63,412 bases of DNA from Acidobacteriota bacterium (GTDB taxonomy: Bacteria; Acidobacteriota; Terriglobia; Bryobacterales; Bryobacteraceae): assembly GCA_026394015.1 (NCBI GenBank), contig JAPKZA010000493.1, forward strand, positions 1 to 63,412, in the 5' to 3' direction. Below are positions 1-63,412 of this stretch, piece after piece (the stretch's first letter is position 1; the number at the start of each line of letters is the position of its first letter). The position numbers were made by a program, and so were the translations under genes. Below the pieces are notes generated by a model. That model did no database searches. It saw only the letters and a list, made by a program, of their open reading frames with translations, and was not told where the DNA came from.

Positions 1-1
1 T

Positions 2-295
2 TGCGACGGGGCGAAGGTAGCGCGGCCGTTGACGCAGATGATGGGAGGGATTCCAACGCCGCTGACCGAGTTAGTGGCCCGGATGATGGAGAAAGACGCG
101 GGGAAGCGGACGGGAAGTTATCGGGAGGCGTTGGAGCAGTTGGAGAAGCTGATGGTGAGGACGCAGACGACGCAGCAGATTCGGGCGTTGCAGGCGGCGC
201 CGGCGAAGAGGTCTGGCGGGTCCGTTTGGGTTATCGTCGGGATCGTAGGGATTGTTATTATCGTGGGGACGGCGATTTACCTACTGAGTAGGTAG
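2..295 (+). CDS. C-terminal end of a Ser/Thr protein kinase (5' end outside window)
   Basis: The frame is open from the window edge, so the N-terminus and catalytic core lie upstream. What remains resembles the last helices of a Hanks-type kinase domain (PLTELVARMMEKD, then KR, then YREALEQLEKL), the usual place where kinase lobes end with a 'M..KDP..R' motif. This is followed by a short linker and one strong transmembrane helix (VWVIVGIVGIVIIVGTAIYL) before the stop. A kinase tethered by a helix after the catalytic domain is a common architecture in Acidobacteria, but here the helix is at the extreme C-terminus with almost nothing outside. The assignment rests on about 40 residues; another protein with a similar helix is possible. 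Confidence 0.55.
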   Translation, partial: CDGAKVARPLTQMMGGIPTPLTELVARMMEKDAGKRTGSYREALEQLEKLMVRTQTTQQIRALQAAPAKRSGGSVWVIVGIVGIVIIVGTAIYLLSR

Positions 296-341
296 TTGCG
301 GGGGACGAGTGTTTTCCAGAGGCGTTATCGCGTGCTTGCCT

Positions 342-662
342 ATGGCGGTGCTGGCGCTGGAGATGAGTAGTCCGCCGCTGAGCCGGTCGGCGGATGGGCC
401 GGACGGGAGTTACGTATAGTTTCAGTCCCGGTTGGGAAGGAAGGGGATTAACGAGGCGGGGCGGGAGAAGGTTTTTCGTTGCGATGGGCGGGGGTTGACC
501 GTGGCGGCGGAGCGGCCGGGACGGGACGTGGTGGAGCCGCAGCTGTCGGCGGATGGCAGGGTATTTGCGTTTTCTGTGTTGGGTGCGGAGACGGTTTTCC
601 GAACGCCGAGCGGCGAGGTGAGTCGGCCGGGGCGGTGGCGGATGGGCCGGAATGGCAACTGA
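342..662 (+). pseudogene. Decayed beta-propeller-like fragment
   Basis: This 518-nt gap between the kinase tail and the receptor gene contains no intact gene. One frame, open except for a TAG at about 417-419, reads like a strand of a TolB/WD40-type propeller: a SADGPDGSYV segment, the stop, then FQSRLG, later EPQLSADGRVFAFSV. Such blades ('SADG..V.F') are common in kinase-associated propellers of Acidobacteria, so this may be the remnant of a kinase-linked sensor. There is no signal peptide, no good ribosome binding site and no complete blade set. It could be a chance GC-rich frame. From 663 to 814 nothing else is seen apart from the presumed leader of the next gene. Confidence 0.3.
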
Positions 663-814
663 GACGGCGTTCTGAACTGCGAAGGGAATGAGGCGCGACT
701 CTCGGTTCGTTAGTAGCGGGAGGGGTGACAGAACAACCCCTTTCGTTGAGAAGTAAACTGTGATAGGTTCATCGACGCGAGTAATTGCACCAAACGGTTT
801 AGGTACAGTCCACG

Positions 815-3800
815 ATGAATCAAACTATGAAACTGTGGTTCCAGACTGCCTTTTTGGCATTCTTTTTAGGCTGGGCGGCCCTTCCCGCTCTTGGCCAACA
901 AGACCAAGGTCAGATTGCCGGCACCGTGCTGGATGCCAGCAGCGCGAGCGTAACCCGGGCGCGAGTTACGGCGACCAGTATTCAGGGAGTATCCCGGTCG
1001 GTTGATACGGGCGAGAACGGTTCGTACGTTCTGACGAATCTGCCGGTGGGTTTGTACGATGTTAGCGTGCAGGCGGCGGGCTTCAAGCGGTTCACGAGGA
1101 CCGGTGTCAAAGTCGACGTGGCGGCCCGCAGCACGGTGGACGTTAGCCTGGAGCTCGGAGCCGTGAGCGAGTCGATCACGGTGGAGGCGACCGGGGTGCA
1201 ATTGTCGCAGGAGACGGCGCAGATCGGCCGCGTGGTGGAGGCGCGGCAGATTACGGACCTCGCTTTAAACGGGCGAAACCCGATCAACCTGGCGCTGCTG
1301 AAGGCCGGGGTGGTGGGAGGAAACTTCAATAACTTCAACCCCAACAATATGCACGAGAGTTTTTCCATCAACGGGGGGCGGCGCAACGGGAACAACATCA
1401 CGATTGACGGGGTTAACGCGATGCGAACGCGCGGCGACTTTACGGGGTCGGCGCAGGTGGGGCTGCTTAACGTGGACACGATTCAGGAAGTACAACTGCT
1501 GACATCGACCTACCCGGCGGAGTACGGGAGGGCGATGGACGGGCAGATGCGGTTTGTGACCAAAAGCGGAACGAAGGATTTCCATGGCACGGGGTGGTGG
1601 TTCTTCCGGAACTCGGCGATGGACGCCAACAGTTGGACGCGGAACCAGAGCCCGGTGTTCGACGATTATCGGCGCGCGGCGCCGTTTCGGTTCAACCAGC
1701 CGGGGTACGCGATTGGGGGGCCGGTCTACGTTCCGGGCAAATTCAATAAGAACAAAGACAAGCTCTTTTTCTTTGGGTCGCAGGAGTGGCTGATTTGGCG
1801 GCGGGAGCAGACGGTAACGGCGACCGTGCCGACCGATGCGATGCGTCGCGGTAATTTTGCAGAGCTACTGAACCCGGCCAACGCGTTCTTTCGGCGGACG
1901 CGAGTGGTGAATGATCCGCTGACGAACAACGTTCCGTTTGCCGGCAACATCATCCCGTCCAACCGCGTGAGCGCCAATGGTGCCGGTGTTTTGAACGCTT
2001 TTCCTTCGCCAACGCCAGGGTTTCTGCAAGGCACGGACAATTGGATCAAAACGCTGCCGAATCCGCGGGAGAGCCGGAAGGACACCTTTCGGATCGACTA
2101 CTACGCCGGAAAGCATCGGATCAACTTCACCGGCAACAACTACCTTCACTACGAAGATGCTCCGTTTAACACCGGCCTCGACCGGTCGAACTCGCGGTGG
2201 GACCGGCCAAATATGACGGGTGCTTTGAATGTGACGAGTACTTTGTCGCCGACGATTATCACCGACTTCACGTTCACGGCGGCGAACGATGTGGTCTATA
2301 TCGGGATCTACGACAACGAGGGCCAACCGCGGTATCTGCGCGGCCAGTATGGCCTGAACTTCCCTTACATTGTCCCCGGGGTGAAGCGGATTCAGGAGCG
2401 GATTCCGCGCGGGTTGATCAATGGCTTCGCGACGCTGGATGGGTCGTCGAGGCCGGTTAATTCGTCGGGGCCGATGTATATGGCGGCCGGCAATATGACT
2501 TGGGTGAAGGGATCGAAGCACACGATTAAGTTCGGCGGATGGCTGTCGCACGACCAACAGAACAACAACGACCAAAGCGGCGCGCAGCAGAATGGGGAGT
2601 TCAGCTTTCTGGACACCGGCCACCCGTTGACGTCGGGCTTGGCGGTGGCGAACGCGGCGCTTGGCTACTTTGACGTCTATACCGAGCAGGGCCCGGCGGC
2701 GTATACGCTGCTGCGGAGCAACTCGCTCGAAAGCTATATTCAAGATACTTGGCGGGCGACGAAGAATCTGACGATTGAGATGGGACTGCGCCACTCTTTG
2801 CATCAACCGTGGTATGCGAAATGGAACGATATTGCGAATTTTGATACCCGCTATTTTGATCCGGCCAAGCGGGCGATAGTCGACCCGCGCGGCGGCTTCA
2901 TCGTTTCGGGTGATGCGTACAATGGGGTGGTTCTGCCGGGCAACGGCTTCCCGGATTCCGCCCGCGGACGGGCGAACGGCTCCACGCTGCCGAACGTTGA
3001 CCGGTTGTTCCATGGCCTGCCGCGAGGCTTCGCCGACACCTATACGAATGCCTTTGCGCCGCGGCTGGGCTTGGCGTACCGTATGGGAGCGAAGACGGTG
3101 GTCCGCGCCGGAGGCGGCATATTCCACCACCGGCAAATGCACAATCAGGGGTCGCTTTTCCGCAACGCGCCGAACCAGATTCAGGTGCAGGTGTTCAACG
3201 GCGAGGTGGATCGCCCGGGCGGGGCGACGCGTCGCGATTTCCCGTTCTATATTCGGGGAGTTGATTTGCGGTTCAAGTATCCGACGGCCATCAGCTATAG
3301 CCTTTCGATCCAACGGGAGTTGCCTGGTTCGTTGTTGGCCGAGGTCGCGTATGTCGGCAAGTCGGCAACCAACCAGGAGCGGACCCGAAATGTGAACCAA
3401 ATGGTGGCGGGAACGCTGCAAGCCAACCCGGGGTTGAACGCGAATGCGCTGCGGCCGTATCTTGGGCTGGGCCAAGTGGACGTGACGACGCGGGACGGCC
3501 ATAGCAACTATCAATCGATGCAGTTTAGCTTGGACCGGCGGTTCCGGAGTGGTCTGAGCTTTGGCGTTTCTTACACGTTCTCGAAGAATATCAGTGACAT
3601 TTTGACGCCTTTCGATGCTTATCGGAACGTGCGGTCGCTGGATGACATGGATCGGCCGCACTTGTTGAACATCAACTACATTTACGAGCTGCCGTTTTAT
3701 AAGGGGAAGCAGGGATGGCAGGCCAAGGCGCTGGGCGGGTGGCAATTGTCCGGGGTGATGTTCTTCCGGTCGGGCAGCCTGGTTTCGGTGACCGACGGGG

Positions 3801-4177
3801 TGGACGTGGCCGGAGTAGGACAGGGCAGCGGCAATCAACCCTGGGATGTCTCGGGCAGTCTCGCGGTAAGCGAGAGGGGTTTGGGCTTGCGGTGGTTCAA
3901 TACGGCGGCGTTTACGCGTCCGCGGGACGGAACGTTTGGCAACGCGGGACTGAACATTATCCGCGGACCTGGGTTCCAGAATTGGGACGTGGCGCTGTTC
4001 AAGAGCATTCCGATCAGCGAGCGGGTGAAGTCTCAACTGCGATTCGAAGTCTTCAACTTCCCGAATCTACCGTTGTTGAGCAACCCGTCCGGTAGTCCGC
4101 GAGCGGGCAACTTTGGCCTCATCACGTCGAAGTATAGTGAGCGGAACGTCCAGTTGGGTTGGAAGTTCACGTTCTAG
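815..4177 (+). CDS. Oar-like TonB-dependent outer-membrane receptor with N-terminal carboxypeptidase-regulatory domain
   Basis: Large outer-membrane transporter, 1120 residues. Residues 1-27 form a signal peptide ending in ALPALGQQ. Residues about 28-115 are a CarboxypepD_reg-like beta-sandwich (QIAGTVLDASSASVTRARV). A plug-like region follows (ITVEATG, then LNGRNPINLALL, to about residue 250). The rest has the alternating aromatic pattern of a 22-stranded barrel and ends in a terminal Phe (LGWKFTF), the BAM recognition signature. Acidobacterial genomes carry dozens of these; they are thought to import large ligands such as glycan or peptide fragments with TonB/ExbBD energy. I see no clear TonB box and cannot name the substrate. 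The ATG at 815 is chosen because the signal peptide begins there. Confidence 0.9.
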   Translation: MNQTMKLWFQTAFLAFFLGWAALPALGQQDQGQIAGTVLDASSASVTRARVTATSIQGVSRSVDTGENGSYVLTNLPVGLYDVSVQAAGFKRFTRTGVKVDVAARSTVDVSLELGAVSESITVEATGVQLSQETAQIGRVVEARQITDLALNGRNPINLALLKAGVVGGNFNNFNPNNMHESFSINGGRRNGNNITIDGVNAMRTRGDFTGSAQVGLLNVDTIQEVQLLTSTYPAEYGRAMDGQMRFVTKSGTKDFHGTGWWFFRNSAMDANSWTRNQSPVFDDYRRAAPFRFNQPGYAIGGPVYVPGKFNKNKDKLFFFGSQEWLIWRREQTVTATVPTDAMRRGNFAELLNPANAFFRRTRVVNDPLTNNVPFAGNIIPSNRVSANGAGVLNAFPSPTPGFLQGTDNWIKTLPNPRESRKDTFRIDYYAGKHRINFTGNNYLHYEDAPFNTGLDRSNSRWDRPNMTGALNVTSTLSPTIITDFTFTAANDVVYIGIYDNEGQPRYLRGQYGLNFPYIVPGVKRIQERIPRGLINGFATLDGSSRPVNSSGPMYMAAGNMTWVKGSKHTIKFGGWLSHDQQNNNDQSGAQQNGEFSFLDTGHPLTSGLAVANAALGYFDVYTEQGPAAYTLLRSNSLESYIQDTWRATKNLTIEMGLRHSLHQPWYAKWNDIANFDTRYFDPAKRAIVDPRGGFIVSGDAYNGVVLPGNGFPDSARGRANGSTLPNVDRLFHGLPRGFADTYTNAFAPRLGLAYRMGAKTVVRAGGGIFHHRQMHNQGSLFRNAPNQIQVQVFNGEVDRPGGATRRDFPFYIRGVDLRFKYPTAISYSLSIQRELPGSLLAEVAYVGKSATNQERTRNVNQMVAGTLQANPGLNANALRPYLGLGQVDVTTRDGHSNYQSMQFSLDRRFRSGLSFGVSYTFSKNISDILTPFDAYRNVRSLDDMDRPHLLNINYIYELPFYKGKQGWQAKALGGWQLSGVMFFRSGSLVSVTDGVDVAGVGQGSGNQPWDVSGSLAVSERGLGLRWFNTAAFTRPRDGTFGNAGLNIIRGPGFQNWDVALFKSIPISERVKSQLRFEVFNFPNLPLLSNPSGSPRAGNFGLITSKYSERNVQLGWKFTF

Positions 4178-4204
4178 GAGAAGGGCGGCAGCGATATCGG
4201 TTTC

Positions 4205-4250
4205 GGCCAACGTTGCTTTGAGCGCAGCGTTGGCCGCGCTGATATTTTTT
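4205..4250 (+). terminator. Rho-independent terminator after the receptor gene
   Basis: A 12-bp stem lies 28 nt after the receptor stop codon: GGCCAACGTTGC at 4205-4216 pairs with GCAGCGTTGGCC at 4224-4235 with one G-T pair. The loop is 7 nt. A T-rich stretch (TATTTTTT) follows about 6 nt downstream at 4243-4250. The T-run is displaced by a few bases from the stem, so it may be a weaker terminator than a textbook example. Confidence 0.55.
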
Positions 4251-4267
4251 GTTGGTTCTTGCGGTAG

Positions 4268-4393
4268 TCACTCCTGGCGAATCGCGATGGCCGGGTCGAA
4301 GCGCAGCGGGGCCGGCCGATCAGACTCCGGCAGGATGCCGACGACGAGATAGGGTTCGACATTGAGGATGGGGGTAGGGCAGCGAAGTATCAA
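4268..4393 (-). pseudogene. C-terminal fragment of an ADOP/FtsX-type permease
   Basis: On the minus strand one frame reads ...LNVEPYLVVGILPESDRP, then a tail ending LRFDPAIAIRQE and a stop at 4268-4270. Endings such as '(R)xDPxxALRxE' are the hallmark of MacB/FtsX-like permeases of the large acidobacterial ADOP family, one complete member of which lies at 25165-27441. Only about 40 codons are readable before an upstream in-frame stop. It has no start codon, no transmembrane segments and is squeezed between a terminator and the next gene. I read it as a gene remnant left by a deletion or rearrangement. Confidence 0.4.
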
Positions 4394-4410
4394 GGATTTT
4401 GATTATCCTC

Positions 4411-5223
4411 ATGAATATGCATCGATTGGCGGGCAAAGTGGCGCTGGTGACGGGCGCGGCGTCGGGAATTGGCGCAGGGATCGCGCGGGCGTTTGTGGCC
4501 GAAGGCGCGGTGGTCTATGTGACGGACTTAGACGATGAGCGGGGGAGACGAGTCGTCGAGTCGTTGGGCGATTCCGCGCGTTACGCGACGCTGGACGTGC
4601 GGGAGGAGTCTGACTGGATGGCGGTGACGGATTGGATTTTGAAGAGTACCGGGCGGCTGGACGTGGTGGTGAACAATGCGGGGATTACGGGGTTCGAAGG
4701 GACGGTGGCGCGGCATGACCCGGAGAACGCTTCGCTGGCCGACTGGCGGGCGGTGATGGCGACGAATCTGGACGGGACGTTTCTGGGTTGTAAACACGCG
4801 ATTCGAGCAATGCGGGCTGCCGGAGAGGGATCGATCATCAACATCTCGTCGCGGTCTGGGCTCGTGGGGATTCCAGCGGCGGCGGCGTATGCGGCGAGCA
4901 AGGCGGCGGTACGGAACCATACGAAGACGGTCGCGCTGTATTGTGCGGAGCGGGGCTGGGCGATCCGGTGCAACTCGATTCATCCAGCGGCGATTCTGAC
5001 GCCGATGTGGGAGCCGATGCTGGGCGAAGGCGAGGGGCGGGAGGCGAGAATGGCTTCGTTCGTGCGGGACGTTCCGCTGGGGCGATTTGGGAGTGTGGAG
5101 GAGGTGGCGGCGTTGGCGGTGTTGCTGGCTTCGGACGAAGTGAAGTACATGACCGGAGCGGAGCTGACCGTGGACGGGGGATTGTTGGCGGGGTCGGCAG
5201 TTACTCCGAAGCGCAAAGATTGA
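4411..5223 (+). CDS. Short-chain dehydrogenase/reductase (SDR family)
   Basis: Classical SDR oxidoreductase of about 270 residues. The Rossmann glycine motif TGAASGIG is near the N-terminus, the acidic residue after strand 2 (YVTDLDDE) points to NAD(H) rather than NADP(H), NNAG is present, and the catalytic Ser and Tyr-x-x-x-Lys are in ISSRSG and YAASK. The C-terminus has the usual [10 protein letters not shown]. The family reduces or oxidises alcohols and ketones on many substrates; nothing here fixes the substrate. The frame could also begin at a TTG at 4399 or the ATG at 4417; I chose the ATG at 4411. It stands 32 nt before the membrane propeller gene and may be cotranscribed with it. Confidence 0.85.
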
Positions 5224-5255
5224 ACGAATTGGCGGTGGGGTCCGTATAGGGGTAA

Positions 5256-6986
5256 ATGACGACTTTGCAGAACCGACTTCGGCTTTGGCCAGGGGTGTTG
5301 ATCGTGACACTGACGTGGCTGGTTCGGTTCGGATTGCCGGTGGTGGCGCCGGACGCGCTGCCTTACGCAGTGGGCGGTGGACTGCTGGGCGGTCTGATGG
5401 TCTTTGGATGGTGGGTCTTCTTCAGCCGGGCTCAGGCGGTGGACCGTTGGGGGGGCTTGGCTTTGATCGTGGTCGGCTTGGGGGCGAGCTCGCAGCTGCT
5501 GCACGCTTCGATTGCGAAAGGGATGATGGGGCTGATGTTTCCGATCTACGCGATTCCGACGGCAAGCTTGGGATTGGTGGTTTGGGCGGTGCTGAGCCGG
5601 GGCCTTTCGACGGGACTGCGCCGGGCGATGATGGGGGTGAGTCTGGCGGTGGCGTGCGGGGGGTGGACGCTCGTGCGGACGAATGGGATGACCGGCGAAG
5701 CGGTATCGGACTTTACGTCGCGCTGGGCCCCGACGGCGGAGGAGCGGTTATTGGCCCGGCCAATCGAGCCGGTGGTGGAGAAGATTCCCGAAGTACCGAT
5801 AGTTGCGCCGACTCCGGTGGTCGCGAAGCCTGTCGTGAGCTGGACGGGGTTTCGAGGGCCGAATCGGGATAGCGTTTTGCGCGGGGTACGGATCGAAACC
5901 GACTGGGAGGCGACGCCTCCGCGGGAGATTTGGCGGCAGCCGGTGGGGCCGGGTTGGTCCTCGTTTGCGGTTGAGGGCGATCGGTTCTATACGCAAGAGC
6001 AGCGGGGCGCGGACGAGGTGGTTTCCTGTTACTTGGTCAGCACGGGAAAGCTGGTGTGGCGGCATGGGGATGCGGCGCGATTCTGGGAGTCCAATGCGGG
6101 GGCGGGGCCGCGGGGAACACCGACGCTGCATAACGGTCGGGTGTATACCTTCGGCGGGACGGGGATTCTGAATGCGCTGGACGGGCGGAATGGTGCGGTG
6201 AAGTGGTCGCGCGATGTGGCTAAGGATAGCGGTGCGAAGACGCCGGGATGGGGTTTTGCGGCTTCGCCACTGGTGGTGGACGACACGGTGGTGATCGCTG
6301 CCGGGGGCAAGTTGGTGGGGTACGACATCGTGACGGGCGAGCCGCGTTGGTTCGGCCCGGAGGGGGGATCGGGATACAGTTCGCCGCATCTGTTGACCAT
6401 CGGAGCGGTGCGGCAGATCGTAGTGATGAGCGGTCCGGGGGCGACGAGCGTGGCCGTGAAGGACGGTGCGCGGCTGTGGGATCATGCCTTGCCGGAGCAT
6501 GGGCGCATTGCGCAGCCGGCGATGACGACCGAGGGCGACTTACTGCTGAGCGAGGGCGAAGGGAACAACTTACACCGCGTGGCGGTGTCGCAAGGGGCGG
6601 GCGGGTGGACGACGGAGGAGCGTTGGAGCACGAACGGGCTGAAGCCGTACTTCAACGATTTCGTCGTTCACAAGGGCCATGCGTACGGGTTCGACGGAAG
6701 CATCCTGTCTTGTATCGACTTGAAAGACGGCCAACGGAAATGGAAAGGCGGGCGGTATGGGCATGGGCAGATGATCCTGCTGGCCGACCAGGATTTGCTG
6801 CTGGTGCTGACGGAGGAGGGCGAACTGGCTTTGGTTTCGGCGGAGGCGGACGGGTTCCGGGAGACGGCTCGATTCCGCGCGATCGAAGGGAAAACGTGGA
6901 ACCATCCGGTGTTGGCGGGCGATGTTTTGTTAGTCCGGAACGGCGAGGAGATGGCGGCATTTCGGCTGACGATGGCGCGGCGCTAA
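5256..6986 (+). CDS. Membrane-anchored PQQ-like beta-propeller protein
   Basis: 576 residues in two parts. Residues 1-160 contain about four or five hydrophobic helices (for example [21 protein letters not shown]). After a Pro/Val-rich linker, residues about 200-576 form a PQQ-like (quinoprotein-fold) propeller, recognisable from [21 protein letters not shown] and [13 protein letters not shown] repeats. Proteins with the 'FRGPNRDG' opening are abundant in Acidobacteria and Planctomycetes and are usually called PQQ-binding-like proteins, but cofactor-binding residues of true PQQ dehydrogenases are not evident. It probably acts as an extracytoplasmic scaffold or sensor. The function is unknown. 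Confidence 0.75.
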
Positions 6987-7216
6987 CGGCAGTCCCAACG
7001 CTTCAGGAGGTCCAACACCTCCGTGGCCATCTGTGTCGACCCTCCGCCAGTACATGCCGATGAACCAAGGTTGGTTGTAAAGGGCTGCGAATCTGAACGC
7101 CTCAACGGAGCGGGCCGGCCAGAGTAACTCGTCGAGGCGGGGGCTCCGCGGCATGAGGCCCCCACGCATGAACGTTGCAGATTCCGACGGTTCTCAGATC
7201 AACAACGGAGCATGCG
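6987..7216. other. Intergenic gap between convergent genes, no gene recognised
   Basis: This 230-nt gap separates the propeller gene (+) from the dehydrogenase remnant (-). A 6-bp hairpin (GGAGGT at 7006-7011 with ACCTCC at 7017-7022, 5-nt loop) lies 20 nt after the propeller stop but has no T-run. Two short minus-strand frames are open here; neither has a ribosome binding site or a recognisable domain. Confidence 0.5.
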
Positions 7217-8501
7217 CTACAACCGAAACAACTTTTCCGACTTCATTCCCTTGAAAGCGTTTCGAGTATCGACCAGCACGGGCGAGGCGGCTAGGATCGC
7301 ATCGGCGTCAAAGGCGGCATGATCAGTGACGAGGACGACGCAGTCGGCCCGTTCGCAGCCGACAATCACGTCTTCCGAGTACATGTCGAGCCCATCGATT
7401 TTCAAATGCGGGACAAACGGGTCGCTGTAACTCAGCTGGGCGCCGCGCTGTTTCAACACATGGATGATGTCGAGGGCGGGAGACTCCCGGACGTCCTCGA
7501 TGTTCTTCTTATACGCAACGCCAAGCACGTGGATCTTCGAGTCGCGGAGGGGCTTTCGGTTTTCGTTGAGAGCGTGCTGCACCTTATCGACGACGAAGTT
7601 CGGCATCTGTCCGTTGATGTAACCGGCTAACTCAATGAAGCGAGCCTCGATGCCTTGCGTAGAACGGGTCAACGGGGATGCAATGGCCCCCAAGTCCGGG
7701 GCCGGGATAGAAAGGCATGAACCCGAACGGCTTCGTGGCCGCGGCGTCGATCACTTCCCAAACGTTGATGCCCATGCGGTCGCACATCATGGCCATCTCG
7801 TTGACGAGGCCGATGTTGATCATGCGGAACGTATTTTCGAGTAACTTCACCATCTCGGCGACGCTGGTGGACGTTACCGGGACAACGGTATCGAGCGACT
7901 GGGCGTAAAAAGCGGCACCGAGTTCGGTGCAGGCCGGGGTGATTCCACCAACGACTTTCGGAATGTTGCGGGTTTGATACTTGGCGTTGCCGGGGTCTAC
8001 CCGTTCCGGAGAGAAGCAGACGAAGAAATCCTCACCGACCTTGAGCCCGGACTTTTCGAGCATGGGTAAGACTAACTCATCCGTGGTTCCGGGGTAAGTG
8101 GTCGATTCGAGAATCACGAGTGTCCCCGGGCGGAGATACTTTGCAATCTGCTCGGTCGAACTTACGATGAAACTCATGTCCGGGTCTTTTGTCTTCCGCA
8201 GCGGGGTAGGGACGCAGATGTTAATCGTGTCCATCTCGGCCAGCTTGGAAAAATCATTCGTCGCTTTAAACAGCCCCTTTTCGACGAGGGGCGCGATCAC
8301 GGTATCGGGAACATCCTGGATATAGGATTTGCCCTGATTCAACTGCGAGATCTTCTCTTCGATGACATCGAAGCCCACGACGCTGAAGCCGGCGCGCCCA
8401 AACTCGACGGCCAAGGGCAGGCCGACGTAGCCCAGACCAACGATTCCGGCCACGGCTTTCTTGCTGAGGATCTTCTCCAACAGCGCTTCTTTATGCGTCA
8501 T
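7217..8501 (-). pseudogene. UDP-sugar 6-dehydrogenase (UDP-GlcNAc/ManNAc dehydrogenase type), frameshifted
   Basis: NAD-dependent nucleotide-sugar dehydrogenase of the WecC/WbpA type, which oxidises UDP-N-acetylhexosamine to the uronic acid for surface polysaccharides. The 8501-7632 part has the Rossmann motif GLGYVGLP, the central domain and the catalytic-cysteine motif GGHCIPVDP with Cys near residue 274. The frame then runs off into RHRGSLH and a stop. The rest (GIEARFIELAG, VLGVAYKKN, VRESPALDI, TRNAF) continues in another frame down to 7217. By comparison with the family's DPFY-LTWKAR-type sequence, about 20 nt are missing just after DPFY at around 7655-7665. The start overlaps dapF by 11 nt, so it closes the operon. 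Either a true inactivating deletion or an assembly error. Confidence 0.8.
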
Positions 8502-9303
8502 GTGCTTCCTTCAAAAAAAACGTTCCTACTCCGATCAGCTCAGCCGGTCCGGCCATCACTATATCCTCATCGACAGTCGGCCAACTAAACGCTAGGGGAC
8601 CCGCCGAAGTATGGACGGTGACGGTGCGGCCGACGATTCCGCGCAGCATCGACGCTACCGCAGCACCGGTCGACCCGGTTCCCGAACTGTTCGTCACGCC
8701 AACGCCGCGCTCGAAGAAGCGGACGTCCAAATTCAATCCATCCCGATGTTGCACGAAGGAAACGTTGGTTCGCTTCGGGAAGCGGGGATCCTTCTCGATC
8801 GCCGCACCCATGGCCGGCCAGTCGAAATCGAAGTTTTCCACGAAAACGACGCACTGCGGATTGCCGACATTCAGAACGGTGCAGTTGACGATTTGATCGC
8901 CGACCACCAAGGCTTCGCGTTCGGCTTCGACCACCGGACGACCCATGTTCATTTCAAACAGAAACTCATTGCCGGATCGCTCCAGCCGCCGCAGTTGCTT
9001 TTCGCCGCCGCCGGTCCGAATCCGAATTGTTTCTGCCTCGTAACCATTGGCCATGGCCCAGGCGGCCGCACAGCGGGTGCCATTGCCGGACATCTCGACT
9101 TCTCCGCCATCGGGGTTAAACAGGCGAATGCGCATGCCATCCGCGGGGCGGTCGCAGACCAGCCAGCCATCGGCTCCGATGCCGGTGTTGCGATCACAGA
9201 TCGCAATAGCGACTTGAGAGAGCCGATCGAGGGGCGCTTCGTCGGCCCACGTCAATAGGAAATCGTTTTTGGCGCCGTGCGCCTTGGCAAACGGTATAGA
9301 CAT
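8491..9303 (-). CDS. dapF: Diaminopimelate epimerase homologue with both catalytic cysteines replaced by serine
   Basis: About 270 residues, the normal size for DapF, which interconverts LL- and meso-diaminopimelate for lysine and peptidoglycan synthesis. The fold landmarks are intact: FAKAHGAKNDF at the N-terminus, NPDGGEVE, NVGNPQCV, FERG and GTGSTGAAVA. Known DapF enzymes use two cysteines, one in MCGNGxR and one just before GTG. Here these positions read MSGNGTR (Ser72) and NSSGTG (Ser207). It may be a variant epimerase, a racemase of another substrate, or an inactive homologue. The ATG at 9303 is 5 nt after the upstream gene's stop; a longer frame to 9741 is a shadow of that gene. The gene symbol reflects homology only. 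Confidence 0.75.
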   Translation of the reverse strand: MSIPFAKAHGAKNDFLLTWADEAPLDRLSQVAIAICDRNTGIGADGWLVCDRPADGMRIRLFNPDGGEVEMSGNGTRCAAAWAMANGYEAETIRIRTGGGEKQLRRLERSGNEFLFEMNMGRPVVEAEREALVVGDQIVNCTVLNVGNPQCVVFVENFDFDWPAMGAAIEKDPRFPKRTNVSFVQHRDGLNLDVRFFERGVGVTNSSGTGSTGAAVASMLRGIVGRTVTVHTSAGPLAFSWPTVDEDIVMAGPAELIGVGTFFLKEAHDA

Positions 9304-9308
9304 AGGCC

Positions 9309-10826
9309 TTAGCGCCGCACGCGGCGATAAATCTCCACAGATCGAGAATTGGTCACTTCTATCATTTTCACACGGCGATAGCGGGGAGACCGACTCAAGA
9401 CCTCGCTGACCGCGTCGTCGCGGAAGGCGACCGCCCATTCCTGCCAAAGGAAGAGATCGGGTCGCTGGAGCAGGGCGGGAAAATACAAGCCGTTGCCTTC
9501 GTGGACGGTCTCGCGCAAGGGGATGCCGGCGTCTCGGAAGATGCCGGTGAGATCGCCAAACGGGGCGACGATCCCGGTGCCGCGCTCGTAGTTGGCGGCC
9601 AGATAGTCCGCCGCTTCTTTGGTCCAGGCGCGTCGCGATTCGGAGTTTACCTGCGACTCCTTCCACGTCACCCAGCCATCCGCCTTCGGGTAAAAGACCC
9701 ACGGCAAGACGCCGACCGCCACCACGACAGCGGCCATCCAACGCTGCGGCCAGATGGCCACCAGGGCAGCGCCGCCGAAAGCTAGGAGCGGGATGATCGC
9801 CATGCCGTAGCGGGTGTTGTAGTAGCTATGCGGCCACAGGTGGGGCACATGGATGGGGGTACCCGAACCGTGGATGCTGATCACATAGAAGGCAGGAGCC
9901 AGGGCGAGAAACAGCACGAGCCACCACTGCCGACGGACGACAGCGACGACCGTACCGCAGACCCCAACGAGAACCAAGCCCCAACCGCTGACGAGTTGCG
10001 CGGCGGCTCCGAAGTACTGCAGTGCTTTCAGCCAGTCGGCGCGGCCGGGGTAGTCAGCCCCGCCTTGAATCGCCATCGCCGAACCCTGGCCGCGATAGAA
10101 GTCCAGCCAATCGCCGTGGAACACTTCGTTGTGACCGAACCAGTACAACGGCCCGATGGACGCTAGCGCGCCGACACCGAGCGCTGCGCGCCAACTCCGC
10201 GTGAAGAAGAAGAAGGCGACCACTCCAGGGATGAGGAACCAGCCCTCGTAACGAGTCATCGTCGCGCCCAACAGGCCGAGGCCGGCGAGGGTTGGCGACG
10301 ATCGCGCCATGGCGTAGAGCACCGTCATGGTGCAAGCGAAGAAGACCGACTCGGTCATGGCGATCGACTGCAGGTAGAGCACGTTCGGGTTGAGGGCAAA
10401 GAGCAGGACGGCCGCCCACGCGGCGGCCGGGGCGTCCCATAGACGCCGCACCGTGCTATATAGCATTCCGCCGCTCCACAGGAAGCAAAAGCCGGATACC
10501 ACCGCCGCCGCCAACCCGCTGCGCCACCAGGCGTCGACGCGGACGAACGGCAGCATCAGGACGTGCGGCAAGGGTAGCCAGACGGTCCCGATCTGCTCAT
10601 AGCCGGGCGTCCGCGAATCGACAATGCGACGGGCGATGTTCAGATGGGCAGTCGCGTCGCCCCAATACAGCAGGTAGCCGTGCTGCCAGAACCAAGCGAT
10701 AGCGGCCACGCTTAATCCCAGCAACACCGGCAAGACGGCCAGCACCGGTGGCAGCGTCCAGCGCCGCTTCTTGCTCTTTTTCCCTTTAGAAGTCCGTAAA
10801 CTTCCGGAACTCTTGGAACCTGGCAT
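9309..10826 (-). CDS. Multi-pass membrane glycosyltransferase, PMT/ArnT-like
   Basis: 505 residues with about ten to twelve hydrophobic segments and a basic N-terminal tail (KGKKSKKRR). After the first helix comes a loop with YWGDATAHLNIARRIVDS, where the acidic residue in the first extracytoplasmic loop is typical of GT-C fold polyprenyl-phosphate sugar transferases (PMT, ArnT and related). A soluble C-terminal domain of about 110 residues follows the last helix. Such enzymes move a sugar from a lipid carrier to lipids or proteins on the outer face of the inner membrane. It lies between the sugar kinase and dapF in one tight run and overlaps the kinase end by 41 nt. The acceptor is unknown. 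Confidence 0.7.
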   Translation of the reverse strand: MPGSKSSGSLRTSKGKKSKKRRWTLPPVLAVLPVLLGLSVAAIAWFWQHGYLLYWGDATAHLNIARRIVDSRTPGYEQIGTVWLPLPHVLMLPFVRVDAWWRSGLAAAVVSGFCFLWSGGMLYSTVRRLWDAPAAAWAAVLLFALNPNVLYLQSIAMTESVFFACTMTVLYAMARSSPTLAGLGLLGATMTRYEGWFLIPGVVAFFFFTRSWRAALGVGALASIGPLYWFGHNEVFHGDWLDFYRGQGSAMAIQGGADYPGRADWLKALQYFGAAAQLVSGWGLVLVGVCGTVVAVVRRQWWLVLFLALAPAFYVISIHGSGTPIHVPHLWPHSYYNTRYGMAIIPLLAFGGAALVAIWPQRWMAAVVVAVGVLPWVFYPKADGWVTWKESQVNSESRRAWTKEAADYLAANYERGTGIVAPFGDLTGIFRDAGIPLRETVHEGNGLYFPALLQRPDLFLWQEWAVAFRDDAVSEVLSRSPRYRRVKMIEVTNSRSVEIYRRVRR

Positions 10827-11703
10827 CAATCTCCGCGCGCTGTAAAGTCCGGAACCGGTCTACGCCGAATTTCTCGCAGCAGTAGCTTCCCATGACTGAA
10901 CCGTAAATCACCGCCCGGCTCAGCTCCCGGCGGTCGATGTGGCCCTTGGCGAGGTCGATGCCTTCCTGGGCCAAATAGCCCATGAAGCCACCCGCGAAGC
11001 AGTCGCCGGCACCGGTGGGGTCGAACACGTTTTCGAGCAAATAGCCGGGCATGATGAAGTAGTCATCGCCGCGGAACGCCATGGCACCGTACTCGCCGCG
11101 CTTGATGACGACCGTGTTCGGACCCATCGCCTGGATCGCTTTAGCAGCCTTCCGTAGGTTGGTCTCGCCGGAAAGCTGACGTGCTTCATGATCGTTCAGC
11201 AGGACGAAGTTCCAGCCTTTCAGCGTTTCGAGCAGTTCGTCGCGGAAGTCCGAGATCCAGTAGTTCATCGTGTCGCCGCCGGTGACCCAGGGCGCCTTCA
11301 TCTGGGCTCGGACGTTACGCTGCAACGTCGGCTGAATGTTGCCGAGGAAGAGGTAGGCGGCATCTTTGTAGCTTTCGGGCAACTTCGGATCGAAGTCGGC
11401 GAACACGTTCAAGTCGGTGACCAAGGTGGTCCGATCGTTCATGTCGGGGGTGTAGACGCCCTTCCAGAAGAACGTCTTGCCGGCCACTCGTTCGAGGCCC
11501 TCCACGTCCACGCCGTGGTTCTTCAAAAGGGTGACGTCTTCTTCGGCGAAGTCCTCGCCGACCACCCCGACAATCTTCGCTTTCGAAAAGTAACTCGCCG
11601 CCAACGAGATGTAAGTGCACGATCCGCCGAGCATCCGCTCAACCGTTCCATGCGGCGTTTCTACTCCGTCATAGGCGACGGAACCAACCACGACAATCGA
11701 CAT
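10786..11703 (-). CDS. PfkB-family (ribokinase-like) carbohydrate kinase
   Basis: 305 residues, the usual size for the family. The N-terminus starts with GSVAYDGVETP, and a GGSCTY motif corresponds to the substrate-side GG. The C-terminal signature DPTGAGDCFAGGF contains the catalytic Asp and anion hole. The family phosphorylates sugars or nucleosides with ATP. The substrate cannot be told from sequence; PfkB members next to cell-envelope sugar genes may act on heptose or a similar surface sugar, but that is inference. It starts 6 nt after the histidine kinase stop and overlaps the glycosyltransferase, so it is part of the same operon. Confidence 0.85.
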   Translation of the reverse strand: MSIVVVGSVAYDGVETPHGTVERMLGGSCTYISLAASYFSKAKIVGVVGEDFAEEDVTLLKNHGVDVEGLERVAGKTFFWKGVYTPDMNDRTTLVTDLNVFADFDPKLPESYKDAAYLFLGNIQPTLQRNVRAQMKAPWVTGGDTMNYWISDFRDELLETLKGWNFVLLNDHEARQLSGETNLRKAAKAIQAMGPNTVVIKRGEYGAMAFRGDDYFIMPGYLLENVFDPTGAGDCFAGGFMGYLAQEGIDLAKGHIDRRELSRAVIYGSVMGSYCCEKFGVDRFRTLQRAEIDARFQEFRKFTDF

Positions 11704-11709
11704 ATTCTT

Positions 11710-13026
11710 TTATTGTACTGGCAACCGCAGCAGCGCCACGCAGCCGGGCCCCTCGCGATTCTCGAGGGTTAGCGATCCGCCGTGCCCTTCAGCGATCTGC
11801 CGACAGAGGACGAGGCCAATGCCGCTTCCGGAGGGCTTGGTTGTGAAGAACGGCACGAAGAGGTTGGTGGTGGCCGCCAGGCCGGGGCCTTCGTCTTCGA
11901 CGCGCAACTCCACTTGCCACGGCGCTAACTCCCAGCGGATGCGAACTCCGCCGCCGGTTTCCCTCGCGGCTTCGACGCCGTTTTTGACGAGGTTAATGAG
12001 CAACTGCTCCAACTGGTCAGCGTCGGCCTGCACCGTGATATCGGGTCCGCCCACGATCTCAACGGACATGCGGACTTCCATCCGCACAATGCGCGGCACG
12101 AGTTCCAAAAGCCGGACGGGAGCGAGAGCGGGACGCGGAAGCCGCGCGAATTTGGCGTAGGCCCCCATGAAGCGGGCGAGCGATTCGCTGCGGGCGGCGA
12201 TGACGCTGAGGCCGCTCTGCATATCTTCGCGCCAGTCTTCCGGGAGCGGGTCCCGTTTGGCGATCGTTTCGAGGGAACCCGCGATGGATTTGATCGGCGC
12301 CAGGGAGTTGTTGAGTTCATGCCCCAGCACGCGAACGAGGCGTTGCCAAGCCTGCAGCTCTTCTTCCCGCAGCGGTCGCGTCAGGTCCGTCAGCACGAGG
12401 AGGCGATGCGGCAAGCCACCTTCGCGGAACGAACTCCGGCTGATGCCCCAACGACCGGAGCCGCCGGGGAACACCCGCTGCACGGTCTTGACGGTCTCGT
12501 CTTCGAGGTACTCGGCGAGGCCTAACTCGCCGGCTTCGAGTTCCAGCATCCGCTCGGACGTCTGGCCGAGAAGGCGTTCGCCGGCGCGGTTGACGAGACG
12601 CAGTTTTTGCTTTTCATCGAAGGCAAAAATCGACACGTCGATCTCTTCCATCACCTTGCGCAGCAGCGTCGTCGCTTCCAGCGCCCCGAGGCGTTGCGAC
12701 CGCATCGTCGCGCCCATCGCGTTCACCTGTTGCATGACTTCAGCGAGGGCGTCCGTCCCGGCCGCGCCGGTGGCCCGGATGGAGTAGTCCCCTTCCCGGA
12801 TGGCTTCGAGGAGGTTCGAAACGGTCCGCAGCGGCGAAGCGATGCGTTCGCGCACGGCGTAGCCCAAGCCCAGCCAAGCACCGCCGATCGACAGCCCCAG
12901 CGTCCACATTACCTTGGCGGAATAGTCACCGGTTCCGATCACCCAACCGGCGAAGAGCACCGCTGGGAACCCGGCCGCGAGCGCCAAAGCCTGCACTGAA
13001 CCTTCGTGCGAAAGCTTAAAGGCCAT
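11710..13026 (-). CDS. NtrY-like membrane sensor histidine kinase
   Basis: 438 residues. Two transmembrane helices near the N-terminus are separated by only a few residues, so there is no periplasmic sensor domain. A HAMP-like segment (about residues 60-115), a PAS-like region and the kinase core follow. The H-box is LGHELNNSLAPIKS, the N-box LLINLVKNGVEAAR, with VEDEGPGL and GSGIGLVLCRQ as G boxes. The H-box with NN after HEL is typical of the NtrY/NtrB group that phosphorylates NtrC-like regulators. Its start overlaps the regulator stop by 11 nt, so the two form a pair. Input is probably cytoplasmic or membrane-derived. Confidence 0.85.
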   Translation of the reverse strand: MAFKLSHEGSVQALALAAGFPAVLFAGWVIGTGDYSAKVMWTLGLSIGGAWLGLGYAVRERIASPLRTVSNLLEAIREGDYSIRATGAAGTDALAEVMQQVNAMGATMRSQRLGALEATTLLRKVMEEIDVSIFAFDEKQKLRLVNRAGERLLGQTSERMLELEAGELGLAEYLEDETVKTVQRVFPGGSGRWGISRSSFREGGLPHRLLVLTDLTRPLREEELQAWQRLVRVLGHELNNSLAPIKSIAGSLETIAKRDPLPEDWREDMQSGLSVIAARSESLARFMGAYAKFARLPRPALAPVRLLELVPRIVRMEVRMSVEIVGGPDITVQADADQLEQLLINLVKNGVEAARETGGGVRIRWELAPWQVELRVEDEGPGLAATTNLFVPFFTTKPSGSGIGLVLCRQIAEGHGGSLTLENREGPGCVALLRLPVQ

Positions 13027-14380
13027 AGCGTTCCAAGCGCCGGTAGAGGGCGCTTCGGCTCAGGCCCAAGGCTCGCGCCGCGTGGCTGACGTTGCCATCG
13101 TGGCGGGCCAGCGCCTTCTTGATCAAGAACCCTTCGACGTCTTCGAGGCTCATGTCTTCCAATCGTCCTGTCCCCTCACGGGAGGCTCGCACGGCCAGGT
13201 CGCCGACGCGAATGAGATGGTCCTGCGCCATCAGCACGGCACGTTCGATGACGTGGTTCAACTCGCGGACGTTGCCCTGCCAGGCGTTCTCCATCATCAG
13301 CTTCGTCGCCGCTGGCTCGAAGCCGGCCAGATGCTTGCGATAGCGCCGCGAGTGCGTCGCCAGGAAATAGGCGGCTAGGTGCGGAATGTCCTCTTTCCGC
13401 TCGCGCAGCGGCGGCAAGTGAATCTCAATCGTGTTCAAGCGAAAGAGCAGATCCTGGCGGAAACGGTTCTGCGCGACTTCCTCTTCCAGATGGGCGTTGG
13501 TCGCCGAGATCACGCGCGCATCGACGCGCTTGGTCTTCGACGAACCCACCCGCTCCATCTCGCCGATTTCGAGCACGCGGAGTAACTTCGCTTGCAGGTT
13601 GTAGGGAACGTTCGCGATTTCGTCGAGGAACAGCGTCCCCGTATCGGCCAACTCGAACCGGCCGACCCGTTCGACCTTGGCATCGGTGAAGGCGCCCTTC
13701 ACGTGGCCGAACAGTTCGCTTTCGAAGATGCCTTCGGCGAGGCCGCCGGCGTTGACGGTGATCATCGGTCGATCGCGCCGCAGCGACACGGCATGGAGCG
13801 TCCGGGCGACGACTTCCTTGCCCGTGCCTGGTTCGCCGGTGATCAGCACGTTCGCATCGGATGGCCCGACGCGCGCGATGAGTTGCAGCACCGACTGCAT
13901 GGCGGCGCTTTCGGCGATCATGGTCGGTCGCCCTTCGCTTTGCAGAAGCCGATTCTCCGCTTCCAGCCGTTGGCTCTTGCGCAGCGCCTCGCTGAGCTCG
14001 ATCTGGGTCCGCACGATGGCCAGCAGTCGGGCGTTGTCCCAAGGCTTTTGAACGAAATCGCGGGCGCCGTGCCGCATGGCCTCCACTGCTAGTTCCACGC
14101 TGCCCCACGCCGTCATTACGACCACCGGCAGCGACGGATCCTTCGCCGCCAACTGGCGCAGCACGTCCAAGCCTTCCTGCCCCGAAGTCGTATCTCGCGC
14201 GTAGTTCAGGTCCATCAGCAGGATGTCGTACTCGCGAATTTCGAGCGCCGCCAGAATCGCCGCCGGAGAGGCGGCCGTTTCGATCAGGTACCCTTCGGCT
14301 TTCAGCAGCAACCGGAGCGCGGCCAAGACATCCGGCTGATCATCGGCGATCAGAATTCGAGGAGCGGTAGACTTATTCAC
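13016..14380 (-). CDS. NtrC-family sigma-54-dependent response regulator
   Basis: 454 residues: receiver domain at 1-120 with phospho-acceptor in LLMDLNY, AAA+ domain at about 145-380, and a Fis-type helix-turn-helix at the end (HAARALGLSRSALYRRLERYG). Walker A is GEPGTGKE and the Walker B region is LFLDEIAN. The sigma-54 contact loop reads GAFTDA where the consensus is GAFTGA; the Asp variant is found in other members. It should remodel sigma-54 RNA polymerase at promoters yet unknown, under control of the overlapping kinase. The start codon is GTG. It begins the minus-strand run that goes on to pfkB, the glycosyltransferase, dapF and the UDP-sugar dehydrogenase. Confidence 0.9.
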   Translation of the reverse strand: MNKSTAPRILIADDQPDVLAALRLLLKAEGYLIETAASPAAILAALEIREYDILLMDLNYARDTTSGQEGLDVLRQLAAKDPSLPVVVMTAWGSVELAVEAMRHGARDFVQKPWDNARLLAIVRTQIELSEALRKSQRLEAENRLLQSEGRPTMIAESAAMQSVLQLIARVGPSDANVLITGEPGTGKEVVARTLHAVSLRRDRPMITVNAGGLAEGIFESELFGHVKGAFTDAKVERVGRFELADTGTLFLDEIANVPYNLQAKLLRVLEIGEMERVGSSKTKRVDARVISATNAHLEEEVAQNRFRQDLLFRLNTIEIHLPPLRERKEDIPHLAAYFLATHSRRYRKHLAGFEPAATKLMMENAWQGNVRELNHVIERAVLMAQDHLIRVGDLAVRASREGTGRLEDMSLEDVEGFLIKKALARHDGNVSHAARALGLSRSALYRRLERYGL

Positions 14381-14489
14381 TAGCTCTCAGAATCAGCAAT
14401 TCGGGGGCCAGGATGCAAATCGGGCAACTCGATGAAAACACGTCCGGCCGACCAGACGCCATGTCCGGTTATGGGACGCCACCGTTCCA

Positions 14490-15287
14490 CTATCGCGCAC
14501 CTTCCTTGCGGATGTAGATGGTTCCGTTCATCGACCGGAACGTGATCTCCGGCCCGCCACCGTTCACCTTGCCGGTCATCGTCTTGTCCACCTGCACTCG
14601 GAACCGCGGTCGCCCATCGGCCCCCTTCTCCTTCCGCACGTCCGTCTCGGTGGTCAGAGCCATATCGAAATCGGTGTAGACCTTGCCCCAGTGGTTGCTG
14701 ATTTTCATGTTCGCGGCGAGGGTGGCCGGTAGGGTGACGTCGACCGTTCCGTTGAGCGTCGAGAACGACATTGGCTTATCCGGCGTGACCTTTTTCAGCG
14801 AGACCACGAGCCGCCCGTTCAACGCATGAGCAACGACCGTGCCGCTGACGTCCTTCAAGTTCACCCCGCCGTTCACGCTATCGACGTCGATGTCACCTTC
14901 CACGCTTTCCACGTTGATCCCTTTGCCGTTGACGCTGCGCAGATTGAGCGACGCCCGGTTGGGCACCCAGATCTCGAGGTCGCTATTGCGGCTCATGGCG
15001 GACGTCGTCACGCGGATGACATTGCCTTCTTCCTCGACGTTCATGCCGCTCGATCCGCCAATAATTTGACGCATGCCATTCGGAGCCGTCTCCGTTTTCG
15101 GCTTGGATGCGCCGCCGACTTCGACGATCACCTCTTTGCCTGGATGCGTATGCACCGTGATGGAACCATTCACCGTGCTGGCCTTGACGAGGGCGGGGCG
15201 GGACGGGTCGCTGAGCGGCACCGTGATCTTCTCGGCCCAAGCGGCAAGGCCGCAGGCTAAGGCCAACATCCAAATTCGTTTTCCCAT
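14490..15287 (-). CDS. DUF4097-type exported beta-helix protein (1)
   Basis: 265 residues with a signal peptide (MGKRIWMLALACGLAAWA). The rest is a series of short repeats of the form 'VNGxIxVxxVxGxVxxxxxNG', for example SVNGGVNLKDVSG and SMNGTIYIRKE, which fits the single-stranded beta-helix of DUF4097 'putative adhesin' proteins. A good ribosome binding site (AAAGGAA) precedes the ATG. It follows a paralogue by 5 nt and both are downstream of an ECF sigma factor and its anti-sigma, an arrangement also known for DUF4097 genes elsewhere. It probably acts in the periplasm or envelope; the function is not known. Confidence 0.75.
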   Translation of the reverse strand: MGKRIWMLALACGLAAWAEKITVPLSDPSRPALVKASTVNGSITVHTHPGKEVIVEVGGASKPKTETAPNGMRQIIGGSSGMNVEEEGNVIRVTTSAMSRNSDLEIWVPNRASLNLRSVNGKGINVESVEGDIDVDSVNGGVNLKDVSGTVVAHALNGRLVVSLKKVTPDKPMSFSTLNGTVDVTLPATLAANMKISNHWGKVYTDFDMALTTETDVRKEKGADGRPRFRVQVDKTMTGKVNGGGPEITFRSMNGTIYIRKEGAR

Positions 15288-15292
15288 TTCCT

Positions 15293-16087
15293 TTATTTCC
15301 CTGAAGAATGAATCAATATTTCGCCGTTGAGTCCGCTGAGCGCGAATAGCGGCCCACCCTTGCCCACTCGCGTGGCGGCCTTACCGTCGGACCGATAGAC
15401 CCATTTCGTGCCGCGCTTTTCGCCCGCGGCTTCGGCGCTCGTCGGCCGCGAACTCATCTCAAAATCGGAGTAGATCTTGCCGTTCATGGTCTTCAAGTTG
15501 AAGTCGGCATCAAGACCCGGCCGTAGCCATAACTCGATTTTTCCGTTGATCGTTTTGAAGGTGACGTTGTTACGGGGGTTGTCGACATAGGTCGCTTGCA
15601 GCGCGCCGTTGACCGTCTCCACGGTCCCCGCGCCCGCGGCCTTATTCAGCACCACCTTGCCGTTCACGGTCTTCAGTTCGTACTCGCCGCGCACGTCGTC
15701 GACACTGATCTCGCCGTTCACATTGCGGACGACCAGCCGAACATCTCGCGGCACCGTGACGCTAAAGTCGTGCTCCACCTTCTGCCCCTTCTCCCATTCC
15801 CGATCGCGTTTTTCGACTTCAGCCTTCACCACGCCGCCGGTCTCCGTGAACCGCAGTTTCACTTCGTCCTTCAGACGGATCAGGCCTTCCGGGGTCCGGG
15901 CATCAAGGCGCTGTTCCACATGAAAGGTCACCCCGTTTCCCGCCGCGCCGGTCACGCGGATGAAGCCCGAGATCCCGCGGATCTCGACCGTCCTTGGTCC
16001 CGCCGGCAGCGTAAAGCTCCGGTCGATCGTTTGCCGATCTTCTCCCCATAGCGCGATGGCGCAAAGCATTCCCACGGCGATTTTCAT
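15293..16087 (-). CDS. DUF4097-type exported beta-helix protein (2)
   Basis: 264 residues, paralogue of the next gene downstream. A signal peptide (MKIAVGMLCAIALWG) precedes the repeat region, with VRNVNGEISVDDVRGEYELKTVNG and FKTINGKIEL. The ATG at 16087 overlaps the anti-sigma stop as ATGA, and AGGAG lies 8 nt upstream of it, so I chose it over the TTG two codons earlier. The coupling makes it likely that the sigma, anti-sigma and both DUF4097 proteins are made together. Its role is unknown. A structural or sensor role in the envelope stress circuit is inference from position only. Confidence 0.75.
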   Translation of the reverse strand: MKIAVGMLCAIALWGEDRQTIDRSFTLPAGPRTVEIRGISGFIRVTGAAGNGVTFHVEQRLDARTPEGLIRLKDEVKLRFTETGGVVKAEVEKRDREWEKGQKVEHDFSVTVPRDVRLVVRNVNGEISVDDVRGEYELKTVNGKVVLNKAAGAGTVETVNGALQATYVDNPRNNVTFKTINGKIELWLRPGLDADFNLKTMNGKIYSDFEMSSRPTSAEAAGEKRGTKWVYRSDGKAATRVGKGGPLFALSGLNGEILIHSSGK

Positions 16088-16788
16088 TGCCAATTCTCCT
16101 GTTTTAACGCTCGTTCGATGTATTGCTTTACGGTCGGGTCCAGCTTCGGATCGGCCTGCAACGCCTCTACGCCTTTTCGCTCGCGCGCCGCCAGCAGCAG
16201 GTCGATGCTGGCCACCTGCACCATCGGCGAACTGTCGTTGACGAGCAATTCCCGGGCGGCCTGTTTCACGATTTCGGTGCGGGCATAACGGCGCAGAGCG
16301 TCGGCCGCGGCAAGGCGAACGTCGACGCTGGAGTCGGTTCGCAACGTCCGGGTCAACGCGCCGATCACTTCGTCATCGGGCTTGTCGAGCGCGGCCGAGT
16401 AGCGGATGCCGCGGAGGCGTTCACTCGCCGATTGCTGTTCCAGCAGCGACAGGGCAACCACTTCGCGGAGTCCGCGAACTTCCTGCCGCAGGCCGGTAAC
16501 ATCCCCGCTGGTCGTCCGTCCGGCGAAAAAGCTGACGACAAGCGCGGCCGCGACCGCCGCCCATTTTGGCCACTCCTGCCGCTTCGGCTTTGTCGCTTCC
16601 TTCAGCCGTTGGCGAAAACGCATGGGCATGCCGGCGTCGGGCGTCTCGTCCCGCCACACGCTCATCCGCTCCCACATGGCCACCGTCGCCTGACATTCGG
16701 CGCAGGCAGCCAGGTGGGCCTTCAACTCCGGATTCGACGCGCCTTCGAGATATTCGGCCAGCTCAACCTCGCGTTCCCGACAAGACAT
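16084..16788 (-). CDS. Zinc-finger anti-sigma factor with C-terminal HEAT-like repeats
   Basis: 234 residues. The N-terminal domain carries the ZAS pattern HLAACAECQ (H-x3-C-x2-C) of membrane-bound anti-sigma factors, followed by one transmembrane helix (WAAVAAALVVSFFAG) near residue 85. Beyond the membrane there is a coiled segment and then helical repeats (VRLAAADALRRYA, VQVASIDLLLAARE) that look like HEAT repeats. The ATG at 16788 has a perfect Shine-Dalgarno (AGGAGGG); a start at 16812 is possible but unsupported. It overlaps the sigma factor gene by 26 nt. The HEAT tail would lie on the periplasmic side and could be the sensing or protein-binding part; that is inference. Confidence 0.8.
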   Translation of the reverse strand: MSCREREVELAEYLEGASNPELKAHLAACAECQATVAMWERMSVWRDETPDAGMPMRFRQRLKEATKPKRQEWPKWAAVAAALVVSFFAGRTTSGDVTGLRQEVRGLREVVALSLLEQQSASERLRGIRYSAALDKPDDEVIGALTRTLRTDSSVDVRLAAADALRRYARTEIVKQAARELLVNDSSPMVQVASIDLLLAARERKGVEALQADPKLDPTVKQYIERALKQENWQ

Positions 16789-17329
16789 GTTGCCCTCCTG
16801 ATAACCGCTCATAAATTCCTCGCAACTGCTGCAGCGCTCGAAAGACCCTGACCTTGATCGTCCCGGCCTCAACGCCCAACAACTCGCCAATCTGTTCGTA
16901 CTTCATTCCCTGATATCGGCTCAGCACGAGGAGTTCCCGCTTATCGGGCGGCAGTTCGTCCAGCGCTCGCCGCACTAGGTCTCGTTCCTGTTCCTCTTCA
17001 TAGCCAGCCGACTGCGGGGCCGGCACATCGTAATCCGGCGCCATCTCGGTCTCCCATTTCTGTTTTCTACTGTGATCGATGAAGGAGTTCCGGGCAATCC
17101 GGTACATCCAATTCGTGAATCGCGCGTCGGCTCGCCAAGTCTCCCCGGCTCGCAGCATGCGAAAGAATACTTCTTGCGTCAGGTCTTCACTCAGGTTTCG
17201 ACTGGCCCCGAGTCGAAGAAAATAGCGGAACAACGCGGCGTGGTGGCGGTCGAATAACACCCCGAGCTTCTGGGTATCACCCCGCTGAACCGCGGTCATC
17301 AACTCTTCGTCTGTGTGTGCCGGCCCCAA
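16763..17329 (-). CDS. ECF (sigma-E type) RNA polymerase sigma factor
   Basis: 188 residues with sigma-70 region 2 (LFDRHHAALFRYFLRLG, then EDLTQEVFFRML, WMYRIARNSFIDHSRK) and region 4 (LDELPPDKRELLVLSRYQGMKYEQIGELLGV). It directs transcription of its regulon when released from the anti-sigma encoded next to it. The longest frame begins with TTG at 17329; an ATG at 17299 would remove 10 residues before the start of region 2. It diverges from the SIS gene, so the 66-nt gap between them must hold both promoters, possibly including an autoregulated one. Confidence 0.9.
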   Translation of the reverse strand: MGPAHTDEELMTAVQRGDTQKLGVLFDRHHAALFRYFLRLGASRNLSEDLTQEVFFRMLRAGETWRADARFTNWMYRIARNSFIDHSRKQKWETEMAPDYDVPAPQSAGYEEEQERDLVRRALDELPPDKRELLVLSRYQGMKYEQIGELLGVEAGTIKVRVFRALQQLRGIYERLSGGQHVLSGTRG

Positions 17330-17395
17330 ATTTCGTCTCTGCCTATCCTACGAAGGAATTCGCCAATCGTTACATTCCCAGTGCAGAATGGTTCT

Positions 17396-18463
17396 ATGTC
17401 CAAAATGCTCGACGAGATCCGCCAGCAACCAGCGGCTCTTGAACGCACGTTCCGTGCTGAACTGCGCTCCATTGAAAAGCTGAAGAAGCACTTCGCCAAA
17501 CGGCGCCCCAAGTTTATCGTTTTGTCGGCCCGGGGGACGTCAGACAACGCGGCCCAGTTCGGGCGATATTTGTTGGAGATTGCCACTGGTATTCCGGTTT
17601 CCCTCGCGGCTCCTTCGATCGTGACGCTCTATGGCGCCCCGATGGCGTACAACGAAGATACGCTCGTGATCGCCATTTCGCAGTCGGGCGAATCGACCGA
17701 TACGAACCTGGTGCTGGAACGTGCGAAGGCGGCCGGAGCGTTCACGATCGGGGTGACGAACGAGCCCGAAAGCTCGCTGGCCAAGATGGCTGAACACGCC
17801 TTCCTCGTCCGCGCCGGACGCGAGAAAAGCGTCGCGGCAACGAAGACCTATACCGGCCAAGTGCTGGCGATGTACCTGATCGCGTACGCCCTGGGGGCAC
17901 CGGTGGATCTGGACGAGATTCGGCAACTGCCGGATCACGCGAACGCCGCGCTGAGCCTGTATCCGCAGATCGCCGAACGGGCCATTCGCTATCGGTTCAT
18001 GGAACACGTCGTCGTCGTCGGCCGTGGCTTGAACTATTCGAACGCGTTCGAATTTGCGTTGAAAATGATGGAGACCTGCTACGTCGTCGCCGAGCGCTTT
18101 TCGTCGGCCGACTTCCTGCACGGCCCGATCGCGATGGTTGAAGCCGCGTTTCCCGTGTTCCTGTTTACGCCGAGCGGGGTGACGTGGCCGTCGATGCACG
18201 AGATGCTCGAAAAGCTCACCGGCCTGCATGCCGAAACGATGTTGATCACCGACCAGAGCAACGCGGCCGCAGCGAATCTGAAAACCAGTCGCCCGATCGT
18301 CATCCCGGCTAAGTTGGGCCGCAAGAAGGCGCTGCCGGAGGAGCTATTTACCCCGATCCCGTACATCATCCCGGCGCAGCTATTCGCGGCGTGTTTGGCT
18401 TCGGAAAAGGGGTTGAACCCCGATCAGCCGCGGACACTTTCGAAAGTGACGCGGACGCTTTAG
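17396..18463 (+). CDS. SIS-domain protein, NagB-II/AgaS-like sugar isomerase-deaminase
   Basis: 355 residues with two SIS domains, the architecture of the GlmS isomerase half and of NagB-II/AgaS deaminases, without the glutaminase domain. Landmarks are SARGTSDNAAQ, ISQSGESTDT in the first domain and VVGRGLNYSNAFEFALKMMETC plus SSADFLHGP in the second. The C-terminus has the Ser/Thr-rich phosphosugar-closing tail with Lys-Val (LSKVTRTL). It likely acts on an amino-sugar phosphate in the cytoplasm, either deaminating or isomerising it. The frame extends upstream to 17315, but the ATG at 17396 is the first fitting the family N-terminus (MSKMLDEIRQQP). Confidence 0.85.
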   Translation: MSKMLDEIRQQPAALERTFRAELRSIEKLKKHFAKRRPKFIVLSARGTSDNAAQFGRYLLEIATGIPVSLAAPSIVTLYGAPMAYNEDTLVIAISQSGESTDTNLVLERAKAAGAFTIGVTNEPESSLAKMAEHAFLVRAGREKSVAATKTYTGQVLAMYLIAYALGAPVDLDEIRQLPDHANAALSLYPQIAERAIRYRFMEHVVVVGRGLNYSNAFEFALKMMETCYVVAERFSSADFLHGPIAMVEAAFPVFLFTPSGVTWPSMHEMLEKLTGLHAETMLITDQSNAAAANLKTSRPIVIPAKLGRKKALPEELFTPIPYIIPAQLFAACLASEKGLNPDQPRTLSKVTRTL

Positions 18464-18660
18464 CCCTGCGCCATCCGGTCAGCCCACCGCAAGAAGCGCC
18501 AAAGCTCTTTGCGGTGGGTCCAGGCGAAGGCGAAAAAGTCGCGGAAGCCGATCGATTCGGCATGAATGCCCCAGTAGGTTTCGATGCGCCATAGGATGTA
18601 GGGACTGGCCCAGGGCCGCAGCCGATACCCCTTTGACGTTCGCCACAAGTAGGTCAACAC
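18460..18660 (-). CDS. Small uncharacterised protein rich in Trp and Arg
   Basis: 66 residues: a compact sequence with many Trp, Arg and Tyr (LRPWASPYILWRIETYWG, then FFAFAWTHRKELWRFLRWA). It lies between the SIS gene (4-nt convergent overlap) and the VWFA gene (2-nt gap), and its composition looks protein-like rather than a GC-rich shadow. It has no signal peptide and no domain I can name. It is likely the last gene of the VWFA operon or a small stand-alone gene. The ATG at 18660 lies immediately upstream of the VWFA stop region. Confidence 0.55.
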   Translation of the reverse strand: MLTYLWRTSKGYRLRPWASPYILWRIETYWGIHAESIGFRDFFAFAWTHRKELWRFLRWADRMAQG

Positions 18661-18662
18661 CG

Positions 18663-19610
18663 CTAGAGCACCGCCGAAATCTTCGTGCCGGCGGCGGTTG
18701 CGTAGTAGCCGCTGCGGGTGCGAACGGTCGGGTTGCCGGGAGCCTTCACCGCGATGCGAACCTGGCGGAAAACGCCGTCGTCGGGCTTGGTCGGATTGTA
18801 GGCGATGATGTACTGGCTCCGGATTTCCTTGGCGATGGCAATGGCCATGGCTTCGACGGCTTCGAGCGTTTCCGGGAAATGCGCGACGCCGCCGCTTTGC
18901 TTCGCCAGCATTTCCATGGCGCGCTTGGCCCGCTTGGCCTCGCGGGGCCGCTCTTCGTTCAGGATGCCGATGGCGAAGATCAAAACCTCGGTCCGCTGCG
19001 CTTTGCTCAGCAGTTTTTCGAGCGTATTGACGTCGCTCGACGCGGTATCGTCGCCGTCGGTGACGATCAAGATAACCTTTTTGTCCTTCTTCCCTTTGTC
19101 TTTGATGTGATCGAGCGACATGGTCAGCGCATCTCGCATGGCCGTCCCGCCGCGCGAATCGATCCGGTTCAAACCCGCCTCCATCTTCTTGATGTCGCTG
19201 GTCATCGGGACGTCCAGGTAGGCGTCCTCATTGAAGTTGACGATGAAGACTTCGTCGTAGGGGTTCGAGGCCTTAACGAGTTGGACCGCCGCACTTTCGA
19301 CGCGCTTACGCTTCGGCCGCATGCTGCCGGAGTTGTCGATCACCAAACCGAGCGATACCGGCACGTCTTCGCGCTTGAAAATCTTGATCGTTTGTTCAAC
19401 GCCGTCTTCGTAAACCTTAAACGCTTCGCGCTTCAGATCGGTGATAAAAGTGCCTTTCTTGTCGACGACGGTGGCGTGCAGCAGAACCTCCCGCGTGTCC
19501 GAACGGAAGGTTAACCCCCCGGTATCCTGACCGTAAAGGCCGGTCGCAGTGGCGGCGGTGATCGCCTTCGCCAAGTGAACGGCGAAGGCTCGTCTATTGA
19601 GCGGGAGCAT
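18663..19610 (-). CDS. VWFA-related protein of the acidobacterial type (downstream copy)
   Basis: 315 residues. A signal-like N-terminus (LAKAITAATATGLYG) leads to a short beta-domain (VLLHATVVDKKGTFITDLKREAFKVYEDG) and a von Willebrand A domain with MIDAS residues DNSGSM, a Thr in GGTAMRDA and TDGDD. This is the 'acidobacterial VWFA-related' arrangement. The protein is expected to bind metal and protein partners in the periplasm or at the surface. The ATG at 19610 is preceded by AAGGA at good spacing; a longer frame to 19706 is a shadow of the upstream copy. It overlaps that copy by 17 nt, so both are in one operon. Confidence 0.85.
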   Translation of the reverse strand: MLPLNRRAFAVHLAKAITAATATGLYGQDTGGLTFRSDTREVLLHATVVDKKGTFITDLKREAFKVYEDGVEQTIKIFKREDVPVSLGLVIDNSGSMRPKRKRVESAAVQLVKASNPYDEVFIVNFNEDAYLDVPMTSDIKKMEAGLNRIDSRGGTAMRDALTMSLDHIKDKGKKDKKVILIVTDGDDTASSDVNTLEKLLSKAQRTEVLIFAIGILNEERPREAKRAKRAMEMLAKQSGGVAHFPETLEAVEAMAIAIAKEIRSQYIIAYNPTKPDDGVFRQVRIAVKAPGNPTVRTRSGYYATAAGTKISAVL

Positions 19611-20658
19611 AATATCCTTGGCGCCAGAACGGCCGCAGAGGCGGCAATCCTCGCGGTTGCACGAGCTTGACTTGAACCCGACGGTACTTCCCATCGCGGT
19701 TCCCATTGGTGGGGACGTAGCCGATGACGTACTGGTTCCGCAACTCCATGCCGATCTTGCCCGCCACGTCCGGCAGGTCGTTCAGATTTTCCACGGGGAA
19801 ATGACGTCCGCCGGTCTGTTCGGCCATTTCGTTCAGCAATCCGGGGCCGGAGAGCTCTTCGGCGCTGCGGCTCCGAGCGGAAACGGGCTCGAAAATTCCG
19901 ATGGCGTAAATCTGCACGTCGGCCTCGCGAACCAGATTCTTGATTTCACTCTCGGTGTAGCGGCTGGAGTTGTCGCCGCCATCGGAGAGGATCAAAATTG
20001 CCTTACGCGTATTCTTCGCCTTCTTCATCTGGTTGAGCGCCATGTAGACGCCATCGAGCAGCGCCGTCCGGCCCTTGGCTTGGGTGAAGGTCAACCGATT
20101 TTGAATCTCTTCGGTGTTGGTCGTAAAGGGCTGCACGAGTTCGGGGCGGTCGTTGAATTGAACGAGAAAAAACTCATCTTCCGGGTTGGCAGTTTTGAAG
20201 AACTGCGCGGTGGCCAGGCGGGCCTTCTGGAGCTTCGAGCCCATGCTGCCGCTGGCGTCGAACACGAGGCCCACCGAGAGCGGAGCATCTTCGCTGGCGA
20301 AGGTGGCGATCTTCTGTTCGAGCTTATCTTCGAGCAGTTTGAAATGCTCGGCTTCGAGACCGGTGACGAACCGATTCAACGGGTCGGTGACCGTGACATT
20401 GATCAGCACCAGGTTCGTATCGACGCGGATAGTGGCGGGGCGTCCGCTGAGTTCTTTATCCTCGGCGCTGGCGGTGGCCGCTTTCTTGCGCGGCGCAACC
20501 GAATCCCGGGACGAGCCCTTGCTGGGGCCACCTTGCTCGGGCGGTTTCTGCGTTTTGTCTCCCGCCAGCGCAACTGTGATCCACAGCGCGCCCGCGGCCG
20601 TCACAAGAAGAACGAGCTGACGCAATTTCACGGGGATACCTCTACCAAACGAACCCAT
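19594..20658 (-). CDS. VWFA-related protein of the acidobacterial type (upstream copy)
   Basis: 354 residues, homologous to the downstream gene. A signal helix (LRQLVLLVTAAGALWITVALAG) is followed by a charged linker, the beta-domain (LINVTVTDPLNRFVTGLEAEHF) and the VWFA domain with DASGSM, TALLDG and SDGGDN. A GTG at 20676 would add 6 residues; the ATG at 20658 fits the signal peptide better. It diverges from the ABC transporter gene, with only 64 nt between the two ATGs. Tandem VWFA genes next to an ABC exporter suggest an envelope function, but no specific role can be read. Confidence 0.85.
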   Translation of the reverse strand: MGSFGRGIPVKLRQLVLLVTAAGALWITVALAGDKTQKPPEQGGPSKGSSRDSVAPRKKAATASAEDKELSGRPATIRVDTNLVLINVTVTDPLNRFVTGLEAEHFKLLEDKLEQKIATFASEDAPLSVGLVFDASGSMGSKLQKARLATAQFFKTANPEDEFFLVQFNDRPELVQPFTTNTEEIQNRLTFTQAKGRTALLDGVYMALNQMKKAKNTRKAILILSDGGDNSSRYTESEIKNLVREADVQIYAIGIFEPVSARSRSAEELSGPGLLNEMAEQTGGRHFPVENLNDLPDVAGKIGMELRNQYVIGYVPTNGNRDGKYRRVQVKLVQPRGLPPLRPFWRQGYYAPAQ

Positions 20659-20722
20659 TCGCAGTATATCACTCACCCTTTTGCCGGAACGATTCCCCAG
20701 TTACACTCGTACCAATATCAAA

Positions 20723-21595
20723 ATGGAACTCCGCATTGAAGGGCTCTCCAAAACCTACGCCAACGGCGTGAAAGCACTCGACCAAGTTTCGCTCTCGGTG
20801 CCCCGCGGCATGTATGGTCTTCTCGGCCAAAACGGCGCGGGCAAGAGCACTCTGATGCGAACGATCGCGACGTTACAGGACGCCGACGCCGGCTCCGTGC
20901 TTCTGGGCGATCTCAATGTGCTGGTGGACAAGGACGCCGTCCGGCAGCGCCTCGGCTACCTGCCGCAGGATTTCGGCGTCTATCCCCGCATCAACGCGGT
21001 GGACATGCTGAGCCACTTGGCCCTGCTGAAAGGCATCACGAAAGCCTCGGAGCGGAAGGCGCTGGTCGACTCCATGCTGCAGCGCGTGAATCTATTTGAA
21101 CATCGCAAGAAGGCGCTGACGAGCTATTCCGGCGGCATGCGCCAGCGGTTCGGCATTGCCCAGGCGCTGATCGGCAACCCGCAACTGCTCATCGTCGACG
21201 AGCCCACGGCCGGCCTCGACCCGGGCGAGCGCAACCGTTTTTACAACTTGCTGGCGGAGGTAGGCGAGAGCGTCATCGTTATTTTGTCGACGCACATCGT
21301 CGAGGACGTGCTCGAACTTTGCAGCAAAATGGCGATTATTCACCAGGGCCGCGTGCTGTACGAAGGCGGGCCGGAGGCGGCGGTGAGTTCGCTCGAAGGC
21401 AAAATCTGGCAGCGCCGGATTCCGAAGGCGGAACTCAAAGAGATCGAAAAGCAGCATCGGGTGATTTCGAGCAAGATGGTGGCGGGTCAACCGCTGGTCC
21501 ACGTCTACGCCGATTCTTCGCCCGGCGACGGCTTTGAGCCCGCCCGCCCCGGCCTGGAAGACGTGTTCTTTTCCCGCATCGGCGGGATGGTTTAG
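20723..21595 (+). CDS. ABC transporter ATP-binding protein
   Basis: 290 residues, with Walker A GQNGAGKST, signature SYSGGMRQR, Walker B LLIVDEPTAGLD and the switch His in STHIVED. This is the CcmA/NatA-like subgroup that pairs with ABC-2 permeases. The C-terminal 80 residues are a typical domain of that subgroup (PKAELKEIEKQHRVIS). It is followed after 9 nt by the permease/M1 protein, which must be its membrane partner. A frame upstream to 20681 exists, but the ATG at 20723 begins at the conserved MELRIEGLSKTY. Confidence 0.95.
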   Translation: MELRIEGLSKTYANGVKALDQVSLSVPRGMYGLLGQNGAGKSTLMRTIATLQDADAGSVLLGDLNVLVDKDAVRQRLGYLPQDFGVYPRINAVDMLSHLALLKGITKASERKALVDSMLQRVNLFEHRKKALTSYSGGMRQRFGIAQALIGNPQLLIVDEPTAGLDPGERNRFYNLLAEVGESVIVILSTHIVEDVLELCSKMAIIHQGRVLYEGGPEAAVSSLEGKIWQRRIPKAELKEIEKQHRVISSKMVAGQPLVHVYADSSPGDGFEPARPGLEDVFFSRIGGMV

Positions 21596-21604
21596 GAGGC
21601 GACC

Positions 21605-24600
21605 ATGCTGCTCGAATTCCTCCGTTTCGAACTTCGCTTTTGGCTCCGCGGCATGATGCTGTGGGTGTTCTTCTTCATCATCGGCACGCTCGTGTTCGCG
21701 GCGACATCGTCGGACAAAATCACCGTCGGCGGATCGCTCGAAAACACGTTCCGCAATGCGCCTTACGTCATCCAGAATTTCTACTCGATCATGGGCGTGT
21801 TCACGCTGATGATGACGACGGCGTTCGTCAACTCCGCGGCCGGCCGGGACTTCGCCTACGGCACGCAGCAGATGATCTTCTCCACGCCCATCACCAAGCG
21901 CGATTATCTGTTCGGCCGGTTCCTCGGCTCGGTGCTGGTCGCCGTGATCCCGATGCTCGGCATCTCGGCCGGAATCCTGCTTTCGGCCCTGATGCCGTGG
22001 AACGACGCCGAACGCTGGGGCCCGATTGTCTTCGCGGCGCACTGGAAAAGCATCCTGATGTTCGCCATTCCGAATACGCTTTTCTGCGGTGCCTTCGTCT
22101 TCACGATCGCCGTGCTGACGCGCAGCACGGTCACCTCCTTCCTCGGCAGTCTGTTCCTTCTCACCGGCTTCGTCGTGTCCGAAATTCTCACGGAGAATCT
22201 CGACAACGAAACCATCGCGGCCCTGATTGATCCTTTCGGCGCTAGGACGTTCGGGCTGATGACGAAGTACTGGACGGTGGCCGACCGGAACTCGATGACG
22301 GTCGGCTGGGACGGGATGCTCGTCTGGAATCGCTTGCTCTGGCTATCGGTCGGGGCGGCGCTATTCGCGTTTGCGTACTGGCGTTTTTCTTTTTCCGAAC
22401 GGGTGAAGGCGGGAGCTTCGCCGACGGTCGACTCGACGTCCACGCCCGCGCCGATCGCGCTGCCCACCGTGCAGTTCCTCCACGGCGGGACGGCGGCGTG
22501 GGCCCAGTTCCTCGGCCTGCTGCGCTTCGAGTTTTGGGGCTTGGTGAAGACGACCAGCTTCATCGTTCTTCTGGTCGCCGCACTGCTCAACACGATCCCC
22601 AGCCTCATTTTTTCCACTTCCGAAGGCTACGGCAACACCTTCCTACCGGTCACGTACCGGATCGTCGAAACGCTGCAGGGCGCACTGTATCTGTTCCTGC
22701 TCGCAATGATCACCTATTATGCCGGGGTACTAATCTGGAAGGAACGGGACGCGAGGATGGACGAGATCACCGACGTCGCCCCGTTCTCGTCCGCGCTAGC
22801 GTATGGGGCCAAGTTCTTGGCCCTGATGGGTGTCATCGCGTTGATCCAGTTGGTGATGCTGGGCGTGGGCGCGAGCTTCCAGAGCTTCCAGGGCTATAGC
22901 CGTCATCAGCTCGGCCTCTTCTTTTCTGAGCTTTTCGTCTACGATTTTTCGCTTTTCGTGCTGCAAGCGGTGCTGGCGTTTTTTGTCCACGTCCTGTCGC
23001 CGAACAAGTACGTCGGCTATTTTGGCTACCTGATTTTTCTCGTCGCCAACACCTTCGTCTGGCTGCCACTCAACATCGCCACCCGCCTGGTTCGCTATAG
23101 CTCGAGGCCGCCTTACACCTACTCCGACTTCTATGGCTATGGGCCGTTCCTGGCCAATTGGTGGAGCTTTACGGGCTATTGGCTGCTCATCGCAGCCGTG
23201 CTGATTTTGCTCAGCGTCACGCTTTGGCCGCGCGGCAAAGAGACCCGCCTCGTCAAGCGGTTCGGCCTATTCCGCGGGGCTCTCCGCTCGGCCACGTTGG
23301 TCATCGCCGGTGCCGCGGTCGCCTGGGGAGGCTGGCTCTACTACAACACCGCCGTGCTGAACCCGCTGCTCGGACCCGAAACCCGCCTCGACCGGCAGGC
23401 CGAATACGAGCGGACCTATAAGCAGTTCGAAAAGCTGCCCCAGCCCCGCATCACTTCGATCCGCTACGAAATCGATATTTTTCCGGAGCGCCGAGGGCTC
23501 GTGCTGAAGGGCGACCAGGAGATCGTCAACCCGCATTCTCTGCCGATCAACTCCCTTCATCTCATCGTCGATCGCGATTATTCGAACGAAGTTCAAATCG
23601 ACGGGGCGACGATGGAGAAGGACGACCCGCGCCTGTCGTACCGCATCTACAAGCTCTCGCCGCCGATGCAACCCGACGAGAAACGCCGCATGAAGTTTAC
23701 GACTTCCTTTGCGCCCAAAGGCATTCAGAATTCGACGCCCGTCGTCGAGGTCACCCCCAACGGCACGTTCTTCAACAACAGCATCACCCCGCAGATCGGC
23801 TACCAGGCCGGCGGGGAAATCAGCCAGCGCAACGACCGGAAGAAACGCGGCCTCCCGGAGCGGGAGTTGATGCCGGCGCTCGAACGGAACTGCACCGCCA
23901 ACTGCGCGAATACCTACCTGAGCAACAACTCGGATTGGGTGAATGTGGAAACCGTCATCAGCACCGCCGCCGACCAGATCGCGATCGCCCCGGGCACACT
24001 GGAGAAAGAGTGGGAGAAAGACGGCCGCCGCTACTTCCAGTACCGGCTCGACCACGAATCGATGAACTTCTACAGCTTCATGTCGGCCCGCTACGCGGTG
24101 GCGCGCGAAGAGTGGCACGGCATCCGGACGGAGGTCTACTACTACCCCGAGCACTCCTGGAACGTCGCGAAAATGATGAAGTCGATTCAGAAATCGCTCG
24201 ACTACTACACGAAGAATTTCGGCCCCTATATGCACAAGCAGGCCCGCATTATTGAATTCCCGCGCGTCGCTTCGTTCGCCCAGGCCTTCCCCGGCACCAT
24301 GCCCTATTCCGAGTCGATCGGCTTCATCGCCAAGATGGAAAAGCCCGACGATATCGACATGGTCTACTATGTGGTCGCCCACGAAATGGGCCATCAATGG
24401 TGGGCCCATCAAGTGGTCGGGGCCAACATGCAGGGGGCGACGCTGCTATCGGAAACACTGGCTCAATACTCGGCTCTTATGGTGATGGAAAAGGAGTACG
24501 GCCGGGATACGATGCGGAAATTTCTCGAATACGAAGCCGACCGCTACCTGTCAGCCCGGGGCCGGGAACTGCTGAAAGAGCGGCCTATGTTGACGGTGGA

Positions 24601-25168
24601 AGCGTCGCAGGGCTACATCCACTACCGCAAAGGCAGCGTGGTGGTGTACCACCTGAAGGAGATGATCGGCGAGGAGGCCATCAACCGCGCACTGCGTAAA
24701 GTGATCGCGCAGTACGCCTACAAACCCGCGCCGTATCCGACTTCGCACGCGCTCGTCGACGCTTTGCGCGAGGAGACCCCAGCCGAGCTTCGGCCCTTGA
24801 TTCAGGACCTGTTCGAGGACATCACGCTCTTCGCCAATCGTACGACCGCGGCCACCGCCAAGCGTCGGGCCGACGGCAAGTTCGACATCACGATCAGCGT
24901 CGAAGCCCGCAAATACAAGGCCGATGAGAAGGGCAACGAAGTGGAAAAGCCCGTCGCTGACCAGATCGAGATCGGCGCGTTTGCGAAGCCGGAGGGTGGC
25001 CAGCGCTACGGCAGGACGCTCCATCGCGAACGAGTCGCGCTGAAGTCCGGCGCCGCGCAGTTCACCTTCACCGTCGACGAGGTGCCCGAGAAAGCGGGCA
25101 TCGACCCCTTCCGGCTCCTGATCGACCGGGTGCCCGGCGACAACATGAAGAGCGTCACGGTGCTTTAG
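21605..25168 (+). CDS. ABC-2 type permease fused to an M1-family aminopeptidase
   Basis: 1187 residues. Residues 1-580 contain about twelve hydrophobic helices in two ABC-2 permease halves (second half starts near FEFWGLVKTTSFIVLL). Residues about 620-1187 are an M1 (gluzincin) peptidase. The zinc site is HEMGHQWW (His926, Glu927, His930) with Glu950 in LSETLAQYSA as the third ligand. The spacing from His930 to Glu950 is one residue more than in classical M1 enzymes, and the GxMEN motif is replaced by PGTMPYSES. The fusion is known in Acidobacteria and Bacteroidetes. The peptidase domain should face the periplasm; the pair may couple export to processing of a peptide, but the substrate is unknown. 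Confidence 0.9.
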   Translation: MLLEFLRFELRFWLRGMMLWVFFFIIGTLVFAATSSDKITVGGSLENTFRNAPYVIQNFYSIMGVFTLMMTTAFVNSAAGRDFAYGTQQMIFSTPITKRDYLFGRFLGSVLVAVIPMLGISAGILLSALMPWNDAERWGPIVFAAHWKSILMFAIPNTLFCGAFVFTIAVLTRSTVTSFLGSLFLLTGFVVSEILTENLDNETIAALIDPFGARTFGLMTKYWTVADRNSMTVGWDGMLVWNRLLWLSVGAALFAFAYWRFSFSERVKAGASPTVDSTSTPAPIALPTVQFLHGGTAAWAQFLGLLRFEFWGLVKTTSFIVLLVAALLNTIPSLIFSTSEGYGNTFLPVTYRIVETLQGALYLFLLAMITYYAGVLIWKERDARMDEITDVAPFSSALAYGAKFLALMGVIALIQLVMLGVGASFQSFQGYSRHQLGLFFSELFVYDFSLFVLQAVLAFFVHVLSPNKYVGYFGYLIFLVANTFVWLPLNIATRLVRYSSRPPYTYSDFYGYGPFLANWWSFTGYWLLIAAVLILLSVTLWPRGKETRLVKRFGLFRGALRSATLVIAGAAVAWGGWLYYNTAVLNPLLGPETRLDRQAEYERTYKQFEKLPQPRITSIRYEIDIFPERRGLVLKGDQEIVNPHSLPINSLHLIVDRDYSNEVQIDGATMEKDDPRLSYRIYKLSPPMQPDEKRRMKFTTSFAPKGIQNSTPVVEVTPNGTFFNNSITPQIGYQAGGEISQRNDRKKRGLPERELMPALERNCTANCANTYLSNNSDWVNVETVISTAADQIAIAPGTLEKEWEKDGRRYFQYRLDHESMNFYSFMSARYAVAREEWHGIRTEVYYYPEHSWNVAKMMKSIQKSLDYYTKNFGPYMHKQARIIEFPRVASFAQAFPGTMPYSESIGFIAKMEKPDDIDMVYYVVAHEMGHQWWAHQVVGANMQGATLLSETLAQYSALMVMEKEYGRDTMRKFLEYEADRYLSARGRELLKERPMLTVEASQGYIHYRKGSVVVYHLKEMIGEEAINRALRKVIAQYAYKPAPYPTSHALVDALREETPAELRPLIQDLFEDITLFANRTTAATAKRRADGKFDITISVEARKYKADEKGNEVEKPVADQIEIGAFAKPEGGQRYGRTLHRERVALKSGAAQFTFTVDEVPEKAGIDPFRLLIDRVPGDNMKSVTVL

Positions 25169-27441
25169 CGCAGCGTCTGCGCCGGCTCTACGAGGCGAGC
25201 CCGTAGAGCCGGCAGCAGCGCGGCGGCGATGGCGAGAAGCCCTACCCCGAGCACGACGCCGGCCAGCGCTAAGGGGTCGGTCTCGGCGACGCCAAACAAC
25301 TGACTCCGAATCAAATCAGAGAGGGCGTACGCCCCCACCAGCCCCAGCGCCAAGCCCGGGATCGCCAGCCGAATTCCCTGCCCCAGCACGAGCTTCAGGA
25401 TGTCCGTTCGCGAGGCGCCTAAGGCCCCGCGGAGAGCCATCTCCCGTTGCCGCGCCGCCGCCAGCGAAGCGATGACGCCGTAGAGGCCCACACCCGCCAG
25501 CAGGATCGCCACGAGCGCCAAGCCGCCGCTGATGCCCAACGCGATCCGACGGTCGCCGACGCTACGTTCCACCCACTGGGCCATCGGCTGCGGGGAGACA
25601 GTTTGCAACTGCCCATCCACGCGGCGAAGAGCGGCAGCGAGCGCGGCGGGCATGCCCGCGTCGTCCCGCTCCGCCCGCGCCACCACTTGCATTCCTTCAA
25701 TCGGAAACTGCGCAATGTTGAGGAAGATCTCCGGCAGCGGAGCGGTATCGAGCCCTTGCTGCCGCGCATCACTAACGACGCCGACGATCACCGCCGACTG
25801 CGTGCCGTTCCATCGGAACTGCACCCGTTGCCCGAGGCCGCGGCCGAACTGGCGCAGAAACGCCAGATTCACCAGCGCCACCTTCTCTCCCTCGTTGGCC
25901 AGAAACAGCCGCCCGTCAACGAGCCGGAACCCCAGCGTTTCAAAAAACCCGGTCGAGGCGATGCTCCGCCGCGCGTTCTGCGGCTCTTCACCCGGGAACT
26001 GGAAAGGCGACGCGGCGCTGCTGCCAAACAGCGGCAGTCGCGATCCCACGCCAGCGGCGACCACCCCGGGTACGGCCTTCAATTCAGCCTCCAGCCGAGG
26101 ATAAAACGCCGCCATCTTCGCGTCCGTATCGTAGCGACCTTCGGGGATGCCGAGGCCGAACCGATAGACCTGCTCCACGCGAAATCCAGGATCAACCTCC
26201 AGCACCTGTTGCAGACTGCGGGCCAGCAGCAGGCAGCCAGCCAGCAGCACCACGCTCACGGCCACCTCCGCCGCCACAATGGCGGAACGAACCCGATGGC
26301 TTCGTCGGCCGCCGGCGACGGCGGGGCCGCCCTCGCGCATCTCTTGCTCCAGCACCAAGCGCCGAGCCTGCCACAGCGGCAGCAACGGCATCAGAAGCAC
26401 CGTGAGCAGTCCGCAGCCCAACGCAAACGCGACGGTCACGACGGAAGGTTCGACGCGGAACGGCACCAAGCGCAGCAACACAATCGATAGCGCCGCCCCA
26501 CCCAGCGTGCCAACTAAGCTCACCACCAAACTCTCCTGGCCGAACTCCCGAGCGAGGTCGCCGAACCGGGCTCCAAGCGACAGCCGAATCGCCAACTCCC
26601 GCCGTCGCCGATCAAAACGAACCAGTAGGAGGTGCCCCAGATTCGCGGCCGCAATCAGCGTCAGCAGCAGCGCCCCGACGGCCAGAATTCCCAGCGGACG
26701 GTGGTAACGCCCCTGCACTTCCTGCCGCAAATTCCGGAGCAAAATCCCGCCATCGCGATGGGTGGCGTACGCCCCACTCCACTGCCCCGCCAGCACGTTC
26801 ATGGCCGCCTGCGCCTGCTCAGCGGGCTTCGCCAAACGGCCGATCGCCGACAACGTTCGCGCATCCCGACGGCCACCGTAATCGGCATGAGAAAGCGGGA
26901 TCCAAGCGCCAATCGGCTCTTCGTTCCAGCTATCGCGGAACCCGGCGGGCAGCACCCCGATCACGGTCACCGGCTGGCTGTTCATCAACACCCGCCGCCC
27001 CAGGACGTTGGCCTCACTGCCGAACAATCGTTGCTTGGCCGACGCGCTCAACACGACGACGCCGGGTTCGTTTTCCTGAAACATGCGCCCTTCCGCCGGT
27101 GCCACGCCGAACACGGTCAACCAGTCAGCGGTCACCATGCCGGCGATGATCACCTGCACCGCGCCGCCGTTGGCCCCTTGCCAGCCGAAGCTCCGCGGCC
27201 GCCCCACGGCGACCGCCGAGAAGGCCCCCGACTTCTGATAATCACCCAGCGCTTCGAGCGAGGTATCCGCTTCGACGCCGTTGCGCAGGGTCTCGTGCAA
27301 AGCCACTAACTCGTCGGCATTCCGATACGGCAACCCCTGCAGAACCAAAGCCTGCGCTGCCGTGTACACCGCCGTATTGGCCCCAATCGCCAGCGCCAGA
27401 ATCAACGCGGCCAAAACAAAGAAACCAGGAGTTCGTCTCAT
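25165..27441 (-). CDS. ADOP-family FtsX/MacB-like permease
   Basis: 758 residues: an N-terminal helix (GFFVLAALILALAIGANTAVYTAA), a MacB-type periplasmic core domain, three helices (first FtsX block), a second periplasmic domain starting near PGFRVEQVYRFGLG, and a final FtsX block ending LLPALRARLVEPAQTLR. This double core-FtsX layout is the acidobacterial duplicated orphaned permease (ADOP) family. Such permeases often lack an adjacent ATPase, as here. The likely role is mechanotransmission or export in the envelope. It begins right after the SirB1-like stop codon, so the two are cotranscribed, and it overlaps the M1 fusion stop by 4 nt tail-to-tail. Confidence 0.9.
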   Translation of the reverse strand: MRRTPGFFVLAALILALAIGANTAVYTAAQALVLQGLPYRNADELVALHETLRNGVEADTSLEALGDYQKSGAFSAVAVGRPRSFGWQGANGGAVQVIIAGMVTADWLTVFGVAPAEGRMFQENEPGVVVLSASAKQRLFGSEANVLGRRVLMNSQPVTVIGVLPAGFRDSWNEEPIGAWIPLSHADYGGRRDARTLSAIGRLAKPAEQAQAAMNVLAGQWSGAYATHRDGGILLRNLRQEVQGRYHRPLGILAVGALLLTLIAAANLGHLLLVRFDRRRRELAIRLSLGARFGDLAREFGQESLVVSLVGTLGGAALSIVLLRLVPFRVEPSVVTVAFALGCGLLTVLLMPLLPLWQARRLVLEQEMREGGPAVAGGRRSHRVRSAIVAAEVAVSVVLLAGCLLLARSLQQVLEVDPGFRVEQVYRFGLGIPEGRYDTDAKMAAFYPRLEAELKAVPGVVAAGVGSRLPLFGSSAASPFQFPGEEPQNARRSIASTGFFETLGFRLVDGRLFLANEGEKVALVNLAFLRQFGRGLGQRVQFRWNGTQSAVIVGVVSDARQQGLDTAPLPEIFLNIAQFPIEGMQVVARAERDDAGMPAALAAALRRVDGQLQTVSPQPMAQWVERSVGDRRIALGISGGLALVAILLAGVGLYGVIASLAAARQREMALRGALGASRTDILKLVLGQGIRLAIPGLALGLVGAYALSDLIRSQLFGVAETDPLALAGVVLGVGLLAIAAALLPALRARLVEPAQTLR

Positions 27442-27442
27442 C

Positions 27443-28261
27443 CTACCCGCGGCGAGAGAGGTACCGATCGATGATCGCGATCTGTTCCACCACCCGGTCC
27501 CGGTCGCGCGCCTCCGGCATCAACGCCAAGTAGCTTTCAAAGTCAGACCGGGCGGCTTGAAACTTCTTCAACTCCACGTTCACAGCGCCGCGCAGGATGT
27601 AGCTATCGGCGTCGGATGGGCTCGCTTGCAACAGAAGATCGAGTACCTGCGACGCTTTCGGAAACTGCTTGCCCCGCAGATAGATGCTGCGCAGATTATT
27701 CAGCATCCGAATGATGATCTGGCGCGAGGTCACCGGCTGCAGCAGTTGCGGTGTGGCGGACAGATCCATACCGGTTAAAGTCTTGGCAAAATCGAGGCAC
27801 TCTTCGCCTGTCATCAACGTCCCCTGATGGAAAACGTCAATGTAGGTTTTGAAGCCTTCGTCCTCGTAGCTGCACAGAAAATGGCCCGGCAGGCCGATGC
27901 CGAACACCGGCATCTCCAACCGCTCGGCGACCGCCATGTAGACAACGCACAGCGAAATCGGAATGCCCGTCCGCGAGGCAATCACTTCGTTCAGGCAACT
28001 GTTCCGGGCGTTGTAATAGTCCTGCTCATTGCCCGTAAAACCCTGCTCGCGGAAGAGGAATTCGTGCAACACCTGCAGGCGTTCCACGCCGTCGTATTCC
28101 ATCCGCATCCGCTCGTCGATCTCGTTGGCATACGAATCGAGGATATCGATAAACGGACCCGGGTCCAGCTTCGGGAATTCAATCGTGGCCAATTCGAGCG
28201 CCGCCAGTTCAAGCGGCGCGTCAGAATCCTCACGGGTCAGGATGTCAATCAACGCATCCAT
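27443..28261 (-). CDS. SirB1-like transglutaminase-fold protein with TPR tail
   Basis: 272 residues. The first 180 match the SirB1/transglutaminase-like family, with NSCLNEVIASRTGIPISLCVVYMAVAERL and GIGLPGHFLC. The Cys in NSCLN and the His in LPGHF sit at the family's catalytic-type positions. The C-terminal part has TPR-like helices (DSYILRGAVNVELKKFQAA). These proteins are widespread next to peptidyl-tRNA or envelope genes but the biochemical role is not settled. The start may be the ATG at 28261 or a GTG three codons upstream. It precedes the ADOP permease by 1 nt. Confidence 0.8.
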   Translation of the reverse strand: MDALIDILTREDSDAPLELAALELATIEFPKLDPGPFIDILDSYANEIDERMRMEYDGVERLQVLHEFLFREQGFTGNEQDYYNARNSCLNEVIASRTGIPISLCVVYMAVAERLEMPVFGIGLPGHFLCSYEDEGFKTYIDVFHQGTLMTGEECLDFAKTLTGMDLSATPQLLQPVTSRQIIIRMLNNLRSIYLRGKQFPKASQVLDLLLQASPSDADSYILRGAVNVELKKFQAARSDFESYLALMPEARDRDRVVEQIAIIDRYLSRRG

Positions 28262-28288
28262 AGGGGTCACACGTTAGAATAACAAAGC

Positions 28289-29206
28289 GTGCGCCTGATT
28301 TTCCTCACTCTTTGGGTCGTCATTCTTTCGGCGCAAGATCTTGTGTGGCAACGGGACCTGCCGGGCGAAGTTCTGACGGGCGGCACAGGGCGGTTCACGT
28401 GGGGTCGACGCGTCCTGCGGTGGTCCGGTGCCGAGTACCGCGAGGTGGCCCGAGCCACCCACGGCTTCGACGGTGGCGGCTGCGTCTTCGGCAAGGACGA
28501 CCTGATCCTGGCCGAGCGCCCCGCCACCGGCACGCTCGGCCGGTTGGTTCACCTTCCGGCCCCGGCCTACAAAGCGGTCGTCATCGACACCGACGTCGAA
28601 CTGCACGATTGCGTGCCGACTACGCTCTTCGGCCGTTCCGGCTTTCTCATGGTCCACCGCTTCACGCAAGTACGTTTCTATTGGCTCACCGCCGGCCGCT
28701 GGCAGATGCAGGAGATCTACTCGATCTACACGGCGTCTCGTCAAGGCGGGCTCGCCGTCTTCGACGTCGATCGCGACGGACGGCCCGATATCTTCTGCGG
28801 CAACTATTGGGTCCGCAGCCCCGAACGGTTCGACCTGCCTTGGCACATCTTTGCCATCAACCTGCTCCACGCGGAGCCGGAGGACGCAAACTTCATCCTT
28901 GCCCCGTGGCAGCGCGAACTGGTCGCCCTGCAACGCGAGCGCGCACCCGCTCCCCTCCGCCGCTTCACTCCCCAGTCTGACCCGCAACAACTCTGGACCG
29001 AGGCGAGCACCGGAGCCTATCAACGCCCCGCCGCCATCGCCTCGCAAGGGGCCGAGCTATGGATCGGCGACGCGACCGGCGTTACCGCGTGGCCTTCCGG
29101 CCGCCGTTGGGCCACCGGCCACACGGTCATCGCCCTCCTACCGGGCGGCATCGCCGTCGGCCCCAACCGCGTCACCCGCTGGCGGCCTCAGCCCTTGCGC
29201 AAATAA
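28289..29206 (+). CDS. Exported FG-GAP/VCBS-like propeller protein of unknown function
   Basis: 305 residues from a GTG start. A short signal peptide (LIFLTLWVVILSAQ) is followed by beta-rich sequence. One blade carries a calcium-binding FG-GAP/VCBS-type loop, VFDVDRDGRPDIFCGNYW, and other blades are degenerate. It is predicted to be a secreted or outer-membrane-facing propeller. There is no enzyme motif. The gene stands alone between divergent SirB1-like and convergent cupin genes. A similar but separate propeller-like sequence occurs in the broken gene at 57948-59347. Confidence 0.6.
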   Translation: MRLIFLTLWVVILSAQDLVWQRDLPGEVLTGGTGRFTWGRRVLRWSGAEYREVARATHGFDGGGCVFGKDDLILAERPATGTLGRLVHLPAPAYKAVVIDTDVELHDCVPTTLFGRSGFLMVHRFTQVRFYWLTAGRWQMQEIYSIYTASRQGGLAVFDVDRDGRPDIFCGNYWVRSPERFDLPWHIFAINLLHAEPEDANFILAPWQRELVALQRERAPAPLRRFTPQSDPQQLWTEASTGAYQRPAAIASQGAELWIGDATGVTAWPSGRRWATGHTVIALLPGGIAVGPNRVTRWRPQPLRK

Positions 29207-29538
29207 GCGTCGTCGCCCCGCACCCAATCCGCCCGGACGGGCGCAAACAGGTCGAAGACCCACGATTTTTCCAGCGCAATCACCCGATGGACGACGTTCG
29301 AAGGAATCTGCAACGCCTCCCCTGCTTCGATCGTAATGTCTTCATCGGCTGTGATGAACTGCAGCCGACCTTCCATTAAAATCGTCACCTGTTCGTTCTC
29401 GTGGTGATGATCGGGCACCACGGCGCCTTGCTCCATTTCGAGCCGCGCGATCGTGATCCGGTCCGTGTGAATCGCTCGCCGGGCCAGCGCCGAACTGAGT
29501 TGTTCAAGAGGGATGCTATTCCAACGATGGAGCTTCAT
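29188..29538 (-). CDS. Small cupin-domain protein
   Basis: 116 residues, single cupin. Metal-binding motif 1 is PDHHHENEQVTILMEG (two to three His plus Glu) and motif 2 is IPSNVVHRV. It is a cytoplasmic single-domain cupin of the type often linked to quercetinase-like or sugar-binding folds; the substrate is not recognisable. It overlaps the upstream + gene by 19 nt tail-to-tail and is divergent from rmlA, so it could share a promoter region of 57 nt with the rml operon. Confidence 0.8.
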   Translation of the reverse strand: MKLHRWNSIPLEQLSSALARRAIHTDRITIARLEMEQGAVVPDHHHENEQVTILMEGRLQFITADEDITIEAGEALQIPSNVVHRVIALEKSWVFDLFAPVRADWVRGDDAYLRKG

Positions 29539-29595
29539 AGGGTTGATCGTGTATTCTAACAGGAGGTGTAAATAGGCCGCTTGGAAGGGTTTCTA

Positions 29596-30330
29596 ATGAA
29601 AGGTGTTGTATTAGCTGGCGGCACGGGAAGCCGGCTGTTTCCGCTCACAAAGATCACGAATAAGCATCTGCTGCCGATCTACGACAAGCCGATGATCTAC
29701 TACCCCATCCAGACTCTGGTGGACGCCGGCATTCGAGACATCCTGATCGTCACAGGCGGCCGCAACGCCGGCGACTTCCTGCGGCTTCTGGCCAACGGCA
29801 AGGAGTTCGGGTTGACGCACCTTGACTTCACCTATCAGGAAGGCGAAGGCGGCATCGCCGAGGCGCTCTCACTCGCCGAGCATTTCGCCGACGGCGAACG
29901 GATCTGCGTCATCCTGGGGGACAACATCATCGAAGGCTCTATCCGCGAAGCCGTGCAGGAGTTCATGACCCAGCCCGGCGGCGCGAAAATTCTGCTGAAA
30001 GAAGTGGACGACGCCGAACGCTTCGGTGTCGCCGAAATCGTCGACGACAAGATTGTCGGTATCGAAGAAAAACCGAAAGCACCAAAGTCGAACCTGGCCG
30101 TCACCGGCTTCTACCTCTACGACGAACACGTTTTTGAAAAAGTGAAGGGCCTCGAGCGCTCCGCGCGCGGCGAGTTGGAAATCACCGACGTGAACAACTC
30201 CTACATCGCCGACGGCGCGATGACCTTCTCTTACCTCGATGGCTGGTGGACCGACGCCGGCACTTTCGAAAGCCTGCTCCGCGCTAACAACCTCGTCGCC
30301 GAAACCATCGCCAAGAGGGGAGAGCTTTGA
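29596..30330 (+). CDS. rmlA: Glucose-1-phosphate thymidylyltransferase-type nucleotidyltransferase
   Basis: 244 residues, the short form of RmlA. The nucleotidyl motif GVVLAGGTGSRLFPLTKITNK and KPMIYYPIQTLV are standard. VILGDNI gives the metal-binding Asp, and the C-terminal WTDAGTFESL is the family ending. The reaction is dTTP + glucose-1-phosphate to dTDP-glucose, the first step of dTDP-L-rhamnose or related deoxysugar synthesis. The ATG at 29596 has GGAAGGG upstream at good distance; a TTG at 29581 is less likely. It is the first gene of a three-gene operon with 4-nt overlaps. Confidence 0.9.
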   Translation: MKGVVLAGGTGSRLFPLTKITNKHLLPIYDKPMIYYPIQTLVDAGIRDILIVTGGRNAGDFLRLLANGKEFGLTHLDFTYQEGEGGIAEALSLAEHFADGERICVILGDNIIEGSIREAVQEFMTQPGGAKILLKEVDDAERFGVAEIVDDKIVGIEEKPKAPKSNLAVTGFYLYDEHVFEKVKGLERSARGELEITDVNNSYIADGAMTFSYLDGWWTDAGTFESLLRANNLVAETIAKRGEL

Positions 30331-30839
30331 ACGAGAAGGGCATCGGTCAAGTCATCCTGAAGCCCGACAGCGACAAGCTGATCCCGGGCGTAAAGGTGTT
30401 CCCTGTGCCGCTTTGGCCGGACGACCGCGGCTACTTCCTCGAAGTCGCCCGCCTCGGCCAGGGCCCCGTGGCGGAGTTCCCGGCGGCGACCACCCAGGTC
30501 TCCACCGCCCTTAGCTATCCGGGCACCATCAAGGCCTTCCACATCCACAAGCACCAGACCGACTGCTGGCTCCCCGCCGCCGGCATGTTCCAGGTAGCGC
30601 TCGTGGATCTGCGCGAAGGCTCGCCCACTTATGGCTTGCGGAATACCCTCTACGTTGGCGTTCTGCGGCCTTGGCAGATCATCATCCCGCCCGGCGTTGG
30701 CCACGGTTACAAGGTCATCGGCGGCGATCCCGGCGTCCTCGTCTATTTGACCAATCGCCTCTATGACCCCGCCGACGAGGGCCGGATTCCGCACAACGAC
30801 GCAGCCATCAACTACGACTGGGAGCTACAACACAAGTGA
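30327..30839 (+). CDS. rmlC: RmlC-like dTDP-4-dehydro-6-deoxysugar 3,5-epimerase
   Basis: 170 residues, cupin-fold epimerase. DRGYFLEVARL near the N-terminus and IKAFHIHKHQTDCW, which contains the conserved His pair, identify the family; PPGVGHGYKVIGG is the C-terminal part. The start is TTG inside the rmlA stop (TTGA overlap), so translation is coupled. It converts dTDP-4-keto-6-deoxyglucose to the L-lyxo form, the step before the reductase RmlD. No rmlD is in this window. Confidence 0.8.
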   Translation: MNEKGIGQVILKPDSDKLIPGVKVFPVPLWPDDRGYFLEVARLGQGPVAEFPAATTQVSTALSYPGTIKAFHIHKHQTDCWLPAAGMFQVALVDLREGSPTYGLRNTLYVGVLRPWQIIIPPGVGHGYKVIGGDPGVLVYLTNRLYDPADEGRIPHNDAAINYDWELQHK

Positions 30840-31846
30840 AACTAATCGTTACCGGAGGAGCGGGCTTCATCGGGTCCGCCTTCGTCCGCCTCCTCCTTTC
30901 AACCCCCGGCCCGTACGAGATCACCGTACTCGACAAGCTGACCTATGCCGGAAACCCGGACAATCTAGCCCCCGTCGCCAGCGATCCCCGCTACAAATTC
31001 GTTCAGGCCGACATAGCCGATGCCGTTGCCGTGAACGCCGTAGTGGACGAGGTACAACCCGATGCCATCGTCCACTTCGCCGCCGAAAGTCACGTCGACC
31101 GAAGTATTCTCTCGCCGGAGCCGGTCGTGCAGACCAACATTTTCGGCACCTTCACGCTTCTCGAAGCCGCCCGCCGCGCCGGCGTGAAGCGGTTTCTGCA
31201 TGTCTCCACCGACGAAGTCTACGGCTCCATTCCGGAGCCGCACGAAGCCGACGAAAACTATCCGCTCATCGCCAGCAGCCCCTATTCGGCGTCGAAAGCA
31301 GGCTCCGACCTGTTGGCCTTGTCCTACTGGACAACCTACAAAATGCCGGTGATGGTCACCCGGGCATCCAACAACTACGGCCCCTACCAATTCCCCGAAA
31401 AGCTGATTCCGCTCATGATCGCGAATGCCTTGGAAGGCAAGACGCTACCGGTCTACGGCGATGGCCAGCAGATCCGCGACTGGCTCTACGTGGATGATCA
31501 TTGCCGTGCCATTCTGGCCGTCCTCGAGAAGGGCCGGGCCGGCGAGGTCTACAACATCGGCGGGAGCCGAGCGCTGCCGAACCTGGAAGTAGTGCAACGC
31601 ATCATCGCCGCCACGGGTCTGGACGAATCGTCGATCCGCTACGTCACGGACCGACCAGGCCACGACCGCCGCTACGCGCTCACGAGCGATAAGTTGACCC
31701 GCGAGACCGGCTGGGCTCCGCAGATGGAGTTCGAGGCCGGACTCGCCGCCACCATCGATTGGTACCGCACGAATACCCGTTGGATCGAACGCGTCCGCAC
31801 CGGGGCTTACCGCGAATACTACGATCAAAACTACGAGAACCGCTAG
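30836..31846 (+). CDS. rmlB: dTDP-glucose 4,6-dehydratase
   Basis: 336 residues, extended SDR. The Rossmann motif is TGGAGFIGSAF, FAAESHVDRSI marks the NAD and substrate region, and STDEVYGSI plus YSASK provide the catalytic Thr-Asp-Glu and Tyr-Lys. RPGHDRRYA near the C-terminus is diagnostic of RmlB. It makes dTDP-4-keto-6-deoxy-D-glucose from dTDP-glucose. The start is GTG overlapping the rmlC stop. The gene order A-C-B is consistent with an envelope or O-antigen deoxysugar pathway; which sugar is made depends on a reductase or aminotransferase encoded elsewhere. Confidence 0.95.
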   Translation: MKLIVTGGAGFIGSAFVRLLLSTPGPYEITVLDKLTYAGNPDNLAPVASDPRYKFVQADIADAVAVNAVVDEVQPDAIVHFAAESHVDRSILSPEPVVQTNIFGTFTLLEAARRAGVKRFLHVSTDEVYGSIPEPHEADENYPLIASSPYSASKAGSDLLALSYWTTYKMPVMVTRASNNYGPYQFPEKLIPLMIANALEGKTLPVYGDGQQIRDWLYVDDHCRAILAVLEKGRAGEVYNIGGSRALPNLEVVQRIIAATGLDESSIRYVTDRPGHDRRYALTSDKLTRETGWAPQMEFEAGLAATIDWYRTNTRWIERVRTGAYREYYDQNYENR

Positions 31847-32169
31847 CGCATCGCCAACCGCGGCGCTGATTTCTCCACGGGCCGAAGGAACACTCCAACG
31901 GCCTTTTGGTCAGACTCGAGCAAGCAAACGAACTCTGTCTCGGACGTCTTGCCGTTCGGCTGAATGACGAAGCCCCGGCCCCACAAAACCTTGGCTACTT
32001 TCTGCGACCCCACCGCACCGCCCGTCGAATCAACCGGCTGGCTTTGCTTGCCCGGAATCCGAAACCGGGCCATCGATCCGCTTTTGCTCAACTCCGCCTG
32101 ATAGTGCCGTTCGCACGGCTCATTCGCCCACAGCGCCGCCCCCATCAGCCCTATCGCCAACCCCCTCAT
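31843..32169 (-). CDS. Small exported protein of unknown function
   Basis: 108 residues with a cleavable signal peptide (MRGLAIGLMGAALWANE). The mature part is basic and contains two Cys, one after the signal (EPCERH) and one in FVCLLES, possibly a disulfide. The ATG overlaps the dehydrogenase stop as ATGA, which supports the start at 32169. It ends 4 nt inside rmlB on the opposite strand. I know no family for it. Its position after a P5C dehydrogenase may be incidental. Confidence 0.6.
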   Translation of the reverse strand: MRGLAIGLMGAALWANEPCERHYQAELSKSGSMARFRIPGKQSQPVDSTGGAVGSQKVAKVLWGRGFVIQPNGKTSETEFVCLLESDQKAVGVFLRPVEKSAPRLAMR

Positions 32170-33728
32170 AGCACCTTGGTCGCAATCGATTTTGCTTGCA
32201 AAAATTGCAGCAGATAGTCCGGTCCGCCGGCCTTCGAATCGGTCCCGGAAAGGTTGAACCCACCAAAGGGATGCGCCCCCACCATGGCTCCGGTGCACTT
32301 CCGATTCAAGTACAGGTTGCCCACGTGGAACTCCGCTTTCGCGCGCTCCAGATGCTCCGGCACGAGCGAATAGACCGCCCCGGTCAATCCGTAGTCGCTA
32401 TCGTTGGCGAGTTCCAACGCGTGCTCAAAATCCCGCGCCTTGGTCACCGCCAACACCGGGCCAAAGATCTCTTCTTGAAACAGGCGCGCCGTCCGGTCGA
32501 CGTCCGCGAACACCGTCGGCTGCAGGAAGTAGCCGGGCCCCGCGGCCTCGCCCCCGCCCGCCACTAACCGCCCTTCCGCCCGCCCGATTTCTATATATTG
32601 CAGAATCGTTTTCCGCGCTCCGGCGCTGATCACCGGCCCCATCGAAAACTGCGGATCTGTCGCATCTCCCACCGTCAAGGCCGCCACCCGCGGCTCCAAC
32701 CGCCGCAGAAATTCGTCGTAGACCGCCTCGTGCACAATCGCCCGGCTGCACGCGGAACACTTCTGGCCCTGGTAGCCAAACGCCGCCGCCACCACCCCGC
32801 TCACCGCCGCGTCCAAGTCACATTCGGCATCCACGACAATCGCGTCCTTACCGCCCATCTCCGCCACCACGCGCCGGATCCACTTCAGCCCTCTTTGCGG
32901 CTTCGCCGCCAGTTCATTGATCCGCAGGCCCACTTCGCGCGACCCCGTGAAGCTCACAAATCGCGTCAACGGATGCAGCACCAACTCATCGCCGATCACG
33001 TTCCCGCTGCCGACGCAAAGCGCCAAGGCCCGCGGCGGCAAACCCGCCTCCCACAGCACTTCCACAAACTTCGCCGCCACAATCGGCGTATCGCTCGACG
33101 GCTTCAAAACCACGGTGTTTCCACATACCAGCGCCGCCGCCGTCATCCCGGCCAGAATCGCGAGCGGAAAGTTCCACGGCGGAATCACCACGCCCACACC
33201 CAGCGGCAAGTATTCGAGCTCATTCCGTTCGCCCAGCATTTGGATCAACGCTTCCGGGTTCGCCCAACGCACCATCTGCCGCGCATAATATTCGCAGAAA
33301 TCAATCGCCTCGGCGGTGTCCGCTTCGGCCTCGGCCCAGCTCTTTCCCGCCTCCAACACGAGCCACGCGTTGAACTCGTTCTTGCGCTCGCGCATAATCG
33401 CGGCGGCCTTCACGATCACCGCCACCCGCTCGGCCACCGGCGTCCGCGCCCACTCCGGGAAGTAAGCGGCCGCATCGGCCACCGCCTCCCGCGCCATGGC
33501 CGCCGTCGCCTTCGCGTGCAGCCCCACCGTTTCGTCCGTGCGGGACGGATTTACGGAACGAAGCCAATCCTCGGTCCGCACCGCTTGGCCCGCAATCCAC
33601 AACGAATACTCTTTCCCGAAGGACGCACGCACTTGCACGAGCGCCCCCTCCATCGCCTGCCGGTTGTCCGGCTGCGCGAAGTCCGCGTACGGTTCGTTGT
33701 GAAATGCGGGTAGCGGCTGCATCGGCAT
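32166..33728 (-). CDS. pruA: L-glutamate gamma-semialdehyde (1-pyrroline-5-carboxylate) dehydrogenase
   Basis: 520 residues, NAD-dependent aldehyde dehydrogenase of the PutA/RocA group, the second step of proline degradation. The oxyanion Asn lies in PPWNFPLAI, the catalytic Glu in AEMGGKD and the nucleophile Cys in YQGQKCSACSR. The C-terminal signature GAMVGAHPFGGFNLSG and GGPDYLLQF is specific for the P5C subgroup. It is separate from proline dehydrogenase, which is not in the window. The start overlaps the YtxH stop (TAATG), so it is coupled to that small gene. Confidence 0.9.
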   Translation of the reverse strand: MPMQPLPAFHNEPYADFAQPDNRQAMEGALVQVRASFGKEYSLWIAGQAVRTEDWLRSVNPSRTDETVGLHAKATAAMAREAVADAAAYFPEWARTPVAERVAVIVKAAAIMRERKNEFNAWLVLEAGKSWAEAEADTAEAIDFCEYYARQMVRWANPEALIQMLGERNELEYLPLGVGVVIPPWNFPLAILAGMTAAALVCGNTVVLKPSSDTPIVAAKFVEVLWEAGLPPRALALCVGSGNVIGDELVLHPLTRFVSFTGSREVGLRINELAAKPQRGLKWIRRVVAEMGGKDAIVVDAECDLDAAVSGVVAAAFGYQGQKCSACSRAIVHEAVYDEFLRRLEPRVAALTVGDATDPQFSMGPVISAGARKTILQYIEIGRAEGRLVAGGGEAAGPGYFLQPTVFADVDRTARLFQEEIFGPVLAVTKARDFEHALELANDSDYGLTGAVYSLVPEHLERAKAEFHVGNLYLNRKCTGAMVGAHPFGGFNLSGTDSKAGGPDYLLQFLQAKSIATKVL

Positions 33729-33991
33729 TACCCTTCGACCATCTTCCGACCGCGCTCGAAGAGATCGGCCGCTTCATCGGCCATCTTCCGGCCCTGTTCA
33801 TACAAGTCGCGGCCGCGGTCGACCATCTCCTTGCCTTTCTCGGTGAGCACATCAGCGCTCTCTCCGGCGTGGCGCGAAATGCGCCGCCGCGTCACTTCGC
33901 CCGCCGCCGGGGCGTACAAAAGCGCCACCGCGGCACCAATCGCGGCACCCGTCAAGAACCATACCGCTTTACTGCTGTTATCTTCTGCCAT
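33728..33991 (-). CDS. YtxH-like small membrane protein
   Basis: 87 residues: one N-terminal transmembrane helix (FLTGAAIGAAVALLYAPAAG) with the LLxAPxxGxxxR pattern of YtxH/gas-vesicle-like proteins, then an amphipathic, charged helical tail (KGKEMVDRGRDLYEQGRKM). Such proteins are linked to envelope stress in Bacteria, but no molecular function is known. It is the first gene of a small operon with pruA and the exported protein. Confidence 0.75.
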   Translation of the reverse strand: MAEDNSSKAVWFLTGAAIGAAVALLYAPAAGEVTRRRISRHAGESADVLTEKGKEMVDRGRDLYEQGRKMADEAADLFERGRKMVEG

Positions 33992-34016
33992 AAGGTACTC
34001 CTCAACCGATATTGTT

Positions 34017-36458
34017 TCAGAATGCTGGCAGCAATGCCCGGGTGTCCGCGCTCCAGGGCAGCCGCTCCACGGTCAACCGCTCCCCGTCGGTCAGAATCCT
34101 CACAAGACCATACTGGTCCGTTCGCAGTATCGCGACGTGATGCTCCTCCAAACGCTTCACCACATCCGGATGCGGATGTTTGTACAAGTTGTCCCGGCCC
34201 GCTGAGATGACAGCGAACGTCGGCTGCAACTTCTTCAGTAAGTCCTCCGTCGTTGACGTTCGGCTCCCGTGGTGGCCCGCCTTTAGCACGTCAGTGGGCA
34301 CCAACTTCCCTTCATCAAACAGCCGAAACTCCACCTCCTTTTCAAGATCGCCCGTCAGCAACACGCTCCGCCGCCCCAGCGAAATCCGCATCGTCAAAGA
34401 GTCGTTGTTGCGCGCCACCTCCGTCGGCGGCGTATCGGCGTAAGGAGCCAGAATCTCAAATTTCGCCCCGCCCCAACCGAACGACTCTCCCGCCCACCGC
34501 GGCACAATTTTCACCCCGCGCGACAAGGCCTTCGCTCGGATCCGCTGCCAGGTCGGGCTCTCCCCCATCGCCCCCGTCCAAAGCTCGGCCGGGGCAAAGT
34601 TTTCGATCAGCGCCTCCAACCCGGCCGCGTGGTCGTCATGCGCGTGGGTCAGCACAATCACATCCAAACGGCGGATCGACCGCGTCCAAAGATACGGCGA
34701 AACCACGTCTTCGCCGATGTCCAGCTTCGGCTTCGGCCGGCCTTTGAACTGCGGCAGCCCGCCCCCGTCCACCACCATCATGTTTCCGTCCGGCGTCACC
34801 ACCAGCAGGCTATCGCCCTGCCCCACGTCGATCGCCGTCAGTTCCAATTGGCGGGCCGTCCGCACCGGAGCAAACGGGTGCCACAGAATCACCCCGAACA
34901 AACTCATCGTCACCATAAAGCAGAGCCAGCGCAGCCTTGGCGCGTGCCGAGCGGTGACGGCTAAAGCGATCAGGCTGGCCGCGAAACCCAGCGCCAACAG
35001 CACCGGCGGATCCGGAATGCGCCAGTTCGGCTCCAGCCCGGCGCACGTCGCCGCCACCCATAATCCCGCCACGATCGCCCCGTTCATCAGCGGCACAACG
35101 AAGATGTTCGCCACCATTCCGGACAGCGAAGCGCGGTGGAAATAGAACGCCATCGGCAGCGCCAAGGCCACCTGCATGATGCACGAAATCATGAAGATCT
35201 CGAACGCGTTCACGAACAGAATCAGCGCCGTCCCCACGCCCTTGCACAGCCACTTCATTTGCACCCCGGTCCAGTAACTTAGCGTCTGCACCGCCAGCCG
35301 AGTCTCGACGCGGAACGCCGCCACCCGAAACGGCTTCCGCAAATCCTGCCGCCAGTCTTCGAGTTCCGCCAGGCCCTGCGCCAACGGTCGCGAGTTCTGC
35401 TCAAACAACGGATCGGCCAGCGCCGCAATCGCCGCCACGCTCAAAAACGTCAACTGAAAACTGGCTTCGAAAAGCTGCCCCGGGTCGATCGCCAACACCG
35501 TGATCGCAATCACCGCCAGGAAGTTCAGAATCCGCGGATCCCGATACCAGAACCGCGCCAAGCTGAACAGCATGAACCCAGCCGCCGCCCGCAGCACTGG
35601 AGCCGTCAACCCGGAAGTCGCCGCATAGAGCCACGCCAGAATCACGGTAACGACCAGGCTCAGCGTCAGCCGCCCGGAGGCCATGCGAATGATCCCGAAC
35701 AGAATCCCCGCCACCATCGTGATGTGAATGCCCGAAATCACCAGCGCATGATAGGTCCCCGTCCGTCGAAAGCTCTCCGTCCAAGCTTTTTCCAGGCGCG
35801 TATTCTCGCCGATCAGCAGCGCCTGCATCATCCAGGCTTTGTAGTTGTCGCCGGGGTAGAGCGTCTCCAGCCGGGCTAAGATCCAGCCCCGCCCACGGTA
35901 GAGCCAAGCGGTCGCCCAGTGCCCGCACGCACCCGGCAGCACCGTCACCTCCGTCCCCGTGCGCGTCGAAATCGTCCAGTAGATATGGCGGCGTTCCAGA
36001 TACTGCACCAAGTCAAACGCGCCTGGATTGCGAAAGTTCGTAGGCTTGCGGACCTTCCCTTCGAACTCCACCCGTTGCCCGTACCGCAGGTGCGGCGGAA
36101 CCTGCCCCTCCCGCAAGTTCAGGCTCACCCGCGCCCGGGCCTCTTCGTCCAAAGCCATCGTGAACTGTTCGCGCCGGTCGGAGAATACGGACGGCTCCAC
36201 CACGCAGCCTTCGAGCAGCACCGTTTCGCCCGCCGCGGCGTCCAGTTCCGGCGGCGGAGCCGGCGGGCGCAGCGCTGGCAGCAGCAGCCCAACCGCCATG
36301 CACGCCAAGCCCACCATCCACGGCCTCCGCCCCAGCGCCGCCAGAATCGCCAGCACAGCGGCCACCGCCAAGCCCTCTTCCCGCGAAAACGGGACCACCT
36401 GAGCCAGCAGCAGCCCGGCAATCAACCCGACACAAGGAAGCAAAAGAGGTTCACGCAC
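34017..36458 (-). CDS. comEC: ComEC/Rec2-family DNA uptake channel with metallo-beta-lactamase domain
   Basis: Inner-membrane competence protein. The N-terminal DUF4131-like region is followed by a central multi-helix competence domain (HALVISGIHITMVAG, about ten helices) and a C-terminal metallo-beta-lactamase domain with ELTAIDVGQGDSLLV and the HxHxDH motif THAHDDH. The domain order is that of full-length ComEC. The protein passes one DNA strand into the cytoplasm during transformation. I place the start at a GTG at 36458; an ATG at 36524 would overlap recN divergently and add 22 residues without hydrophobic character. It ends 25 nt before the YtxH gene on the same strand, so it lies upstream of the YtxH-pruA run. 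Confidence 0.9.
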   Translation of the reverse strand: MREPLLLPCVGLIAGLLLAQVVPFSREEGLAVAAVLAILAALGRRPWMVGLACMAVGLLLPALRPPAPPPELDAAAGETVLLEGCVVEPSVFSDRREQFTMALDEEARARVSLNLREGQVPPHLRYGQRVEFEGKVRKPTNFRNPGAFDLVQYLERRHIYWTISTRTGTEVTVLPGACGHWATAWLYRGRGWILARLETLYPGDNYKAWMMQALLIGENTRLEKAWTESFRRTGTYHALVISGIHITMVAGILFGIIRMASGRLTLSLVVTVILAWLYAATSGLTAPVLRAAAGFMLFSLARFWYRDPRILNFLAVIAITVLAIDPGQLFEASFQLTFLSVAAIAALADPLFEQNSRPLAQGLAELEDWRQDLRKPFRVAAFRVETRLAVQTLSYWTGVQMKWLCKGVGTALILFVNAFEIFMISCIMQVALALPMAFYFHRASLSGMVANIFVVPLMNGAIVAGLWVAATCAGLEPNWRIPDPPVLLALGFAASLIALAVTARHAPRLRWLCFMVTMSLFGVILWHPFAPVRTARQLELTAIDVGQGDSLLVVTPDGNMMVVDGGGLPQFKGRPKPKLDIGEDVVSPYLWTRSIRRLDVIVLTHAHDDHAAGLEALIENFAPAELWTGAMGESPTWQRIRAKALSRGVKIVPRWAGESFGWGGAKFEILAPYADTPPTEVARNNDSLTMRISLGRRSVLLTGDLEKEVEFRLFDEGKLVPTDVLKAGHHGSRTSTTEDLLKKLQPTFAVISAGRDNLYKHPHPDVVKRLEEHHVAILRTDQYGLVRILTDGERLTVERLPWSADTRALLPAF

Positions 36459-36506
36459 TATCAACAGAGTGGCGGCACCAGGCACCTTCTCTCTAGACTG
36501 AAGAGA

Positions 36507-38183
36507 ATGCTTGTTGAGTTGCACGTCGAGAACTTCGCCGTCGTTGAGCGCCTACGGCTCCGCTTCCACACCGGCCTGAACCTACTGACCGGCGAAACCG
36601 GCAGCGGCAAGTCGATCATCGTCGATTCGCTCGGCCTTCTGTTCGGCGGGCGGGCCTCGGCCGACGTCGTCCGTACCGGCACCGAACGGGCCCGCATCTC
36701 GGGCGTGTTCTCGGTGCCGCAGGCCCCCGCCTTCCGAGCGCTGCTCGAAGAAGCCGGTATTACCCTCGAAGACGATGAACTCATCGTCGAACGCGAAATC
36801 ATGGCCTCCGGTAAGTCCCGCGCCCTGCTCGCCAACCGTCCGGCCACGGCGACGCTCTTGAAATCGCTCGCCCCGTGGCTCGGCGACATCCACGGCCAAA
36901 ACGAGCAGCAGCGCCTCCATTCGCCCGAATCCCAGCGCGAGATGATCGATACCTTCGGGGCCACCTATCGGCTGCTTGAACAGGTCGGCGGCCTGTACGA
37001 CGCCTGGCGCGCCTGCAGCAGGGAACTCGAAGACCTAGACCGCACCGAGCAAGAGCAGCTTCGCCTTGCTGACCTTTGGAGCTTCCAACGCAAAGAGATC
37101 GAAGAGGTGGATCCCCAGCCCGCCGAAGACAACGAACTCACCGACGAAAAACGGGTTCTGCAAAACGTCACCCGCCTTTCCGAGCACGCCGAAACCGCCT
37201 TCACCGCCCTCTACGACGCCCCCGACTCCGCCGTCGCCCAGGCCCGCATCGCGGCCAAGCGGGTGCAGGAACTCGTCCGCATCGACCCCAGCCTCCAGGA
37301 GGTCGCCGACCTCCTGAAACCGGCTATCATTGGGCTCGAAGAAGCCGGGCTCACCCTCCGCGACTACCTCGGCAAACTCCATGCCGACCCCCAGCGCCTG
37401 GACGAAGTCGAAACCCGCCTCGCCGCCATCGACCGCCTCCGCCGCAAATACGGGGCAACCATCGAAGAGATCCGTTCCTTCCTCGCCCAATTGCGGGGCA
37501 AAATGTTGACCGTCCAGGAAGCCGGCGAAAAGCGCGCCGAAATCGAAGCCCGTCGCCAGTCCCTGGCCGCTGAGTTCATCGCCGCCGCCGCCCAGTTGAC
37601 CGCGGCCCGCAAAGACGCCGCCAAAAAGCTCGAAAAGCGCGTCGAAAAGGAACTCGCCGCCCTCGCCATGGCCGGCACCCGTTTCCGCGTCGCCCTGTCC
37701 GCCGCTCCGTGGTCCACCGAAGGAGCCGACGCCGTCCGCTTCCTGGTTTCCGCCAACCTTGGCGAAGAACCCCGCGAACTCGACAAGGTTGCCTCCGGCG
37801 GCGAAGTCTCCCGCATCGCCCTCGCCATCAAAACCTGCATCGAAGGGGAGCGCCCCGGCGCCACGCATCATCTGCTGGTGTTCGACGAAGTCGACGCCGG
37901 CATCGGCGGCGAGGCATCCGAGGCCGTCGGCCGTCGGCTGAAAGCGCTGAGCCGGTCCCACCAGGTGCTTTGCGTTACCCATCAGGCGAACATCGCCTCC
38001 TTCGCTGACCACCACTACCGCGTGGAGAAAAAGGAATCCAACGGCCGCACGGTCGCCGCCGTCTCCGAACTCCTCGGCGAAGAACGAACCCGCGAAATCG
38101 GCCGTATGCTCTCCGGCCAAAGGCTGACTCCGGAAGCCCTCCGCCACGCCGAACAACTCATTGAAGCGGGCCACCTCGCCTAA
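36507..38183 (+). CDS. recN: DNA repair protein RecN
   Basis: 558 residues, SMC-like ATPase in double-strand break repair. Walker A is GETGSGKS at the N-terminus, a central coiled coil contains long charged helices, and the C-terminal part has SGGEVSRIALAIK (signature), LLVFDEVDAGIGG (Walker B) and CVTHQANIASFADHH. Length and layout are standard. The frame is open far upstream (to 35919), but the ATG at 36507 fits the MLVELHVENFAVVE start. It is divergent from comEC with a gap of about 48 nt. Confidence 0.95.
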   Translation: MLVELHVENFAVVERLRLRFHTGLNLLTGETGSGKSIIVDSLGLLFGGRASADVVRTGTERARISGVFSVPQAPAFRALLEEAGITLEDDELIVEREIMASGKSRALLANRPATATLLKSLAPWLGDIHGQNEQQRLHSPESQREMIDTFGATYRLLEQVGGLYDAWRACSRELEDLDRTEQEQLRLADLWSFQRKEIEEVDPQPAEDNELTDEKRVLQNVTRLSEHAETAFTALYDAPDSAVAQARIAAKRVQELVRIDPSLQEVADLLKPAIIGLEEAGLTLRDYLGKLHADPQRLDEVETRLAAIDRLRRKYGATIEEIRSFLAQLRGKMLTVQEAGEKRAEIEARRQSLAAEFIAAAAQLTAARKDAAKKLEKRVEKELAALAMAGTRFRVALSAAPWSTEGADAVRFLVSANLGEEPRELDKVASGGEVSRIALAIKTCIEGERPGATHHLLVFDEVDAGIGGEASEAVGRRLKALSRSHQVLCVTHQANIASFADHHYRVEKKESNGRTVAAVSELLGEERTREIGRMLSGQRLTPEALRHAEQLIEAGHLA

Positions 38184-38225
38184 GGGGAATAAAGTGTTTA
38201 CAACAGTTTACCGGGATTTTCAGGC

Positions 38226-38254
38226 TTGCCGAGGTTCCGGCCATAGACTACACT
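38226..38254 (+). promoter_or_regulatory. Possible sigma-70 promoter of the bufferin operon
   Basis: TTGCCG at 38226-38231 and TACACT at 38249-38254 are spaced by 17 nt, in the 81-nt gap between recN and the precursor gene. The transcription start would fall only a few bases before the ATG at 38265, giving a nearly leaderless mRNA, which makes the assignment doubtful. No metal-regulator operator could be recognised. Confidence 0.22.
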
Positions 38255-38264
38255 GGGGTTACTT

Positions 38265-38549
38265 ATGAACTCTCGTAGACTGCTCCTCGCGACCGCCCTC
38301 CTCGGATTGGGAGCGTCCGCCACCACCTCCGCTTTGGGCAACGCGGAGCCCGCCGCAGCGGGAGACAAAGAAAAATGCTACGGCATCGCCAAAGCCGGCA
38401 AGAACGATTGCGCCGACGCCAATGGCGTCCATAGCTGCGCTGGCCAGGCCAAGGCGGACAATAGCGCCAGTGAATGGAAGTACGTAGCCAAAGGAACCTG
38501 CGAGAAAGAAGGCGGAAAGACGACTCCCCCTGCCAAGAAGAGTAAGTAG
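38265..38549 (+). CDS. bufA: DUF2282 bufferin-type precursor peptide
   Basis: 94 residues. A signal peptide ([20 protein letters not shown]) is followed by a short core with the conserved pattern of DUF2282 proteins: [19 protein letters not shown] and a late GTCEK. The four Cys are at 38, 49, 58 and 79. In the bufferin group of ribosomal peptides an MNIO (DUF692) enzyme turns Cys residues of such precursors into thiooxazole-type heterocycles, and the exported product binds copper. The enzyme is encoded immediately downstream. The C-terminal tail is Lys-rich (PPAKKSK). The gene begins 81 nt after recN and is the first gene of the system. The family assignment is from the cysteine pattern; the modification here is inferred. 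Confidence 0.85.
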
Positions 38550-40221
38550 AGCGACCGGGGCCGGCGTCGGCCTCCGAGCCCCCCATCATCGCGAATTCTT
38601 GCGGCAGCGCCCCAAGCTGAACTGGCTGGAAGTACACACCGAAAACTACTTCCAGCCGGGCGGGTGGGATCGTCACGTCCTCTTCGAACTGCGTCAGGAT
38701 TATGCAATCAGCCTCCATGGCGTCGGCCTGGGGCTCGGCTCGGTAAATGGCTTTGATCGCGAACACCTCCAGCGCGTGCAGGCTTTGGCCCACGATCTGG
38801 AACCGGCTCTGGTCTCCGAGCATCTGTCCTGGGGCGCCGTGCCGGATCGCCATCTCAACGACCTCCTCCCTCTCCCCCTCAGCCAATCCGCGCTCGACCT
38901 GCTCTGCCAACGGGTGGACCAAGTGCAAAATGCCCTGCGGCGTCCGATCCTCCTCGAAAATGTATCCACCTATCTGCGCTATCGCGTGGATGCGATGAGT
39001 GAAGCCGACTTCTTGCTCGCTCTCGCCCAACGCACGGGCTGCCAGATTCTACTCGACGTCAATAATCTCTACGTCAACCAGATCAATCATGGGGAGTCCG
39101 CGCTAGAAGCGATGGCAACCATCGCCGCGCATTCTACAAACGTAGTCGGTGAGATTCACTTGGCCGGGCACCTGCGTGCCGACGACTTGGCAATCGACAA
39201 TCACGGTTCGTGTGTCGCCGATGCGGTCTGGGACCTATACCGCGCCGCACTGGGGCATTTCGGCGCCGTGCCCACTTTGATCGAATGGGATACCGACATC
39301 CCGCCGCTGCCGGTCCTGCTCGGCGAGGCCGCCAAAGCCGAAGTCTATTTGCAGTCCGCACGGCCCGCCGAATGCGTCACCGCCGCCGGCGCGGGCGCCG
39401 GCCCCTCAACTCCGCCCCAGCCATCGGAGATAGCGGAGATCCAAGCGGCGTTCGCGAACGGCCTGGTCGCCCCCTCCGTCCCCGAACTCGACTGCTTCGT
39501 CGGCCCTTTCGACCAATCCACCCGTCGCTTCGCTCGGTATCGCGGCAATCAAATCGCGACCTGGGAAAACGTTCTCGCCGCCGCCTACCCGGTGATGCGC
39601 GCCCTGGTTGGCGAGGAGTTCTTTGCCGCCATGGCCCCGCCCTTCAACTCAGCTCACCCATCGAAGAGCGGCGACTTGAACGATATGGGAGGGGCGTTCC
39701 CCGAATTCCTGGCCCTGTTTCCCCACGTGGCGCAGTATCCTTATTTCCCCGATGTCGCCCGTTTGGAATGGGCTATCCACCGCGCGTACTATGCCGCCGA
39801 AGCGCCCGACCCGCTCGACGCCCACCAGTTGTCGACTTGGTCGCCCGCGCAGATGGAAGCCGCCTGCTTCCTATTGAACCCGGCGTGCCGCCTCTTCCGG
39901 TCAAGCTGGGCGGTCGTGGACGTATGGCAGGCGCATCAAGCGGAACCGGTGGCACTGCCAGAACGGCTGAACGCGGAAACGTATACGCTCGTCTGCCGTC
40001 CAGGCTGGAAGCCCCAAGTGCTGTCGATCTCGCGGCCGGCCCATTCGGCTTTGTCCGCGCTCGCCGCCGGAGCCACCTTCGGCGCTGCCCTCGACGCAGC
40101 ATTCCAGGTGGACGCATCGTTCGACGTCGCGGCCAACCTTCTGCAGTGGGTGGAGTTGAAACTGCTTTCCAATCCGATCCCGACCACCCCGTCTAAAGAT
40201 TTTCCGCGAATGAGCCGATAA
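38530..40221 (+). CDS. bufB: MNIO-family (DUF692) peptide-modifying enzyme fused to a DUF2063 partner domain
   Basis: Residues 1 to about 290 are a DUF692 TIM barrel, the multinuclear non-haem iron oxidase that modifies bufferin precursors. Likely metal ligands are in [51 protein letters not shown] and EWDTD. After a Pro/Ala linker, residues about 300 to 430 match DUF2063 ([49 protein letters not shown]), the partner normally encoded as a separate BufC gene. The family N-terminus [15 protein letters not shown] is read from 38554, but the only start codons in this open frame (from 38488) are CTG at 38530 and TTG at 38599; the latter would delete the first barrel strand. The CTG is a provisional start. 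It overlaps the end of bufA in another frame. Confidence 0.8.
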
Positions 40222-40227
40222 TCGCCT

Positions 40228-41115
40228 GTGCAAGAGGCTCCCACAACCAATCGCCGTCGGCAAAAGCGACAAGTATGGAACGACAAGAAACGGATCCAGC
40301 TTTGGGTCGAACGCGAACAGGACGCCTGGCAGCGGGTGCCGGGCGAAATTGAAAACGGCTCGGAGTTCGGGTTCGGCATGATTATTAACCGCCAAATCGC
40401 CGCCGGCCAGCGGGTTTTGGTTGACGGTGCCCCCTTCGCCGCCAGTCAGGGTGGCCGCGCCAAAGGCCACATCATCTGGTGCGAAACCTTGCCGGAAGCC
40501 CGCTTCCGTGTCGGCGTGGCCATGGAGCCAGTCGCCTCCACCGCAAAAGAAGGCAATGCCGACTTCTGCGATTGCTATGCTCTGCTCGAAGTCCACTCCG
40601 AAGCCAGCCTCGACACCATCCACCGGGTCTACCGAATCCTAGCCCAGCGCTTCCATCCGGACAACCCGACGACCGGCAATGAAGACCATTTCAAGCTGCT
40701 CGCCACCGCCTACCGAGTCCTTTCCAACCCCGATCTCCGCGCTCAATACGACGCCTACTACCGGCAACGCGTCGGGCAGCAGTGGAAAATCTTCGATCCG
40801 AAAACAGCGCTAGCCGGGATCGCCGGGGAGCGCAAGAAGCGGAATGGCGCCCTCGCCGCCCTCTACGTGAAGCGCGTGCAACAACCCCATGCCCCAAGCA
40901 TGGCGATCCCGGAACTCGAAGAGTTGCTCGGCGTTCCCCGCGAGCATCTCGAATTCACCCTCTGGTTCATCCGCGAACAAGGGTGGGCCACCCGATCCGA
41001 CAGCGGTCGTCTCACCATCACCGCCAAGGGCGTCCTTCACGCCGAAGAGACGGGTGCCTGGCAGGCACCTGGCGCTCACGAGCAACATCTGCTCGAAGGG
41101 ATTCACCCCGTCTAG
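40228..41115 (+). CDS. J-domain protein with N-terminal PilZ-like and C-terminal winged-helix regions
   Basis: 295 residues from a GTG start 6 nt after the MNIO gene. Residues about 1-105 look like a PilZ-type beta-barrel (SEFGFGMIINRQIAAGQRVLV). Residues about 111-180 are a DnaJ domain with the HPD motif in LAQRFHPDN. The C-terminal 90 residues resemble a winged helix (LEFTLWFIREQGWATR, then GRLTITAKGV). The J-domain implies recruitment of a DnaK partner. It might be part of the bufferin transcript by position, but such genes also stand alone. Confidence 0.7.
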   Translation: MQEAPTTNRRRQKRQVWNDKKRIQLWVEREQDAWQRVPGEIENGSEFGFGMIINRQIAAGQRVLVDGAPFAASQGGRAKGHIIWCETLPEARFRVGVAMEPVASTAKEGNADFCDCYALLEVHSEASLDTIHRVYRILAQRFHPDNPTTGNEDHFKLLATAYRVLSNPDLRAQYDAYYRQRVGQQWKIFDPKTALAGIAGERKKRNGALAALYVKRVQQPHAPSMAIPELEELLGVPREHLEFTLWFIREQGWATRSDSGRLTITAKGVLHAEETGAWQAPGAHEQHLLEGIHPV

Positions 41116-42458
41116 TCGTCGTCGTCCGAACTCACAAAATTGCTTTCAAACGCCATCGTCAACACCTCGTCGTTCAGAGCAAACGGACGACGCTCAAAGC
41201 GCAAAATGTCGATCGCATGCGACAAAACGTCCCGCGGGTGACACCTTCGACGCGCCTTGCCCGTCCGGCGATAGTGCCGCTCCAGGAACCGGTCCACCAA
41301 CTCCGGCGAACATTCCAAGTCCTGGCTGCGCGCATAGTTGACGAAGATCGACCCAAACTCCTGCTCACTCGGCGATCTCATCAGCATCTTGTACTGAATC
41401 CGACGCAGAAACGCTTCATCTCCCAACTGTTCCGGCTTCAGATTCGTCGAGAATACGAGAAAACACTCAAACGGCGTCGTCATTTTCGCCCCGTTCTGAA
41501 ATGTCAAATAGTCGACGCGGCGCTCCATCGGCACGATCCATCGGTTCAAAACCTCGGCCGGAGTCACCCGCTGCCGACCAAAGTCGTCAATCAGATAAAT
41601 GCCGTTATTGGCCTTCAACTGCAACGGCGCATCGTAAAACTTGGCGTCGTTGTTGTAGCTCAAGTCCAACATTTCCGGGGCCAGTTCGCCGCCCGTCACG
41701 ATAAACGGCCGCCGACACTTAAACCACCGATTGTCGAACGTCGCCGTCGTCGTAAACGCCGACAAAGCCGCCGGTGCTTCTTCGACCGCGTGGTGGTACA
41801 CCGGGTCGTACATCTGAATAATCATGCCTTGCGCTTCCAACGCGTACGGCACGTAAATAAAGCTCTGGTCCACATTGAACAGCGCTTCCGCCAAATACGT
41901 CTTCCCGTTCCCTGGCTGCCCGTAGATCAGAAACGACTTACCCGAGTTCACCGCTGGACCAAGCTGATTCAGCAACTCGTTGGTGATCACCATGTGCTTA
42001 TAAGCACCCTTCAACGCGTCCATCGTCAGCCATCCATTGTTCTGCTTCTGCCGCCGAACCATGTCGACGTACTGGAACAACGGCACCGGAACCCGTCCGG
42101 AATACGCGTTCGTTGCGACGTATTCCTTAGCCAATTCCCGCCCGGCCTCGGTCAGCACGAATCGCGACGAAATCGTCCCCATACCCAGCGAACTCCGCAC
42201 CGCCACCTGGTGATCCCGCTTGAAGCCGGCCAGCAGACCATCGATCAAACTGAATTCCAGCCCCAGATGCTGGGCCAACTCCCGACCCACCATCTCTCCT
42301 TTGTAATAAAGCGCTTTCAAAATCAACTGCTCGATCATCGTCGCCGGGATTCCCGTGTGCTCGATCAGTTCCGGCACCGGCGGCATCAGTTCCTGCGGCT
42401 CGGCAAAGCTGTCGAGGTCAAGGAACGAGGAGAGACTGCTTAAATCAGTTATGGGCAT
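41112..42458 (-). CDS. AAA-type ATPase with N-terminal winged-helix region
   Basis: 448 residues. The first 130 form a helical region with a winged-helix-like fold (GREL..HLGLEFSLIDGLLAGF). A single AAA+ module follows: Walker A YGQPGNGKTYLAEAL, Walker B GIYLIDDFGRQ, sensor-1 VFSTNL and an arginine region with FLRRIQYKM. Proteins of this type are found in Acidobacteria, Planctomycetes and others next to varied genes, and some are linked to secretion or pilus systems, but I cannot assign a process here. It is convergent with the J-domain gene (4-nt overlap) and is divergent from the oxidoreductase gene. Confidence 0.75.
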   Translation of the reverse strand: MPITDLSSLSSFLDLDSFAEPQELMPPVPELIEHTGIPATMIEQLILKALYYKGEMVGRELAQHLGLEFSLIDGLLAGFKRDHQVAVRSSLGMGTISSRFVLTEAGRELAKEYVATNAYSGRVPVPLFQYVDMVRRQKQNNGWLTMDALKGAYKHMVITNELLNQLGPAVNSGKSFLIYGQPGNGKTYLAEALFNVDQSFIYVPYALEAQGMIIQMYDPVYHHAVEEAPAALSAFTTTATFDNRWFKCRRPFIVTGGELAPEMLDLSYNNDAKFYDAPLQLKANNGIYLIDDFGRQRVTPAEVLNRWIVPMERRVDYLTFQNGAKMTTPFECFLVFSTNLKPEQLGDEAFLRRIQYKMLMRSPSEQEFGSIFVNYARSQDLECSPELVDRFLERHYRRTGKARRRCHPRDVLSHAIDILRFERRPFALNDEVLTMAFESNFVSSDDDD

Positions 42459-42520
42459 TTAGAGTCTTCGGTATTGTTATTTATCGGCCAACTTGGAGAA
42501 AACTTGAGTAGGGAGATACC

Positions 42521-43885
42521 ATGAGTCTTCAGGGAAAATACCTTATGTCCACCACTCGTCGCACCTTCCTTCAAACCGCCGGAGCCACCTCCGTCCTCGC
42601 CGCCGCGCCCGCCGCCGCCCCCAAGGGGCCCAATGACAAAATCAATTTCGCCTGCATCGGCTTCGGCATCATGGGCCAAGGCGACGTCGCGACCGCCGTC
42701 ACCGTCCCCGGCACCAAACTCGTCGCCGTCGCCGACATCTATCAGGGCCGTCTCGATCTCGCTAAAGAACGCTACGGCAAAGAAATTTTCACGACGCGCG
42801 ACTACCGCGAAATCCTCGCCCGTCCCGACATCGACGCCGTCATCGTCGCTACCCCCGACCACTGGCACCAACAGCAAGCCATCGATGCCATGAAGGCCGG
42901 CAAGGACGTCTATTGCCAGAAGCCCATGGTCCACAAGGTCGAACAAGGCGCCGCCGTCATCCAAGCCGCCAAAGAGACCGGCCGCATCCTCCAAGTCGGC
43001 AGCCAACGCGCCAGTTCCATCCTCTACGCAAAAGCCCGCGACCTCGTCAAACAGGGCGTCCTCGGCGAAGTCCGCATGGTCGAAGCCTTCTGGGATCGCA
43101 ACTCCGCCCAAGGCGCCTGGCAGTACTCCATCCCGCCTGACGCCTCCACCACCACCGTCGACTGGGACCGCTTCCTCGGCACCGCCCCCAAGCGCCCCTT
43201 CGAACCCGTCCGCCTGTTCCGCTGGCGCAACTATCAGGACTACGGCACCGGAGTCGCCGGCGACCTCTTCGTCCACCTCTTCACCGGCATCCACTACGTC
43301 ATGGATTCGAACGGCCCCAACCGCGTCATGACCACCGGCGGCCTCTACCACTGGAAAGACGGCCGCGACGTTCCCGATCTCATGATGGGCATCTACGACT
43401 ATCCGCAAACCGCCACCCATCCCGAATTCAACCTCAGCCTCCGCCTGAACTTCCTCGCCGGCGGCGGCGACGGCAGCGGATTTCGCTTCATCGGTTCGGA
43501 AGGCGTCCTCGACCTCGCCGTAGGCGGAGCGCTCGTCTTGAAGCGCAAGCCGAAGGAGGTCGAACCCGGCACCACCGCCGGTACGTTCTCCAAATCCACC
43601 GCCGACCAAATCCTGAAGAACTACCGCGAAAAGTACCCCGTCCAACCCGCCAGCGCCGACGGCATGCGCGCCAACACCGAACAGCGTTGGGTGCTCCCCC
43701 CCGGCTACACCGAACAGTACGCCCATCACGCTAACTTCTTCGAACATCTCCGTTCCCGCCAACCGGTGATTGAGGATCCGACCTTCGGCCTCCGCGCCGC
43801 CGGCCCGGCCCTGCTTTCAAACGTCAGCTACTTCACGAAAAAAACGGTAAACTGGGACCCCGAGAAGATGGTCGTCAAGGCCTAA
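42521..43885 (+). CDS. Tat-exported Gfo/Idh/MocA-family oxidoreductase
   Basis: 454 residues. The N-terminus carries a twin-arginine signal (TTRRTFLQTAGATSVLAAAP), so the folded protein with its nucleotide is exported. The Rossmann domain starts with FACIGFGIMGQGDVA, and VATPDHWHQQQAIDAMKAGKDVYCQKPM is the family core with the catalytic Lys (EKP-like QKP) and DHWH. Such Tat-linked members are common in Acidobacteria and Planctomycetes and act on sugars or inositols. The ATG at 42521 has GGGAG upstream; the ATG 8 codons later is also possible. A sugar isomerase with a Tat signal lies at 45287-46198. Confidence 0.85.
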   Translation: MSLQGKYLMSTTRRTFLQTAGATSVLAAAPAAAPKGPNDKINFACIGFGIMGQGDVATAVTVPGTKLVAVADIYQGRLDLAKERYGKEIFTTRDYREILARPDIDAVIVATPDHWHQQQAIDAMKAGKDVYCQKPMVHKVEQGAAVIQAAKETGRILQVGSQRASSILYAKARDLVKQGVLGEVRMVEAFWDRNSAQGAWQYSIPPDASTTTVDWDRFLGTAPKRPFEPVRLFRWRNYQDYGTGVAGDLFVHLFTGIHYVMDSNGPNRVMTTGGLYHWKDGRDVPDLMMGIYDYPQTATHPEFNLSLRLNFLAGGGDGSGFRFIGSEGVLDLAVGGALVLKRKPKEVEPGTTAGTFSKSTADQILKNYREKYPVQPASADGMRANTEQRWVLPPGYTEQYAHHANFFEHLRSRQPVIEDPTFGLRAAGPALLSNVSYFTKKTVNWDPEKMVVKA

Positions 43886-43909
43886 ACTTTCGCTCGGCAG
43901 GAGGCCGCT

Positions 43910-44338
43910 ATGCTGTGGTGGATCTGGCTCGTCGCTGGTCTCGCCCTGATGCTCGGAGAGCTACTCACTCCCGGCGGCTTCTATCTCTTGTTTTTCGGCA
44001 TCGGAGCCAGCGCCACCGCCCTCGCGGCGGCGCTCGGCCTCGGTGACCTCACCGCACAAACGCTCGTTTTCCTCGGCGTCTCCCTCGGCGCCCTGGCCCT
44101 TTTCCGTCGCCCCCTCCTCGCCCGCCTCGCTAATTCCACTCCGCCTCCCCAGCAAGCGCTCACCGGCGAAATCGCCGTCCCTATGCACTTGATCCCCGCC
44201 CACGCCGTCGGCCAGGCCGAACTGCGCGGCACCGTCTGGTCCGCGCGTAACCTCGCCAACCGCCCCCTCCTCTCGGGCGAACGCTGCCGCGTCGAACGCA
44301 CCGAAGGATTAACGATATACTTGCGCCCGGAGAACTAA
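43910..44338 (+). CDS. NfeD-like membrane protein
   Basis: 142 residues: two to three hydrophobic helices (WWIWLVAGLALMLGELL, then FGIGASATALAAALGL and TAQTLVFLGVSLGALALF) followed by a small OB-fold domain (ALTGEIAVPMHLIPAHAVGQAELRGTVWSA). It is the short NfeD type, which normally pairs with an SPFH/stomatin protein in the membrane. Exactly such a gene follows after 4 nt. A strong ribosome site (CAGGAGG) precedes the ATG. The pair is thought to organise membrane quality control. Confidence 0.85.
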   Translation: MLWWIWLVAGLALMLGELLTPGGFYLLFFGIGASATALAAALGLGDLTAQTLVFLGVSLGALALFRRPLLARLANSTPPPQQALTGEIAVPMHLIPAHAVGQAELRGTVWSARNLANRPLLSGERCRVERTEGLTIYLRPEN

Positions 44339-44342
44339 TCCC

Positions 44343-45290
44343 ATGGCTGAACTGCTCGTCCTCGCGATCCTCTTCCTGGTCATCATCGTCATGGTGGCGA
44401 AAACCGCCATCGTCGTGCCCCAGCAAAGCGCCTTCGTCGTCGAACGCCTCGGTGCCTACAGCGGCACCATCAACGCCGGCTTCCACATCCTCATCCCCTT
44501 CCTCGACGTCATCCGCTACAAGCACTCGCTCAAAGAGCAGTCCATGGACATCCCGGAGCAGGTTTGCATCACCCGCGACAACGTCCAGGTCGCCGTCGAC
44601 GGCGTGCTCTATCTCAAGGTCCTCAACGCCGAACGCGCCTCCTACGGCATCTCCGACTACCAGTTCGCCATCATCCAACTCGCGCAAACCACCCTCCGCA
44701 GCGAGGTCGGCAAGATCGAACTCGACCGCACGTTCGAAGAACGCACCAACATCAACATCTCCGTCGTCAGCGAACTCGACAAAGCCTCCGAACCCTGGGG
44801 CGTCAAAGTCCTCCGCTCCGAAATTAAAAACATCACCCCGCCCGCCGACATCCTCGCCGCCATGGAAAAGCAGATGCGCGCCGAACGCGAAAAACGCGCC
44901 GTCATCCTGAACTCCGAAGGCGTCCGCGACTCCGCCATCAACCTCGCCGAGGGCGAAAAACAGAAGGTCATCAAAGCCTCCGAAGCCGACAAGCAAAAGC
45001 AGATTAACGAAGCCGAAGGCCAGGCCAACGCCATTCTCACGATCGCCGAAGCCTCCGCCACCAGCATCCGCCAGGTCGGACTCGCCATTCAAGATCCCGG
45101 CGGCCGCGAGGCGGTCCAACTCCGCGTCGCCGAGCAGTACGTCAACAGTTTCGCCGCCCTCGCCCAGTCTTCCAATACGATGATCGTGCCCGCCAACGTC
45201 GCCGATATCGCCGGCATGATCGGCACCGCCATGGGCGTTTTCCAATCCGCCCAGCGGGGGAGTTCGCCTCCCCCGCCCCCGTTCAATTAG
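44343..45290 (+). CDS. SPFH/stomatin-family (paraslipin-like) membrane protein
   Basis: 315 residues: one N-terminal transmembrane helix, then the SPFH domain ([32 protein letters not shown]) and a coiled C-terminal region ([44 protein letters not shown]) typical of QmcA/paraslipin. The protein forms large oligomeric rings in the membrane and works with NfeD. It is the second gene of the pair with the NfeD gene. Confidence 0.9.
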
Positions 45291-46198
45291 GCAAACGCCT
45301 TCCGCAGCACATCATAGCTCTTCTGCACGGCACCCAGCGGGTCGGCCTTGCCTTCCATCTCTAACGAGACCCAGCCCTTAAACCCGGCCGACTTCAGGAT
45401 CTTCGCAATCCGCGGATAGTCCAGATCCAGCGTGTACCACTCCCCGCCGCCGTAGTAAGTCTTCGCCTGCACAATCGTCGCCTGCGGAGCCAACTTCGTA
45501 ATCCCGGCGTACGGGTCGCCCGGATAGTTCCCGGTGTCCATGTTGATCCCCAACCACGGGGACGCCACGGCCTTGTGAATCTTCAGCAGCGTTTCGATGT
45601 TCGTCGTCAGCCCCCAATGGTTCTCGAGCGCCAGCGTAATCCCTTCCCGCTCACAAACCGGCAAGCACTTCCGAATCGACTCGACGCACCAATCGATCGC
45701 GTTCTGCTCCGTATACCCCGCAATCGCCGGCTCATCGCCCTTTACCTTCATCAAATCATCAAACGATTTAATGGTCTTCCAACGCCCCGAATTCAGCCGA
45801 ACGCAGGGGATTCCCAGCCGCGCCGCCAACTCCACGCAACCCACGGTATGCGCGATCATCTTGTCCCGTTCCGCGGCCTCCGGAAACACGAAGTCCTGAT
45901 GAATCGACAACATAGGCAGCGCCAGGCCCCGCTCGAATGCCATCCGTTTCAGCTTCGTCACGTAAGCCGGCGACTCGTCCACCATCTGCCGATGCAGAAT
46001 CTCCACGCCGTCGAATCCGATCGCCGCCGCGTGCTCAATCACCTTCTCGATACTGTATCGTTCGGTCTTAAAATGCCAGAATGAATAGGTCGACACCGCT
46101 AAGGGTTGACGTCGGGTTGGGCTAGCGGATTGTGCCGGCGCTGTCGATAAAAGGGAAAGCGGGCCTGCGGCCAGTACTGCACGTCGAGTAGTTGTCAT
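45287..46198 (-). CDS. Tat-exported sugar phosphate isomerase/epimerase
   Basis: About 300 residues, TIM-barrel xylose isomerase-like family. A twin-arginine-like motif [11 protein letters not shown] opens the shorter form, and the barrel starts with [36 protein letters not shown]. Metal ligands are likely in ALENHW (Glu), NMDTGNY (Asp) and SLEMEG (Glu). A longer frame starts at 46237 just 3 nt from the desaturase start; the ATG at 46198 places the Tat motif at the N-terminus and is preferred. It is convergent with the SPFH gene (4-nt overlap). It could act on the same type of sugar as the exported Gfo/Idh/MocA protein; that is inference. Confidence 0.8.
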
Positions 46199-46239
46199 AG
46201 GGGAACCTGCTAAGCTGAAGGAATTTCCAATCTTCATTT

Positions 46240-47448
46240 ATGATCACACAGGCTTCTGGGGCCACCCCTATCAACCGTTACGAAAAAGTTAACTGGATCA
46301 CCACCACCTTTTTCGGCATTTTCCATGTCGGTGCCCTCGCCGCACCGTTCTTTTTCGAATGGCGGTCTCTCGCCGTCGCTCTCGTACTCTACTGGATCAC
46401 CATCGGCTGGGGGATCGGCATGGGCTACCATCGCCTCCACACCCACCGCGCCTACACCGTCCCGAAATGGATCGAGCATCTGTTCGCCGTTTGCGGCACT
46501 CTCACCATGGAAGGCGGCCCCATCTTCTGGGTCGCGACGCATCGCATCCACCATCAACACTCTGACCAGGACGGTGATCCGCACACCCCGCGCCACGGCG
46601 CCTGGTGGTCCCACATGGGCTGGATCCTGTTCGGCGAAGCCAAGCACAACCAGACCAAGGCCATGATGAAGTACACGCCCGATCTGGCCAAGGACAACTT
46701 CTACCTCTGGCTCAACTCCTACCACTGGGTGCCCATCATCATCCTCTCGGCGATCCTGTTCGTCTGGGGCGGCTGGTCCATGTTCCTCTGGGCCACTTGC
46801 GTGCGCGTCGTCGCCGGCCTCCACTCCACGTGGCTCGTGAACTCGGCCACCCACCTGTGGGGTGCCCGCCGCTTCAATATCCGCGATGACTCCCGCAACA
46901 GTTGGTGGGTCGCCATCCTCACCTTCGGCGAAGGCTGGCACAACAATCATCATGCCCATCCCAACTCCGCCCGTCACGGCCTGGCGTGGTACGAATACGA
47001 TCAAACTTGGCTCCAAATCCGCTGCCTCGAAATCATCGGCGTAGCGAAAAACGTCAAAACTGCCAGCGTCGATACCCGCAAGCCGCATGCGATTCCGTTT
47101 CTGTCTCTTATGGGCCGCTCCCCTTCTGGCGCAGCCCGTCGAATTCAACCGCGACATTCGACCCATCCTCTCCGACCGCTGTTGGACCTGCCATGGCTCC
47201 GACGCCGCCGCCAAAGGCATCCGCCTCCGTCTCGACCAACCCACCGCCGTCGCCGCTGCCCGCCATCTCATCGTCGAACGCATCGCCACCCCCAACAAAG
47301 TCAAGCGCATGCCCCCGGCTCACACCGGCGCATCCCTGTCCCCCGCCGAGGTCACAACCCTGACCAAATGGGCCGACGCCGGGGCCCCCTGGCAGAAGCA
47401 CTGGGCCTACCTCCCCCCCACCCGCGAACCCAACCAGTCAATCGATAA
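46240..47448 (+). CDS. Acyl-CoA/fatty-acid desaturase, frame running 362 nt into the next gene
   Basis: Membrane diiron desaturase of the SCD1/Delta-9 type. The three His boxes are HRLHTH, HRIHHQHS and HNNHH, with four helices around them (for example LAVALVLYWITIGWGIGM). Known members are about 280-300 residues and end shortly after the segment here reading VAKNVKTASVD. In this sequence no stop follows: the frame continues through Arg/Pro-rich sequence to 47448, overlapping the next gene in another frame from 47087. The last 120 residues are almost certainly not a real domain, so either the stop was lost by mutation or the frame was altered. The ATG at 46240 is 41 nt from the divergent isomerase start. 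Confidence 0.85.
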   Translation: MITQASGATPINRYEKVNWITTTFFGIFHVGALAAPFFFEWRSLAVALVLYWITIGWGIGMGYHRLHTHRAYTVPKWIEHLFAVCGTLTMEGGPIFWVATHRIHHQHSDQDGDPHTPRHGAWWSHMGWILFGEAKHNQTKAMMKYTPDLAKDNFYLWLNSYHWVPIIILSAILFVWGGWSMFLWATCVRVVAGLHSTWLVNSATHLWGARRFNIRDDSRNSWWVAILTFGEGWHNNHHAHPNSARHGLAWYEYDQTWLQIRCLEIIGVAKNVKTASVDTRKPHAIPFLSLMGRSPSGAARRIQPRHSTHPLRPLLDLPWLRRRRQRHPPPSRPTHRRRRCPPSHRRTHRHPQQSQAHAPGSHRRIPVPRRGHNPDQMGRRRGPLAEALGLPPPHPRTQPVNR

Positions 47449-49813
47449 ATTCGTCCGCGCCCGGCTAACCCGCGAAGGCCTCTCCCCTGCCCCGGAAGCC
47501 CCCCGCGACACCCTCCTCCGCCGCGCCGCCCTCGACCTTACCGGCCTCCCGCCCCTCCCCGGCGAATTCGACGGCCTCTCCTACGAACAAGCCGTCGACC
47601 GCCTCCTCGCAAGTCCCCGCTACGCCGAACGCCTCACCGCCCGCTGGCTCGACGCCGCCCGCTACGCCGATTCCAACGGCTACCAAACCGACGGCGAACG
47701 CCAAATGTGGCGCTGGCGCGACTGGGTCCTCGATTCCTTCCGCGAAAACAAACCCTTCGATCAATTCGTCATCGAACAGGTCGCCGGAGACCTGCTCCCC
47801 AACGCGACCCTCAACCAAAAAATCGCCACCGGCTTCCAACGCAACCATCGAGGCAACGGCGAAGGCGGCATCGTCGCCGCCGAGTACCTCGCCGAATACG
47901 CCGCCGACCGCGTCGAAACCCTCTCCACCGTTTTCCTCGGCTCCACCATCGGCTGCGCCCGCTGCCACAACCACAAGTACGACCCCTTCACCCAGAAAGA
48001 GTTCTACCAACTCTACGCCTACTTCCACAACATCGGCGAACGCGGCCGCTACTTCAAATTCGGCAACACCCCGCCCTTCATCCACGCCCCCACCCCACCC
48101 CAACAAACCAAACTCGCCGACCTCGACCGCCGCCTCGCCGCCGCCGAAGCCAGCCTCCGCCCCGGCCGTGCCAAAGGCGCTCTCACCTGGAAGCCCACCC
48201 TCGATCTCGTCTCTCCCGAAAAGTACGCCCCGCATTACACCGCCCGCTTCTCCATCGCCACCAACTTCACCGCCCCCGCGCCCACCGCCAACATCGTCTC
48301 CAAAGCCCTCCCCGAAGCCGAATCCGCCGGCCTCCGCTTCGAACTCAAGGACGGTCACCTCCAAGTCAACCTCGTCCTCCGCTGGCTCGACGACGCCCTC
48401 CGCGTCGAAACCGAACGCGTCATCCAGCCCGGCGAATCCCACCACCTCGCCTTCACCTACGACGGCTCCAAACTCGCCGCCGGCATCAAAATCTACATCG
48501 ACGGCCAGCCCGAAAAAGTCCGCGTCTTAGTCGACGAACTCAACCAGGACTTCCTCGTCAAAGAACCCTTCGTCTTCGCCGCGCCCAACGTCCAGATCTT
48601 CGCCCGCGCCCTCCCCCCGCTCGAAGTCTCCTTCCTCGCTGGCACCGCTAAGGGCGAAGAAGCCGAACGCCGCCAGTTGCTCGAAACCAAAGACGCCAAA
48701 ACCTGGGCCGAAGTCACGAAAATCCGCCGCGAACGCGACGCCTTCCTCGACGACGTGCCCACCGTCATGGTCATGCAGGAAACCGGCAAGCCCCTCGACG
48801 CCCACATCCTCCTCCGCGGCGCTTACGACCACCCCGGCGAAAAAGTCTCCCCCGGCGTCCCCGCCATCCTTCAAAACGAACCCATCACGAACCGCCTCGA
48901 TCTCGCCCGCTGGCTCGTCTCCCGCTCCAACCCGCTCACCGCCCGCGTCACCGTCAACCGCTTCTGGCAGTCCTTCTTCGGCATCGGCCTCGTCAAAACT
49001 TCCGAAGATTTCGGAGCCCAAGGCGAATGGCCGTCCCACCCCGAACTCCTCGATTGGCTCGCCGTCGAGTTCATGGAGTCCGGTTGGAACGTGAAACAAC
49101 TCCTGCGGACCATCGTCCTCTCCGACACCTACCGCCAAGCCTCGAAGGTCACCCCCGAACTCCTCGCCCGCGACCCCGAAAACCGCCTCCTCGCCCGCGG
49201 CCCCCGCCTCCGTCTCGACGCCGGATCCGTCCGCGACCAAGCCCTCTACCTCTCCGGCCTCCTCGTCGAAAAAACCGGCGGCCCCTCCGTCAAGCCCTAT
49301 CAGCCCGCCGGCCTCTGGAAGGAACTCTCCGGCGGCGACGACTACAAACCCGACTCCGGCGACGCCCTCTACCGCCGCAGCCTCTATACCTTCTGGAAGC
49401 GCACCTCCCCGCCCCCCACCATGGCCAACTTCGACGCCGCCGGTCGCGAAATCTGCTCGGTCCGCGAATCCCGCACCAACACCCCCCTCCAAGCCCTCAA
49501 CCTCATGAACGACGTCACGTTCCTCGAAACCGCCCGCCGCCTCGCCGAAACCCTGATGACCCGCCCGGACGGCCTCGCCTACGGCTTCCGCCTCGTCACC
49601 GGCCGCCCGGCCTCACCAGCCGAACTCGCCGTCCTCAACGAGGCCCTCGCCACCCATCGCCAGACTTACCGCCAAGACGAACTCGCCGCCCGTAACCTCC
49701 TCGCCCACGGCGATTCCCCCCGCAACTCCAAACTCAACGTCTCCGACCTCGCGGCTCATACCCTTCTCGCCAGCATGCTCCTCAACCTCGACGAAGGAAT
49801 CACCAAACAATGA
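47087..49813 (+). CDS. Planctomycete-type cytochrome c/DUF1549/DUF1553 protein
   Basis: 908 residues, exported. A signal peptide ([12 protein letters not shown]) is followed by a small cytochrome c-like domain with a haem motif CWTCHG (Cys32, Cys35, His36), then DUF1549 ([31 protein letters not shown]) containing a second CARCHNHK motif at Cys290-Cys293-His294. A central LamG-like insert and DUF1553 ([44 protein letters not shown]) complete the protein. Such proteins are always paired with a DUF1501 gene, as here. A respiratory or oxidative role on polysaccharides has been suggested for the family but is unproven. The first 362 nt overlap the desaturase frame. Confidence 0.9.
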
Positions 49814-51168
49814 ACCGCCGCCACTTCCTCTCCTCCGCCGCCCTAGCTTCCCTGGCTAACGGTGCCACCGACTTCGCTCCCAAGGCCAAGCGCGTCATCT
49901 ATCTCTTCCAATCCGGCGCCCCCTCCCAACTCGAAACCTTCGATTACAAACCCGCCCTCGCCAAACTCCGCGGCACCGAACTGCCGGACTCGGTTCGCCA
50001 AGGCCAGCGCCTCACCGGCATGACCGCCACCCAAACCAGCTTCCCCCTCGCCCCCTCCCAATTCGCCTTCGCCCAACACGGCCAATCCGGCGCCTGGGTC
50101 AGCAGCCTCCTCCCCCACATCGCCAAGGTCGCCGACCGCCTCTGCTTCGTCAAATCCCTCCACACCGAAGCCATCAACCACGACCCCGCCGTCACCTTCT
50201 TCCAAACCGGCTTCCAAATCGCCGGCCGCCCCTCCATCGGTGCCTGGCTCTCCTACGGCCTCGGCAGCGAGAACAAAGACCTCCCCGCCTTCGTCGTCAT
50301 GATCTCGCAAGGAACGGGCAACCTCGCCGACCAGCCCCTCTACGACCGTTTATGGGGCAGCGGCTTTCTCCCGTCCAAGTACCAAGGAGTCAAGTTCCGC
50401 TCCAACGGCGACCCGGTGCTATTCCTCAAGAATCCCGAAGGAGTCACCCCCGCAACCCGCCGCCGCTACCTCGATGATCTCGCGAAATTGAACACGTTCA
50501 ATTTATCCGAAACCGGCGACCCCGAAATCTCGACGCGCATCGCCCAGTATGAAATGGCGTTCCGCATGCAAACCTCGGTCCCGGAGCTCACCGATCTTTC
50601 GAAGGAACCCGAACACGTCTTCGCCCGCTACGGCCCCGAGGCCCGCACCCCCGGCTCCTACGCCGCCAACTGCCTCCTCGCCCGCCGCCTCGCCGAACGC
50701 GGCGTCCGCTTCATCCAACTCTTCCATCGCGGTTGGGACCAACACAACCACCTCCCGAAACAAATCGTCAACCAGTGCCGAGACGTCGACCAACCCACCG
50801 CCGGGCTCATCGAAGATCTCGCCGAACGCGGCCTCCTCGATGAAACGCTCGTCGTCTGGGGCGGCGAATTCGGCCGCACCGTCTACAGCCAAGGCAAGCT
50901 CACCGCCGACGACTACGGCCGCGACCATCACCCCCGCTGCTTCTCCGTCTTTCTCGCCGGCGGCGGCATCAAACCCGGCATGAGCTTCGGCCAAACCGAC
51001 GACTTTTCGTACAACATCGTGAAGGACCCCGTCCACGTCCACGATCTTCACGCCACCATCCTCCGCCAACTCGGCGTCGACCACACCAAGCTCACGTACA
51101 AATTTCAAGGCCGCCACTTCCGCCTCACCGATGTCCACGGCGAAGTCGTCAAAGCCATCCTCTCGTAA
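49810..51168 (+). CDS. DUF1501 protein with Tat-like signal
   Basis: 452 residues. N-terminal [19 protein letters not shown] is a twin-arginine-type signal. The core has an alkaline phosphatase/sulfatase-like fold ([53 protein letters not shown]), the usual DUF1501 layout. Its start overlaps the stop of the cytochrome gene by 4 nt, so the two proteins are made together. The conserved pair is frequent in Planctomycetes, Verrucomicrobia and Solibacteres. The substrate and reaction are not established. Confidence 0.9.
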
Positions 51169-51174
51169 ACCCCC

Positions 51175-52743
<1,569 letters not shown>

Positions 52744-53036
52744 CCGGCTTTCCGTCCCAACCAAACTGTTCGAGGCTGATCCGCGTGCCCATCACGGCCA
52801 CGCCCTCAGCCTCGAGCCGCATCACCTGCTCCACCCCGTTGGCCCCCCGCAGCAGCACCTTCCCGAATTTCGCCCCCGCCTTCCCCACCACCCGGTGCCA
52901 CGGCAGCCCCGGCTCAAACTGCTTTAAGCTCCAAGCCGCCTGCCGCGATCCCCGCGGGAACCCGGCCAACTCCGCCACGGCTCCATAGGTCGCCACCTTG
53001 CCAAACGGAATCCGCCGCACCACCGCCCGCATCTCT

Positions 53037-54242
53037 TCAAACATCCTTCACCAAGTTCCCATCGTCCAAACGAATCCCATCGACGCCCGCGTTCGTCAGT
53101 TTCAAGTCCAACCCCGCCCCCGCCGCCACAGCCAGCCCATTCGCCTCCGTCTTCACCGCAAACTCATTGTAAGGCAGCGTCATCCCCGTCCCCTTGAAAC
53201 GCTCCATCACCTTCGCCTTCGCCTCATCATCCACCACCTCCCGCGTCGTCTTATTCCCCCCCACCAAAAACTGCACGTGCGGCTTCCATCGCGCCTCGGG
53301 CCGAAACTTCCATTGCAACCCCGCCATGTACTGCAACGAATCCGCGCTCACGTTCGCCGGTTGATCCAACATCTTGCACCCGCCCACATCCACCACCCCA
53401 TATAGATTCGGCGTTAACCGAAAGGCCCCCTGCGCTCCTCCGCCCAAGCACTGCCCATCGTTCATTGTCATCACCTGCGTCCGGGCCATAAACTCGAGCA
53501 CCGGAGTCGTCTCCCGATCCGCCTCCAACTCCTCACTCCCCGTCGCCAACCCGCGCCGATAACTCCGAATCCCCGGCCGCGAATCCCGATGCCAAGGCAC
53601 CGTACCCCGCATCAGATTCGCCATACTTCGCGATGGGTTCAGCCAACTCCGCGCCATCATCCGCACCCAGTTGTTCGCAAACCGGTCTTCCAGCTTCCGA
53701 ATCAAAAACCGGTCCACCGCGTCCTCGGCCACCTGCCAGCCCATCCCGATCGTCGGCGTCACCACATGGTCCACCATTCCCTGCTGCGGCCACCGCGATT
53801 GAATCGCTCCAATCGATGCCTCGCTGAACGGTCCAATCTCGAACTGCGTACTGTAAGCGAACGAGTAAGCGGTCGCCCGCAATCGGCCCTTCCAGTAAGC
53901 CCGCGAAGACCCAAACTCCACCCGTCGATAGCGCGGGTCGTTTTGCGCAAAAATGAAACCGCTCACCGCCCCCTGCATCGGATGGCCGACGTAGTTGACG
54001 AGGGCAATATCCCCGTCCGCCCAACCCGACAGGCTTCCCACACTGTTCGCGTAGTTCCTGAGAAAAGGCCCCCGCAGTCCTCGCCGCGTGCCCGCCTCGG
54101 TCGACAACCGAAACCCGTGCTGGATCCCGACAAACAAGGCGGACTGGCGAAGCAAGGGCTCCCACGCAATCGAATCGGCCCATAATCTTGTCGCCGAACA
54201 CATTACCAACGCGGCCACCGCCACGCGATGAGCAATCGTCAT
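53037..54242 (-). CDS. Outer-membrane beta-barrel-like protein of unknown function
   Basis: 401 residues. A signal peptide (MTIAHRVAVAALVMCSATRLWA) leads into a beta-rich sequence with alternating hydrophobic and aromatic residues (VSGFIFAQNDPRYRRVEF, TAYSFAYSTQFEIGPFSEASIG, LQYMAGLQWKF). It could be an outer-membrane barrel of 10-14 strands. A longer minus frame to 55184 overlaps the next + gene and is not used. It is divergent from the peptidoglycan-associated cluster with a 99-nt gap. The ATL gene follows in the same transcript. Confidence 0.6.
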   Translation of the reverse strand: MTIAHRVAVAALVMCSATRLWADSIAWEPLLRQSALFVGIQHGFRLSTEAGTRRGLRGPFLRNYANSVGSLSGWADGDIALVNYVGHPMQGAVSGFIFAQNDPRYRRVEFGSSRAYWKGRLRATAYSFAYSTQFEIGPFSEASIGAIQSRWPQQGMVDHVVTPTIGMGWQVAEDAVDRFLIRKLEDRFANNWVRMMARSWLNPSRSMANLMRGTVPWHRDSRPGIRSYRRGLATGSEELEADRETTPVLEFMARTQVMTMNDGQCLGGGAQGAFRLTPNLYGVVDVGGCKMLDQPANVSADSLQYMAGLQWKFRPEARWKPHVQFLVGGNKTTREVVDDEAKAKVMERFKGTGMTLPYNEFAVKTEANGLAVAAGAGLDLKLTNAGVDGIRLDDGNLVKDV

Positions 54243-54341
54243 ACGATTACAAGGATCGCGCAACTGAGGGAAAAATTGCACGTTTCGCGCGTAAACTATC
54301 AGGGGAGGCATAATACTAGAACCCCTCTTTCGGCCCCTTCC

Positions 54342-54956
54342 ATGAACGTTCGCATTCGCATTAACGGCAATACCATCGTCGTGAGTAACACGGCCTTGAA
54401 ATCCGCGACTGTCGACCTCAGGCAACAGCGCCTCGACGACTCCGCCATCCAGGCCCTCCGCCGCATGTTGGCCACCGAAATCGGCGACGCCGCCCTTCGC
54501 TATTCCGAAAAGAAGGTGCTCGAAGAGGTCTCCAAACGAGTCGCCGCCCGCCGCTGGACCCAGATCAGCCTCGACCCCACTCCCCTGCTCGGCCACTCCG
54601 GTGGAGGCGAAGCCGCCAAGCCCGTCGCCCCCCCTCCTTCCCAAAACAAAGGGGGCTCTTCCGGCGCCAACGCCAAAGACGGTACCGGAACCGGCAGCGG
54701 CGGAGCAACCGGCTCTGGCGCCACACCCCCCGCCAAAGAACCCGACCTCACCTGGATCGAAATCCAAATCGTCGACGAGGACGGCAAACCCCTTCTCGGC
54801 GAAACCTACGAATTCACGAAGACCGATGGAGGCGTCGCCAAAGGCTCCACCACCGCCGCCGCCCTCCGCGCCGAGCAAATCCCCCCCGGTAAGTGCAAGC
54901 TGAAACTGCCGGACCTCCACAAAAACGGCTGGACCGCCCCCGGAAAGACGAGATAA
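54342..54956 (+). CDS. Protein with a regulatory-like beta-domain, first gene of a four-gene envelope cluster
   Basis: 204 residues without signal peptide. The N-terminal 85 residues are helical and charged (RRMLATEIGDAALRYSEKKVLEEVSKRVA). A Gly/Pro/Ser-rich linker (residues about 90-130) follows, and the C-terminal 60 residues form a beta-domain with WIEIQIVDEDGKPLLGETY. Sequences of the form 'VDEDGxPLxGxxY' occur in proteins around type VI or other contractile secretion modules and peptidoglycan-binding effectors. That family link is from memory and unverified. The gap to the next gene is 3 nt, so the products are likely co-translated. The ATG at 54342 has no good ribosome site; an upstream frame starts at 54228. 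Confidence 0.55.
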   Translation: MNVRIRINGNTIVVSNTALKSATVDLRQQRLDDSAIQALRRMLATEIGDAALRYSEKKVLEEVSKRVAARRWTQISLDPTPLLGHSGGGEAAKPVAPPPSQNKGGSSGANAKDGTGTGSGGATGSGATPPAKEPDLTWIEIQIVDEDGKPLLGETYEFTKTDGGVAKGSTTAAALRAEQIPPGKCKLKLPDLHKNGWTAPGKTR

Positions 54957-54959
54957 CCC

Positions 54960-57944
54960 ATGGCTGAGATTAGAATCACCCGGCGCGACTTCCCCCTCGC
55001 CTTCGAACGGCAAACCACCGAAGTCCATAAAATCGTCATCACGCGTTTCAAGGGCTTCATCCTCGAAATGGAAGACTTCCACTTCCACTTCGATAGCGCC
55101 GTCATGCTCCCCGACTACGACGTCGCCGAAGGTGCCGCCGACCGCATCACCGCCCTCACCGTCCTCGCCACCGGCCTCGCCCACGCCCGCAAGAACCCCT
55201 CACGCAAAACCATGGTCGCCGGCCACACCGATACCTCCGGTGCCGCTGACTACAACGTCAAGCTCTCCCAGCAACGCGCCGAATGCGTGCTCGCCTGCTG
55301 GACCGGCGACAAAGCCGCGTTCACCAATATCTGCCTCGCCAAGAGCAAGGTCGAAGACTACCAGCAGATCCTGAAATGGGCCTTCCAATCGAAGGCCTAT
55401 CCCTGCGACCCCGGCCCCATCGACAATGTCCACGGCAACGGCACCTCCACCGCCCTCAAGAACTTCAAAACCGCCTACAACGCCGAGTTCTCCCGCTCCC
55501 TCCCCATCACCGGCACCTGCGACAAAGCCACCTGGGAAGCCTTCTTCGATCTCTACAACCAGGCCATCGCCAACTTCCTTTCCACCGACGTCGAAGGCCT
55601 CGCCGCCTACCGTGCCGCCCTGAAATGGGTGGACCCAGGCCGCAAAACCGTCGGCTGCGGCGAAAACTGGCCCGTCGACGGCATCGGCGTCGACAACTAC
55701 CGCAGCGCCACCAACCGCCGCGTCGAAATTCTCTTCTTCGACCCCGGCCAGGAACCGCTCCTCGAGTGCCACCCCAGCCCCACCCAGTGCAAACCCACCG
55801 AGTGCGAACTCTACTGGACCAAGTGTTTCAAACACGCCCCCATCCCCGTCAAGCCCGGCCCCGTCCCGGTCTCCGATGAAGCCCTCGATATCGTCACCTG
55901 CGACGACCACTTCGCCCCCTCCGCCGAAACCCTCGACATCGCCTACACCCTCAAAAATCTTGACGCCAAAGTCGTCACCTTGGAAATCTCCTCCGGCCAC
56001 CCCGACGCCAAAGGCCTCGTCTTCACGAAGGATCTCACCGACGCCGAAAAGAAGACCGGCGACCATACGTTCAAATGGGACGGCAAGCCCTCGGTCGGCC
56101 CGCTCAAAGATCTGTTCATCCATCCGCTCTGGTCCCCTTACACCGTCACCCTCAAATGCGGCGGCCTCTCCGACAAGGCCGAGTTCAAGGTGCTCTATCA
56201 CTCCCTCGAACTCCGCAAAGGCCCCTGGACGCACGACGAAAAAGAACCCGCCGAATCCGACCAGAACAACTGGGTCGCATTCAAACTCAACGAGCTCGGC
56301 TACTACGGCGGTCCGGTATTCCACGACACCGATAATTACCTCAAAAAGGCAATTATTCGGTACAAAGCCGCTCACAAATTGATGCACCAAAAGTTCATCA
56401 AAAAATATACCGATACGATCGACGCCACCCTCCTCGCCGCCCTCAAAACCGGCGACAACCCCCGCAAAGGCATCGAACCCGCCGCCATCACGGACCCCAC
56501 CGCCGAATCCAAAATCTGGCTCGAAGCCCTCACCTACGAACGCACCACCGGCACTAAGACCGAGTTCGGCAACGTCAACCGCGCCACCACCGACGCCGCC
56601 CGTCTCAACCGTCCCCTGCTCCCGCTGGAAGTCGAAATTTTCCTCAAATCGAAAACTGACGCCAAAACCGCCGCCCCCGAAGCCATCGGCCCCGTCCGCG
56701 TCAACTGGAAATACTCCGACGCCAACTGCACCCTCGACAACCTCCCCGCCGACGTCGCCGCCTCGCCGAGCAAGACCAAAGCCTACGTCGAACTCAGCCT
56801 CAAGCTCAATGGCGGCCGCACCGGAAAAGGCGACAACTGCCCCACCTCCGCCGGCGGCCTCCGAGACCCCGGCACCGACTTCAAAACCACCTTCTTCTCC
56901 GGCACCGCCTACGAGCCCTTCAAAGTCGAGAACGATAACGGAAACAAAACCGTCTTCGTCAAAGCCTGCACCGACAAAGCCAAATACCCCAAACGCGTCG
57001 GTCGCTCCGGCATCCTCTTCCGCCCCTCCCTCATGGCCGGCGACGACTACAAGCTCAAAGCCGAAATGGACTTCACCGGCGAACCCAACAAAGCCGACCT
57101 CGAGAAATTCCACGGCTTTACCGACGAAGCCTCCCGCTTCCACCAGGAAACCGGCACCTTCACCGTCTGGCGTCAAAACCATGTGGCCAAAAGCATCGAA
57201 TGGCCCGCCCGCACCGTCGACTACCAATGGGATCTGATTCGCGCGGAATACCTCGCCGCCTTCATGGATCTCGATGTCGGGGGAATCGACAGCGTGAAGA
57301 TGACCGCCGTCATGACGCAGGATCAGTTCCGCGACATCGTCACCGCCAACACCGCCCACAAAACGCGCGCCAACATCCCTTTTCGCGATGATTGCGTCTA
57401 CGGTATGCCCCTCCCCGCCCAAACCGGAGGAGAGAAAGCCTCAACCTACCGAGCCCGCATCAAGCTCCTCGTCGGTGACAACTTTTGGGATCTCATCTAC
57501 GATTCCATCACCGAAAAAATTGGTGACCTCATTCGCCCGGCCACCCCCACCGGATACATCTCCCTCAACTTTCTCTCCCATCCCCCCATCGTCGTCAACA
57601 AGGCGGATGGCAGCGTCTCCGACGCCAGCTACATCACCTGGACCACCTCCGTCGGCCAGCCCGATACCACTGTCCTCATCGACCAGAAGGACCCCGACAA
57701 AATCTACTACGTCGTCGGCCACGAAATGGGCCACAGCCTCTACCTTCTCCACGCTTCCAACACCAACGACAAGCATCCGAAAGATCACGATCAATCCGAC
57801 AACAACTGCTTCATGTCTTACTCGACCTCCTCGGTCGCCTTCCCCTTCCAGGCCCAAGGCGTCTACGAACCCCACCTCTGCGGCAAATGCAATCTCAAAG
57901 TACGCGGCTGGAACATCACCGCCCTGCCCGCGAAGTCATCCTAA
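54960..57944 (+). CDS. OmpA-like/peptidoglycan-binding protein with C-terminal metzincin-like protease domain
   Basis: 994 residues without a signal peptide. Residues about 30-265 look like an OmpA-family domain (VAGHTDTSGAADYNVKLSQQRA, later RRVEILFFDP) with an insertion that resembles a peptidoglycan-binding helix bundle (ALKNFKTAYNAEFSRSLP). A second such segment lies near residues 425-505 (NWVAFKLNELGYYGG). A central beta-rich region contains many Cys and GPVRVNWKYSD. The C-terminal 200 residues carry a zinc protease site HEMGHSLYLLH (about residue 921), where Tyr stands at the usual metzincin Gly, plus a Met-turn-like CFMSYS. It may be a cell-wall-anchored or secreted effector protease; export route and substrate are unknown. 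Confidence 0.7.
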   Translation: MAEIRITRRDFPLAFERQTTEVHKIVITRFKGFILEMEDFHFHFDSAVMLPDYDVAEGAADRITALTVLATGLAHARKNPSRKTMVAGHTDTSGAADYNVKLSQQRAECVLACWTGDKAAFTNICLAKSKVEDYQQILKWAFQSKAYPCDPGPIDNVHGNGTSTALKNFKTAYNAEFSRSLPITGTCDKATWEAFFDLYNQAIANFLSTDVEGLAAYRAALKWVDPGRKTVGCGENWPVDGIGVDNYRSATNRRVEILFFDPGQEPLLECHPSPTQCKPTECELYWTKCFKHAPIPVKPGPVPVSDEALDIVTCDDHFAPSAETLDIAYTLKNLDAKVVTLEISSGHPDAKGLVFTKDLTDAEKKTGDHTFKWDGKPSVGPLKDLFIHPLWSPYTVTLKCGGLSDKAEFKVLYHSLELRKGPWTHDEKEPAESDQNNWVAFKLNELGYYGGPVFHDTDNYLKKAIIRYKAAHKLMHQKFIKKYTDTIDATLLAALKTGDNPRKGIEPAAITDPTAESKIWLEALTYERTTGTKTEFGNVNRATTDAARLNRPLLPLEVEIFLKSKTDAKTAAPEAIGPVRVNWKYSDANCTLDNLPADVAASPSKTKAYVELSLKLNGGRTGKGDNCPTSAGGLRDPGTDFKTTFFSGTAYEPFKVENDNGNKTVFVKACTDKAKYPKRVGRSGILFRPSLMAGDDYKLKAEMDFTGEPNKADLEKFHGFTDEASRFHQETGTFTVWRQNHVAKSIEWPARTVDYQWDLIRAEYLAAFMDLDVGGIDSVKMTAVMTQDQFRDIVTANTAHKTRANIPFRDDCVYGMPLPAQTGGEKASTYRARIKLLVGDNFWDLIYDSITEKIGDLIRPATPTGYISLNFLSHPPIVVNKADGSVSDASYITWTTSVGQPDTTVLIDQKDPDKIYYVVGHEMGHSLYLLHASNTNDKHPKDHDQSDNNCFMSYSTSSVAFPFQAQGVYEPHLCGKCNLKVRGWNITALPAKSS

Positions 57945-58627
57945 GCCATGTCCCTCGCCCTCTCCCTTACTCTCGACGCCGCACAGTGTACGACCTTCGA
58001 CACCCCCGTCTTCCATCTTCAACTCCGCAACGAAGGCACCGAACCCATCGCCGTTCCCGACCCCGAAGCCGACGGCGGTGCCTGCTCCATCCTCGTCGCC
58101 ACCGCCGACGGTCGCCCCCTCCGCCGCCTCGATTCCCTCTCCGCCCAGTCGCTCATCTCCACCGCCCGTATCGACGCCCATCAAGACTTCATCTCCCTCG
58201 CCCCCCGCAGCGCCCTCAATTGGACCATCGACCTCGCCCGCCAAAGCTGGCCCCTCCCCGCCGGCCATCTCACCCTCACCGCCTCCCTCCAATGGCGCGG
58301 CCTCCCCGCCCCGGTCCTTGCTCCGTCGACTCCCCTCGAGGTCACCGCCGTCGCGCTCACCCACCTCCTCACCGTACGCGATAACCCCATCCTCGATCGC
58401 CTCGATATCCTCCCCATCGCCAAAGGACAAGCCTGGCTCCGCCAACACAACCCCGGCGTCCCCCTAGCCTGCTGGTTCAACGAAAACCTCCCCCCCATCT
58501 CCTCGCCAGATTCGCTCTTCCTCCCCACCGCCGGCTTCTACCAAGCCGAAAGCTTCGAACCCTCCGGTGCCCGCTGGATCGTCTGGCAAAATGGGAAGGA
58601 AATCCGCGCCGCTTTCCTGAAAGCCGG

Positions 58628-58713
58628 CCACCCCACCCGCCTCCCGCTCTACGCCGCCTCCTACCAACCCGAATACGGCCGCCACACCGCTCTCTTCGCC
58701 TCCCCCAACGGTG
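58628..58713 (+). repeat. 86-bp direct repeat, inserted copy
   Basis: Identical to 58915-59000 except for one base (C in place of T in the Tyr/His codon). Both copies encode the same 28 residues, HPTRLPLYAASYQPEYG and onwards, but in different frames because the copies are 287 nt apart. Its length of 86 nt shifts the frame. Deleting it restores the host gene, which marks this as the inserted copy. Confidence 0.9.
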
Positions 58714-58914
58714 GTCCGCCCGCCAAGTCGTCGAATGCTGCGAAATGGTCGCCGGAAGCCTCGTTCCCGTCGCCGCCTGGCCCATCCCTACCCGCCAACC
58801 CAACCAACTCATCGTCCGCGCCTTCGAAGACCAAATCCACATCCTCGGCTCAAACGGCGGCCTCACCCACTGGACCGTCAACCTCCGCGGCCAAATCCTC
58901 GCGAAGACCCTCGT

Positions 58915-59000
58915 CCACCCCACCCGCCTCCCGCTCTACGCCGCCTCCTACCAACCCGAATACGGCCGCTACACCGCTCTCTTCGCCTCCCCCAACGGTG
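58915..59000 (+). repeat. 86-bp direct repeat, original copy
   Basis: Partner of the repeat at 58628-58713 with a single mismatch. It lies in the frame that continues to the natural stop at 59347, and its translation merges with protein-like sequence on both sides (LVHPTRLPL before, FASPNGEDRTVEL after). Confidence 0.9.
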
Positions 59001-59343
59001 AGGATAGAACCGTCGAACTCTTCGCCTACGACCCCCGCCGCTACGAAGCCCCCCAATCCCTCCGCCTCCTCCTCCCCTTCCGCCATCGCGCCGTCGAACT
59101 CGCGATGGACGCCGACCGCAACGGCCGTTTCCATCTCCTCTGCTCGACCGCCGATCGCAAACTCTACTACCTCTGCGACCACCGCGCCCCCGCCCTCATC
59201 GCCGAAAACGAACCCCGCTTCTTCCCCCACGTCTCTTCTCCCAGCAAGGTCTACCTCGGCTGTTTTGAAACCGCCAACGGCTTCCGCTATCGCCAGTACA
59301 GCCGCAAACCACACACCCCCCGCCTCCGGGAGTTCAACAACCT

Positions 59344-59847
59344 ATGACCCGACGGAGCCTCCTCCTCATGCCGACCCTACTAGCCGCCGAACCGCCCAAA
59401 CCCGTCTTCTCCCTCCTCCTCCAACTCGATCAACAAACTCTTCGCGCCTCCCTCCGCAACAACTCTTCCACCCCACAAAAATATTTTCACGACTCCCGCC
59501 TCCAACCCGTCACCCTCCAAATCAAAGGCCCTAAGGGCCCTCTCAAACCCACCGACCGCCGCGCCAACGCCAAGTTCGACCCCACCCCTCACCGCTCCAT
59601 CTTCCAAACCCTCGCCCCCGGCTCGACCATCCTCCTCCTTGAAGCCACTCTCGCGGACCACGTCCTCCGCTGGGGCCAGTTCGTCTTCGACTGGGCCGAC
59701 GAGCCCAAAGGCTCGTACCAAATCTCCGCCGCCCTCGACCACAAGCAAAACCGCTGGGTCGACAACGAAACCAAACAATCCGGCGTCTACCCAGATCTCT
59801 GGCGCGGCCTACTAGCCTCCGCCCCCGTCTCCCTCAAAATATCGTAA
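59344..59847 (+). CDS. Small exported protein of unknown function
   Basis: 167 residues with a signal peptide (MTRRSLLLMPTLLAAE). The mature part is beta-rich with an Ig-like pattern (LLLQLDQQTLRASLRNNSSTPQKYF) close in style to the N-terminal domain of the preceding gene (LQLRNEGTEPI). The ATG overlaps the previous stop as ATGA. It is the last of the four-gene run. No catalytic motif is seen. It may be a periplasmic partner of the protease protein; that rests on position alone. Confidence 0.6.
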   Translation: MTRRSLLLMPTLLAAEPPKPVFSLLLQLDQQTLRASLRNNSSTPQKYFHDSRLQPVTLQIKGPKGPLKPTDRRANAKFDPTPHRSIFQTLAPGSTILLLEATLADHVLRWGQFVFDWADEPKGSYQISAALDHKQNRWVDNETKQSGVYPDLWRGLLASAPVSLKIS

Positions 59848-59880
59848 AGCCCAGCCTCCATGGGCCGATAAGCCCATCAG

Positions 59881-60768
59881 ATGCCACCAATTGAAATTGA
59901 CCAGCGGCTTTCGGGCAGCAACACGCTCATCACCGACGTCCCGCAGATGCTGCAGAACCTACCCGCTCTGCCCACCGTCTCCACCCGACTGCTCGCCATG
60001 ATGGGCCGCCCCGATCTCGATCTCAAAGCCGTCGGCACGCTCATCTCCTCGGATGGTGTTCTCACCGCCGAAGTCCTCCGCATCGCCAACTCCTCTATGT
60101 TCGGCCTCCGCTCGGAAGTCCGCAGCGTCCTGCAAGCCATCGCCTTCCTCGGCCTCGAACGCACCAAAGCCCTCGCCTGCACCGTCGCCATCAAAAACTA
60201 CCTCGGCAACGCCCTCCAAATCCCCGCACTCCAGCGCGCCTGGCGCCACAGCCTCGCCGTCGCCGTCCTCGCCGACGAACTCGCCAACTGGACCCAAGCC
60301 GACGGTGCCGAAGCCTACACCGCTGGCATTCTCCACGATCTCGGCGCCCTCGGCCTCATCGCCATGTCTCCTGCCCGCTACCTCACTCTCCTCGATGAAG
60401 CCGCCTCCACCGGCATCCCCGTCATCGAACTCGAACGCACCTACTACGGCGTCGACCACTGCGAAGCCGGCGGCTTCCTCGCCGGCGTTTGGAACCTCCC
60501 CGCCTTCATGGGAGAGATCATGCGCCTCCACCACGCCCCCCTCACCCAAGCCCCCTTCACCCTCCTCGGCCTCACCCATTACGCCTCCCGCGGCGCTGAC
60601 CTCCTCGGCTTCGCCGTCGCCAATCGACCCCTCACCGATCCACCCTCGCCCAACGCCCTCGAAGAGTTCCACGAACAACTCGCCCCCCGCCAGAAAGAAC
60701 GCGTCAACCTCAACATGGCAGACCTCCAACTCCTCATCGCCACCCGCGTCAACGCCATGGAGTCCTAA
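59881..60768 (+). CDS. HDOD-domain signalling protein
   Basis: 295 residues. The HDOD core has LPALPTVSTRLLAMMGRPD, VLTAEVLRIANSSMFGLRSEV and SVLQAIAFLGLERTKAL. A degenerate HD motif is seen in AGILHDLGALGLIAM. HDOD proteins usually lack enzyme activity and act in cyclic-di-GMP or stress signalling. The gene stands 33 nt after the exported protein and 33 nt before tldD, but is likely separate from both. Confidence 0.85.
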   Translation: MPPIEIDQRLSGSNTLITDVPQMLQNLPALPTVSTRLLAMMGRPDLDLKAVGTLISSDGVLTAEVLRIANSSMFGLRSEVRSVLQAIAFLGLERTKALACTVAIKNYLGNALQIPALQRAWRHSLAVAVLADELANWTQADGAEAYTAGILHDLGALGLIAMSPARYLTLLDEAASTGIPVIELERTYYGVDHCEAGGFLAGVWNLPAFMGEIMRLHHAPLTQAPFTLLGLTHYASRGADLLGFAVANRPLTDPPSPNALEEFHEQLAPRQKERVNLNMADLQLLIATRVNAMES

Positions 60769-60801
60769 CGCGGCATCGTCATATGACGTTACCCTAGAGA
60801 C

Positions 60802-62235
60802 ATGGGCCTTTCCAGCTCGTTCTTCGGGCAAAAATTCGGTATCTCAGAACGCGACCTCGATCGCTACCTCGGCGAGGCGCTCTCCCGCGGCGCCGACTAC
60901 GCCGACCTCTACTTCGAGTACCTCGCCACCTCCTCCATCTCCATCGACGAATCCATCGTCAAGTCCGCCACCCAAGGCGTCTCCCTCGGCGTTGGCGTCC
61001 GCGTCATCAGCGGGGAACGCACCGGCTACGCCTACTCCGACGATCTCAGCCCCGCTAAGATCCTCAAAGCCGCCGCCACCGCCGCCTGCATCGCCGACTC
61101 CCCCTCCAAAGTCGACACCGTCGGCCTCACCCCCTCCCTCCAACACGATCTCTACCCCGTTCTCAACGCCCCCATCGACCAACCCCTCGAAGAACGCGTC
61201 CTCTTCGTCAAACGCGCCGACGCCGCCGCCCGCGCCAAAGAACCCCGCGTCATCCAAGTCCAAGCCTCCTACGCCGACTCCCTCCGCCACGTCCTCGTCG
61301 CCACCTCTGACGGCAAGCTCAGCTTCGACCGCCAGCCCATGGCCCGCCTCAACGTCAGCATCCTCGCCCGCGAGGGCGAAGGCACCCCGCAGCAAGGCTA
61401 CTCCGGCGGCGGTGGCCGCGTCGGCCTCGATTTCTTCACCGGCGCCAACTCCCCCGAAGCCTACGCCCTCGAAGCCGTCCGCCAAGCCATCGTCCAGCTC
61501 AGCGCCGTCGAAGCCCCCGCCGGCGAATCCGTCGTCGTCCTCGGCCCCGGCTGGCCCGGCGTGCTTCTCCATGAAGCCGTCGGCCACGGCCTCGAAGCCG
61601 ACTTCACCCGCAAAGGCACCTCGGCATTCTCCGGTCGCATCGGCCAAAAAGTCGCCTCCGAACTCTGCACCGTCATCGACGATGGCACCATCGACAGCCG
61701 CCGCGGCTCCCTCAACGTCGACGACGAAGCCAACCCCACCCGCCAAAACATCCTCATCGAAAACGGCATCCTCCGCGGCTACCTCACTGACCATCTCTCG
61801 GCTCGCCTCACCGGCTCCCAATCCACCGGCTCCGGCCGGCGCGAAAACTACCAACACATTCCCATGCCCCGCATGACCAACACCTTTATGCTCGCCGGCT
61901 CCTCCGACCCCGAAGAGATCATCCGCAGCGTCCCTAAAGGCATCTACTGCGCCAACTTCGGCGGCGGCCAGGTCGACATCACCTCCGGCAATTTCGTCTT
62001 CTCGGCTTCAGAAAGCTACCTCATCGAAAACGGCAAACTCACCCGCCCCGTCCGCGGCGCCACCCTCATCGGCAACGGCCCCGAAGCCCTCCAATACATC
62101 TCCATGGTCGGTAACGATCTCAAGCTCGACCAAGGCATCGGCATCTGCGGCAAAGAAGGCCAAAGCGTCCCCGTCGGCGTCGGCATCCCCACCGTCCGCA
62201 TCGACAAAATGACCGTCGGAGGCACCGCCCGCTAA
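60802..62235 (+). CDS. tldD: TldD metalloprotease
   Basis: 477 residues, one half of the TldD/TldE protease. The zinc motif HEAVGH (HExxxH) is in GWPGVLLHEAVGHGLEADF, and C-terminal NFGGGQVDITSGNFVFSA belongs to the family. TldD carries the active site; it works as a heterodimer with PmbA (TldE), whose gene follows with TAATG overlap. The pair degrades unfolded peptides and matures some modified peptides such as microcin B17. The frame 60053-61876 on the same strand is an out-of-frame shadow. Confidence 0.95.
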   Translation: MGLSSSFFGQKFGISERDLDRYLGEALSRGADYADLYFEYLATSSISIDESIVKSATQGVSLGVGVRVISGERTGYAYSDDLSPAKILKAAATAACIADSPSKVDTVGLTPSLQHDLYPVLNAPIDQPLEERVLFVKRADAAARAKEPRVIQVQASYADSLRHVLVATSDGKLSFDRQPMARLNVSILAREGEGTPQQGYSGGGGRVGLDFFTGANSPEAYALEAVRQAIVQLSAVEAPAGESVVVLGPGWPGVLLHEAVGHGLEADFTRKGTSAFSGRIGQKVASELCTVIDDGTIDSRRGSLNVDDEANPTRQNILIENGILRGYLTDHLSARLTGSQSTGSGRRENYQHIPMPRMTNTFMLAGSSDPEEIIRSVPKGIYCANFGGGQVDITSGNFVFSASESYLIENGKLTRPVRGATLIGNGPEALQYISMVGNDLKLDQGIGICGKEGQSVPVGVGIPTVRIDKMTVGGTAR

Positions 62236-63412
62236 TGACCGAAACCGAACTCCGTATCATCGCCGCCAACGCCGTCCAACAAGCGCTCTTCAGCGGCGCC
62301 ACCGACGCCGAATGCACCCTCTCCGACGGCAGCGAATTCTCCGTCTCCGTCCGCCTCGGCGAAGTAGAAAAGATCAAAGAAGCCGACTCCTGCGGCGCCG
62401 GTATCCGCGTCCTCCTCGGCCAAAAGCAAGGCTCTTCCTACACCTCCGATCTCACCCCCGAAGGCATTGAGCAGATGGTCGCCAGCGCCATCGATATCGC
62501 CCGCATCACCGAAGCCGACCCCTACGCCGGCCTCCCCGCCGCCTCCGAACTCGGCCAACTCGATATCGACCTCGGGCTATACTCTCCCGACACCCTCTCC
62601 GCCGCCGAAAAAATCGACATCGCCAAACGTGCCGAAGCCGCCGCCCTCGCCCTCGACCCCCGCATCACCAACTCCGACGGCGCGTCCTTCGACTCCCACT
62701 CCGGCACCCGCGTCTTCGCCAACTCCCGCGGCTTCCTCGGCAGCTACCGCTCGTCCAGCTGCTCCCTCTCCGCCGTCCCCGTCGCCAAATCCGGCGACCG
62801 CATGGAGCGCGATTACTGGTACACGATCGGTCGCGACCACTCCACACTCGAATCCCCCGAACTCGTCGGACGCCTCGCCGCCGAACGCGTCCTCCGTCGC
62901 CTCGGCGCCCGCAAAGTCCCCACCCAACAAGCCACCATCGTCTTTGAACCCCGCGTCGCCCGCTCTCTCGTCGGCCACATCTTCTCCGCCGTCACCGGCG
63001 ACGCCATCTACCGCAAAAGCTCCTTTCTCCTCGATAAAATCAACCAACTCGTCGCCCATCCCTCCGTCACCCTCGTCGACGATCCCAACATCCCCGGCCT
63101 GTTCGGCTCCTCCCCCTTCGACGACGAAGGGGTCCCCGGCCGCCGCCATCTCGTTATCGAAAACGGCGTTCTCAAAACCTATCTCCTGCATACGTACACC
63201 GCCCGCAAGCTCGGCCTCTCGACCACCGGAAACGCCTCCCGCGGCCTCACCGGCAGCCCTGGCACCGGCCATGGCAACCTCTACCTCGAAGCCGGCTCCA
63301 TGACCCCCGAAGAGATCATCCGCTCGGTCGGCACCGGCCTCTACGTCACCGAACTCATCGGCCAAGGCGTCAACACCGTCACCGGCGATTACTCCCGCGG
63401 CGCCTCCGGCCT
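62235..63412 (+). CDS. pmbA: PmbA/TldE, non-catalytic partner of TldD (3' end outside window)
   Basis: The frame begins with ATG overlapping the tldD stop and stays open to the window end (392 codons). It contains SGTRVFANSRGFLGSYRSS, TIVFEPRVARSLVGHIF, YRKSSFLLDK and ARKLGLSTTGNASRGLTG, typical of PmbA. The catalytic HExxxH of TldD is replaced by a non-zinc segment (RSLVGH), as expected for TldE. The last residues seen are YSRGASG near the normal C-terminal region, so about 40-60 residues are missing. Confidence 0.95.
   Translation, partial: MTETELRIIAANAVQQALFSGATDAECTLSDGSEFSVSVRLGEVEKIKEADSCGAGIRVLLGQKQGSSYTSDLTPEGIEQMVASAIDIARITEADPYAGLPAASELGQLDIDLGLYSPDTLSAAEKIDIAKRAEAAALALDPRITNSDGASFDSHSGTRVFANSRGFLGSYRSSSCSLSAVPVAKSGDRMERDYWYTIGRDHSTLESPELVGRLAAERVLRRLGARKVPTQQATIVFEPRVARSLVGHIFSAVTGDAIYRKSSFLLDKINQLVAHPSVTLVDDPNIPGLFGSSPFDDEGVPGRRHLVIENGVLKTYLLHTYTARKLGLSTTGNASRGLTGSPGTGHGNLYLEAGSMTPEEIIRSVGTGLYVTELIGQGVNTVTGDYSRGASG

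Follow-up and report, generated by a model that had tools for sequence, protein, structure and literature searches.

A probable bufferin-type RiPP cassette with a fused MNIO-DUF2063 enzyme behind recN in an acidobacterial genome

Introduction

Can a bufferin maturation enzyme and its partner protein be encoded as a single chain, and can such a chain be made when its gene carries no standard start codon? Both questions are raised by a two-gene locus in a 63,412-nucleotide stretch of DNA from an Acidobacteriota bacterium (contig JAPKZA010000493.1), which we call the window. A preliminary description of the locus, made from the letters of the DNA, had proposed a bufferin-type system in which a DUF2282 precursor is followed by an MNIO enzyme (DUF692) joined to its DUF2063 partner.

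The bufferin passages of PMC12452194 describe Buf1 precursors with Sec signals, in which the central cysteines are modified, the outer two form a disulphide, and the product chelates copper. The partners are DUF2063-RRE proteins and the gene order bufABC is strictly conserved; the described bufferin loci usually keep the MNIO (BufB) and the DUF2063 partner (BufC) separate, in agreement with the preliminary description (PMC12452194). The authors of PMC13097082 suggest that MNIO-PME1 systems broadly install 5-thiooxazoles. For HvfB, an MNIO, the corresponding parts of PMC13419390 (a preprint of July 2026) report that HvfC is required for the active mixed-valent diiron Fe(II)/Fe(III) state and that weak HvfB-HvfC binding led the authors to build a fusion. 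Joined by engineering into one chain, in the order of the window enzyme, HvfB and HvfC showed markedly higher activity than when they were co-expressed as separate proteins, and the signal peptide seems to play a leader-like part (PMC13419390).

Precursor gene and its surroundings

All features of the locus given below lie on the + strand. The precursor gene (38265..38549) encodes a BufA-like Buf1/DUF2282 protein of 94 residues. In the Pfam profile search it matched PF10048 (DUF2282) with 81.3 bits against a cut-off of 22.4, and its translation has cysteines at exactly positions 38, 49, 58, and 79, the four positions named beforehand. Its N-terminus (38265..38339) begins with MNSRR and resembles a Sec signal peptide, with positive residues followed by a hydrophobic stretch; judged by eye from the translation, this part is probably the leader. 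The precursor matched in only one of the 61 related genomes searched, which is its own genome. The precursor tree is too short and gives no resolved placement.

The Pfam scan covered 34 ORFs of the window, and in none of them did we recognise a sigma factor, NrsF, DoxX, or a copper gene. The one promoter-like hit in a scan of 38100-40400 falls within the enzyme gene and not ahead of the precursor; terminator-like hits in the same region did not exceed the number in shuffled sequence. Farther away in the window, a UDP-glucose/GDP-mannose dehydrogenase ORF of 289 aa on the minus strand (7632-8501) matched the N-terminal and central domains with no match to the C-terminal domain, and it is possibly truncated or frameshifted.

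The fused enzyme

The enzyme frame extends over 38530..40221 when counted from a candidate start, CTG 38530, and was read from 38551 to 40218 for the profile search. PF05114 (DUF692) matched residues 3-266 of this frame with 322.5 bits, and PF09836 (DUF2063) matched residues 296-387 with 73.4 bits. Together with PF10048 on the precursor, all three profiles whose search had been proposed in the preliminary description were over their cut-offs, and no stop codon separates the MNIO and DUF2063 halves in the enzyme frame, so that the two domains are joined in one chain as it had claimed. The E-values, 2e-20 to 1e-103, rule out chance matches of the precursor and the enzyme to these families.

The MNIO (BufB) TIM-barrel domain occupies 38557..39348, and the first half of the enzyme also exceeded the cut-off of the NCBIfam BufB (bufferin maturase) model NF050167 (346 bits vs 310). 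The DUF2063 domain of the partner lies at 39436..39711 and the C-terminal RRE-type part at 39712..40184. We assign the partner (BufC) to PME-type 1 on its DUF2063 match over the cut-off and on an RRE part indicated by a sub-threshold match to the HvfC model NF050145 (residues 321-483, 36.7 bits, cut-off 142), a confident structure model, and fold matches to TglI.

The structure model was obtained with AlphaFold2 from the window protein aligned with 31 of 57 fused loci from other genomes. The mean pLDDT was 90.3 and the pTM was 0.89, and the predicted fold has two well-formed parts connected by a short low-confidence linker. The segments with pLDDT <50 are the linker centre (model residues 286-292) and the last six residues. 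The linker (39349..39435) is variable in length among fused proteins, and the A263-Q298 span has 35 residues in the window enzyme and 20-64 in 54 fused rows. In Foldseek searches, the barrel matched TglH (8hi7_B), the DUF692 protein 3bww, and chains of MbnB; two chains of TglI (8hci_A and 8hi7_A) appeared among the lower-ranked matches.

We aligned the window enzyme with 53 other fused proteins, leaving out four truncated or odd loci, and inspected the conserved columns. Of 130 near-invariant columns, 125 (96.2%) are unchanged in the window enzyme. The leave-one-out value of the other fused proteins has a median of 99.2%, with L053, L043, and L035 below the window and L003 about equal, which puts the window enzyme on the diverged side. 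One of the five altered near-invariant residues (Y13H) is in the N-terminal stretch. At the chosen conserved polar positions (His, Glu, Asp, or Asn), 20 of 20 residues are identical in the window enzyme, in line with the earlier statement that the metal-ligand motifs are visible; some of these positions are presumably the iron ligands of the MNIO.

The fusion among relatives

A scan of genome contigs found 401 relatives, and the best 80 were kept. Both domains are in one open frame in 57 of these best 80 and are separate in 23, giving 58 fused and 23 split loci with the window included. On this count, we rejected the idea that the fusion is unique to this organism. All 57 fused loci are labelled Pseudomonadota, 55 of them Burkholderiales and 47 Oxalobacteraceae; 19 are titled as MAGs and 38 are not. 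A precursor-like match is present in 79 of the 81 loci, window included, and the two loci without it (L058 and L067) are both cut by a contig end. Three of the fused loci are incomplete: the contigs of L051 and L055 end within the locus, and the contig of L058 begins within it.

All trees here are quick ones built with no bootstrap. The MNIO tree has 105 rows and places the window inside a fused clade of 56 rows (SH-aLRT 94), with L043 and L057 as its sisters (SH-aLRT 96), and the starred branches force at least two changes. The end branch of the window enzyme is long, 0.41 changes per column vs a median of 0.15. The closest row to the window in the partner tree is the fused, truncated L058 (labelled Janthinobacterium), with a support of 99, and L043 is far from the window there (path 2.09 vs 0.77). 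The nearest neighbour differs between the barrel (L043/L057) and the partner (L058), and both are candidates for the sister of the window enzyme; L058 has too little barrel for the MNIO tree and is absent from it. As judged from these sequences, the fusion is a regular architecture of a Burkholderiales clade, and the window enzyme falls inside that clade. The family assignments behind the first proposal of a bufferin-type fused system thus stand; the proposal had not recognised that the fusion is regular in this clade, and it had overlooked the missing start codon described below.

Two of the fused relatives are unusual in themselves. L053 has a fused MNIO-DUF2063 outside the main fused clade and is possibly an independent fusion. 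L057, a MAG labelled Bordetella parapertussis, has a fused frame (2958-5424) in which the MNIO and the first part of DUF2063 are followed in frame by an unrelated part that by eye resembles a serine beta-lactamase-type domain; a gene rearrangement or a misassembly is possible there.

The start of the enzyme gene

The enzyme frame contains no in-frame ATG, GTG, or TTG between the upstream stop at 38485 and TTG 38599. The ORF start listed originally, TTG 38599..38601, is a mechanical one and corresponds to residue 24 counted from CTG 38530. We rejected it as the natural start: it lies inside or after the conserved N-terminus and would delete the first barrel strand (residues 11-14 of the AlphaFold2 model, counted from CTG 38530).

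The best candidate is CTG 38530..38532, the only ATG, GTG, TTG, or CTG in frame between 38485 and 38599. It is located 20 nt inside the precursor gene, adds seven residues, and has an SD-like stretch, AAGGCGGAAAG, upstream. In a crude calculation, the anti-SD duplex energy was -7.2 for CTG 38530, -5.4 for the precursor ATG, and +0.1 for TTG 38599, and the candidate starts of ten relatives gave values between -9.5 and +1.2; as support for the CTG start these energies are suggestive only. With no ATG, GTG, or TTG start, synthesis of the enzyme is in doubt: either an unusual codon serves as the start, for which CTG 38530 appears best, or the enzyme is crippled, and on the sequence its activity in this genome is uncertain.

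The most serious alternative, which we consider possible and well short of probable, keeps the same cassette and takes the enzyme gene as a young pseudogene: its start codon and ribosome site would have been lost in a deletion between it and bufA, and only unmodified precursor would be made. A standard in-frame start is present ahead of the first barrel strand in 78 of the 80 fused and split loci examined (L058 left out). The two exceptions are the window and L035, a MAG in which the N-terminus appears to switch frame. The distance from the precursor stop to the conserved GAGVGLR is 7 nt in the window; wherever else a precursor match is present it is 11-212 nt, with 42 nt and an ATG in L043. 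These observations, the long end branch, and the five changed near-invariant residues speak for this alternative. However, both domains are covered by an open frame with a coding-type GC pattern, and all 20 of the chosen ligand-type residues are retained. Six of the seven near-invariant residues upstream of TTG 38599 are also kept, and the CTG has its SD-like stretch at a normal distance. We rank CTG-coupled translation of the enzyme somewhat above the young pseudogene.

It is conceivable, if rather doubtful, that the enzyme has no start of its own and that the maturase comes only from ribosomes translating the precursor, through CTG 38530 or through +1 slippage at the precursor stop. If slippage occurs, it would give a rare precursor-enzyme-partner chain. 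A precursor-dependent start, if true, would lock substrate, enzyme, and partner together in expression.

It is unlikely that an error of sequencing or assembly hides a normal start between the two genes, and such an error would be compatible with an ordinary fused cassette. The assembly is in 574 contigs, and the relative L035, itself a MAG, looks frameshifted near its N-terminus, both of which could speak for such an error. Against it, the 7 nt from the precursor stop to the domain start hold no ATG, GTG, or TTG in any frame. A single-base indel would therefore give the enzyme no start of its own, and a longer missing stretch would be needed.

The insertion behind recN

The cassette (38184..40184) forms an insert of ~2.0 kb behind recN, made up of both genes and the 81 nt that precede the first. 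It is absent from this site in congeners. In G011, whose recN is 95% identical, the recN end is contiguous with DNA homologous to the window from 40185 onward, and in G001 and G008, which also have the empty site, the same DnaJ-domain gene follows ~30 nt after recN. G004 and G009 have neither the cassette nor the DnaJ gene at this place. Since G011 is without the insert, the cassette probably arrived after the lineages of G011 and this genome had parted. In G012, the nearest genome by recN (97%), the contig ends 130 nt after recN (L111, G012:C465, 3757-3886); the DNA there resembles neither the insert nor the empty site more than shuffled sequence does (score 14, shuffles up to 17), and the site behind recN may be variable in this closest recN relative.

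An imperfect direct repeat of 12 nt flanks the insert. The left copy, CACCTCGCCTAA, is the last 12 nt of recN (38172..38183), and the right copy, CACCCCGTCTAA, lies inside the enzyme frame (40185..40196), as placed by an ungapped alignment to the G011 recN end and the DNA following it. The copies are identical at 10 of 12 positions; 10 of 63400 12-mers on the + strand, the recN end itself included, match the recN end as well as this. From the right copy on (~40185), the enzyme frame is homologous to intergenic DNA of G011, and its C-terminal tail with the stop (40185..40221) comes from host DNA. The tail residues resemble neither L043 nor any of the seven other fused C-termini compared. The frame end at 40221 in the preliminary description is right in that the frame is open to this stop; the last codons do not belong to the original enzyme gene.

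Immediately downstream of the insert, the protein of 40228-41115 has a weak N-terminal PilZ match (below the cut-off) and a DnaJ domain. It was matched in 24 of the 26 genomes searched, in some by the DnaJ part only, and in several as tandem pairs elsewhere.

We searched three sets of genomes, each including the own genome, for a match to the enzyme that spans both domains. Among the matches listed, none was found in the other genomes of 61 relatives (14 matched at <=0.001), and only the own match spans both domains in 237 genomes of the family (65 matched at 1e-20) and in 396 genomes of the phylum (58 matched at 1e-40). Up to five candidates per genome were scored for the family and up to three for the phylum, a scope in which a second domain of very divergent sequence might escape notice. 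From its position in the trees and its absence in congeners, the cassette looks horizontally acquired. Set beside an insertion that is probably younger than the split from G011, the long end branch of the enzyme (0.41 changes per column) suggests that the true donor is probably unsampled. GC content was rejected as a foreign mark, as it is 62.3% in the insert and 62.1% in the window. No transposase was recognised in the insert. Phage carriage was also rejected, because a scan of viral contigs gave no relative. Plasmid records matched in 273 cases; the 20 listed are all from Burkholderia glumae with two separate annotated genes (one checked), and fused forms may occur among the other 253.

A chimeric assembly or binning artefact, in which the cassette would be foreign to this genome, could account for the foreign phylogenetic position of the enzyme and for the lack of a listed match spanning both domains in the other sampled family and phylum genomes, but it is very improbable given the genes on both flanks that are syntenic in congeners, the 12-nt repeat bounding the insert, the 3' end that grades into host intergenic sequence, and the GC content close to that of the window.

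Proposed function and meaning

In the reading we favour, the locus is probably a RiPP cassette for a bufferin (Buf1, captophorin-type) in its minimal form and with the fusion of the Burkholderiales clade: bufA is followed by one BufB+BufC gene, and the whole was inserted behind recN. The precursor would be made with a Sec signal peptide that doubles as the leader, and the RRE-type end of the fused enzyme would hold it. With the covalently attached partner as its activator, the MNIO barrel would then oxidise the central C49 and C58 to 5-thiooxazoles, and C38 and C79 would form a disulphide. The product may pass through Sec to the periplasm and bind copper there. The chemistry and the export are predicted from relatives, and the copper binding from the family only. 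Translation of the enzyme would most likely begin at CTG 38530, close to the end of the precursor gene; it would proceed at a low rate and be coupled to that of the precursor. In favour of this reading are the family matches, the place of the enzyme in the fused clade, the retained conserved residues, the confident two-part fold, the empty site in congeners, and the published results on the engineered HvfB-HvfC chain and on the Buf1 cysteines. Counting against it are the lack of a standard start, the five altered near-invariant residues, the lack of a recognised sigma factor, NrsF, DoxX, or copper gene and of a promoter-like hit ahead of the precursor, and the disagreement of the trees on the nearest neighbour.

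The kind of system is known and the fused form is ordinary in its clade; what is notable here is the transfer and the missing start. In the window, such a kit has apparently left Pseudomonadota as nothing more than a 2-kb piece; the locus is also a test case for the fate of a two-gene RiPP operon with no standard inner start codon. By analogy with the engineered HvfB-HvfC chain, natural fusions may gain from a guaranteed 1:1 pairing. For structural and spectroscopic work, the natural MNIO-DUF2063 fusions (57 of the best 80 among 401 relatives) offer enzymes already in a 1:1 ratio.

Comparison with known systems

The fusion passages in the main text of PMC12452194 name MNIO-nitroreductase and precursor fusions, and a natural MNIO-DUF2063 fusion is absent from these passages. 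In the literature searched, including passages of PMC12710340, PMC13097082, PMC13174530, and PMC12141560, we recognised no description of such natural fusions. An MNIO with a fused recognition domain has been described; there the fused part is an RRE domain and not a DUF2063-RRE partner, which by description sets it apart from the window enzyme.

Compared with the bufABC genes of the Buf1 BGC, as presented in the bufferin passages of PMC12452194, the window locus is alike in its four-Cys DUF2282 precursor with a signal-like N-terminus, its MNIO, its DUF2063-RRE partner, and its gene order. It differs in that BufB and BufC are one chain with no standard start codon for the enzyme, and in that none of the accompanying DoxX, sigma, and NrsF genes was recognised among the window ORFs scanned.

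The own genome holds a second, unlinked MNIO locus (L001, G000:C309, 1006-3085), whose MNIO groups with those of congeners in the tree. It is like the window locus in having precursor-like, MNIO, and partner genes. It differs in the CKG-type repeats of its precursor (EGKCG/oxazolin-like by eye) and in its separate MNIO and partner genes.

The window locus is also like the fused MNIO-DUF2063 loci of Oxalobacteraceae and other Burkholderiales (L003-L058 and L062), which share the architecture and the clade with the window and have a precursor-like match in 56 of 57. Over the chain, the window enzyme is 44-58% identical to the 31 fused members aligned. All of those examined except L035 have a standard start; the window enzyme has none and in addition carries a host-derived C-terminus. 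The engineered HvfBC fusion, as described in the relevant parts of PMC13419390, likewise has the MNIO first and the partner second in one chain. In contrast to the window enzyme, HvfBC is man-made, has no linker, and serves oxazolin rather than a Buf1 precursor.
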